This document shows positions 1 through 26,553 of a DNA stretch of 26,553 nt, one piece after another. The position numbers and the translations under genes were made by a program. Below the pieces are notes generated by a model that did not search any database, was not told the origin of the DNA, and worked only from the letters and a program-made list of their open reading frames with translations. How positions within the stretch are numbered: the stretch's first letter is position 1; each line of letters begins with the position of its first letter. The stretch comes from a virus: positions 1 through 26,553 of the IMG/VR virus record IMGVR_UViG_3300033145_000525, one strand, 5' to 3'.

Positions 1-750
1 AATTACGTCTGCAAATATCATATAGCGCAGCGGGGCGTAAACCCTTACAGGGCAACGATGTAGCTCCCGACTATTCTTTGCGTGCCTGGCGTCAATAGCG
101 TAGGCTACGCCGGGGTGCTTGTACTTCGGCAGCGTCGTTACCATAACCCTGACGTCAGACGGCAGCTTCGACATGAGCTGTATCACAGCCTGGCTCGGGT
201 ATTTGTCATACGCACCGCTTGTCAGTATGGCTACCGTGAACGGATGCTCCGGAGCCTTTAAACGCCTCAAAGGTCGTGTCGCTACCATGGGGGGTACAAC
301 CCAATCCGGATCCAGGTCCAGCTCCCCGTCTAGGGGCATCCTCGGGTGTTTACAGGCATATTTCGAGCAAGGCACCACGATCGTCTCTCCAACCCCAGGG
401 TCGTATACCCCGTACGAATAGTAGATTGACGGTATTACCTTGCCTAAGTCCTTATGCCCCACCACGTTATACAGTATGGCCCCCGTGGCCTGCATAGATT
501 CCAGGCCCTCCTGGGTGATCTGGTCAACGTTCAGCATGCTCAACCCCGCTGATTGAGCGTGCCAAAGCAGTTCCTGATCCACCAGGTCCAGCGGAGTTTC
601 AAACAGGAGTGTATGCGCGAACTGGGTCTTAAGTGCTGCTGCCAATGTCATTATGAAGGCCAGTCGGCCGTCAACCTGAAGGTCAGGCACTATATGCACC
701 AGGTGATCACGCAACACCCCTGTGTTGGCTAACTGTTGTTTCTTGTTCAT
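1..750 (-). CDS. Glycosyltransferase, GT4/GT-B-like (3' end cut off by window)
   Basis: The frame is open from an ATG at 750 through the left edge, giving 250 codons and no stop, so the C-terminus is missing. The N-terminal third (a VHIVPDLQVDGR start, then a long helix) looks like the acceptor-side Rossmann domain of a GT-B enzyme. Around residues 195-225 a stretch with DKYPSQAVIQL followed by DVRVMV resembles the start of the nucleotide-sugar domain of GT4 enzymes. The start codon overlaps the stop of the preceding gene (ATGA). The acceptor cannot be told from sequence; a phage or host surface glycan or modified DNA are options. The GT4 assignment is from pattern only and the family's C-terminal E-x7-E motif lies outside the window. 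Confidence 0.6.
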   Translation of the reverse strand, partial: MNKKQQLANTGVLRDHLVHIVPDLQVDGRLAFIMTLAAALKTQFAHTLLFETPLDLVDQELLWHAQSAGLSMLNVDQITQEGLESMQATGAILYNVVGHKDLGKVIPSIYYSYGVYDPGVGETIVVPCSKYACKHPRMPLDGELDLDPDWVVPPMVATRPLRRLKAPEHPFTVAILTSGAYDKYPSQAVIQLMSKLPSDVRVMVTTLPKYKHPGVAYAIDARHAKNSRELHRCPVRVYAPLRYMIFADVI

Positions 751-1211
751 AGCGTGGTAATAGCGAACAGCGAGTTCTTCGATGGGTCTTGTGTCGGAGT
801 ACTCTTCGTCGCGGTCTTGTCCGTCTGAGCTGTCTTCTGTTTTGCTTTAAGGTCAACTGACAGTTTTACCAGCTCTGCTGGATACGTCCAGGTTGAACGT
901 GCCGCGTACTGAGCTACAGTGGCCAGATCCTCCCCGATCACATACTGCTTCTTGTCCGGTGCTGCGAGGTTCATCGCTTGGAAAGCAGCGTTTGCATATG
1001 GCAATAGCTTATCGCGTATCGCTGCCAGTACCTCTTCCATTCTCTTCAGGCGTACGGACAGCTCCATAGCGTCCTTGCCGTTGGCGTCACCGTGTGCGAT
1101 CATCCGCTGTAGTTCGGTCACCGCCTCAGTTACATCCCACTTCTTATTCTGACTGACCGTGTGCACTGCCGCAGCTAGTACCTCCGGTGAATATGTAATT
1201 ACTTCATCCAT
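747..1211 (-). CDS. Unknown helical phage protein (154 aa)
   Basis: I do not recognise a characterised family. The ATG at 1211 is chosen because AGAGGT lies just upstream and the preceding gene has already stopped at 1223; an in-frame ATG at 1247 would add 12 residues that overlap that gene. The protein is largely alpha-helical and charged, with a likely coiled coil around residues 45-75 (RLKRMEEVLAAIRDKL). A STWTYPAELVKL segment near residues 105-117 resembles a motif seen in small phage accessory proteins of unknown role. The tail is rich in K, T, S and Q and probably disordered. It sits in a run of small unknown genes and overlaps the next gene by four bases. Confidence 0.7.
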   Translation of the reverse strand: MDEVITYSPEVLAAAVHTVSQNKKWDVTEAVTELQRMIAHGDANGKDAMELSVRLKRMEEVLAAIRDKLLPYANAAFQAMNLAAPDKKQYVIGEDLATVAQYAARSTWTYPAELVKLSVDLKAKQKTAQTDKTATKSTPTQDPSKNSLFAITTL

Positions 1212-1222
1212 GTTAATACCTC

Positions 1223-1612
1223 TTAGGTTAACGGCTGTGATTCCCACAACACTATGTAGTTCTCCTGTCCCAGGATCTTCAATTTAGCCGTGTCGTTATC
1301 AATAAAAGCTTGTAATCGCGTACCTTCAGGTAGCGCATGTGCCGCTCTGGCTACAGCCAGCACGTAGTTGTTGTGCAGGGTCTTCGGTAGACCAGGTAGG
1401 TGTTTGTACAGACTTACAGCGACGGAGTCAATATCTATTTCATCGTCGTCAATAACCCGTGCTACGGGTGCCTGCTTAAAGCTGACTGTGCTTAAGAATA
1501 CGTTCTCCAACGTAGCGGGATACCAGGGCACCACAGGTTCTCCTGTAGGCGCCCATCGATCCTTGTCGTCGTTTGCGACGATTTCCGGTTCCACCGAAAA
1601 TAGGTATTTCAT
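1223..1612 (-). CDS. Unknown phage protein (129 aa)
   Basis: No family recognised. The ATG at 1612 shares its A with the upstream stop (TAATG), which implies translational coupling; GGCGGG lies just before it. The protein is compact and mixed alpha/beta with an acidic patch DDDEIDID near residues 55-61 and no signal peptide, membrane span or cysteine motif. It ends 11 bases before the next start. Coding status is supported by the tight spacing and absence of a competing frame. Confidence 0.7.
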   Translation of the reverse strand: MKYLFSVEPEIVANDDKDRWAPTGEPVVPWYPATLENVFLSTVSFKQAPVARVIDDDEIDIDSVAVSLYKHLPGLPKTLHNNYVLAVARAAHALPEGTRLQAFIDNDTAKLKILGQENYIVLWESQPLT

Positions 1613-2292
1613 TACCCGCCGATTATGCTTTTGAGGTCGCCCCGTACTTGTCCCGGGACAATGATCGAACTGTCGTCTGGGAATTCCAGTCCTCGCTTAC
1701 GCATAGCGTCCTTGAACATGTCAGCTTGATTGGCTGCCGAAGCGCCGAGTAGTATCAGGCACTCGTCTGTTATTTCCGTCGATTCCGATACGAGCCCGAA
1801 GCCAGTAGCTCCTGCTTCATCGAATACCGCGGTCAGTATGATAGCCTGGAGTGACGACATATCACATAGGAGTCCCACGGTAGTCTGTAGCTGTGCTACT
1901 GCTGCCGCCGGCTCTATCGCACGGTTCTTCAGGTACTCAACCACCTCGACAAGCTTGCCCTTGACGATAACTCGTCTGACCTGCTGTTCCGGTGTTGTAG
2001 CTCCCTCTACGGGTTCTTCGTTGAGGTATATTTCAACGTTTTCCTGTGCTCGATCGGGCGCACCTTCGAGGATCTTACTCATCTGACCGCTGAGGGCTGA
2101 CAGACTACGGAAGCCTTCTCCCGTTGACGTTACGTTGCCCTCTAGGTCCGACCACTCGATTATGGCCTTCGTGCTAATACGCACGAATTTAGGATCAGCG
2201 TTTTGCGCCTCCGCCTTATCCGGCGTAGTACCCGCTTCATGTGGGCTATCCGTTGAGTTCGCCTGTATTGGTTCTTTGTTTTCGTTGGTCAT
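1612..2292 (-). CDS. Unknown phage protein with charged N-terminal tail (226 aa)
   Basis: The ATG at 2292 forms an ATGA overlap with the upstream stop and GGAG lies about 11 bases before it; a start at 2313 is possible but would overlap further. About the first 40 residues are rich in E, N, T, S and A and look disordered. The rest is mixed alpha/beta with a hydrophobic core segment around residues 130-165 (LLCDMSSLQAIILTAVF) that is probably a buried helix, not a membrane span, because charged residues flank it closely. No known family recognised. Confidence 0.7.
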   Translation of the reverse strand: MTNENKEPIQANSTDSPHEAGTTPDKAEAQNADPKFVRISTKAIIEWSDLEGNVTSTGEGFRSLSALSGQMSKILEGAPDRAQENVEIYLNEEPVEGATTPEQQVRRVIVKGKLVEVVEYLKNRAIEPAAAVAQLQTTVGLLCDMSSLQAIILTAVFDEAGATGFGLVSESTEITDECLILLGASAANQADMFKDAMRKRGLEFPDDSSIIVPGQVRGDLKSIIGG

Positions 2293-2873
2293 AATTTTCG
2301 TTTCTCCACCCACATTAGGGTCGCTGTAAGGTCACCCTTTTCATCCATTGTCACGTGTATCCGCATCGTTCCGGCGACTATTTTGCCGCTTGACCGTGTC
2401 AATATGGTCTTCAGCCGTTCTCCTGCCGCTATGGTAGCGCTTTCCAAATGTTCCATTATGCGACTGATCTGACCGCGCCACATTAACGTTGTTTGGATTA
2501 CGTAATCAGCGTAACTGTCGTTGTGCTCTTCTGGACTGAAGTTTACGTTCAGGTAATGCTTGTGGTCATTCAGGTACTCGTCGCGACTGTACGCGGTTCC
2601 CAGAATAACATGTCCGATGTCCTGTAACGCTACATCAGAGAACATGTTCCGCTGGATCCCCATCAGAATCCCCAGCCCCGGTTTCGGGTGAACCTGCTTT
2701 TCCATGGTGGCCCCCTCGGGCACTATCGGTTGTGGTGGAGGCTGATCGTCCACGCTCTCGTCGTGCTCCTCCCCTATCTCCGGAATTTCCGTGTCCGCCG
2801 ACATCATCGTCGGTTCCGTCGTCTCCATCTCGTCGTCCGTTGTCTTCTCCGCTTGTTGTTCCTGGTCTTCCAT
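2289..2873 (-). CDS. Unknown phage protein with acidic N-terminus (194 aa)
   Basis: An AAGGAG box sits four bases before the ATG at 2873, a clear ribosome binding site. The first ~60 residues are strongly acidic and Thr/Pro-rich (many D and E, a PPP run), followed by a folded region with KPGLGILMG and a beta-rich C-terminus ending in ATLMWVEKRKL. No family recognised. Its first 239 bases lie inside the preceding gene in a different frame. The acidic tail could mimic nucleic acid or bind a basic partner, but this is only inference. Confidence 0.7.
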   Translation of the reverse strand: MEDQEQQAEKTTDDEMETTEPTMMSADTEIPEIGEEHDESVDDQPPPQPIVPEGATMEKQVHPKPGLGILMGIQRNMFSDVALQDIGHVILGTAYSRDEYLNDHKHYLNVNFSPEEHNDSYADYVIQTTLMWRGQISRIMEHLESATIAAGERLKTILTRSSGKIVAGTMRIHVTMDEKGDLTATLMWVEKRKL

Positions 2874-3135
2874 TACGCTCCTTTTTAACTTCTTCTACTG
2901 CTTGCGCTAGATGTTCACGGCAGTGCTTAGCAAACTCACTTCCGATAGGCGTCATGCCTATTATATGTATGTTGGGTTGGTCATTCTCGTCAAACGTAAT
3001 GTCTGTCTTGAAATCACGTCCCTCCGTCGGTAATAGCTTCGCTATCGCATCAAAAATGTAACCAAGCTTATGAAGCTGCATCTTGTTCATCATGAACTTC
3101 TTCGGCAGCGTTATGCTCGCTGTTATCGGCTTCAC
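2635..3135 (-). CDS. Unknown protein; second half overlaps the next gene out of frame
   Basis: The called start is GTG at 3135 preceded by GGGGGT; in-frame ATGs at 3093 and 3090 would give a shorter N-terminus. Residues 1-88 look like a genuine folded protein (ITLPKKF, then LGYIFDAIAKLLP and a helix HLAQAVEEVKKE). From residue 89 the frame continues for 78 residues of G/D/R/S/T-rich sequence that coincides with the strongly initiated next gene (start 2873). That tail may be a genuine disordered extension or only an open frame created by the neighbour's acidic codons. If a sequencing frameshift exists, the true product would end near 2873. No family recognised. Confidence 0.5.
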   Translation of the reverse strand: MKPITASITLPKKFMMNKMQLHKLGYIFDAIAKLLPTEGRDFKTDITFDENDQPNIHIIGMTPIGSEFAKHCREHLAQAVEEVKKERNGRPGTTSGEDNGRRDGDDGTDDDVGGHGNSGDRGGARRERGRSASTTTDSARGGHHGKAGSPETGAGDSDGDPAEHVL

Positions 3136-3637
3136 GGTCGACCCCCACAGGTTCTTCAGTTACAACTGTAGACTCTTCTACCGGCAATACGCTTTGCGTT
3201 GTCGGATCAGGTTCTATGTTGAGCTTAATCTGTTGAATACTCTCTACCGGTGCAGCGTCTGATGGTTTTGCGTCTCCGGATACCTGTTTCCGCAGATTAG
3301 TCCATGATTGCTGGATCACTTCAAGATCCTTAGCGTCTGGCTGGAGTTCAATGTCCAGTAAACCAAACTGTACCATGTACTCGGCGATGCGTCTTATATT
3401 GTCATTACGCAACGCCTCCATAGCTGGCGGTACCTCTCCAGGCAACGGCTTAAAGCTGGGGTACAGGACTGTCTTTAAACCAACAGACCTGTAGTTTACC
3501 GTTATCCGTTGGATGCCGAACAGTCGCATGTCAATGGATATGTTATTCAACGCAGCTCCACGTGCGTTAGCTAGCTCCGTGGGGACGCTAGCTTGCTCTG
3601 CCTTGTTTGGCTTGTATAGCTGTACGCGTGTGTTCAT
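3068..3637 (-). CDS. Unknown phage protein (189 aa)
   Basis: The ATG at 3637 overlaps the upstream stop as ATGA and is preceded by AAAGGACAGG. Residues 1-120 are mixed alpha/beta (ISIDMRLFGIQRITVNYRS is a likely pair of strands; MEALRNDNIRRIAEYMVQFG a helix). The C-terminal ~55 residues are acidic and low in complexity (repeated E, V, T and D), like the tails of two neighbouring genes. It overlaps the next gene by 68 bases if that gene uses its GTG start. No known domain is recognised. Confidence 0.7.
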   Translation of the reverse strand: MNTRVQLYKPNKAEQASVPTELANARGAALNNISIDMRLFGIQRITVNYRSVGLKTVLYPSFKPLPGEVPPAMEALRNDNIRRIAEYMVQFGLLDIELQPDAKDLEVIQQSWTNLRKQVSGDAKPSDAAPVESIQQIKLNIEPDPTTQSVLPVEESTVVTEEPVGVDREADNSEHNAAEEVHDEQDAAS

Positions 3638-3906
3638 TCCTGTCCTTTCTTCAGCTCTATCTTACCGTCGGCTTTGAGCTTGAGTCGATATCGTTGCTGT
3701 ACAGCGTCGACCACAAACACCCCGTCTTTCACATTGCCTGAAACAAGCTGTATGTGTGGCCCCATACTTTCGTTGCCGTAGTAGATCGGAGACAGAACAA
3801 TGCTGCCGCCGTCCTGATCCAGTAACTCCATGTCGCCTTCGCTGGGCATCACCAACTTCAACATCAGCTTAGGTTGTTCCGGTTTGTTCTCGTCTTGTTC
3901 TGACAT
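3634..3906 (-). CDS. Small unknown beta-rich protein (90 aa)
   Basis: The ATG at 3906 shares one base with the upstream stop (TGATG) and GGAGG precedes it; an adjacent GTG at 3909 would add a single residue. After a short charged N-terminus the sequence alternates hydrophobic and polar residues (KLMLKLVMP, GSIVLSPIYY, GVFVVDAV, YRLKLKADGKIEL), which suggests a small beta-barrel or sandwich. No cysteine, membrane or enzyme motif is visible. Function unknown. Confidence 0.7.
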   Translation of the reverse strand: MSEQDENKPEQPKLMLKLVMPSEGDMELLDQDGGSIVLSPIYYGNESMGPHIQLVSGNVKDGVFVVDAVQQRYRLKLKADGKIELKKGQE

Positions 3907-4628
3907 CACTTATCCTCCATGTCTAATTGGTATTCCTTGAAGCCGGCACTGCCGGGCTTGTAGGTCTTACGAACTTTACCGTTGCGCACCTTCTGTTTAG
4001 GCGCACGTGACGGGTATATGGCCCAGATCCCAGGCTTCAGCATATGCTCCCAGTATGTACCCAGGTACAAATTCACCACATTACCCAGGTCGTTAATAGC
4101 CTCATGCACATCTGGCTGGTCACAGTCCTCGATTTTATCGATGAAGTAATCGTGGAACATAGAGTTAACCGGACCTGTGGTAGCTTTGCTCCACGTCCAC
4201 TTACCGTCTATGAGCTCGAAGTGCAGCTGAATTTCCGGCAGCACGATCTCACCACGTGCCGTTTCTACGGCGAGCGGGATGACGTCAAATGAATCGGGAG
4301 CGGGCTGAAATATCAGCGCACCTTCAAGTGTCCACGTGGTAAGTTCAAACCAAGGCTCGAAGTCACCACCTGTATAGTCTACGTCTACGCAGAACCTATG
4401 ATAGCCCGGCGTCATACCAGTAGGGGTGTACAAGCACATAGCGGCGTCGGGCCAACTTATTTCTTGTGCCGGCAACGGTGTTTCCAGCATGTCAAGCTTG
4501 TGCGTATTCCATAGATGTGCAACCGGGACTGTTTCCCGTATCGCGTCTACCATGTTTCTGTAAACGGGCATCATCTCTGAGTTCGCGGTACACGTGCCGA
4601 TGAAACGGTCTAATAGTGTTAACTTCAT
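3906..4628 (-). CDS. Unknown phage protein (240 aa)
   Basis: The ATG at 4628 overlaps the stop of the RuvC-like gene as ATGA and GGAAAGG lies just upstream; a longer frame to 4679 would run inside that gene. The protein is rich in aromatic residues and probably alpha/beta, with a basic stretch near the C-terminus (RAPKQKVRNGKVRKTYK) that could contact nucleic acid. No catalytic motif is recognised. Its coupling to the resolvase gene suggests joint expression, but gives no function. Confidence 0.7.
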   Translation of the reverse strand: MKLTLLDRFIGTCTANSEMMPVYRNMVDAIRETVPVAHLWNTHKLDMLETPLPAQEISWPDAAMCLYTPTGMTPGYHRFCVDVDYTGGDFEPWFELTTWTLEGALIFQPAPDSFDVIPLAVETARGEIVLPEIQLHFELIDGKWTWSKATTGPVNSMFHDYFIDKIEDCDQPDVHEAINDLGNVVNLYLGTYWEHMLKPGIWAIYPSRAPKQKVRNGKVRKTYKPGSAGFKEYQLDMEDK

Positions 4629-5143
4629 GCTGGCCTTTCCATTTCGTCTGATGCGATTGCGACAGCGATAGCTGCCCACACGTCTTTGCTCACGCCGTAT
4701 AGCGGTCCCGGAGCCTTCTTGGTGCCCAGCGCTTTCTCACGCGTAGACCCGTAACGGTCCATGATCGATTGGCGTATGTTCTTGTCCTTGGCCTTCATCG
4801 TACCACAAAGAACCATCTTCTCGTCCTTACGATAGATGTATTCCCATGCACAAGAGTGGTGACGTGACTCGTGTTCGATCCACATCTGTGCGAATCTTCC
4901 TATCCACACGCAGGTATCGAACACGGTTTTACCTACAGCCATGCCGTAACTGGCGATCATCTCTACCGCCAGTCTGTCTATAGGGGTACCGAATCCGGTA
5001 TCGGGGTCGTCATCTCGCTCACCTAATCGCTGCAAGAGCGCGCCGTTATCTTCGATGGCGAAATTGAGTACGGCTTTGGATACTGTATCATATACAGCCC
5101 AGGCCGATTTCTCGTTACCAGGATCAAGAGCTAATATCCGCAT
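4625..5143 (-). CDS. RuvC-like Holliday junction resolvase
   Basis: This 172-residue protein has the RNase H-fold layout of RuvC resolvases, which cut four-way or branched DNA using two metal ions. The first catalytic aspartate is in LALDPGN (D7), the second acid in AVEMIASYG (E61), and the C-terminal helix has SKDVWAAIAVAI with an aspartate (D154) where RuvC has its last carboxylate; D119/D120 are further candidates. The GMAVGKTVFDT segment recalls phage-type RuvC proteins. The ATG at 5143 is preferred because AAAAGGAA precedes it at proper spacing; an upstream in-frame ATG at 5191 falls well inside the previous gene. It overlaps that gene by 20 bases. Phages use such enzymes to resolve branches before packaging. 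Confidence 0.75.
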   Translation of the reverse strand: MRILALDPGNEKSAWAVYDTVSKAVLNFAIEDNGALLQRLGERDDDPDTGFGTPIDRLAVEMIASYGMAVGKTVFDTCVWIGRFAQMWIEHESRHHSCAWEYIYRKDEKMVLCGTMKAKDKNIRQSIMDRYGSTREKALGTKKAPGPLYGVSKDVWAAIAVAIASDEMERPA

Positions 5144-6740
5144 TTCGTATTCCTTTTCGTTTAAGATGTTGAATATAGCTTTTACGCTCACGAGTAGTCA
5201 AGCATTTTCCAGATCTTTTTTTCTTGACCAGTTTATTGAACCGCGCCTCCTGATCTAGATCCTTCATTCTAACCCTGTTACCGCGTTTCCTCTCCTTGCG
5301 TAATCGATTGCTTATCAGTCGTCCGCCCCACAGGCGGGCCTCAAACGGCTCCACAGCATTCTGTATGATACCGCGGATTGCGGTCATCTCAGTCTCGTAC
5401 GTTAACCATTCCTGCCACCTAAGGGCGTCAGGTCCGTACATCGACGTAGGCTTCTTTTTAGGTATTCTACCTCGTGGACGTCTAGGTGCCCCGTCTGCCT
5501 TGGAATTAGCACGTGCGCAGTCTTCGCACGGAAATGATGGCGTGCGCCTCAGATCATCCATAAATTCCGGGCTGCTAAGCCAATCCATTACATACCGGTA
5601 ACGGTTAGGCTGCCCACACTCCTCGTTGAGTTGGTCGGCATCCTTGTACTGGCCACTGCGCTTACACAACGCCAGGTAGGCCCAGAACAAGTCAGGCGGC
5701 ATCAAATCCATTGGATGCATACCGTAGCATACAGGTACGAACTTACTGTCAGGATTGATCGCCACCAGAGGCTGGTGCGTAATCACGTCTACCGTCTCCC
5801 ACCCAGCTATAACCACCATCGTAGGCGAACACGACCACCGATCGTGCGGCATATGATCGAGGGTCCCCGTCGTAAATCCGTAGGGGTGCGGTTCAATGAA
5901 CACTCCAGCGTCAATCACTGCCAGCGTATCGTCAAACCTCAACGCCTCCCGGTTATTCCACGGGCAACGCATAAACGGTATATCGAACCACGTCGACGTT
6001 TTAAACTCAGTGTGGCATCCCTTAAAATCTGGTTCGCCTGGTCTTCCTTCATCACGTGGGTCCGTATCTATTGGAAGGTCGAATACCCAGGCAAATATCA
6101 TTTGAGCCAGCTTAGTGCGTAGGTGCGCCGCTGTCTTGGAGTCCTCGAAACCAAACTTACGCGTGTTAGTCTTGGTATCCCCACACTTGTGGGCCAGGAT
6201 GTGCGCACCCTCTAGGAACAGCCACCCGTTATCCATTTGCATAAGATCAAAGATCCACGGTGCTTTCGCCCGCAGCACAGCTTTGTTCACACCAAGCGGA
6301 CCTACCCGCTGCATGGCTGGTAAAATCGTATTACGCCAATGGTCGTTTATGTTACGCAGCATCGGGGTCTTCTTCATCGGCATGATCCGCGCTCGTCGAC
6401 TCTTGGATGCCGGTATAGCTATCGCGGAGTCCCATATCTTGAATGCGCGGGTACCGTCTTTGTATGTCCTGAACGCACTCGGCGTAAAGGGATCAGGCGC
6501 CACCAGTTCCAGTGGATCCTGCATCATCATCGTACTCCACGGATCTCTACTGAGGCTACCTACCAATGACCGGTACTGGTAAGACGCCTGACTGAACGGC
6601 GCACGTTCTATAATGCGCCGGTCAGGTGAAGGTGTTACAATGTTGCCCTGGGCCTGGGTGAGCAGTCCGTGCCTATATTTCAAGAACACATCTAGCCGCT
6701 CATCAGACCACTTGGCAACTTCAATATCGAATTTTCTCAT
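5124..6740 (-). CDS. Large protein with PD-(D/E)XK-like nuclease motif (538 aa)
   Basis: The ATG at 6740 overlaps the upstream HAD gene as ATGA with AGGAAAG in front. The visible motif is GEPDFKG followed seven residues later by TEFKTS, so D238, E245 and K247 match the D...ExK metal site of PD-(D/E)XK nucleases. A preceding helix (AAHLRTKLAQMIFAWVF) would be the usual first core helix. A CEDC pair occurs near residue 406, without an obvious second pair, and the last ~80 residues are very basic, probably for DNA binding. The N-terminal 150 residues match nothing I know. The next gene encodes a RuvC-like nuclease, so DNA processing is likely. The nuclease call rests on one motif. Confidence 0.5.
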   Translation of the reverse strand: MRKFDIEVAKWSDERLDVFLKYRHGLLTQAQGNIVTPSPDRRIIERAPFSQASYQYRSLVGSLSRDPWSTMMMQDPLELVAPDPFTPSAFRTYKDGTRAFKIWDSAIAIPASKSRRARIMPMKKTPMLRNINDHWRNTILPAMQRVGPLGVNKAVLRAKAPWIFDLMQMDNGWLFLEGAHILAHKCGDTKTNTRKFGFEDSKTAAHLRTKLAQMIFAWVFDLPIDTDPRDEGRPGEPDFKGCHTEFKTSTWFDIPFMRCPWNNREALRFDDTLAVIDAGVFIEPHPYGFTTGTLDHMPHDRWSCSPTMVVIAGWETVDVITHQPLVAINPDSKFVPVCYGMHPMDLMPPDLFWAYLALCKRSGQYKDADQLNEECGQPNRYRYVMDWLSSPEFMDDLRRTPSFPCEDCARANSKADGAPRRPRGRIPKKKPTSMYGPDALRWQEWLTYETEMTAIRGIIQNAVEPFEARLWGGRLISNRLRKERKRGNRVRMKDLDQEARFNKLVKKKRSGKCLTTRERKSYIQHLKRKGIRNADISS

Positions 6741-7099
6741 GACTTTCCTAGCCACGTTTTGAAGTTCATGATACGTTCCACGAACTCTGCATCCCATTTA
6801 CCCATGAACGTTACTCCCTTGTCGTCTACGTACACGTCTGCTGGTGGTTTGTTAGAGCATACACCGTCAACACGTATATTGTACATGTTGAGGTACTCCG
6901 TAATGGCCACCGTACCACCGCTATAACCGCAGCGTGTAGAGTGTACCAGCACCATGGAACCACGGTTACGCAGATCTTTTATGCTCTCTTTAGCGCCCTC
7001 GACGGGCTCGCCAAGTATCTTGGCGTATCCCTCATTCTCCCATCCGGGGTACAGGTTGATAACCCCATCAAAGTCCAAACAGACCACGAATACGTTCAT
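6737..7099 (-). CDS. HAD-superfamily phosphatase
   Basis: The 120-residue protein keeps all four HAD motifs in compact order: CLDFDGVI (nucleophile D9 and acid/base D11), LVHSTRC (motif II S54/T55), a lysine in CSNKPPADV (K84), and VYVDDKG (motif IV D92/D93). There is no room for a cap domain, so this is a minimal C0-type HAD enzyme resembling small bacterial and phage HAD proteins. Substrates could be nucleotides or polynucleotide 3' phosphates; sequence does not decide. The start has AGGAG about eight bases upstream. It precedes the PD-(D/E)XK-like gene with a four-base overlap. Confidence 0.8.
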   Translation of the reverse strand: MNVFVVCLDFDGVINLYPGWENEGYAKILGEPVEGAKESIKDLRNRGSMVLVHSTRCGYSGGTVAITEYLNMYNIRVDGVCSNKPPADVYVDDKGVTFMGKWDAEFVERIMNFKTWLGKS

Positions 7100-7108
7100 G
7101 TGTTTCTC

Positions 7109-7501
7109 CTATACTATTGGGCCGCCGCCTGTCATCATGGGGCTAAATTTCTCGGCCATTTCTGAACACCGTTCTGATTCTTCCGGGGTATACTTTTCTC
7201 CGCAGCCCCATACCCTTCCGCTAAGTTCTATATATTCGTCGAACTCAGCCTGCTTGTGTACTGGTATGTAGTACCAGTGCCCGTCATCGTCCTGGACGTT
7301 GACCCTAACGACGCTATCGACATCCGGTACCTCGTCCATCCATTTCAGAACTTCGTCACCATCCATGCCGTCTGGGTACTCACAGTAGTTGGGGCACTCG
7401 GGTAACATGTTAGCGATATTCTGTTTATCCTTATCCGTGAGTATCACCATTATCGGCTGTGCCTCACTGCTGTAAACTTTGTCGCCTACCTTGATCTTCA
7501 T
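7109..7501 (-). CDS. Unknown phage protein beginning MKIKVGDKVY (130 aa)
   Basis: The start overlaps the HNH gene stop (ATGA), and the end of the HNH gene supplies the ribosome binding site AAGGAG. The N-terminal half (KVGDKVY, PIMVILTDKDKQNIANM) resembles small phage hypotheticals of unknown role. Three cysteines lie near CPNYC and WGCGEKY, and the C-terminus is Gly/Met-rich. No catalytic signature is seen. Because its own ribosome binding site lies inside the mobile HNH gene, its expression may now depend on that gene. Confidence 0.7.
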   Translation of the reverse strand: MKIKVGDKVYSSEAQPIMVILTDKDKQNIANMLPECPNYCEYPDGMDGDEVLKWMDEVPDVDSVVRVNVQDDDGHWYYIPVHKQAEFDEYIELSGRVWGCGEKYTPEESERCSEMAEKFSPMMTGGGPIV

Positions 7502-8196
7502 TCGTTACTCCTTAGTAAATATGGTGCGTATAGCTTTAAGTGCTCTAACGCAAATTTGGTTATATCCCCGATACGCTGACCGGGCGGGTGTGCGTTTTTT
7601 CCGCGTAAACACAGTTCTAAATTGCCAAGTCTGTTATCAGCTTTGTCTCCGTTTTTGTGGTGTACAATTTCACCTGACGTAAGCGGTCGTCCTAGGTGTT
7701 TTGACATTACCAGTTTGTGTTCAGGCAGTACGCCGTTCTTAGCTGCGTTAGGATGCTTCGGCCTGTAGCACATAACATACCCACGGCTATTTTTGTAGGT
7801 CTTGGACTTATGCCAGCATGTGCTGTAATGACCACACCTGAGCTTGTACCCAGATACGGACACCTTTTTTCCACATGTACATTCGCATATCCAGTACCTA
7901 CCAGCGTTTCGTTTATGTGGGACGGGTTTAATTACACGGAGCGATCCTATTTGTTGCCCGGCTAGGTTTATTGCTCTAGTTTCACTAAGGTTTTTACCTT
8001 GCCGTTTGTGCGTTTCGTATGCTAAGCAGCCACAACTCTGTTTCCCGCCTGCCCTTAACTGGCCAGCTGGAACTGTTACGGCCTTACCACAGCTACATCC
8101 ACACATCCACAATCTACCTTGGTTGGACGATCCTACGACTTTAATGGCTACGAGCCGCCCGAACTTCTCATTTGTTATGTCAACACTGTGTCCCAT
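7498..8196 (-). CDS. Free-standing HNH homing endonuclease-like protein
   Basis: Residues 140-205 form a clear HNH_3-type domain: PEHKLVMSKHLGRPL, then EIVHHKNGDKADNR and GNLELC, with H160, H179/H180, D187 and N188 in the expected places. The N-terminal half holds two related zinc-ribbon-like repeats, one with MCGCSCG and SCGCL (residues 31-58) and one with CECTCG and CGHYSTC (residues 104-127), which probably bind DNA. This layout is typical of selfish HNH genes in phage genomes. AGGAG precedes the ATG but lies inside a perfect inverted repeat (8196-8244). The gene sits between unrelated genes like an insertion, although its stop is fused to the next start. Confidence 0.88.
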   Translation of the reverse strand: MGHSVDITNEKFGRLVAIKVVGSSNQGRLWMCGCSCGKAVTVPAGQLRAGGKQSCGCLAYETHKRQGKNLSETRAINLAGQQIGSLRVIKPVPHKRNAGRYWICECTCGKKVSVSGYKLRCGHYSTCWHKSKTYKNSRGYVMCYRPKHPNAAKNGVLPEHKLVMSKHLGRPLTSGEIVHHKNGDKADNRLGNLELCLRGKNAHPPGQRIGDITKFALEHLKLYAPYLLRSNE

Positions 8197-8244
8197 AGTG
8201 ACTCCTAGTTTTATTGTTGTTACTATGTTAACTAGGAGTCACTA
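8196..8244 (-). promoter_or_regulatory. 15-bp perfect hairpin burying the HNH gene ribosome binding site
   Basis: Bases 8196-8210 and 8230-8244 are exact reverse complements (15 of 15), with a 19-base loop. On the minus-strand transcript the downstream arm contains AGGAG and ends on the A of the HNH start codon, so a folded RNA would hide the initiation site. In phage T4, hairpins of this kind block translation of homing endonucleases such as I-TevI from read-through transcripts; by analogy a promoter starting inside the loop or second arm would relieve it. The palindrome might also be a DNA site. Confidence 0.8.
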
Positions 8245-8257
8245 CAGTGTCAATGAC

Positions 8258-9730
8258 TTAATTGTCAAAGAATTCTGGTTCAAATTCCTTGTATAGTTCC
8301 TGATGTTGCACCAGCAACTGCGTGTGTTTATTCACCAGTTCTTCAAACTCATGATCGTAAACTCCGTTATGGCCTACCCCGCAAGAATGCGCCAACTCGT
8401 GAAGCACAAGTGAAGAACACTTAGATACAGGATTCTTCATCATGTCCCGTGTCACCCGCATAATGTTGAACGTAATCCCGGTCCCGTGGCTGTATATAGC
8501 GGCCGTATTCGTGCCCATCCACTGTGCGAAGTTCACGTTAATGTCCTTACCGTAGAACTGATTGCACAACATGTGTACATAGTCAGCCAGAGGTTTACGG
8601 TGTTCTGATACCTTGACTTCCTTGTAGCCGTCAGGCATCAGGTTTCCGCTTGACAGCACTTCCTTGTCTCGGGAGTACGACTCTGTTGTCGTCTTTACAC
8701 CTCCGCCGCGGAACTTGCTGTTGATCGACGACCCGAATGTTCGGGCTGAAACGATAGTGGCACCCTGTCGAGCTGCCTCCTGGTTGGCGTCTGCGTCGAG
8801 GGTCTGTATGACTGCGTTTTCGCCGAACTGCCGCTTAAACAAGCTTGCAGCGGTCTCCGCGTCGACACGTTCGTCTTCCAGGGCCATATGGACATGGGCA
8901 TCGCCCAGATCTCCCGGCTCCAGTAACTCGTCCAGGGCCACTACCATTTCTGCATAAATGTCTTGTAAGAACGACTGTGGTACCAGTGTGCGGTCATGTG
9001 ACAACGGCACCTTCTGCTGCACATTGGCATCGAACCGTCCGTCAATAGCGCACACGGGCAGCCCTAGCTCGTACAGGTACGCTGACTCGTGGCGCTTTGG
9101 ATAGAACCATACGTTGGTCATCCGTTGCGTCTTGGTCATTACCTGGTTACCATGAGCGTCTGTCTTCAGAAACTCCGTGGCCAGTTTAGTTTTGACGCTT
9201 TTCATAGGAGCCGCGTACTTCAGTTCCTCATCGTTAGCTCGAAAGTCAATACCCTTAGGTACATAAATCCTGCGCAGGAACGAGAGCACCTCTTTGCGTT
9301 CAGCTTCCGTCCAACGCGGGAAGTCTATAGACACTACGCTACCCATGTCGCGCTTCTTACGCGTGGCTTTACGCCCGGTCTTGTCGAATACGACTGTACC
9401 TTTTGTGGTCGAGATGATACCGCTCTTGGCTCTAGCCAATACGATCTTCTCACCCAGGTTAAACTTACCTCTTTTGGTAGGATCACCACGCTTATCCGTG
9501 CTCTTGAACAGGGTATAGGCGTCTCTGAGATCCTTGAATCCATCGGGGTTGTCGTCTTCAACCAGCAAAACTGTGCTGCGCGTCGACGGGGAATCCGCTA
9601 ACACCACCTTACACATCTTTGCATCTGTATCGAAACTGTTCTGTACCAACTCCGCCACCATACGTTCGGGCGGGAAGTTAGCGAACATTTCTTTGAATCC
9701 TTCTTTATCTACATCAAACCAATTGCCCAT
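8258..9730 (-). CDS. GHKL ATPase fused to HExxH zinc metalloprotease
   Basis: The N-terminal domain has the Bergerat ATP-binding signs of the GHKL group (Hsp90, gyrase B, MutL, histidine kinases): ELVQNSFD (E27, N31, D34) as N-box, VEDDNPDG (57-64) near the G1 position, and a glycine-rich GKFNLGEKIVLARA (88-101) as lid/G2. The middle part, with VPLSHDRTLVP, may be a transducer-like domain. The C-terminal domain contains LHELAHSCGVGH, an intact HExxHxxGxxH zinc site (H444, E445, H448, H454), followed by DHEFEELV. GGAG lies before the ATG at 9730 and it overlaps the UDG-like gene by 17 bases. No signal peptide, so it should act in the cytoplasm. Substrate unknown. Confidence 0.8.
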   Translation of the reverse strand: MGNWFDVDKEGFKEMFANFPPERMVAELVQNSFDTDAKMCKVVLADSPSTRSTVLLVEDDNPDGFKDLRDAYTLFKSTDKRGDPTKRGKFNLGEKIVLARAKSGIISTTKGTVVFDKTGRKATRKKRDMGSVVSIDFPRWTEAERKEVLSFLRRIYVPKGIDFRANDEELKYAAPMKSVKTKLATEFLKTDAHGNQVMTKTQRMTNVWFYPKRHESAYLYELGLPVCAIDGRFDANVQQKVPLSHDRTLVPQSFLQDIYAEMVVALDELLEPGDLGDAHVHMALEDERVDAETAASLFKRQFGENAVIQTLDADANQEAARQGATIVSARTFGSSINSKFRGGGVKTTTESYSRDKEVLSSGNLMPDGYKEVKVSEHRKPLADYVHMLCNQFYGKDINVNFAQWMGTNTAAIYSHGTGITFNIMRVTRDMMKNPVSKCSSLVLHELAHSCGVGHNGVYDHEFEELVNKHTQLLVQHQELYKEFEPEFFDN

Positions 9731-10076
9731 GTTTCTTCTCCACTGCTTTTGTCACTGCTTCTTTAATGTGTTGGTTGTACCGCTCCTTCTTACGGATACG
9801 GCCTCTGGCTGCTGGGTGTACGATAGGAATGTGCGACACACCAGCTTTGGTGAGCGCGTCCTGTACGATGCGGCCCATGCCGAATACGGCTCCGGGGTAC
9901 TGACGTATAAGCGCCTGTGACCTTGTATTGAACCAATTTTCGAACTTGCACTTCTGTGGGTCAACCCCACAGGCTGTTAGCGCATCGAATAGTTGTTTAC
10001 CTGCGAGGCGTCCATCCTCCCAGCTCCAGCCCTTACGTAATGCCGTAGGGCTTTTCTTTTCACCTACAAATAGCAT
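9714..10076 (-). CDS. Compact uracil-DNA glycosylase-like protein (120 aa)
   Basis: The frame is open to 10259, but the upstream part lies inside the previous gene, so the ATG at 10076 is chosen. The product begins MLFVGEKKSP with GRLAGKQLFDAL, and near the C-terminus has IVHPAARGRIR (H87). These resemble the GE...G...L and HPaaR elements of the UDG superfamily, in a shorter frame than family 4 enzymes (about 200 residues) and without their Fe-S cysteines. No ribosome binding site is visible; the nine bases before the ATG follow directly on a C(UUCG)G hairpin. It may remove uracil or a modified base, or only bind one. Confidence 0.6.
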   Translation of the reverse strand: MLFVGEKKSPTALRKGWSWEDGRLAGKQLFDALTACGVDPQKCKFENWFNTRSQALIRQYPGAVFGMGRIVQDALTKAGVSHIPIVHPAARGRIRKKERYNQHIKEAVTKAVEKKHGQLV

Positions 10077-10085
10077 AGTGATAAT

Positions 10086-10107
10086 GGGGGCGCCCGAAGG
10101 CGCCCCC
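10086..10107 (-). other. 9-bp GC hairpin with UUCG tetraloop
   Basis: On the minus strand the arms GGGGGCGCC and GGCGCCCCC close a TTCG loop through a C-G pair, the exceptionally stable C(UUCG)G RNA tetraloop. It lies between the stop at 10115 and the ATG at 10076. No T-run follows in either direction, so it is not a standard intrinsic terminator. Similar CUUCGG hairpins occur between phage T4 genes. Possible roles are shielding the upstream mRNA end or limiting initiation of the UDG-like gene. Confidence 0.8.
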
Positions 10108-10114
10108 TCAATCT

Positions 10115-11548
10115 TTACTGCTGTTGCTGCTCTGCAACTTGCTGTGCTATCGGAACTTGTGCTAGGCTTGGGGCGTCTACGCCGGCAGCCTGCAGCGTCA
10201 ATCCTGCACCTATTGCGGGACTCGGTGGGAAGATCATAGCTCCAACAGACCCCGGACAAAACGTCACGGGCATGTTATAGATCTTATTGTCCCCGCCTAT
10301 GATGGTCTGGCGTATGTCTTCCGACAGGCGCTCCTCGCCAACGTAGCAGTTACATTGTTCAGCCCCTACCTTAGGGTGGATACGCTTGAAGTCAGAGAAC
10401 AAGCGGGACAGCACAAACGACGACACGTGTGTAGATTTGCCGTTCAGTGTATTGTCCTTAAGCCACGACTTCAATGCCCATAGTCCTACGGGCCTTCCAT
10501 GTGCGGAAGCCTGAGCTGACGGTACATCACCGACGTACTGCCATTCGGACTTAGCGAATACGCTACCCTTCCACTGGTGCTTGCGCTTTCCCTTCTCGGG
10601 CATTACGTTATGCATCTCAGCCATCTTAGCTGTCACATGGTCGATACTGATAGGGCCATTAGCTGCCAGTTCCCGGGCTATGCGACGTGCGATCTGCACG
10701 AAGCCTTGCTTCTTGTCGCCGGCCAGGTCTATCTTGAACTGTCCCTCGGCTTTACCCTTTGCTGGGTCCATCTCAGCGTCTATCTGTGCTTTGCGTATAG
10801 CCTGCACCTGTGTGTCCAACGACGCGCCATTCTCGGACAGCAGAGACGCCACAAAGGCATCCTTAGCCTGCTGTAATGGTATAGGCACGGTCATATCTGG
10901 ATCACGTATGCAGTCGACCCATAGCTTTGCCGTTAACAGGTCAAAGCTGGTTGCTTCGCGCACATAGGCAATAGCCTTGATGCTGTCTTCGCCCTCGCCG
11001 AATAGTACCCTGGCTTTCGCGTCAATCTCCTCCAACAATTGTTGCGGAGTAAAGGGCTGCTCATCCCGAGGCAGCGGCGTGGCAGGCGTCTCCACTTTCA
11101 GCGTCTCCACTGCCGTAGTTTCACCGCGTCGTGCTGCCTGTGTAGGTCGGTTCTTCCATACTCCCGACCTAATTTGTGCAGCGCGAACACGTTTGTACTC
11201 TTCCCGCAGATCAGCACGTGAACGTTCAGGGGTCAGCTTACGCATCTCCTTAACGTAATCATCGCGCAAGCCAAGCTTGAACGCCAGTGCGTATTTATCT
11301 TCATCTGTGGGTGCTTTCGAAGACTTCTTCATATGAGGCTTAAGCAGCTCCACCTTAGCGACAATTTCATCTACATCTGAAAGAGGCTTCCCCGTGGTCG
11401 ACTCTTCTGTTTTTGGCGCTTCCACTGTGGATGCTTTTGCTGTTTTCGGGCCGGCGACAGTAGATTCACTCTTCTGTCCTGCCTCGTTATATCCGTTCTG
11501 TTTCAATATTTCATTGATCCCACTGATCATGTTTGATAGTTCTTCCAT
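10115..11548 (-). CDS. Unknown 477-aa protein with possible winged-helix segment
   Basis: The ATG at 11548 follows AAGGA at good spacing; a GTG three bases earlier is an alternative. Residues ~20-60 are Thr/Lys/Glu-rich and disordered. Residues ~60-215 are charged and helical. Around residue 285 a helix FVQIARRIARELAANG leads into PISIDHVTAKM and then a KHQWKGSVFA segment, which could be a winged helix-turn-helix. The C-terminus is rich in Ala and Pro and ends in four glutamines. The size and long transcript position suggest a DNA-metabolism or virion-associated protein, but I cannot name the family. Confidence 0.7.
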   Translation of the reverse strand: MEELSNMISGINEILKQNGYNEAGQKSESTVAGPKTAKASTVEAPKTEESTTGKPLSDVDEIVAKVELLKPHMKKSSKAPTDEDKYALAFKLGLRDDYVKEMRKLTPERSRADLREEYKRVRAAQIRSGVWKNRPTQAARRGETTAVETLKVETPATPLPRDEQPFTPQQLLEEIDAKARVLFGEGEDSIKAIAYVREATSFDLLTAKLWVDCIRDPDMTVPIPLQQAKDAFVASLLSENGASLDTQVQAIRKAQIDAEMDPAKGKAEGQFKIDLAGDKKQGFVQIARRIARELAANGPISIDHVTAKMAEMHNVMPEKGKRKHQWKGSVFAKSEWQYVGDVPSAQASAHGRPVGLWALKSWLKDNTLNGKSTHVSSFVLSRLFSDFKRIHPKVGAEQCNCYVGEERLSEDIRQTIIGGDNKIYNMPVTFCPGSVGAMIFPPSPAIGAGLTLQAAGVDAPSLAQVPIAQQVAEQQQQ

Positions 11549-11573
11549 CACTGTTTTCCTTCACTGTTGTTGT

Positions 11574-11978
11574 TTATTTGTACTTACTGCCTGGCACTAT
11601 AATCTTTTTCGGCATCATATGTGTCTGCCATTCATCTATCTCGATGATCACAGACTGCCGTAAACCCGGCTGGCATATGTTACACGCTGAAGAGTGCAAC
11701 ACACTTCTAGGCCGGATATAATATCCGTTGTCCAGTATTTTAGGTATCAATCGGCAGATGGTGACCTTGCAATGAAAGCAAATCACCCTCGCCGCATCCT
11801 TATAGGTCGTCCAGCACTCCGGACAGATCTGATCAGGCTCACCCACATACTGCCGCATCAGGAACGCCTTCGTGCACAATAGGCACGGCACTATCGTTCC
11901 CGGCAACGGTTTCCCGCTCGTGTCCTGGAATAGTAGTGGGTCGTTCCGTAACTCTGGCAAGTCTCGCCAATCTGTCAT
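11574..11978 (-). CDS. Zinc-binding protein with four CxxC pairs (134 aa)
   Basis: Four CxxC pairs occur at residues 32-35 (CLLC), 52-55 (CPEC), 67-70 (CFHC) and 99-102 (CNIC), which probably make two four-cysteine zinc sites. The N-terminal 30 residues and a beta-rich C-terminus flank them. The first pair lies in the part that overlaps the glycosylase-like gene by 140 bases, and AGGAGG sits nine bases before the ATG inside that gene, so the early start is well supported. Cys4 modules of this type bind DNA, RNA or proteins; no specific role can be assigned. Confidence 0.75.
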   Translation of the reverse strand: MTDWRDLPELRNDPLLFQDTSGKPLPGTIVPCLLCTKAFLMRQYVGEPDQICPECWTTYKDAARVICFHCKVTICRLIPKILDNGYYIRPRSVLHSSACNICQPGLRQSVIIEIDEWQTHMMPKKIIVPGSKYK

Positions 11979-12645
11979 TGTAGTCTTCCTCCTCGAATAC
12001 GAACGACCAATATCTACTGTCGGCTTGGCCTTGTTTGTTATCCCAGTATGTCCATCGCGCTATCACGGGCGGCACGCGCACCTTTGCGCATTGTATAGCC
12101 CAGTGTGATTCTATCGCGTCCATGTCCGATTTACGGATACCGCGCTCGTTAATATGTTTGGCGGTGTAACCATACAACTGCAGTATATGAGTGTCAACAC
12201 AAATAACCTGTGTACGTAGCGGGTAGATCAGCTCTACCATGAACGCTGACTTAGCCTGTCCGATACCCTTGGCTTTGTTCTGCATACGTAACCTGTATTG
12301 GCTCCAGCTCTCGAACTTAGTCTTTAAGAACCAGTCCGGATGCTGCCAGTAATACTCGGTAAACTCGTGAATCCACTCTGCTCGATTGTTATGCAAACCC
12401 GCACGCACGTCAATGATCCTTCGTTTCAACTCATCGAAGTCATGTATCCATGCGAGGTCCCGCAACGCATAATACAGCTTGCAGTTCATCCTCCACGTTG
12501 AATGTACGCTGGCATACGCAAACAGCCACCTCCGAAAACGCTCCTCCGCTGTCCGCGGCGTTATACGTTTGAGGTAACGTGTATAACGACATAGCTGTAC
12601 GTCATTAACGGAGGCAATGTGTTTAGAGGCATCACTTGTCTTCAT
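11839..12645 (-). CDS. HhH-GPD DNA glycosylase-like protein
   Basis: Residues 126-135 (KGIGQAKSAF) form a helix-hairpin-helix, and 16 residues later CVDTHILQLYG carries the conserved aspartate (D151) that defines the HhH-GPD base-excision family (endonuclease III, MutY). Where endonuclease III has its catalytic lysine (GVGRK), this protein has GIGQA, with a lysine one residue later, so it may be a monofunctional glycosylase. The Fe-S cysteine cluster is absent. A following RWTYWDNKQGQADSRYW block may be specific to phage relatives. The ATG at 12645 is uncertain; an in-frame ATG at 12663 also lacks a good ribosome binding site. The last ~45 residues overlap the zinc-protein gene out of frame. 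Confidence 0.65.
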   Translation of the reverse strand: MKTSDASKHIASVNDVQLCRYTRYLKRITPRTAEERFRRWLFAYASVHSTWRMNCKLYYALRDLAWIHDFDELKRRIIDVRAGLHNNRAEWIHEFTEYYWQHPDWFLKTKFESWSQYRLRMQNKAKGIGQAKSAFMVELIYPLRTQVICVDTHILQLYGYTAKHINERGIRKSDMDAIESHWAIQCAKVRVPPVIARWTYWDNKQGQADSRYWSFVFEEEDYNDRLARLARVTERPTTIPGHERETVAGNDSAVPIVHEGVPDAAVCG

Positions 12646-13210
12646 GAAGCGCACTGAGCACATTAAACATTATATTGGTGTTAGTCTCTAACTGTTCCAG
12701 ACTACCATCGTTACAGATGCCCGAGTCCCACCCTGGGTAGGCCAACAACGCAGTTTCACTTGCATGCTGCATCTGTTCATCTGTGGCGTTAGGTGGCTTC
12801 CAACCAGGTCGCGTTATGCGTACCGTGTAGCCGCCCCATCCTGTTATGGCCTCAGCTTCATTCCAGAACCTTACATCAGGAATTACGATACGTGTACGCT
12901 GTGTCTGTTGAATTTTACGCTCTAGTGCCTTCACCCATATGTCCCGGAGGAAGTTATTGCGCATCGCCTCGGTCCCGAAACGCTGCAGGATCGCCCTGGG
13001 GGTTTCCCCCCAGAACGGATCCACAGTCATCTTGAAATCGAGGTCTTCCAGCTGCGCACGATCCCATCCGAAGATGACGCATGCAGCGTCTTTCAACGCA
13101 TCAGCAAAACGGACTCGCTGGAAGCCGTGATGCAGGCATAGCATGTCCGCAACGGTGTCCTTCCCAGAACCCATCTGAAAGCCTAAACCGATTATCAATT
13201 TGTCTTTCAT
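12632..13210 (-). CDS. Deoxynucleoside monophosphate kinase
   Basis: The protein starts with a P-loop in the form GLGFQMGSGKDTVADML (residues 8-24, K17), where the aspartate after GK is typical of phage dNMP kinases and dephospho-CoA kinase-like enzymes. FADALKD near residue 36 and RAILQRFGTEAMR near 74-86 match the nucleotide-binding and lid parts of this family, and VIPDVRFWNEAEAI (109-122) resembles its conserved D-R region. At 192 residues it has a normal length. It would phosphorylate dNMPs, including unusual ones in phages with modified bases, to feed replication. Only a weak AGG precedes the ATG, six bases after the upstream stop. Confidence 0.85.
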   Translation of the reverse strand: MKDKLIIGLGFQMGSGKDTVADMLCLHHGFQRVRFADALKDAACVIFGWDRAQLEDLDFKMTVDPFWGETPRAILQRFGTEAMRNNFLRDIWVKALERKIQQTQRTRIVIPDVRFWNEAEAITGWGGYTVRITRPGWKPPNATDEQMQHASETALLAYPGWDSGICNDGSLEQLETNTNIMFNVLSALHEDK

Positions 13211-13216
13211 AGTAAC

Positions 13217-13399
13217 CTATTCGATTCCCTTATCCAGCGCTTCGAGGATATCAGATATCTCATCCTGGATTGCTGTACAGTTTTCCTTATGCAGTTTTGC
13301 GTCACGCTTTTTGGCGGCTTCCGCCTTATGCAGACGTTTAGTGGCGTCCTCCAGGGATTCCAACTTCTGCTCTCGATCGCTTTTTTCTTCTTCAGCCAT
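13217..13399 (-). CDS. Small coiled-coil protein (60 aa)
   Basis: AAAGGAG lies ten bases before the ATG at 13399. The product is highly charged (E, K, R, D) with leucine/alanine heptad spacing across nearly its full length, so it is probably a single amphipathic helix or coiled coil; one cysteine is at residue 41. A competing 117-residue frame over 13207-13560 is less likely because it has no ribosome binding site and poor composition. Function unknown; small helical phage proteins often act as inhibitors or adaptors. Confidence 0.7.
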   Translation of the reverse strand: MAEEEKSDREQKLESLEDATKRLHKAEAAKKRDAKLHKENCTAIQDEISDILEALDKGIE

Positions 13400-13418
13400 T
13401 TTACTGCGTCTCCTTTAT

Positions 13419-13598
13419 TTACTTCATTAACTGTATCGTACGTCCAAGATGCATGAATAACACACACATCAAACCATTTGCAATAGGGTATAGGCCACGC
13501 ATGCCACCTTCGGCACCACAAAAAACGCCGACAACTCCGGCTATTATGTATGCCAGACAAAAAATTGACCGCTTAACGTTTTCCCTATTCAATCCCAT
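13419..13598 (-). CDS. Small membrane protein with two likely TM segments (59 aa)
   Basis: A 60-codon frame (including stop) starts at an ATG at 13598 with GGAG six bases upstream, at 14 bases' overlap with the previous gene, and ends in TAA at 13419. The peptide opens MGLNRENVKR, then has a hydrophobic stretch IFCLAYIIAGVVGVF (residues 12-26) and a second LYPIANGLMCVLFMHLG (36-52). Lysine/arginine before the first span predicts a cytoplasmic N-terminus with both ends inside. The frame fills an otherwise empty interval in a packed operon. A holin or pinholin-like role or an exclusion protein are possibilities only. Confidence 0.7.
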   Translation of the reverse strand: MGLNRENVKRSIFCLAYIIAGVVGVFCGAEGGMRGLYPIANGLMCVLFMHLGRTIQLMK

Positions 13599-14358
13599 AA
13601 CCTTCTCCCTGCCCGTAATAGCGGCATACCATACTGTACATATCCCGCAGGTAGGGCTCTACCACGCCAGCAGCAGTCACAGGACTAGAACACACTGTAT
13701 CTATGACCTCTTCCGGTGACGGGTGCCTCTTCACCTCGTCTGATCCTCTGTAGCCCCAATAGCGTAACGCATCGGACAACGCCGGCAACCTACGCACTAC
13801 TGCGTGTGCTCCCTGCGCGTATATGTTACTGACATCCAACAGGCTATCCAATATCGGGAACCGGCGTAGCGGATCGGACATCAGAGACTGCGGCATGCGT
13901 ATCCCGTAGGCCAACGCCTTGTTTATCAGCATCGGCCATATATCAGATGTTAGTTTCCACCCTACGAATATTGATGGCGATACCACGATGCCGTCTTTCG
14001 TCTCTTGATGGATCTGATTTATGAATGCTACACTGTTTCTGATCAGCTCTTCTTCCGTGTCAGTTGTTGTTATGACCCGCGGCCCATCCGTGATCGGTTC
14101 ATTTATCTGTACGTCGGTATCGCCGCAGAACAGCGTATGCACGAAGTTATCACGATACAAGAACGACAACTGTATGATGTCGGTGTACATGTCAAACTTG
14201 TAAGCGTTTTGCTTGAACGAGTCCAGGGCATATCCCTTCGACTCTGGGTTATTAGCAATGATGAACGGCAGTTCCGGAGGATCCTCGTTCACGCGTTCCT
14301 TATCAGCATGCACGGTCATATACATAACTGCTATGTTGTTTATGTCTACGTCTCGCAT
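13585..14358 (-). CDS. DnaQ/PolB exonuclease-like protein, probably lacking the DxE site
   Basis: The order of elements resembles 3'-5' exonucleases of the RNase H fold, especially the PolB-like exo2 group: IIQLSFLYRDNFV (core strands), TEEELIRNSVAFINQ (helix), SIFVGWKLTSDIWPMLINKAL (129-149, matching the GWN..FD.P.L pattern with D139), and a C-terminal YLRDMYSMV (D239). Where the first strand should carry DxE, the sequence reads VMYMTV, so two metal ligands seem absent. It may be inactive, or my alignment may be off. The start at 14358 overlaps the previous gene by 13 bases and lacks a strong ribosome binding site. Confidence 0.45.
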   Translation of the reverse strand: MRDVDINNIAVMYMTVHADKERVNEDPPELPFIIANNPESKGYALDSFKQNAYKFDMYTDIIQLSFLYRDNFVHTLFCGDTDVQINEPITDGPRVITTTDTEEELIRNSVAFINQIHQETKDGIVVSPSIFVGWKLTSDIWPMLINKALAYGIRMPQSLMSDPLRRFPILDSLLDVSNIYAQGAHAVVRRLPALSDALRYWGYRGSDEVKRHPSPEEVIDTVCSSPVTAAGVVEPYLRDMYSMVCRYYGQGEGYGIE

Positions 14359-14726
14359 AATAGTTTCTGCGCCCTTTCCTGGGCTAACTGTACAATTCTG
14401 TAGTCAGACCATACCTGTAGTTTGTGTGCCGGTAACGACTGCAGGACTTTATCCTCCTGCGCCAGCATCCAAGGTTGGTTACCGAAGCAAATTATGTCTC
14501 CGCACCGTATCGGTCTGCGCTCCTGCTCAAGCCATTCACCAGTACTTGTCTGCTGAATGAACTCCTCAAATATTTCAGGCTCGTTTTTGCCTAACATCTC
14601 CAATCGTGGAATAAGCTGTACGATGTAGTACCAGTCAGATGACCAGTCATCGTCTGCGTACGCTTGTGCGTTGTACTCGATCTTATCGTCCAAGTACAAC
14701 AGTGTTACCCATTTCTCGTAGTTCAT
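14346..14726 (-). CDS. Unknown phage protein (126 aa)
   Basis: The start at 14726 makes an ATGA overlap with the upstream stop; a longer frame to 14750 would extend into that gene. No strong ribosome binding site is seen, so coupling is likely. The protein is acidic and rich in tyrosine and tryptophan (DDDWSSDWYYIVQL near residues 25-38) with a helix-rich C-terminus. No motif recognised. Confidence 0.65.
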   Translation of the reverse strand: MNYEKWVTLLYLDDKIEYNAQAYADDDWSSDWYYIVQLIPRLEMLGKNEPEIFEEFIQQTSTGEWLEQERRPIRCGDIICFGNQPWMLAQEDKVLQSLPAHKLQVWSDYRIVQLAQERAQKLLCET

Positions 14727-15250
14727 TGTCGTAGTATACCCAAATTCCAAGGCCCAAATTGCTTAATGAATGCCGTAATGTCTTGCACGGCAATGTGATA
14801 GCCATCCTGCTCAAATATGACGTTGTACGGCGGAACTAAATCCAATCCTATCTCGTCTCGTGGCCAGGTGCTATATACGATACCCGTACGTGTGCCCTTT
14901 ACCCGTGTAAAGAATACTGGTAACCGCTTCTCGCCTGCAATGTCCACACTGGCATACCGCTCTAGTATGTCGCTGTGGTCAGCTTTACTTTCCAGCACCT
15001 CAATGTGCCATTGCCTGAATAGATTCAGCTTCGAGTGTCGCCTGAATGTATATTCCATTATGCGTCGTACCCTTATCCAAAGAGCGTCATCCTGGTACGA
15101 CTCATCGTAGATGTGATATTCCAATGCTATAAGATCACGCTGTACAACATCGAAACCCCGTAGCACACGTCGTGCTACGAGGTCCTCGATTGATTGATCA
15201 CCCAGCGTCTTCTTCGATTGATATCTCTTTCTCGCTTCCTTCCACCCCAT
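14723..15250 (-). CDS. Unknown phage protein (175 aa)
   Basis: The ATG at 15250 gives MGWKEARKRYQ; a GTG at 15259, closer to an AGGGG box, is an alternative. The first 53 bases overlap the end of the RecA-like gene in another frame. The N-terminal half is helical and basic (RVRRIMEYTFRRHSKLNLF), the C-terminal half beta-rich (RLPVFFTRVKG, RTGIVYSTW, YNVIFEQDGYHIAV). It directly follows the recombinase and could be an accessory factor, but no family is recognised. Confidence 0.6.
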   Translation of the reverse strand: MGWKEARKRYQSKKTLGDQSIEDLVARRVLRGFDVVQRDLIALEYHIYDESYQDDALWIRVRRIMEYTFRRHSKLNLFRQWHIEVLESKADHSDILERYASVDIAGEKRLPVFFTRVKGTRTGIVYSTWPRDEIGLDLVPPYNVIFEQDGYHIAVQDITAFIKQFGPWNLGILRQ

Positions 15251-16523
15251 GAAGAACACTCGCCCCTTTCGGTGATTTTTCGTTATCTTCTATTTCAGAG
15301 TCCGTCGGCATGTATTTAGTTTCGAAATCGAAACCCATACCGCGGATGCGTAATGCTTCCCTGCATGCCTGTAACAAGTCTTCGTTTGCATAGAAGTCAC
15401 GGAGGAATTCCTCGTCACTCTTATACACCTTAGTCTCGCTTACTGGCGGGCATTTGATGCCGGAGTTGCTACCACCTTGTCGCTTGATCACGTCCCGTAA
15501 CGGGGATGCAGAGTGCGACAGCAGGAAGTCTATGTCAGTCTTAACCAGGTCGAAACCGTGGTCACGTACCAAATAGATATCTAGCTCCCTATGTTTCGGC
15601 GACAGCTTGTTTTTTGTAGTGCGCAGTGTTATCCGCTCACCTATGTCTTCACCAGTAGCTTTATCGATATACTTGTGTCCTGTTAGGTCCACAGAATACG
15701 TGGAGTGGAACCCTATTGGCGTATCACCCAGCGACGTCTTTTTAGTTCCGCCGCGGCCTGCGCCAGGTCCCGTCTCTATCTTAGATTTCTGCTGTGCTGC
15801 AAGCATTAGAAGTGCCTGGCACTGCTTGTACCGGTCAGACCGATCTTGCAGGTACTTAGACATCTTCAACGAGTGAGCAGCTACCTGAGCAGTCTTAGCC
15901 TGATTTAGCACATCCTGCATAACGCGGGAATCTAAGCCTAGTGCGCTGAATGAGTCGACTCCGGCTACAATCGGAGACTCAAAGGTCGGGTCCAATGGGC
16001 TGTCAAACTTAGTTTTCACCATTTTACCTGTTTCAGGATTCATCACCTTCTCGGCTACGCCACCTCTAATTTGTGCCATTAGCTCGTCCAGTTTCTCGAA
16101 GCAATGCTCCAACGAGCGTGGACGCTCTAACACCAAGTCATGCGGATCACATCCGAAGGATGCGATAAAGTCCGGCGGAGGCGGTGTCGCTTCACTCTCT
16201 ATGTGATAACACCAACCCTGTTGCCGTTTCTGTGCCGCAGCATACATGAGCCACATGAACGCACTTTTGCCGACACCATACAGTGCCAGCAATCTTATAA
16301 TGCGTCCAGCAAGTAGTCCACGTCCCCCGAACAGCCACTCCATAGAAATGGTCGGCATATCCTGTAGGGGATTCCAAAAATCGACGTACCGCCAATCCTT
16401 GGTTATGTCGCTGGCACAGTAGACTTCCCGATCCTCTTGATTGTGCTTCAGCCGCCCAACTAGACTGGCTGCACGCGTCAAGGGTACATCGGGTTCTAAC
16501 TTTTTCTTCTTCCTTGGCGTCAT
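15198..16523 (-). CDS. RecA/UvsX-like recombinase ATPase
   Basis: The 441-residue protein carries a RecA-fold ATPase core: Walker A ALYGVGKSA (80-88, K86) in the A-x4-GKS form, an acidic YHIESE (106-111) where RecA places its activating glutamate, and Walker B PIVAGVDSFSALG (184-196, D190). A long insert between these and a C-terminal acidic tail (residues 405-441) resemble phage UvsX-type recombinases; the tail would regulate DNA access as in RecA. Expected role is strand exchange in recombination-dependent replication. AGGTAGG precedes the ATG. A DnaB-like helicase is less likely because a separate one is present at 24144-25700. Confidence 0.7.
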   Translation of the reverse strand: MTPRKKKKLEPDVPLTRAASLVGRLKHNQEDREVYCASDITKDWRYVDFWNPLQDMPTISMEWLFGGRGLLAGRIIRLLALYGVGKSAFMWLMYAAAQKRQQGWCYHIESEATPPPPDFIASFGCDPHDLVLERPRSLEHCFEKLDELMAQIRGGVAEKVMNPETGKMVKTKFDSPLDPTFESPIVAGVDSFSALGLDSRVMQDVLNQAKTAQVAAHSLKMSKYLQDRSDRYKQCQALLMLAAQQKSKIETGPGAGRGGTKKTSLGDTPIGFHSTYSVDLTGHKYIDKATGEDIGERITLRTTKNKLSPKHRELDIYLVRDHGFDLVKTDIDFLLSHSASPLRDVIKRQGGSNSGIKCPPVSETKVYKSDEEFLRDFYANEDLLQACREALRIRGMGFDFETKYMPTDSEIEDNEKSPKGASVLHGVEGSEKEISIEEDAG

Positions 16524-16527
16524 TTAA

Positions 16528-17082
16528 TTACCTACCTGCTGCTGCTTTTATCTGTTGAACCCGATTTAGCTTCGGAGTAGCTAACGCTTTTACACGTAGC
16601 TTGGCTGTAGCTCTTGCCTGCAGTATTGCTGGGTGTTCGCTGTCAAGGCTGAACCCATTCTGTGCGCCACTAACAAAGGACGTCACAAGTAAGCGGGCAA
16701 AATCTTGGTCAGCTTTCCACTCTGGATGCAATGCAAACATCATATCGATGGCACCCAAAAGTGATAAACTGGCTGCCTTCGCTAATGGTCTGTACTGTGC
16801 TTCCATTGTAGTATTGATAGCCAATACAACCTCGGGGTATATTACTTCCGTATACGTCTTTCCCTGTGCTACCCCAGCAGCTTTTTCTTGTATGACAACG
16901 AGGATGCCAGCCACTTTGGCTATATCATCCGTTGACGGATTGTCTGCCGCTATCCAGCCTACGGCTGCAAACAGCCCCGTCTGGTTCGCAATAACTTTTG
17001 CTTGATTGTTGTCGATATTGCATCCCGTGATACTTACGACCATGAGTACTGCTATGACTGATGTTATTAACCAATTTCTCAT
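16528..17082 (-). CDS. Phage-encoded lipoprotein (184 aa)
   Basis: The ATG at 17082 follows AAGGAAAAA; an in-frame ATG at 17127 would place 15 polar residues before the signal and start inside the terminator. The N-terminus MRNWLITSVIAVLMVVSITGC is a classical type II signal: basic n-region, hydrophobic core and lipobox SITGC with cysteine at residue 21. Residue +2 is asparagine, with no Asp retention signal. The mature part is alanine-rich and helical, with no catalytic motif. It would be exported and lipid-anchored. Known phage lipoproteins of similar type block superinfection or spoil receptors, which is a candidate role only. Confidence 0.75.
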   Translation of the reverse strand: MRNWLITSVIAVLMVVSITGCNIDNNQAKVIANQTGLFAAVGWIAADNPSTDDIAKVAGILVVIQEKAAGVAQGKTYTEVIYPEVVLAINTTMEAQYRPLAKAASLSLLGAIDMMFALHPEWKADQDFARLLVTSFVSGAQNGFSLDSEHPAILQARATAKLRVKALATPKLNRVQQIKAAAGR

Positions 17083-17101
17083 ATCTTTTTCCTTCTTTGT
17101 G

Positions 17102-17134
17102 AAAAAACCAGGGGGTGGTGTATCCACCCCCTGG
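17102..17134 (-). terminator. Strong intrinsic terminator after the probable SSB gene
   Basis: On the minus strand an 11-bp perfect stem (17134-17124 with 17118-17108, CCAGGGGGTGG and its complement) closes a five-base loop and is followed at once by six T (17107-17102). It lies ten bases past the stop at 17144 and about 20 before the lipoprotein start. The other strand lacks a T-run, so it acts in the direction of the genes. Confidence 0.92.
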
Positions 17135-17143
17135 ATGTATTAT

Positions 17144-18556
17144 TTACTGGGTTGGCGGTGTTCCGCCCATCGTGCGCAGTTGATCCAGAAACTTGTCCTG
17201 GTCAAATGGCGCTACTGCATCTCCCGGTGCTGCCGGACCCGGCACTACCGGTGGCACTCCATTAGCTGGAGCTGCTGCCACTGGGGCCGCTTCCACTGGG
17301 GCCGCTGCTGCCACTGGGGCCGCTGCCGCTACAGGTGCTGCTGCCGCTACAGGTGCTGCTGCCGCCACTGGGGCCGCTGCCGCTACAGGTGCTGCTGCCG
17401 CTACAGGTGCTGCTGCCGCTACAGGTGCTGCTGCCGCTAGAGGCGCTGCTGCTGCTACAGGAGCTGCCACGGGGGCTGCTGCTGCTGCAACGTTAGCTGC
17501 TACGCCTGCTACTACCTCTGACGCTGCCACGGGCGCTGCTGCCACTGGTGCTGCCGCTGCGGGTGCCGCTGCTACAGGACTTCCACCGAAACCGCCACCA
17601 CCTGTTGCTACCGTCGGCGAGGCCGCGGGTGCTGCAGGGGGATCTGGAATCTGGAACTGCGGGAACGCCATCTTAAGCAAAGCGTGCTCGTGATAGCCCT
17701 GAGGCGATCGCATGCTCAGCAAACCGATTAGCGTATTGATAACATCCTGCTCCTGAGGAATATTCAGGAATGACGCAGGCTCAGTCATGTTGTACCGCTC
17801 TTTCAGGAGGTCCTGTCCTACTGGACGTTTAACTACCTGATTTTGGTTATCCAATGCTAGCGATATCACGTACTTCGAGTACTCGCCCTGGTTGTCCTGC
17901 TTCTGACATATCAGCACTGGACCTTCGGCCGGACTTGTCATATCCCCAACTGCGAATTGCAGCAGATAGTTCTGGCTTACGATCTCTGCCGGCAAGTTAT
18001 TCCGCTGGAATACCAGGCCGTTCTTTGTGCCGATCAGTGAGTTGCATGAGCTTGACGAGAATACGCCAATCTGCACACCCTTCGCTGGCTGGTTTGCATC
18101 CCAGATGTTGGCAATGAAGTGGTTAAGCGGTTTGCTGAACGCAGCACGCTCCCTGCTCTTGCCGTCTCCTGTGTCTTCCATCAGGTAACCCCAATCGCCA
18201 GAATTCTGGCTGATCGTCAGGCAAAGATGCTCCAACGGATCGAATATCTCGTCCCCCGGCTTTGCGAATGTACGCAGTGACAGGATGTCCTGTCGCGTAC
18301 CAAACTTTCCACCGCCGTGTCCGACGAACCGTGAAATGTATAATACCATTCCAAAGTCTGTTAGATGCCCGTCAGGTGACATGAATGTCACGCATGACGT
18401 AGCTGGGTCAGGGTTACTCGGATCGAATGCTGGAAGCATTCTGAACGCGATCGGGTCCTTGCCCGTCATGTTGCGGAAACGCACCCCATCTTTGAAGATG
18501 AGGTTCTTACGTCCCGAACCTGTTTTCATTGTCTGTACTTGATTGTCTAATCCCAT
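17144..18556 (-). CDS. Probable DNA-binding protein (SSB-like) with Ala/Pro repeat tail
   Basis: The 470-residue protein has two parts. Residues 1-305 are folded and beta-rich, with FRMLPAFDPSN (38-48), a glycine-rich VGHGGGKFG (78-86) and aromatic residues spread as in nucleic-acid-binding proteins. Residues 306-450 are Ala/Pro/Val-rich with a repeated AAAAPV hexapeptide, a probable flexible linker, then a short DQDKFLDQLRTMGG tail that might bind partners. Position between polymerase and recombinase, a strong AAGGAG site and a private terminator fit a single-stranded DNA-binding protein needed in bulk. I see no diagnostic OB-fold motif, so this is context-based. No zinc motif is present. 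Confidence 0.5.
   Translation of the reverse strand: MGLDNQVQTMKTGSGRKNLIFKDGVRFRNMTGKDPIAFRMLPAFDPSNPDPATSCVTFMSPDGHLTDFGMVLYISRFVGHGGGKFGTRQDILSLRTFAKPGDEIFDPLEHLCLTISQNSGDWGYLMEDTGDGKSRERAAFSKPLNHFIANIWDANQPAKGVQIGVFSSSSCNSLIGTKNGLVFQRNNLPAEIVSQNYLLQFAVGDMTSPAEGPVLICQKQDNQGEYSKYVISLALDNQNQVVKRPVGQDLLKERYNMTEPASFLNIPQEQDVINTLIGLLSMRSPQGYHEHALLKMAFPQFQIPDPPAAPAASPTVATGGGGFGGSPVAAAPAAAAPVAAAPVAASEVVAGVAANVAAAAAPVAAPVAAAAPLAAAAPVAAAAPVAAAAPVAAAAPVAAAAPVAAAAPVAAAAPVAAAAPVEAAPVAAAPANGVPPVVPGPAAPGDAVAPFDQDKFLDQLRTMGGTPPTQ
17267..17578. repeat. In-frame 18-bp tandem repeats coding AAAAPV
   Basis: The plus-strand unit GCTGCTGCCGCTACAGGT and close variants recur with 18-bp period; the most regular part is 17297-17455, with degenerate flanks on both sides. 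In the coding frame each unit gives six residues (AAAAPV, with rare L or E replacements). Third-position changes between units without amino-acid change suggest selection on the protein as well as slippage or unequal exchange. Confidence 0.9.
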
Positions 18557-18571
18557 CTCTGTGTTCTCCTT

Positions 18572-21379
18572 TTATACTTTCTCACCCCATCGCGTCATAA
18601 CGTCGATGTCAATACCCAAACGAAGTGGGTCCCTGTCAGGAATCGGGATATCAATTTTACCCATAGTTTCCTGGAACATCACTTTTGTTTCCTCTATTTC
18701 GTTTTCGGGCACTTCGACCATCACCGCATCGTGAATCTGATTCACTATACGGAAATGTAGGTTATGCTCTTCCCTGTATCTCTTGATTAGGTACATGGCA
18801 ACCATGCACGTATCAGCTACTGTACTTTGAATCGGGAAGTTCTGCGCCTGGCGTTGCATGCCAGCCACACCTTCTCGACTATTACCAACAGTGAAACGTC
18901 GGCATCTACCCCACGGATTTGTCAACAAACCCGTCTTAGTTACAGCGTCGGCACAACTACACATGTAGCCCCACGCATCTACGAATGTTTGTTCTTTCCA
19001 CACCTCCATCATTGTATCGATCTCGGCCTGTAATATGTCCAACGATTGAGTTGAACCGGTCTCGCCCTTTACCTGTCGCGCAATGTCCATAGACCCACGC
19101 CCGTAGGGGATTCCGAAGTTCAAGTTCTTCGCCGACACACGAATCGTATTCTTAAAATCAGCTCGTGACATTCTTTCCCCTTGCAGGTCCAGGTACATCA
19201 GTTGCTTCTGTAACTTCTCGAACGCAGCCATATCGTCTTTGGCCAACGTCAGTAAGTAATCTTCAGGCATCGGGTTACCGTCAGGCCCCAATACAGATAG
19301 ATGGAATGAACTTATAGCCGTCATGTCATGCATGTCTTTACCCGGCGTGGTAAGTGTACCCCACATAACCTCATCCCCGGACAGTGCCGCAAGTACGAAT
19401 AACTCAGCCTGCACAAAGTCGGCCTCCATCAAGAAGTGCCCTGGTTTCGGTATAACAATCGTACGGATCTGATCCGGACGTTCTTTACCAAAAGTTTCGA
19501 ATATCTTCCAGATATACCCCTCAGCGCGCTTCGGCCAGTTCTGGCAATTTGGTTTGCTGGTTTTGAATCTACCCGTTTCCGCTAACTGCGAAAAGCGTGG
19601 ATGTATTCGTCCGTCAACCCATATCTTTGCTATGATTCCACCACCCGAGGTAGCCTCGTCAAAGTCCGGGGAAGGATCCCTTAGCCACGTCTTCCGTGCC
19701 TGGTCAACCCGCCTGATGTCCGCCATCACCTTCACGAATGGATGTTTTTCCTGTAGGATTTCCAACGTATTCATGTCGGTGCACGGACTATACAGTGCCT
19801 GCGCTTCACGCGGCTGGTTCTGCATATGATCGGTCCACGCCTTACCCTTAGTCGTCTTTATAGGTGTAAGACCCAAGTTATCGAAAAGCAAACTAGCCAC
19901 CTGTGGCTGTGAACGAAAGTTGAAATCAACAACACCCTCGTTATGCGCCATAAGCTTTGCTCGGCTCGCTAACTGGGTCAGGACCTCAGTGTAATCCTTC
20001 GTTAGATGTGCTAACCGTTCCTTGTCGATCAACATACCAGTACGCTCAATCTCATAGAGCGTATGCTGCGTATCCATATCTGTTTCCCACAGACTTGGGT
20101 ACTTACCACGTGGCTCCCTAAACTGCTGTAACTCCGGCGCCTGCTTAATCGCAATACGCCTGGGAGCATCTACGTCCCATGCACTATACGGAAGCAGCAA
20201 GTCCCGGGGGACCGGTCCGTATCCGTGTTTACATATCTTCTTATGCTCCTTGACCCACTCCTTAACCGGCAACTCGTAGTGCCCGATATTCGTGTACTTG
20301 ATCGTTAGATCCTCAAGGGCGAACGGACCTGTCTCGCAGATGTCATGCTCAGCCAGCATGGTGTCATACACCACACGCGACCTTACGTCGATATCGTAGC
20401 TCAGAAGCCACTCACCGTCAGCGATCACGTTCTGTCCGCCTATGTCGACCCGCTCGTCTTCCAGTATTAGCTTTATCTCGGCCCAGGCTGCGTCATGGTC
20501 GTCCATGACATTACCCCTACAGTCGTGCGTCCAACTCTCTCCCTCGGGCACTACGCCTTCGTCAAAGAATTCAATCACGACTGCCTGACCAAGTTCAAAC
20601 CCCAGCTGTACAGTCCTGATATAGCGGTCTGGTGACATCCATGTCGCACCATCCCACTCACAGTCAATCATCAAGAACGGATTGGGGTACGTATCAAACA
20701 GATGTTGCTTGAACGCCCGGATCTGCGCTACACTCTGGAGCACCATGAAATTCATGGTATCCCGCTCAACTTCTCTGCCCAACTGGCGGTCAGTCAACAA
20801 CTTCCAGTCCCTGTCGTAGTCTACCTGGCGTTCTGGGTTGCGCAGTATGAACGCTGGATTGTAGGTAGTGAATACCTCGGTATCCGGTAACGTCGGATGC
20901 TTTACGAACGAACCCCTGTAATCAGACAGGTTATGCCCCCGTCCCATTACCGCGGTCAGCGACTTGGCGCCTAGGCAAACAATTACCTTGGGGGCGCACC
21001 GCTTCATTTCCTCTTCCAGACACGGACGACAGACCTTCAAATCGCTGGCGTTAACGGCCCGCTTTGCCGGCGGACAGAACTTTACAGCGTTGGTCATGTA
21101 TATCGCGTAGTCTTCAGCCCTAGCCGCTACATGCTTGCAGCTGGCCACACCTTCCTTAAGGTACTGGAACCCGGCCTTGTCCATGGTCGGGAACAGGATT
21201 TCCAGCCCGGCCGGCCCAGTAAACAGGTTGCCAGTAGTTACTTCTTCGTTACCGGGCCGCTCCCCTACGATCATGTACTCAGCGGGTAACTGTCCGATGC
21301 CCTTGATCCATTTCAGGTCATCGATTACCTCGGTATGCTCTAGCCACTGCGGGCCGTCTGGTCTTTTCTCTTTCGCCAT
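18572..21379 (-). CDS. Family A DNA polymerase with N-terminal UDG-like domain and 3'-5' exonuclease
   Basis: Three domains are readable in 935 residues. Residues 30-200 resemble family-4 uracil-DNA glycosylase: IVGERPGNEE (37-46), GNLFTGPAG (50-58), YMTNAVKFCPP (94-104) and TTYNPAFILR (171-180), where asparagine 174 replaces the usual histidine of HPA. Residues 230-420 are a DEDDy exonuclease: IDCEWD (D239, E241), NVIADGEWL (D321) and YSAWD (Y398, D402), all present. The PolA domain has motif A ADFVQAEL (D654, E659), motif B with R747, K751, F755, Y759, and motif C QIHDAV (D884) with alanine instead of glutamate after the aspartate. AGGAGG precedes the ATG. This is the replicative polymerase. 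Confidence 0.93.
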   Translation of the reverse strand: MAKEKRPDGPQWLEHTEVIDDLKWIKGIGQLPAEYMIVGERPGNEEVTTGNLFTGPAGLEILFPTMDKAGFQYLKEGVASCKHVAARAEDYAIYMTNAVKFCPPAKRAVNASDLKVCRPCLEEEMKRCAPKVIVCLGAKSLTAVMGRGHNLSDYRGSFVKHPTLPDTEVFTTYNPAFILRNPERQVDYDRDWKLLTDRQLGREVERDTMNFMVLQSVAQIRAFKQHLFDTYPNPFLMIDCEWDGATWMSPDRYIRTVQLGFELGQAVVIEFFDEGVVPEGESWTHDCRGNVMDDHDAAWAEIKLILEDERVDIGGQNVIADGEWLLSYDIDVRSRVVYDTMLAEHDICETGPFALEDLTIKYTNIGHYELPVKEWVKEHKKICKHGYGPVPRDLLLPYSAWDVDAPRRIAIKQAPELQQFREPRGKYPSLWETDMDTQHTLYEIERTGMLIDKERLAHLTKDYTEVLTQLASRAKLMAHNEGVVDFNFRSQPQVASLLFDNLGLTPIKTTKGKAWTDHMQNQPREAQALYSPCTDMNTLEILQEKHPFVKVMADIRRVDQARKTWLRDPSPDFDEATSGGGIIAKIWVDGRIHPRFSQLAETGRFKTSKPNCQNWPKRAEGYIWKIFETFGKERPDQIRTIVIPKPGHFLMEADFVQAELFVLAALSGDEVMWGTLTTPGKDMHDMTAISSFHLSVLGPDGNPMPEDYLLTLAKDDMAAFEKLQKQLMYLDLQGERMSRADFKNTIRVSAKNLNFGIPYGRGSMDIARQVKGETGSTQSLDILQAEIDTMMEVWKEQTFVDAWGYMCSCADAVTKTGLLTNPWGRCRRFTVGNSREGVAGMQRQAQNFPIQSTVADTCMVAMYLIKRYREEHNLHFRIVNQIHDAVMVEVPENEIEETKVMFQETMGKIDIPIPDRDPLRLGIDIDVMTRWGEKV

Positions 21380-21388
21380 TGTGGCCTC

Positions 21389-22147
21389 CTATAGGTCTAT
21401 TTCCGGATATTCAACTGGTGTTGGCTCGACTAGCATAGTTCGAGGCAACTTTGTGCTGTAGCTGATGTTCATTCGCCACTGCTTCGGTAACGGTCCTGTG
21501 AAGTGTATCGAGTGTGCCTTACCAAAGTACTTATGGCCCCAGGACGTAACGTTGTACTCCTGCGGCAACATATAACAATTCATTGTACGGCAAACGATAT
21601 TCCACATCTCCATGCCGGGTGCAAAACTGTTAAAGTCAATGCTTTTATGGTTCAATACATGCTCGCAATCGTCCTTCAACGAACGTCGCATGTAGATGAA
21701 ACCCTCTTCCATATAAGGCCCTTCCGGGTCCATGCCGTTACGCTGTAATGCTTTAGGCACCAGGTCCATAGGCAATACGTTGGGCACCCACAGCATATCA
21801 GCTGCGGGGGCTGTCGTTTCAAGATGCGTTAGATCGCTGAGGATATCGATATCTGGATCAGCGTATAATCCTTCATCTAATCCGAATATGTCGAGCAAGC
21901 TGGAACGCAGTAGGTCGTAGTACAACAAGCGTCCCTGTATTTCCTGCTTCTTTACAAACTTGATGTCCCGGAAGTAATCGGGGCCTACCTTTTCAAGGTG
22001 TGCTCGTATCGCCGGATCGTCCCTACCCGTTGTTGGTACCAACAGGTACAACTTGACGTCAGGTATTTTGGACATAGCGTAATACACAAAACGTTTCAGG
22101 TGTGTACCCACCCAATCGTCTGCGTGACATATCGTCATTACATTCAT
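21389..22147 (-). CDS. GT8-like glycosyltransferase (252 aa)
   Basis: The centre has LYADPDIDILSDL (94-106), a DxD-type sugar-nucleotide and metal site (D97/D99/D101), and the C-terminal part has AHSIHFTGPLPKQW (211-224), like the H-F-x-G...W signature closing the GT8 active site. The N-terminus TICHADDWVG would begin the Rossmann-like fold. The start overlaps the previous gene as ATGA, with GAGGAA upstream. Lying between methyltransferase-like genes and the DNA polymerase, it may modify DNA, or a glycan or protein. DNA glycosylation is known in T4 (by unrelated enzymes), so here it is only a hypothesis. Confidence 0.6.
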   Translation of the reverse strand: MNVMTICHADDWVGTHLKRFVYYAMSKIPDVKLYLLVPTTGRDDPAIRAHLEKVGPDYFRDIKFVKKQEIQGRLLYYDLLRSSLLDIFGLDEGLYADPDIDILSDLTHLETTAPAADMLWVPNVLPMDLVPKALQRNGMDPEGPYMEEGFIYMRRSLKDDCEHVLNHKSIDFNSFAPGMEMWNIVCRTMNCYMLPQEYNVTSWGHKYFGKAHSIHFTGPLPKQWRMNISYSTKLPRTMLVEPTPVEYPEIDL

Positions 22148-22686
22148 AATACGTTCCTCATCTGTTCCATATTCAGTCCCGCGACAAGTATCCGGTTATC
22201 GTCGCCGTTACCTGTTATCGTTGTTACGTTATAGTCCGGGTTAATCGCATTAATGTACTCCGTTATTTGTTCGACCGAGATCGTCGACTCCGCGTCTTCG
22301 AATACATCGATATCGTCAACCAGTATCGTGAAGGCCCTTATCGGGTACTTCCGTAGCACATCCAACTCACGCAATATCGGGCAGTTATGTTCATGTAACT
22401 GTGTTGATATCTCATGGCTGTCTAACCACAGTACCGCGTTGTACGGAACACCGTGCAGCATTGCAGGCAGTAGCAATCCGGAATCACCCAGGTACAGCCT
22501 CACGCGGTAATCGTGTGAGTACTTAAGCGCTGCCTTCGTGAAAGCGTCAACGTCAATGTCAACACTACGCACGTCATCAAAGCCAGCCTCTAGTGCGCAT
22601 TGTATCCCGTTACCGCGCCGTGTCCCCGTCTCCACGAATGTGGTTGTCGGGGGCATCATACGTAATATGTTCTCGTTTAACCCCAT
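22144..22686 (-). CDS. Class I SAM methyltransferase-like protein (180 aa)
   Basis: TFVETGTRRGNGI (16-28) is a motif I-like glycine loop, SVDID (41-45) ends strand 2 with an acid that would hold the ribose, LYLGDSGLLLPAM (64-76) and AVLWLDSHE (84-92) match motifs II and IV in the small-molecule MTase_24/cephalosporin-hydroxylase-like group. The target cannot be read. Start and stop are coupled to neighbours by a TAATG and an ATGA overlap. Together with the next methyltransferase and the glycosyltransferase it forms a three-gene modification block. Confidence 0.55.
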   Translation of the reverse strand: MGLNENILRMMPPTTTFVETGTRRGNGIQCALEAGFDDVRSVDIDVDAFTKAALKYSHDYRVRLYLGDSGLLLPAMLHGVPYNAVLWLDSHEISTQLHEHNCPILRELDVLRKYPIRAFTILVDDIDVFEDAESTISVEQITEYINAINPDYNVTTITGNGDDNRILVAGLNMEQMRNVL

Positions 22687-23225
22687 TATGTTACCCGCTT
22701 CGCGATGAACCGGCCTTTACTATACAACATGGCTTCCCATCCGATTGTGTTGAACAACTTTTTCTGCATCTTCACCATTGCGTCCTCGGTTTTAGCGAAG
22801 CTATCCTTGGCGGCATAGAGCTCTACCATGATGCGGCAATCCTTTTTAGCCACCCGCTGTAGCTCACCGATAACCTGATTCTGTTCCTTGCTGTTCAGGA
22901 ACATGAGTACATAATTAGCCAGTATGATGTCTACTGTATGGTCAAGCAGCGGTATACGTTCCTCACCCAATGTTATCTTGTAGCCGTAATCGTTGCACAT
23001 ATCAAAGGCTACGTTATTCTTGTAACCTATTGAATGTAAGTACTTTACGTTACGTCCGTTGCCGCACCCTATGTCCATTATACCTAAGTCGGTTTCCTTA
23101 AACCAATCAGAGTGGACGTTAGGATTGTGTACCAGTTTATGTAGATACTTCCGCAAGTATGGCGTCGGCCCGTCTCCCCGGCCGCACCGCACACACCATC
23201 GCTCGTTCAAATATTGTCTACTCAT
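22686..23225 (-). CDS. Class I SAM-dependent methyltransferase (179 aa)
   Basis: Residues 47-63 (LGIMDIGCGNGRNVKYL) are a textbook motif I, followed by AFDM (73-76) as the strand-2 acid, IPLLDHTVDIILANYVLMFL (91-110) as motifs III-IV, and a conserved substrate-side helix. A CVRCG pair near residues 11-15 may be half of a small zinc site. No NPPY or PC motif of classical DNA methylases is present, so a small molecule, RNA, protein or an already modified base are more likely targets. The start overlaps the primase stop as ATGA. Confidence 0.7.
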   Translation of the reverse strand: MSRQYLNERWCVRCGRGDGPTPYLRKYLHKLVHNPNVHSDWFKETDLGIMDIGCGNGRNVKYLHSIGYKNNVAFDMCNDYGYKITLGEERIPLLDHTVDIILANYVLMFLNSKEQNQVIGELQRVAKKDCRIMVELYAAKDSFAKTEDAMVKMQKKLFNTIGWEAMLYSKGRFIAKRVT

Positions 23226-24196
23226 ATCACCAACCTATAGTCAAGCAGGTTTATATCCTGCGCCTGGGCTGTTGCGTAGATCTGTTTCCAAATCTCCTCC
23301 CTCGGCGCCTCACCTGCATCTTTGTATCCTTCAAGGTCTATGCGTACAACCGGAACCGTCCGGTGAAGGTTGCCCAGTAACTGGGCCGCTTCCGCATCAG
23401 CGTCGCCCGGATCCAATAGGATCACCACGAGCTTCCATTCAGGCATAAGCTTAATACGCTTAGCCTGCTGTTCGGATATACCCTTACCCAGGGTTGCTAC
23501 AGCACAGCGTCCGACTGCAATAGCGTCAAAAGGTCCTTCGCACACCACCACCACTTCGCTCTGTTTAGCCCAGTCGTAGTTGAAGAATATGCGCCCTTTC
23601 TGCACGCCGGGGGCCGTCCAATACTTCGGCGGCCGTACCCAGTCTCTGTCCTCGTCCTGTATGAAGCCCATGGCTTTACACTGGTCGTCTGCTACGCTGT
23701 CCGGGTCGTAGAGCAGGCGTGCCTGCCATCCAGCTATCTGATCATCCATCCAGAACGGAAATATGAGCGTGTTTGTGGTGTCGAATAAGCCACCGGCGAA
23801 ACGCCTACCGTCTACACAGTAACGCACACCAAAAGAATCACTCAGCTCTTTGTGGTCGAAACCACGCTGCTGTAAGTACAAGCGCGGAGCACTGTCCTCT
23901 TCAAGTGTCGTCAGCTCAACCAATTCGCCCGGTTCCTGTATGTGTGCAGGTAACGGAGCAGGCGGTGGGGGTGGTGGTTGACGCCCAAAGTTGGAACGTC
24001 CTACCAGATCCCCGACACCGCCGGTCTCGCCACATTTGAAGCAGATATAGAGTTCACGTAGGGGGTTGATGTAGAGCTTGCGCTTGCCCGAACAAAACGG
24101 ACAGTCGACGATATACTCTAACCCGTTTTTGCCCCTGGATTCTCTAACCTTGCCGAACTTCTGGAGTAGTATTGGTTTTATGTTGTTTTGGTGCAT
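23222..24196 (-). CDS. DnaG-like DNA primase (zinc finger plus Toprim)
   Basis: An N-terminal CPFC (32-35) and CFKC (52-55) form the four-cysteine zinc ribbon that recognises the priming site. A proline hexamer (residues 74-79) marks the linker. The Toprim part has VVCEGPFDAIAVG (217-229, E220) and ILLDPGDADAE (259-269, D262/D265/D267), the acid pairs that bind catalytic magnesium. At 324 residues it is shorter than cellular DnaG and lacks a C-terminal helicase-binding domain, as in many phage primases. The start at 24196 lies 53 bases inside the helicase gene, without a strong ribosome binding site, so the exact start is open. Confidence 0.88.
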   Translation of the reverse strand: MHQNNIKPILLQKFGKVRESRGKNGLEYIVDCPFCSGKRKLYINPLRELYICFKCGETGGVGDLVGRSNFGRQPPPPPPAPLPAHIQEPGELVELTTLEEDSAPRLYLQQRGFDHKELSDSFGVRYCVDGRRFAGGLFDTTNTLIFPFWMDDQIAGWQARLLYDPDSVADDQCKAMGFIQDEDRDWVRPPKYWTAPGVQKGRIFFNYDWAKQSEVVVVCEGPFDAIAVGRCAVATLGKGISEQQAKRIKLMPEWKLVVILLDPGDADAEAAQLLGNLHRTVPVVRIDLEGYKDAGEAPREEIWKQIYATAQAQDINLLDYRLVI

Positions 24197-25700
24197 GTCT
24201 ATTCACTAATTCTTTATGCATTCCCAGTACGTCATCGCGTTTACCTTCTCGTAACTGTCTTTCCACTTTACCTGCTGTGTCGTCATTGTCGTATAGCCGG
24301 AGAGTTGCTCCCTGGTATATGTTGAACACTGCTTCAGGATTGTCGCGGTTCTTCATAATAGACATAACAAGGTGCCGGTCACACGGAGGCGCCAGCTCAT
24401 CATCATCGTCCAGTATAGCGTCTCCGCGAACTATTTGATCGTCAATCATTTCAGCGTCGTTATGGGTCACGCCAATACCCAGACTCACGTCTACCGCATC
24501 ATTCTTGTGGTAGCCCCAGGCTGTATCGGACATACGCAATATGTCTTTACCGTCAGCCTGTCGTGTTCCCTGTGTAGCGGTCCAAAGTGCCACGTTGTAT
24601 TTACGCGCCAATTCGCCCAGTCCTTCACTTACACGGGTCAAGATTTGATCTTCACGCATGCTTTTGGATACGCGTAACCCAGATGGGTCGAGCCTATCAA
24701 GCCAGTCCACGTACACAGCTTTACATATGTCTGCTTCACCGTGGCGCTTATCCGTGTCTTCTAGCCACATTCTGATAGCCTGTTCGACATCACTTATCGT
24801 GAACCGTCGTTCTGACATATCCACTATCGCGTTATATCCAAAGTACTTGGAATCCGGGCATAACACCCATTGATAGCGTGAGGCTATATGTGCAGGCCAC
24901 TCCGTCACTGGTATCTTAAAGTACTGTGCTGGAATGTCCGCGGCAATTGTGTGGTAACGATGTTTGATTCTATGGCTTTTCAGCTCACACGTTAGAAACA
25001 GCGAACGCCAGCCCGCTGTAATGCTACCGTTCATGAAGTTAATGAGCCCCGTAGTCTTACCGACACCAGGACACGCCACTATCATACCCGTTTCGCCGGC
25101 ACCCAGTCCGCCTGATGTGAACTTATTCAACTGTGTGAGTACGGTCGGTACCCGTGTGAACGTCTCGTAGGTCAGCATAGCTTCCGGGTTCTCGTCGATC
25201 CCGTCCAGCACGATATCGCCACTGCGGCTGATCTGCTCATTCAGCGCTGTAATACGCTGCACGAAGTCTTCTGAACCTTGTCCCGTACTAAGTTGACCGT
25301 GGTATGCCGCAATTTCCTGACTAACGCGTACAGCTTTAATATAGTTTGGCAGCTGTGCCTGGTAGTAATCACTGTTGAGTACGCGTGTGTTAGCGATAGC
25401 CGCCATCACATACGCTAATGAATCGTAGTCCTCCGGCATCAGGATCGTCTGCGTTTGACCGCTCGGATTCCGTAACATACATTGAATGTGTAAACTCAAC
25501 GTAGCGAAATCGGGTAGCTTATTAAACGTTCTGAAGTAATCCTGCAGCGTCTCCAATACAAGTCGACACGGTTCCATATCAACGTCGGTCAGCTCCAGAT
25601 AACCCAGGGTACTGCGAAATAATTTTTCGTCCCAGGCTAAATGTGCAATCAGACCAATCTGATAATCTCTCGTGAAAAACCCACCTGCTTGTTGTGTCAT
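24144..25700 (-). CDS. DnaB-like replicative helicase
   Basis: The RecA-like core carries Walker A ACPGVGKTT (209-217, K215), FLTCEL (235-240) where DnaB has its catalytic glutamate, Walker B AVYVDWLDRL (D around 318), and ALWTATQGTRQ, matching motif H3 with its sensor glutamine. Residues 1-160 are helical, with a DnaB-type N-terminal domain arrangement, and the last ~40 residues are charged and flexible. It is expected to form a hexamer unwinding DNA at the fork and pair with the following primase. AAGGAG lies before the ATG, which overlaps the previous stop (ATGA). Confidence 0.88.
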   Translation of the reverse strand: MTQQAGGFFTRDYQIGLIAHLAWDEKLFRSTLGYLELTDVDMEPCRLVLETLQDYFRTFNKLPDFATLSLHIQCMLRNPSGQTQTILMPEDYDSLAYVMAAIANTRVLNSDYYQAQLPNYIKAVRVSQEIAAYHGQLSTGQGSEDFVQRITALNEQISRSGDIVLDGIDENPEAMLTYETFTRVPTVLTQLNKFTSGGLGAGETGMIVACPGVGKTTGLINFMNGSITAGWRSLFLTCELKSHRIKHRYHTIAADIPAQYFKIPVTEWPAHIASRYQWVLCPDSKYFGYNAIVDMSERRFTISDVEQAIRMWLEDTDKRHGEADICKAVYVDWLDRLDPSGLRVSKSMREDQILTRVSEGLGELARKYNVALWTATQGTRQADGKDILRMSDTAWGYHKNDAVDVSLGIGVTHNDAEMIDDQIVRGDAILDDDDELAPPCDRHLVMSIMKNRDNPEAVFNIYQGATLRLYDNDDTAGKVERQLREGKRDDVLGMHKELVNRHAPKQHKTNTTPEVRQG

Positions 25701-26314
25701 AGTCCCGTCGCTCCTTCATTGACTAGGTCACCGAATTGCCCGATCCGGCGTTCCAGTTCTCTAAGATTCTCACCCGCACGCTTACGTATGAAATCACGTA
25801 AGCGTCTATCCTTGCGTAGTTCGGTGTATGCGAGTTCCCCAAACAGATCGAACAGCCTGTCACTAAATGGTTTGTGGTACATTAACCTGAACCACGACGT
25901 GAACGGCGTCTTAAAGTTTGCTAGAATCTCTTCTGAGGATTCGTAGAGTTTTGGTATCATTCGGGTTTCGAAATCAGCAAGTATCTGAACTTGAGATATC
26001 CATCCGGCAAATGCGTTCTGCCCATGGTTGCTGTTATGTTTGATATAGCGCTCTAGCGCTTTCGTAGTTGCAAAGTCCTTCGGCGTGATGTAACGGTGAT
26101 TACTACGCGTCAACGTCGTAAAATTCGTATCTATGTAATCACGAACATCAATGTTGTTGTCGAGGCACAGTTTTCCAATACGCCTGAGCGCCTTGTAATG
26201 CCTGTGCGTCCAGTACTGGTCGCCGCGTCCTCTGCTAGTTTGATAGCGCGTGGACATCTGGGTGTAAAACTCATCCCAGGCGGCGTAGCCTAATTCGTCA
26301 ATCCTGTCCATCAT
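25697..26314 (-). CDS. Unknown helical protein before the helicase (205 aa)
   Basis: Two consecutive ATGs (26314, 26311) follow AGGGG by about nine bases; the first is used. The sequence is helix-rich and basic, with aromatic residues in the middle (FTSWFRLMYHKPF) and a very charged C-terminus (LRKDRRLRDFIRKRAG). Phage helicase loaders often lie directly before the replicative helicase, so that role is possible, but no AAA+ motif or loader signature is visible. It overlaps the upstream helicase-like gene by 17 bases. Confidence 0.65.
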   Translation of the reverse strand: MMDRIDELGYAAWDEFYTQMSTRYQTSRGRGDQYWTHRHYKALRRIGKLCLDNNIDVRDYIDTNFTTLTRSNHRYITPKDFATTKALERYIKHNSNHGQNAFAGWISQVQILADFETRMIPKLYESSEEILANFKTPFTSWFRLMYHKPFSDRLFDLFGELAYTELRKDRRLRDFIRKRAGENLRELERRIGQFGDLVNEGATGL

Positions 26315-26553
26315 TGTCAGGTACCCCTAAAAATGGTATTTCATCGATGTCATCCAGCCATACCTGCTGGAATCCCAATTCAGTGTATGCCTTCTCCCGA
26401 GAGCGGTCGTCGCGCAGTATAGGTCCCGCACGCATATGACCACGTTTATCTCGGTCAGTGTCCCACGGGTGCCAGAAATCGATTAGGAAGGACCCTTCCT
26501 TACCTTCGACGTTCCTGCTCTCACGACCCGGGATCTGCTTGGCAACTAAGTCA
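26298..26553 (-). CDS. Superfamily 2 helicase, C-terminal end (5' end outside window)
   Basis: An open frame from the right edge runs for 84 residues to a TGA at 26298. It contains AKQIPGRESR, the Q-x-x-GR-x-x-R motif VI with its arginine finger, followed by GSFLIDFWHPWD, the strand that usually follows motif VI in phage-type DEAD/DEAH and SNF2-like helicases. The acidic tail DDIDEIPFLGVPD closes the protein. Only the end of the second RecA domain is seen, so the helicase class is uncertain. It leads the visible part of the replication operon. Confidence 0.7.
   Translation of the reverse strand, partial: DLVAKQIPGRESRNVEGKEGSFLIDFWHPWDTDRDKRGHMRAGPILRDDRSREKAYTELGFQQVWLDDIDEIPFLGVPDNDGQD

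Follow-up and report, generated by a model that had tools for sequence, protein, structure and literature searches.

A perfect inverted repeat lies over the translation start of a free-standing HNH endonuclease gene in the 26,553-nucleotide stretch of phage DNA analysed here (the window, taken at its full length), and we consider it likely that this element gives a probably mobile gene its own control of expression, independent of its surroundings, in which a lock acting on read-through RNA is combined with an escape through an internal promoter. Read-through RNA from the upstream genes would carry both arms of the repeat and fold into a hairpin that hides the Shine-Dalgarno sequence and the start codon, so that little nuclease would be made. 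A sigma70-like promoter in the same DNA would start RNA within the loop, and such RNA, without the upstream arm and with its AGGAG free, would be translated. The output of nuclease would thus be tied to the gene's own promoter and insulated from transcription of the surrounding operon, whichever that is. Computation shows the repeat, its fold, the match to a promoter, the change in accessibility of the start and the recurrence of such starts in other HNH genes; use of the promoter, a lowering of translation by the seal and mobility of the gene are what we infer.

The HNH gene (7498..8196, minus strand) encodes 232 amino acids; two Cys-rich repeats are present at the N-terminus, and the HNH motif (VHHKNGDKADNRLGNLE) looks intact. 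Its product matches the HNH_3 domain (PF13392, E = 1.8e-9) and phrog_374 (E = 5.5e-30); comparison with solved structures gave no match. As the genes of the stretch lie on the minus strand and are closely spaced, read-through across the HNH gene is expected. One source would be the upstream gene (8258..9730, minus strand), the stop codon of which lies 13 nt before the core arm of the repeat. The product of this gene begins with a GHKL ATPase domain (HATPase_c_3) and carries towards its C-terminus a HELAH motif like that of a zinc protease; relatives with about 30% identity occur both in contigs of large phages and in MAGs from many phyla. On the other side, the downstream gene (7109..7501, minus strand) has a start that overlaps the HNH stop codon, and its ribosome site is open, at 3.8 kcal/mol. 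No nucleotide similarity of the stretch to the phage records searched was detectable.

Several further features of the window are recorded here in their own right. Gene 17144-18556, which has an extended series of AAPVAAAAPVA repeats close to its C-terminus (window 17200-17500), ends in a textbook intrinsic terminator at 17134-17102, where the minus strand reads CCAGGGGGTGG-ataca-CCACCCCCTGG and then TTTTTT. The mechanically called open reading frame 16528-17127 has its listed GTG start inside this terminator hairpin, and its real start is probably an ATG slightly downstream. Gene 18572-21379 joins, in one reading frame, a family A DNA polymerase and an N-terminal domain of the uracil-DNA glycosylase superfamily (Pfam matches: UDG, 29-191; DNA_pol_A, 454-694).

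A sequence-only reading of this DNA had described a perfect 15-bp inverted repeat covering AGGAG and the A of the start codon, and the description is exact: on the minus strand, the arms 8244-8230 and 8210-8196 are 100% complementary over 15 bp and enclose a loop of 19 nt (8211..8229). The order across the element on this strand is TTGACACTG-TAGTGACTCCTAGTT-AACATAGTAACAACAATAA-AACTAGGAGTCACTA-TGGGACACAGTG. The downstream arm (8196..8210) contains the Shine-Dalgarno sequence AGGAG at 8206-8202, spaced five bases from the ATG at 8196-8194, together with the A of that ATG, while the upstream, anti-Shine-Dalgarno arm (8230..8244) coincides with the spacer of the promoter-like site described below. 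Six inverted repeats with arms at most 60 nt apart were found in the window, and none of the others is as long; the number of perfect repeats of at least 15 bp with a loop of 3-60 nt expected by chance in 26.5 kb is 0.0012. Folding of the minus-strand RNA from 8300 to 8150, which had been put forward as a check, gave -45.6 kcal/mol, with z = -5.5 relative to 200 dinucleotide shuffles. In the minimum-energy fold the helix is extended outward by pairing of 8250-8244 with 8189-8183, the latter segment lying inside the coding sequence, and the AUG lies in a 7-nt bulge between the two helices; including the outer helix, the hairpin has 21 pairs in total. On read-through RNA the Shine-Dalgarno sequence and the start codon are therefore, by computation, paired in a stable hairpin. 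An Rfam search of the window matched no family. The collections searched contained no close relative of this hairpin in which compensatory changes could be counted.

The same DNA contains a sigma70-like site, TTGACA-17-TAACAT (8253-8225, minus strand), which overlies the hairpin and matches the consensus at 10 of 12 positions. Its putative -35 box (8248..8253), found by a promoter scan, is at the base of the upstream arm; the putative -10 box (8225..8230), 17 nt from the -35 box, starts at the last base of that arm and lies mostly in the loop. The loop also holds the transcription start predicted from sequence, A8218, 7 nt after the -10 box. RNA starting at about 8218 would lack the upstream arm and have a leader of about 22 nt. 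The earlier suggestion that the loop may hold a phage promoter gains support: a -10-like hexamer is indeed in the loop, with the -35 box beyond the upstream arm. The site looks like a host promoter of the sigma70 type, not like a T4-like late one. By its promoter sequence the gene is therefore to be described as one that works like I-TevI, not as a T4-type late-controlled gene. A second TTGACA (GTGTTGACATAAC), besides the one at the base of the hairpin, is present at 8183-8178 on the minus strand, just within the HNH coding sequence. The promoter match as such says little, since a scan of 3.3 kb on both strands gave four sigma70-like sites, compared to 3.2 expected from shuffles. TTGACA-17-TAACAT is one of two 10/12 sites within the scanned 3.3 kb and, itself included, one of three minus-strand sites in the whole window with at least its score. 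TAACAT matches the -10 consensus at only 4/6 positions, and usage of sigma70 is assumed.

The cost of opening the start region depends strongly on where the RNA begins. With 5' ends at -50 to -300 (upstream of about 8246) it amounts to 19.7-21.3 kcal/mol, compared to 7.3 kcal/mol with the 5' end in the loop. Both halves of the originally suggested mechanism, namely that read-through mRNA folds over the start and that RNA starting inside the element escapes, thus find support in computation. Among the 34 genes of the window, only one other start is as costly to open, and this is the mis-assigned one inside the terminator.

By the terms of the sequence-only reading, relatives devoid of the HNH gene that keep the whole palindrome would speak against the lock; such relatives were sought, and none was found. 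The closest relative of the upstream gene (L087, 58% identity) is located on a 169-kb phage contig, where the homologue is followed, 15 nt on, by an unrelated gene; both the repeat and an HNH gene are absent there. Of 15 relatives in all, L087 and 14 that are more distant, none has a perfect inverted repeat of at least 10 bp 3' of the upstream-gene homologue. Within the limits of these sequences, the repeat accompanies the HNH gene. L087 does not represent an exact empty site, because the downstream genes differ too, and the relatives of the downstream gene (L080-L085, of which L080-L082 were inspected) have unrelated neighbours and no empty site. The HNH gene of a related phage (L122/L135) has a start without seal.

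Sealed starts recur in other HNH genes. Three scans of viral contigs supplied relatives of the HNH protein, the best start per gene was picked by rule, and start codons in these loci were assigned automatically. As a measure of sealing we used the cost of opening the start region relative to shuffles of the upstream sequence, a start being counted as sealed at z>=2; 450 other open frames of the same loci, chosen by rule and with some false ones among them, served as controls. By this measure 34 of 150 HNH genes, excluding the one described here, have sealed starts, compared to 27 of 450 controls (p = 5e-8), in a sample that contains some mutually related HNH genes (L039, L041, L047). Among loci obtained after the first look, from which L125 (= L053) and L189 (= L007) were left out as duplicates, the count is 16 of 83 HNH genes (p = 2e-4). 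In a separate comparison with GC-matched upstream sequences, 25 of 79 HNH genes were sealed, compared to 4 of 80 controls (p = 9e-6). The arm sequences of these starts are unrelated. The shuffle z-score holds in both sets of loci and was chosen after these loci had been seen, so that the test is not fully blind. A first measure, the difference in opening energy upon cutting the RNA at -25, was significant in the first loci and not in later ones, probably because many hairpins have short loops, and was replaced.

A plain excess of promoter-like sites before HNH genes was not significant after GC matching (20/79 vs 14/80), and promoter excess alone is an effect of base composition. The position of the sites relative to the seal carries more information. 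A promoter-like site accompanies 23 of the sealed HNH genes, and in 16 of them transcription is predicted to start past the midpoint of the upstream arm but ahead of the downstream one, where 4.3 would be expected. The best predicted start lies at -27 to -12 in 17 of 23 sealed HNH genes; for unsealed ones the figure is 9 of 40 (p = 9e-5), and for controls it is 24 of 76 (p = 4e-4). Sealed starts with an escape-placed promoter-like site (score >=8) were observed 17 times, compared to a mean of 0.17 in shuffles, a ratio that reflects the non-randomness of both features and not a coupling between them. Examples in which the arm is made up of the -10 box or of the bases that directly follow are L180 (TATAATGTCATAGAGGAAATGACATTATG), L188, L203, L205, L194, L055 and L190. 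The layout closest to that of the window is seen at L053, where each of two HNH genes is preceded by TTGACA and then by a palindrome over the start, with arm sequences that differ. At this locus (L053:1-2560, contig IMGVR_UViG_3300031669_000085), the two HNH genes flank a stretch seemingly full of tRNA-like sequences. Inspection by eye of five annotated HNH starts from named phages (L215, L217-L220) revealed no long hairpin clearly covering the start. To judge from the survey, the lock design may be common among HNH genes, with about four in five of the sampled genes being without a seal. That one compact cassette of 30-50 bp has evolved time and again in free-standing HNH genes of many phages that are unrelated, in which the -10 box or the spacer doubles as anti-Shine-Dalgarno arm and which is silent on read-through and active from its own promoter wherever inserted, strikes us as an evenly balanced proposition.

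Of the other explanations for the element, the one that fares best, though we regard it as unlikely, accepts that the hairpin seals the ribosome site but has it opened otherwise, by a terminating upstream ribosome, an RNA-binding protein, an antisense RNA or temperature, with the promoter match being due to chance. The upstream stop codon is so close to the core arm (13 nt) that a ribosome terminating there would extend into the outer helix; moreover, the -10 box is imperfect, and promoter-like sites at such a level are about as frequent in shuffles. However, opening of the 15-bp core by itself takes about 20 kcal/mol (RNA with its 5' end at -50), and the promoter-like sites of sealed HNH genes elsewhere are found preferentially at lock-escaping positions. 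Somewhat less probable again is a DNA operator, through which the HNH protein, by virtue of its Cys-rich N-terminal repeats, or another regulator would repress the overlapping promoter. The repeat does overlap the promoter, and there is a precedent in I-TevI, which autorepresses its late promoter via an operator resembling its homing site (PMC2988022). An operator of this kind would, however, not be expected to have a downstream arm that coincides with the Shine-Dalgarno sequence and start codon instead of being centred on the promoter, and it accounts poorly for a fold far more stable than that of shuffles or for the fact that other HNH genes, whose arms are unrelated in sequence, have sealed starts as well. 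Operator and RNA lock could also act together. We give very little credence to a functionless palindrome that arose by chance or by mutation, for example through template switching: the expected number of 0.001, the placement exactly over the ribosome site and the sealed starts of other HNH genes all speak against it, even though only a single sequence with no close relatives is at hand and a one-step fold-back copy could conceivably yield a perfect repeat. Least probable of all is an intrinsic terminator of the upstream gene, for while a stable stem-loop does follow straight after the stop codon, a G+C-rich stem with a T run is not what is seen, there being no T run after the stem on either strand; besides, the next gene starts in the 3' arm, and the terminator scan lists none here, whereas a real-looking terminator is present elsewhere in the window (17134-17102).

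A read-through lock with escape from an internal promoter, the reading we prefer, would meet a particular demand on mobile nuclease genes, which need enough expression to spread without harm to the carrier phage, in an operon that they have not chosen. One solution was suggested by the T4 cases. Its presence in DNA without detectable nucleotide similarity to known phage records, together with the significant excess of sealed starts in metagenomic phage HNH genes, points to a portable, context-proof switch that arose by convergent evolution. For phage transcriptomes this predicts transcript starts within hairpin loops, and the leader feature may help to mark selfish endonuclease genes.

In the transposase genes of IS10, IS50 and IS200, RNA structure at the start site protects against outside transcription. 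There too, a mobile gene is insulated from neighbouring promoters by the folding of read-through RNA, but these are transposons, not phage endonucleases, and the likeness is drawn without sequence comparison. Start sites hidden in long transcripts are likewise found in the T4 genes e, soc and 49, where RNA structure covers the translation start; gene e is silent on early read-through RNA, while its transcripts without the structure are translated (PMC3014915). These genes, however, are not free-standing HNH genes, and the lock of gene e times lysis. Among the endonuclease genes of T4 and its relatives, this logic is described for I-TevI, I-TevII, I-TevIII, segB and Aeh1 mobE: transcripts from upstream promoters conceal the ribosome site, and a gene-proximal promoter yields RNA too short to fold (PMC2988022; PMC3014915). 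The mobE hairpin has been shown to reduce initiation, and that of segB is implicated (PMC2988022, PMC3014915). T4 segB and mobE of Aeromonas phage Aeh1 share with the window's gene that they are free-standing endonucleases (mobE being HNH) whose ribosome site is covered by an RNA hairpin; they belong to T4-like phages, whereas in the window the promoter spacer itself is the arm, in a comparison made by description and not by hairpin sequence. The T4 I-Tev genes are endonuclease genes in which, as predicted here, the Shine-Dalgarno sequence is paired in read-through RNA and RNA from the gene's own promoter cannot form the hairpin, but they reside in group I introns, I-TevI with a T4 late promoter, while the window's gene is free-standing, of the HNH_3/phrog_374 type and preceded by a sigma70-like promoter. 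In the open-access literature searched, we found no description of this hairpin-lock logic outside T4-like phages. The parallel to I-TevI and other homing endonucleases drawn from the sequence at the outset thus matches published cases (PMC2988022, PMC3014915), and the claim of an independent case in a different phage agrees with the lack of detectable nucleotide similarity to the phage records searched and with the type of the gene. Judged from its sequence, the element is by its logic an independent further case of the T4-type lock, from which it differs in promoter type and in the use of the promoter spacer as an arm.

Follow-up and report, generated by a model that had tools for sequence, protein, structure and literature searches.

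A GHKL ATPase joined to a predicted zincin protease domain in a single chain: a large and apparently undescribed protein family of phages, plasmids and some bacterial genomes

According to the excerpted part of a jumbo-phage survey, the rIIA orthologues of phages are discussed as GHKL counter-defence proteins with variable C-termini, and rIIA and SprT-like zincins occur as separate proteins, with no fusion of the two in those passages (PMC7824862). In the type I-D Shedu system, VcSduA is a single chain in which an N-terminal GHKL domain has been proposed to control the C-terminal effector (PMC12137116). Among the zinc proteases, Wss1 and Spartan have been recognized as DNA-protein crosslink proteases (PMC4559962, PMC5127644), and Wss1/WLM, SprT and the minigluzincins have been described as structurally similar (PMC4559962). 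MORC, MutL, Hsp90 and TopoVI-B are built from a Bergerat ATPase followed by a transducer or middle domain, an arrangement shared by the protein described here (P0001). To our knowledge, none of these four carries a protease domain, and proteases of the Wss1/SprT/YgjP type either stand alone or are joined to SUMO/ubiquitin/p97 or zinc-finger modules, never to a GHKL ATPase, while the characterised ATP-dependent proteases known to us use ring-forming AAA+ motors.

P0001 is encoded in a stretch of 26,553 nucleotides (the window), a 26.5-kb IMG/VR virus record of which all main ORFs lie on the minus strand. A preliminary description of this DNA had placed the gene at 8258-9730; the coordinates are right, and the strand, absent there, is minus (9730 to 8258). 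Several stops interrupt the plus-strand frame read across the same interval, and full-length homologues share the start motif WF(D/E)VDK. The sequence motifs quoted in that description were all located in the translation (ELVQNSFD at E27-D34, VEDDNPDG at V57-G64, LGEKIVL at L92-L98 and HELAHSCGVGH at H444-H454), and the gene overlap with a UDG-like ORF reported there is real, amounting to 17 nt (9714-9730). The start codon of this upstream ORF is uncertain; its longest form begins with TTG at 10259 and has a long overlap with the ORF at 10115-11551. Other neighbours encode a DnaB-like helicase, a primase, a PolA with an N-terminal UDG domain, a RecA/UvsX-like protein and a dNMP kinase, an HNH endonuclease lies downstream, and a possible HhH-GPD glycosylase is also present. 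These neighbours place the gene in a replication module. The features are compiled in Table 1.

Table 1. Positions of the gene for P0001, of the modules and motifs of its product, of the overlapping ORF and of second-clade examples (window numbering unless a locus is named)
Feature	Position	Strand	Basis or remark
CDS of GHKL-zincin protein P0001, 490 aa	8258..9730	-	ATG start at 9730, stop ends at 8258; single open frame
GHKL (Bergerat) ATPase domain, residues 1-160	9251..9730	-	Pfam HATPase_c_3, AlphaFold2, Foldseek
N box ELVQNSFD, residues 27-34	9629..9652	-	E27 99%, N31 100%, D34 100% (100 members)
G1 box DDNPDG, residues 59-64	9539..9556	-	D59 and G64 100% (100 members)
ATP-lid/G2 region RGKFNLGEK, residues 87-95	9446..9472	-	R87, G88, K95 100%; G93, E94 99%
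Transducer (S5-like) module, residues 161-265	8936..9250	-	AlphaFold2 strand/helix pattern; Foldseek alignments
Small helical region, residues 266-345	8696..8935	-	AlphaFold2 pLDDT about 90-97; acidic
Flexible linker, residues 346-363	8642..8695	-	only stretch with block pLDDT 63-66; weak part of the full-length model at about residues 350-370
Predicted zincin domain, residues 364-490	8261..8641	-	separate AlphaFold2 model, Foldseek, hhalign; Wss1/YgjP/SprT-like minigluzincin fold
Zinc motif HELAHSCGVGH, residues 444-454	8369..8401	-	H444 96%, E445 97%, H448 98%, H454 97%; G451 11%
Upstream UDG-like ORF	9714..10259	-	Pfam UDG E=0.0025, below cut-off
Clade-2 examples	L060:6073-7389, L083:2825-4132, L069:5492-6871, L029:5017-6357, L082:1586-2947; L237-L307		phage GHKL(-zincin) proteins

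The N-terminal half bears out the Hsp90/MutL-type ATP site that had been read from the motifs. Of the hallmarks of the GHKL superfamily, the N box and the G1 box are seen in the family alignment, a Bergerat fold followed by a transducer domain was found by AlphaFold2 and Foldseek, and the Pfam model HATPase_c_3 matched P0001 at E=1.1e-6, above its cut-off. In the fold search suggested as a test of the N-terminus, Foldseek against the PDB placed Hsp90/TRAP1 first (1e-12), followed by MORC3/4 (3e-9) and TopoVI-B (3e-8), all with a probability of 1.00, and the alignments extend through the middle domains of Hsp90, MORC and TopoVI-B; against viral models, a 399-aa viral protein of 31% identity was retrieved, with rIIA among the weaker matches. 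The GHKL residues are near-invariant in a 100-sequence family alignment, from which all residue counts given here were taken. The G1 box of the family is a D-D-x-P-x-G variant of the D-x-G-type motif, and residues 4-11 of the GHKL domain form a conserved N-terminal stretch, WFDVDKEG. In the QQK...R motif of the transducer (238-240, R247), Q239 and R247 are present in 100% of the members, and position 240 is K in 97% and R in 3%. From general GHKL knowledge, we take E27 to be the general base, N31 a Mg ligand and D59 the adenine contact, and the QQK...R motif is presumably the counterpart of the GyrB QTK loop. P0001 differs from MORC, MutL, Hsp90 and TopoVI-B in that it has no MutL endonuclease, no Hsp90 C-terminal dimerisation domain and no CW domain. 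Membership in the Hsp90 family, with its N-M-C architecture, was rejected, as the C-terminal module is a zincin and no HSP90/HtpG profile matched.

The C-terminal domain is predicted to be a zincin of the Wss1/YgjP/SprT-like type and not a metzincin. The pattern HExxHxxGxxH is expected by chance in only about 5e-5 matches in a protein of this composition, and the zinc motif is evidently under selection, because H444, E445, H448 and H454 are kept in 96-98% of 100 members. Even the homologue LR745208, in which BLAST and MAFFT alignments put a gap inside the motif, keeps all three histidines in its own HEFGHNECPDH. Modelled alone (AlphaFold2, residues 364-490), the domain reached a pLDDT of 95.0, and the fold search that had been proposed for this region returned zincin folds: the best PDB match was the selecase of M. 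jannaschii (E 9e-3), and yeast Wss1 was matched at E 0.015 (probability 1.00, TM 0.59, rmsd 3.1), these likenesses to known structures being remote (best E 9e-3, TM 0.48-0.59). In profile comparisons by hhalign, YgjP scored 96.6% and bacterial WLM-like proteins 95.4%, both against reference sets that were gathered by HExxHx5H motif windows and thus favour agreement at the motif, and SprT scored 91.3%, astacin 70.5% (a reference set of four sequences) and a GHKL negative control 0.2%. Pfam matches of single members to WLM (E 1.5e-4), YgjP (1.6e-4) and SprT (5.8e-3) all fell below the family cut-offs. Wss1/WLM, SprT/Spartan, YgjP and the minigluzincins (selecase, proabylysin) share HExxHx5H and the order of their elements with this domain, and the minigluzincin pattern fits further in the HExxH helix, the third histidine (H454, 97%), a Y or F at 458 (94% combined) and a helix at 456-475. 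In the AlphaFold2 models this helix comes directly after H454 and the domain ends at 490; since the helix starts right after the third histidine, as in the minigluzincins, there is no Met-turn and no room for one.

The identity as a metzincin was rejected on these grounds: the window protein matches the metzincin pattern HExxHxxGxxH, but its glycine (G451) is Gly in 11% of the family, a Met-turn segment is missing, and the astacin profile scored 70.5% as opposed to 91-97% for the other three. A distant kinship to the astacins may exist nonetheless, because a PDB sequence-profile search of the zincin found the astacin myroilysin at E 0.0045. Hence the label "metzincin-type" in the preliminary description has to be given up; its comparison with Spartan/SprT was apt, and its central claim, an HExxH...H zincin in the same chain as a GHKL site, is upheld by conservation and by the fold and profile matches.

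The model of the full-length protein (computed by AlphaFold2 from the family alignment; mean pLDDT 93.4, pTM 0.79) gives the predicted order as GHKL ATPase and transducer (1 to about 265), small helical region, flexible linker and independently folding zincin. The net charge of the helical region is -7 in the window protein, with a family mean of -3.8. The GHKL residues and HExxH...H are both kept in 95 of the 100 aligned members, and because the two residue sets are retained together in so diverse a group, both activities are predicted to be selected jointly. The remaining 5 members have no full zinc motif and intact GHKL residues, by which the protease appears to be dispensable in some lineages. 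Natural protease-less variants, with the zinc motif truncated or mutated and the GHKL residues intact, are encoded at L030:8001-9329 and on contigs L007, L048 and L119.

When set beside T4 rIIA and rIIA-like proteins, P0001 shares the N-terminal GHKL domain, with a profile match of 94-95% over about 150 columns, and the homology to its family ends after the ATPase domain. Three rIIA-like proteins of 787-863 aa were tested; they lack HExxH and were not matched by the zincin profile (0.2%). In their phages rIIA is followed by rIIB, whereas no rIIB-like partner was seen for the GHKL-zincin family. Membership in the rIIA family was therefore rejected, given the roughly 150 columns aligned, the missing HExxH of the rIIA-like proteins and the lack of a common partner gene. 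VcSduA is likened to P0001 by architecture: the effector of the former is a PD-(D/E)xK nuclease, and the C-terminus of the latter has a predicted zincin protease fold.

The preliminary description had called the pairing of the two domains inside a phage replication operon unfamiliar. It is apparently undescribed, yet by no means peculiar to the window phage, and belongs to a widespread family. A single-sequence scan of viral contigs with P0001 yielded no relatives, but alignment-based scans did find them, mostly full-length, on at least 140 IMG/VR contigs (80 of 140 contigs kept) and on 32 cellular-genome contigs, among others from Alphaproteobacteria, Burkholderiales, Planctomycetota, Verrucomicrobiota, Chloroflexota, Actinomycetota, Patescibacteria and archaeal MAGs. 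The nearest relative (58% identity) resides on a 169-kb phage contig (L003); tblastn added a full-length homologue of 28% identity in a 485-kb phage as well as homologues on plasmids of Methylibium, Bosea, Rhodovastum and Picosynechococcus. The search for the same fusion, which had been recommended, thus found it in phages, plasmids and some cellular genomes, and in all of these settings the GHKL-zincin architecture is kept as one conserved unit. PHROGs had no match for P0001; the relatives mostly hit unannotated phage families there, through their GHKL part. Cells rarely carry a full-length copy: beyond the seed genomes, one was found in 1 of 293 and 1 of 397 genomes of two phylum samples. 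Viral and cellular sequences are intermixed in a 103-member tree, in which supported branches force 10 to 11 label changes. Some of the "cellular" contigs may be prophages or contaminating phage contigs; in either case, the behaviour of the gene is that of mobile cargo. The papers searched, which were open-licence only, contained no account of a GHKL-metalloprotease fusion, so that this absence is not proof. The family is large and apparently undescribed.

In five loci a second GHKL protein, which also ends in HExxH, is encoded near the first-family gene. This second clade aligned with the first family by hhalign over its full length (97.6%, 393 columns), HExxH on HExxH; unlike in the first family, its HExxH precedes an unusual DG...H, and an E...W is conserved after it. 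Both clades are present on seven contigs and lie within roughly 5 kb of each other in five. A C-terminal HExxH was found in 40 of the 71 clade-2 relatives from IMG/VR, and many others are about 355 aa long and end before the zincin; zincin-less relatives also exist in such well-known phages as Pseudomonas phage Ab18 (363 aa) and the Vequintavirinae (398 aa). Since 40 of 71 members have HExxH and the shorter ones end before it, the zincin is regarded as a module coupled to the GHKL part, and the clade-2 pattern indicates that the GHKL-zincin pairing recurs among large-genome phages and that the zincin can be absent.

A conserved neighbour was sought among 102 non-redundant loci, and none was present in more than 5; when 106 neighbours from bacterial loci were surveyed with Pfam, no family was found more than 3 times, and L003 and the window have no other gene in common within 8 kb. 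Because no conserved neighbour exists, the overlap with the UDG-like ORF is not informative, and the hint of a repair context that had been drawn from it did not hold up. On two Picosynechococcus plasmids (L018:6386-11663 and L019:4391-10768), the GHKL-zincin gene lies directly between genes for a DisA-type diadenylate cyclase and a CHAT-domain protein on the same strand; this putative operon is possibly a nucleotide-signalled protease system. On the Rhodovastum plasmid, a HerA-SIR2 antiphage pair is located about 3-6 kb from the gene. These contexts, which are isolated cases, suggest conflict functions in those elements.

A mode of action can be proposed on the basis of general GHKL biology. 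ATP binding would order the lid together with the WFxVDKxGL segment conserved at the N-terminus, two subunits would dimerise at the N-terminus, and the clamp would close around a bound client. H444, H448 and H454 would hold the zinc and E445 would activate water, and the tethered zincin would cut the client held in the clamp, so that proteolysis would depend on nucleotide state instead of AAA+ threading; hydrolysis, aided by E27 and the QK loop of the transducer, would reopen the clamp. To judge from the distribution, the target is most likely a protein of the host or of a rival element (takeover, defence or counter-defence) rather than a component of the virion, because the gene occurs patchily, is exchanged between phages and plasmids and lacks a constant neighbour. 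We consider this picture, namely a mobile ATP-gated dimeric clamp whose tethered zincin cuts a held client and which is used against host or rival proteins, to be about evenly poised between right and wrong. That such a GHKL-clamp-gated protease in one chain represents a mechanistically new class among the ATP-dependent proteases, spread through phages and plasmids as a weapon in host conflict, is put forward more tentatively, with somewhat less than an even chance of being correct. If true, the coupling of a GHKL clamp to a zinc protease would be a design different from that of the AAA+ proteases. The size of the family (at least 140 viral contigs and a second clade) and its compactness (about 490 residues, confident models) make the idea directly testable, and it would suggest a function that could be sought in phage GHKL proteins without an assigned role, including rIIA-like proteins with varying C-termini.

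Several other explanations were weighed against this gated clamp. The protein could clear DNA, a MutL/MORC-like clamp closing on the phage DNA under replication and the zincin digesting proteins crosslinked or tightly bound to it. This is attractive because of the likeness to Wss1 and MORC: by fold as well as by profile, the nearest proteases to the zincin are Wss1, YgjP and SprT, MORC and TopoVI-B are among the best GHKL matches, and the window gene sits amid genes for PolA with its UDG domain, RecA/UvsX-like, DnaB, primase and HhH-GPD-like proteins. Those replication and repair neighbours are not conserved in the relatives, however; no DNA-binding domain is recognisable, and a basic bias sought by charge was not found, the mean net charge of every module being near neutral or acidic across the family, so that we rate a DNA-clearing role as unlikely. 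A defence or abortive-infection effector, which would sense a trigger (another phage or a nucleotide signal) and damage host proteins through the zincin while the resident element is protected, is recommended by the diadenylate cyclase and CHAT flanks, by the nearby HerA-SIR2 pair and by the GHKL-effector fusions known in Shedu. But the majority of members reside on phage contigs and lack a constant partner gene, and no known defence model matched, PADLOC giving weak matches to the GHKL part of TmtA only (E of at least 8e-4); we regard it as distinctly improbable.

It is very doubtful that the protein is an Hsp90-like folding and maturation factor, in which the GHKL part would act as chaperone for a phage protein, with the zincin making a single maturation cut in a virion protein or polyprotein. 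Hsp90/TRAP1 are the top structural matches, and the excerpted part of the jumbo-phage survey proposes virion processing for phage zincins and for a MoxR-vWA/metallopeptidase pair (PMC7824862); yet the window gene is in the replication module and not beside head or tail genes, copies occur on plasmids and in cell genomes, and the distribution is patchy and not tied to one virion type. Finally, a zinc site that is structural or binds peptides without cleavage, leaving the protein only a GHKL switch, would accommodate the loss of HExxH in L007, L030, L048 and L119 and the many clade-2 relatives without a zincin domain, but E445, which is required for catalysis alone, is 97% conserved along with the three histidines, and we give this reading hardly any credence.

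Some additional proteins deserve mention. A third protein type adjoins the GHKL-zincin gene at L055:10316-11743, L057:10318-11757 and L064:9759-11204; it combines the GHKL-like glycine motif GQFGSGNKHAIN with a degenerate EECxHW motif in the C-terminal part, which is perhaps a decayed or altered zincin. In the replication module of the window, the large minus-strand ORFs at 5124-6797, 17144-18556 and 10115-11551 (557, 470 and 478 aa) had no Pfam match at E<=0.01; in PHROGs, the former two had no match at E<=0.01 and the last none at E<=0.1. The DNA polymerase A at 18572-21379 on the minus strand carries a fused UDG-superfamily domain in its N-terminal part (Pfam UDG 1.1e-19, residues 29-191), and the minus-strand ORF at 11839-12663 gave a weak HhH-GPD match; together with the UDG-like ORF at 9714-10259, three glycosylase-like domains are thus present in one replication module.

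Follow-up and report, generated by a model that had tools for sequence, protein, structure and literature searches.

What does a uracil-DNA glycosylase (UDG) domain do inside a phage DNA polymerase once the histidine of its motif 2 has been replaced? This question is raised by an open reading frame of the window (the whole 26,553-nucleotide stretch of viral DNA analysed here). The frame lies on the minus strand at 18572–21379 and encodes 935 amino acids, with an ATG start and the stop codon included; the plus-strand translation of the same interval is full of stops. An AGGAGG, which we take from the consensus to be a likely ribosome-binding site, is found five bases before the ATG (21385–21390, minus).

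The first-pass annotation had read a UDG-like domain followed by an exonuclease and a PolA domain in one frame, without naming the strand. Pfam matches and active-site residues confirm this reading. The UDG-superfamily domain spans residues ~24–199 (20783–21310, minus) as delimited by Pfam, an AF2 model and VIA-align, and Pfam PF03167 matches residues 29–191 (E 1.1e-19, 71.3 bits against a cut-off of 24.3). The 3'-5' exonuclease domain covers residues 235–411 (20147–20677, minus); its Pfam match, DNA_pol_A_exo1 at 238–411 (E 1.3e-4), is at 22.3 bits slightly below the cut-off of 23.6, and the catalytic residues D239, E241, D321, Y398 and D402 are all present. The PolA (Klenow-like) domain, residues 430–935 (18575–20092, minus), was recognized by both Pfam (DNA_pol_A, E 1.5e-51) and VIA-align and contains D654, E659, R747, K751, F755, Y759 and H883-D884. 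The roles of these exonuclease and polymerase residues are presumed from their equivalence to Klenow. No 5'-3' exonuclease domain was found in the 935-residue protein. An AF2 model of the full protein built from ten sequences (pLDDT 82.1, pTM 0.75) superposed on Klenow and Bst polymerases from residue ~206 onward with Z of 24–26 (1kfs_A, Z 25.4, 3.8 Å over 569 residues; 4dsj_A, Z 25.8, 2.9 Å over 563 residues). The order UDG, 3'-5' exonuclease, PolA fits that of phage UDG-PolA fusion polymerases.

We compared the UDG domain with characterized glycosylases. Its best phmmer match was Tth UDGa (1ui0, E 2.2e-15), a family 4 enzyme. Motif 1 (residues 39–47, GERPGNEEV; 21239–21265, minus) aligns as GERPGNEE with GEGPGEEE, which places E41, G42 and E47 of Tth UDGa at E40, R41 and E46. 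Motif 2 (residues 173–182, YNPAFILRNP; 20834–20863, minus) aligns with FHPAYLLRNP, and the position of the catalytic H155 is occupied by N174 (codon AAT, 20858–20860, minus). The histidine-to-asparagine change (NPA) reported in the first-pass annotation is thus exact in its numbering. Two pocket residues are kept: F53 (21221–21223, minus) corresponds to F54 of the uracil pocket and N97 (21089–21091, minus) to N80, which hydrogen-bonds uracil N3/O4 (PMC5387724). The equivalent of the water-positioning N89 is K106, and the third position of motif 1, here R41, is Asp in family 1 and Asn in family 2. The first cysteine of the protein does not occur before residue 81, so the N-terminal CxxC, which would supply half of the Fe-S site, is missing; C117 is kept in all eight members of the core group of relatives described below. 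Family 4 UDGs carry a [4Fe-4S] site held by four cysteines.

The window domain scored 78.6 bits with the family 4 model TIGR00758, below its cut-off of 125.3, while one relative (L019) reached 120 and the polymerase of ctfzr933 (L014) passed at 181.4. With the UdgX model TIGR03914 it scored 80.3 bits, below the cut-off of 189.95. AF2 predicted residues 1–208 with confidence (35 sequences, pLDDT 92.9, pTM 0.90), and VIA-align matched this model to M. smegmatis UdgX (6ajo_A, Z 22.3), Sulfolobus UDGa (4zbx, 22.1) and Thermus UDGa (1ui0, 21.8), which are tied; further matches were Thermus 2d3y (16.8), MUG (1mug, 15.2) and the phiLo polymerase (9qhs, 15.2). In the predicted model the fold is closest to family 4, tied with UdgX. 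The domain shares with family 4 UDGa (1UI0, 4ZBX) the fold (Z ~22), the motif-1 Glu, the pocket Phe and the base-binding Asn, but lacks the motif-2 His and the N-terminal Cys pair. UdgX, although equally close in fold, cross-links through H109 of motif 3 (PMC10776899); the window protein has no His between N97 and C117 and thus no equivalent.

What loss of this histidine should do can be judged from mutants of Tth UDGa, whose pocket consists of E41, G42, E47, F54, N80 and H155 and whose motif-2 His stabilizes the leaving uracilate (text excerpts of PMC5387724). The H155S change lowers k2 from 0.23 to 7.2e-5 s-1, a loss of more than 3000-fold, yet keeps Km (7.6e-7 against 9.7e-7 M for wild type), while N80A costs more than 40-fold and F54A ~17-fold; for E41Q and G42D binding to U-DNA was undetectable (PMC5387724). 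With E, E, F and N kept, the His lost, Arg in place of Gly42 and K106 in place of N89, catalysis is very probably lost. Whether the domain would bind U-DNA, given R41 beside the kept E, E, F and N, is uncertain. Glycosylase activity occurs in UDG families 2 and 6 even though both are without the motif-2 His (PMC5387724), so NPA alone is no proof of inactivity, and the domain might excise uracil or another base slowly, or through another set of residues. E40, E46, F53 and N97 are in place for this, but K106, R41 and the missing UdgX-type cross-linking His argue against it, as does the lack of any substitute histidine in the relatives (below), and we regard such residual or redirected activity as quite improbable.

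To see how far the substitution extends we used IMG/VR scans, which gave 14 distinct members of the window's clade when repeat loci of one contig were counted once (for example L102, L103, L105, L106, L112, L209–L218 and L220). These are eight core members (the window, L019, L101, L104, L107, L002, L005, whose protein is identical to L003 and L004, and L108), five outer members (L109, L110, L111, L219 and L223, the last ending at a contig edge) and L221; L222 was left out since it starts downstream of the UDG domain. None of the 14 has the motif-2 His. The position is Asn in nine (the window, L019, L101, L104, L005, L109, L110, L111 and L219), Ser in three (L107, L002 and L108), Ala in L221 and Lys in L223; the serine of the Tth H155S mutant is therefore a natural letter here. 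Because core relatives at 38–48% identity over the UDG domain also lack the His, N174 is not a matter of chance or a reading error. A catalytic His placed elsewhere by alignment, which the first-pass annotation had named as a refutation, was not found: core members share no conserved His position, with His at column 161 in 5/8 and at column 173 in 2/8. Since the 14 members share descent, the loss counts as one event. The comparison shows that the domain comes from a family-4-like uracil-DNA glycosylase in which the His was lost before the clade diversified. A search for hosts found no relative in genome_contigs.

The first-pass annotation had gone further and proposed a reader rather than a cutter. 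The second half of that proposal is well supported, given 0/14 His and the more than 3000-fold loss in H155S; for the first half the evidence falls on both sides. A reader of this kind would bind template uracil or a modified base in its pocket without cutting it and would pause the polymerase or switch it to the exonuclease. F53 and N97 are invariant in 8/8 core members and kept in L221, that is in 9 of the 14, and they are two of the 25 invariant columns among 149 filled ones (chance for both, 0.027). Taken over all seven named pocket columns, however, finding at least two invariant is not unusual (p 0.33), and we rejected pocket conservation as proof of reading. Residue 40 is Glu or Asp throughout the core. 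Residue 41, Gly in Tth UDGa and Ala in 58 of the 100 fusions surveyed below, reads R, R, H, R, K, S, R, K in the core (members in the order given above) and Tyr in L221, and in the Tth enzyme E41Q and G42D both made binding undetectable (PMC5387724). The five outer members have Leu or Tyr at 53 and Tyr at 97, so that the pocket is lost in 5/14 while the domain is retained. The kept Km of Tth H155S (PMC5387724) favours a reader, and the title of the phiLo structure 9QHS, 'phiLo family-A DNA polymerase with modified template', indicates that work elsewhere addresses a fusion of this kind on a modified template. Weighing both sides, we consider a reader of uracil or a modified base unlikely, if worth keeping in view. 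The persistence of F53 and N97 in 9/14 members would also not be needed in a purely structural part, which counts against the explanation that we favour below.

To place the clade among other fusions we ran the UDG profile over the collected loci, which gave 125 fragments and, after removal of duplicates and of fragments shorter than 600 residues, 100 distinct UDG-PolA ORFs. This sample is not random: it holds the 11 clade members then known, L114, named phage records, and, from a scan that started from ctfzr933, Serbin and Almagne, those of the best 80 among 124 relatives that passed. The first-pass annotation had called such fusions a rare type; 100 distinct ORFs from a limited survey contradict this, as do 46 INPHARED records that match the UDG domain at E ≤ 0.01, part of them stand-alone UDGs. 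The His column reads H in 66, S in 13, A in 10, N in 8, and D, Q and G in one each, so that 34 of the 100 lack the His, with uncertain alignment where domains are strongly eroded.

A tree was built from the polymerase part only, with the UDG columns excluded (quick IQ-TREE, 586 columns, 100 rows, unrooted). The 11 clade rows, all His-less, group at 100% SH-aLRT. On this tree the His state must have switched 11 times, 10 of them forced by starred branches, with seven long-branch or doubtful rows (L121, L114, L015, L013, L011, L016 and L118) left in; a quick tree of a 60-row subset, in which L013 is the only one of the seven, needs 10 changes, 9 of them forced. We take the direction to be from His to no His because the canonical state is widespread. 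By this count the His appears to have been lost in about ten separate lineages of fusions. Among the His-less ORFs, equivalents of both F54 and N80 are kept in 8/11 of the window clade and 0/23 outside it, which makes this clade the only lineage of the survey that lost the His with both kept (8 of the 34), a further point for a reader. Elsewhere loss of the His and loss of the pocket go together (10 independent pairs, ~6 informative, median p 0.03). A missing pocket is seen with the His in place as well: 15 of the 66 His-bearing ORFs lack F/Y54 or N80.

If the domain had become a relic, a former repair domain drifting and kept only since an in-frame deletion is hard, it should not be under selection. 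The UDG domain does change more quickly than the remainder of the protein, with a mean core identity of 44.6%, compared with 54.2% for the exonuclease and 56.1% for the polymerase. We estimated dN/dS by NG86 for the UDG part and the rest of the gene in 12 close pairs, some with dS above 1. Pairs lacking the His in both members gave, for UDG and rest, 0.221 and 0.121 (L109/L110), 0.196 and 0.147 (L197/L199) and, in three non-independent pairs whose UDG part is 91 codons only, 0.127 and 0.074 (L192/L193), 0.104 and 0.064 (L192/L194) and 0.131 and 0.110 (L193/L194). The mixed pair L153/L165 gave 0.223 and 0.105. Pairs with the His in both gave 0.053 and 0.033 (L008/L148), 0.154 and 0.125 (L161/L159), 0.141 and 0.142 (L163/L164), 0.181 and 0.128 (L157/L151), 0.055 and 0.093 (L134/L137) and 0.068 and 0.095 (L182/L170). 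The window clade is represented by L109/L110 only, core pairs being too divergent for dN/dS. By these values purifying selection clearly acts on His-less domains, if somewhat less strictly, even without the base pocket. Values of 0.10–0.22 in His-less pairs, far below 1, together with a confidently predicted fold and a domain present in 14/14 members, argue against a relic, which we judge very improbable.

The same result is our main argument for the role of the domain. Because purifying selection persists without His or pocket, a non-catalytic role that is not purely one of base reading is indicated; in the clade itself, the one measured pair has lost the pocket, which again weighs against a reader. 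It is reasonably likely that the replicative PolA has retained the domain as a UDG-fold module that no longer cleaves. In this proposal the domain descends from a family-4-like UDG whose motif-2 His was lost before the group diversified, after which base excision would be lost or thousands-fold slower, judging from the measured family 4 mutants. The His-less domain would still fold, as predicted, and it is maintained by selection, as shown for one close clade pair and for other His-less fusions. Most likely the module would hold DNA or a replisome partner beside the exonuclease and polymerase, and in the core subgroup, the window included, the leftover base pocket may add base sensing. With the His replaced in every close relative found, the domain is probably kept to hold or sense DNA, not to cut bases.

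Is this polymerase the replicative enzyme? The fusion gene sits in a minus-strand gene run, in the same operon direction as a DnaB-like helicase (24144–25700; PF03796 E 1.5e-9, phrog_19 E 3.8e-44), a DnaG-like primase (23222–24196; phrog_47 E 1.1e-44) and a RecA/UvsX-like recombinase (15198–16523; PF00154 E 1.4e-8, phrog_97 E 5e-15). The window record is 26.5 kb, and the IMG/VR contigs that carry relatives reach 210,732 bases. PolB and PolIII-alpha were absent from 4/4 records of 177–211 kb, which are classed linear and are possibly incomplete. PF00476 matched two stretches in each of six records. Both lie inside the fusion ORF in the window, L104, L109 and L111; for L019 and L110 the second of them is 1.6–2.1 kb downstream, which fits a split second exon. 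In L019 polA is interrupted after NLNFG by HNH-type ORFs, matching the downstream stretch, and the broken ORF end suggests the same in L110. From this pattern and the lack of PolB and PolIII-alpha, the fusion is the only DNA polymerase recognized in those records; in this group of large phages it is very likely the family-A polymerase responsible for replication.

No gene pointing to U- or hmU-DNA turned up in the records searched, a further point against a reader: classical thymidylate synthase (PF00303) was found in 0/9 records and dUTPase (PF00692) in 0/5, with ThyX in 2/6. A hypermodified-thymine phage had been hinted at by a dNMP kinase (12632–13210) and an HhH-GPD-like ORF (11839–12663). 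We rejected this: the latter has only a PF00730 match at E 0.067 and no PDB match, and the searched records contain neither PF00303 nor PF00692. One further ORF, 9714–10259, has a weak PF03167 match (E 0.0025, below cut-off) and was considered as a second UDG replacing the lost activity; it had no match in nine related records or in INPHARED.

The UDG-PolA fusion itself is already known. Like the window protein, PaBG gp205 (DNA polymerase I; Lupandier group) of a jumbo phage has the order UDG, exonuclease, polymerase; in the excerpted text of PMC7412058 its authors fit their UDG-domain model to 1ui0 and infer that the domain can remove uracil. By BLASTP PaBG aligns clearly with the window protein in the polymerase part only (21.6%, residues 486–895); the UDG part gave a weak score (E 1.7e-6 in a two-sequence search) in an alignment that ends before motif 2. 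The Thermus phage phiLo polymerase (PDB 9QHS, released 2026-03-25) is likewise a family-A enzyme with an N-terminal UDG domain, and the window domain matches it at Z 15.2 (3.1 Å over 161 residues); it was matched by the domain-only model and was not among the best 50 matches listed for the full-length model. Unlike the window protein, phiLo keeps HPS, GEAPG, F and N, is 1175 residues long and is distant in the polymerase tree; no paper on this structure was found in the open-access literature. The SPO1-like phage polymerases LysYB1 and SBSphiC have the same fusion with a domain also eroded, in another polymerase lineage: SBSphiC no longer has equivalents of F, N and His and keeps the acid as D, while LysYB1 keeps His and D and has lost F and N.

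The vaccinia UDG, unlike the window domain, is a separate protein of another UDG family, an active glycosylase whose partner is a PolB. The vaccinia D4-A20-E9 complex offers a functional analogy for a UDG fold as a replication factor beside the polymerase, since its UDG is a processivity factor (excerpts of PMC10253040). We found no description in the open-access literature of loss of the motif-2 His in such fusions, and the excerpts of PMC9629493 (G20c polymerase) and PMC8150378 (U-DNA viruses) do not mention the fusion. Within the searches made, the new elements are the clade-wide loss of the His, its loss on about ten separate occasions, continued selection on the domain afterwards, and a single lineage with the base pocket kept but no His.

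Archaeal PolB enzymes sense template uracil with another pocket. It is rather unlikely that here a fused glycosylase has turned into a built-in base reader that captures template uracil or a relative without cutting and stalls or redirects the enzyme; if true, it would be a bacterial-virus counterpart of the archaeal uracil read-ahead, evolved from a repair enzyme. The published description of a jumbo-phage fusion takes the domain to be functional in uracil removal, and our survey contrasts with this: about one third of the surveyed fusions lack an essential residue while selection keeps the fold, so that UDG labels on phage polymerases should not be taken to mean repair activity. The natural variants, with N, S or H at one position, offer a direct route to the question of cutter, reader or holder.

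The polymerase gene of the window, which encodes the UDG-exonuclease-PolA fusion, is uninterrupted, unlike that of three relatives of the same clade in IMG/VR (L002, L005 and L019). We found that polA is broken after NLNFG in all three relatives, and that L005 and L019 have a second break after NFP; the loci are 9170-9435 of L002, 8214-10396 of L005 and 8202-10139 of L019. HNH-type ORFs lie within the interrupting stretches. A group I intron was called by Rfam in L002, and an Rfam search of L005 returned no group I intron above threshold.

Read by eye, the helicase ORFs of L002 (18-2402) and L005 (3-1619) seem to be split at the Walker A motif by an intein-like insertion. The boundaries of the L002 insertion were placed at GWGK|C...VTHN|TH, and the Walker A motif of the L019 helicase was read as an uninterrupted GWGKTH.

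Next after the polymerase the window encodes a protein with a long Ala/Pro/Val repeat tail (17144-18556, minus strand). Its counterparts lie in L005 (10763-12238) and in L003 (8765-10276), whose polymerase protein is that of L005. L003 and L005 are near-identical; the L003 protein has 503 residues and the L005 protein 491, a difference of 12 residues or about two repeat units.

Three further minus-strand ORFs of the window gave matches to protein families. A small ORF (9714-10259) containing the motif VHPAARGR matched the UDG family weakly and below the cut-off (PF03167, E 0.0025), and searches of INPHARED and of 9 related records matched no counterpart. The ORF at 11839-12663, adjoined by a dNMP kinase, matched HhH-GPD glycosylases faintly (PF00730, E 0.067). 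The ORF at 8258-9730 matched GHKL ATPases (PF13589, E 1.1e-6); close to its end a metallopeptidase-like HELAH motif was seen by eye.

The UDG domain of PaBG gp205 (L208, 3105-6203) is said by its published description to be able to remove uracil (PMC7412058). Our UDG profile matched this domain weakly, with LDYVPTED as motif 1 and motif 2 outside the alignment. In the SPO1-like phages LysYB1 and SBSphiC the UDG domain is eroded to differing extents: LysYB1 keeps the catalytic His and has lost the Asn and Phe of the base pocket, while SBSphiC has lost all three.

Pyrimidine genes lie close to the UDG-PolA gene in several other lineages: thymidylate synthase in L007, L008 and ctfzr933 (L014), dCMP or cytidine deaminase in L007, L008 and L123, and a 'pyrimidine hmase' also in ctfzr933. 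It is possible that UDG-PolA fusions of lineages other than that of the window are linked to altered pyrimidines.
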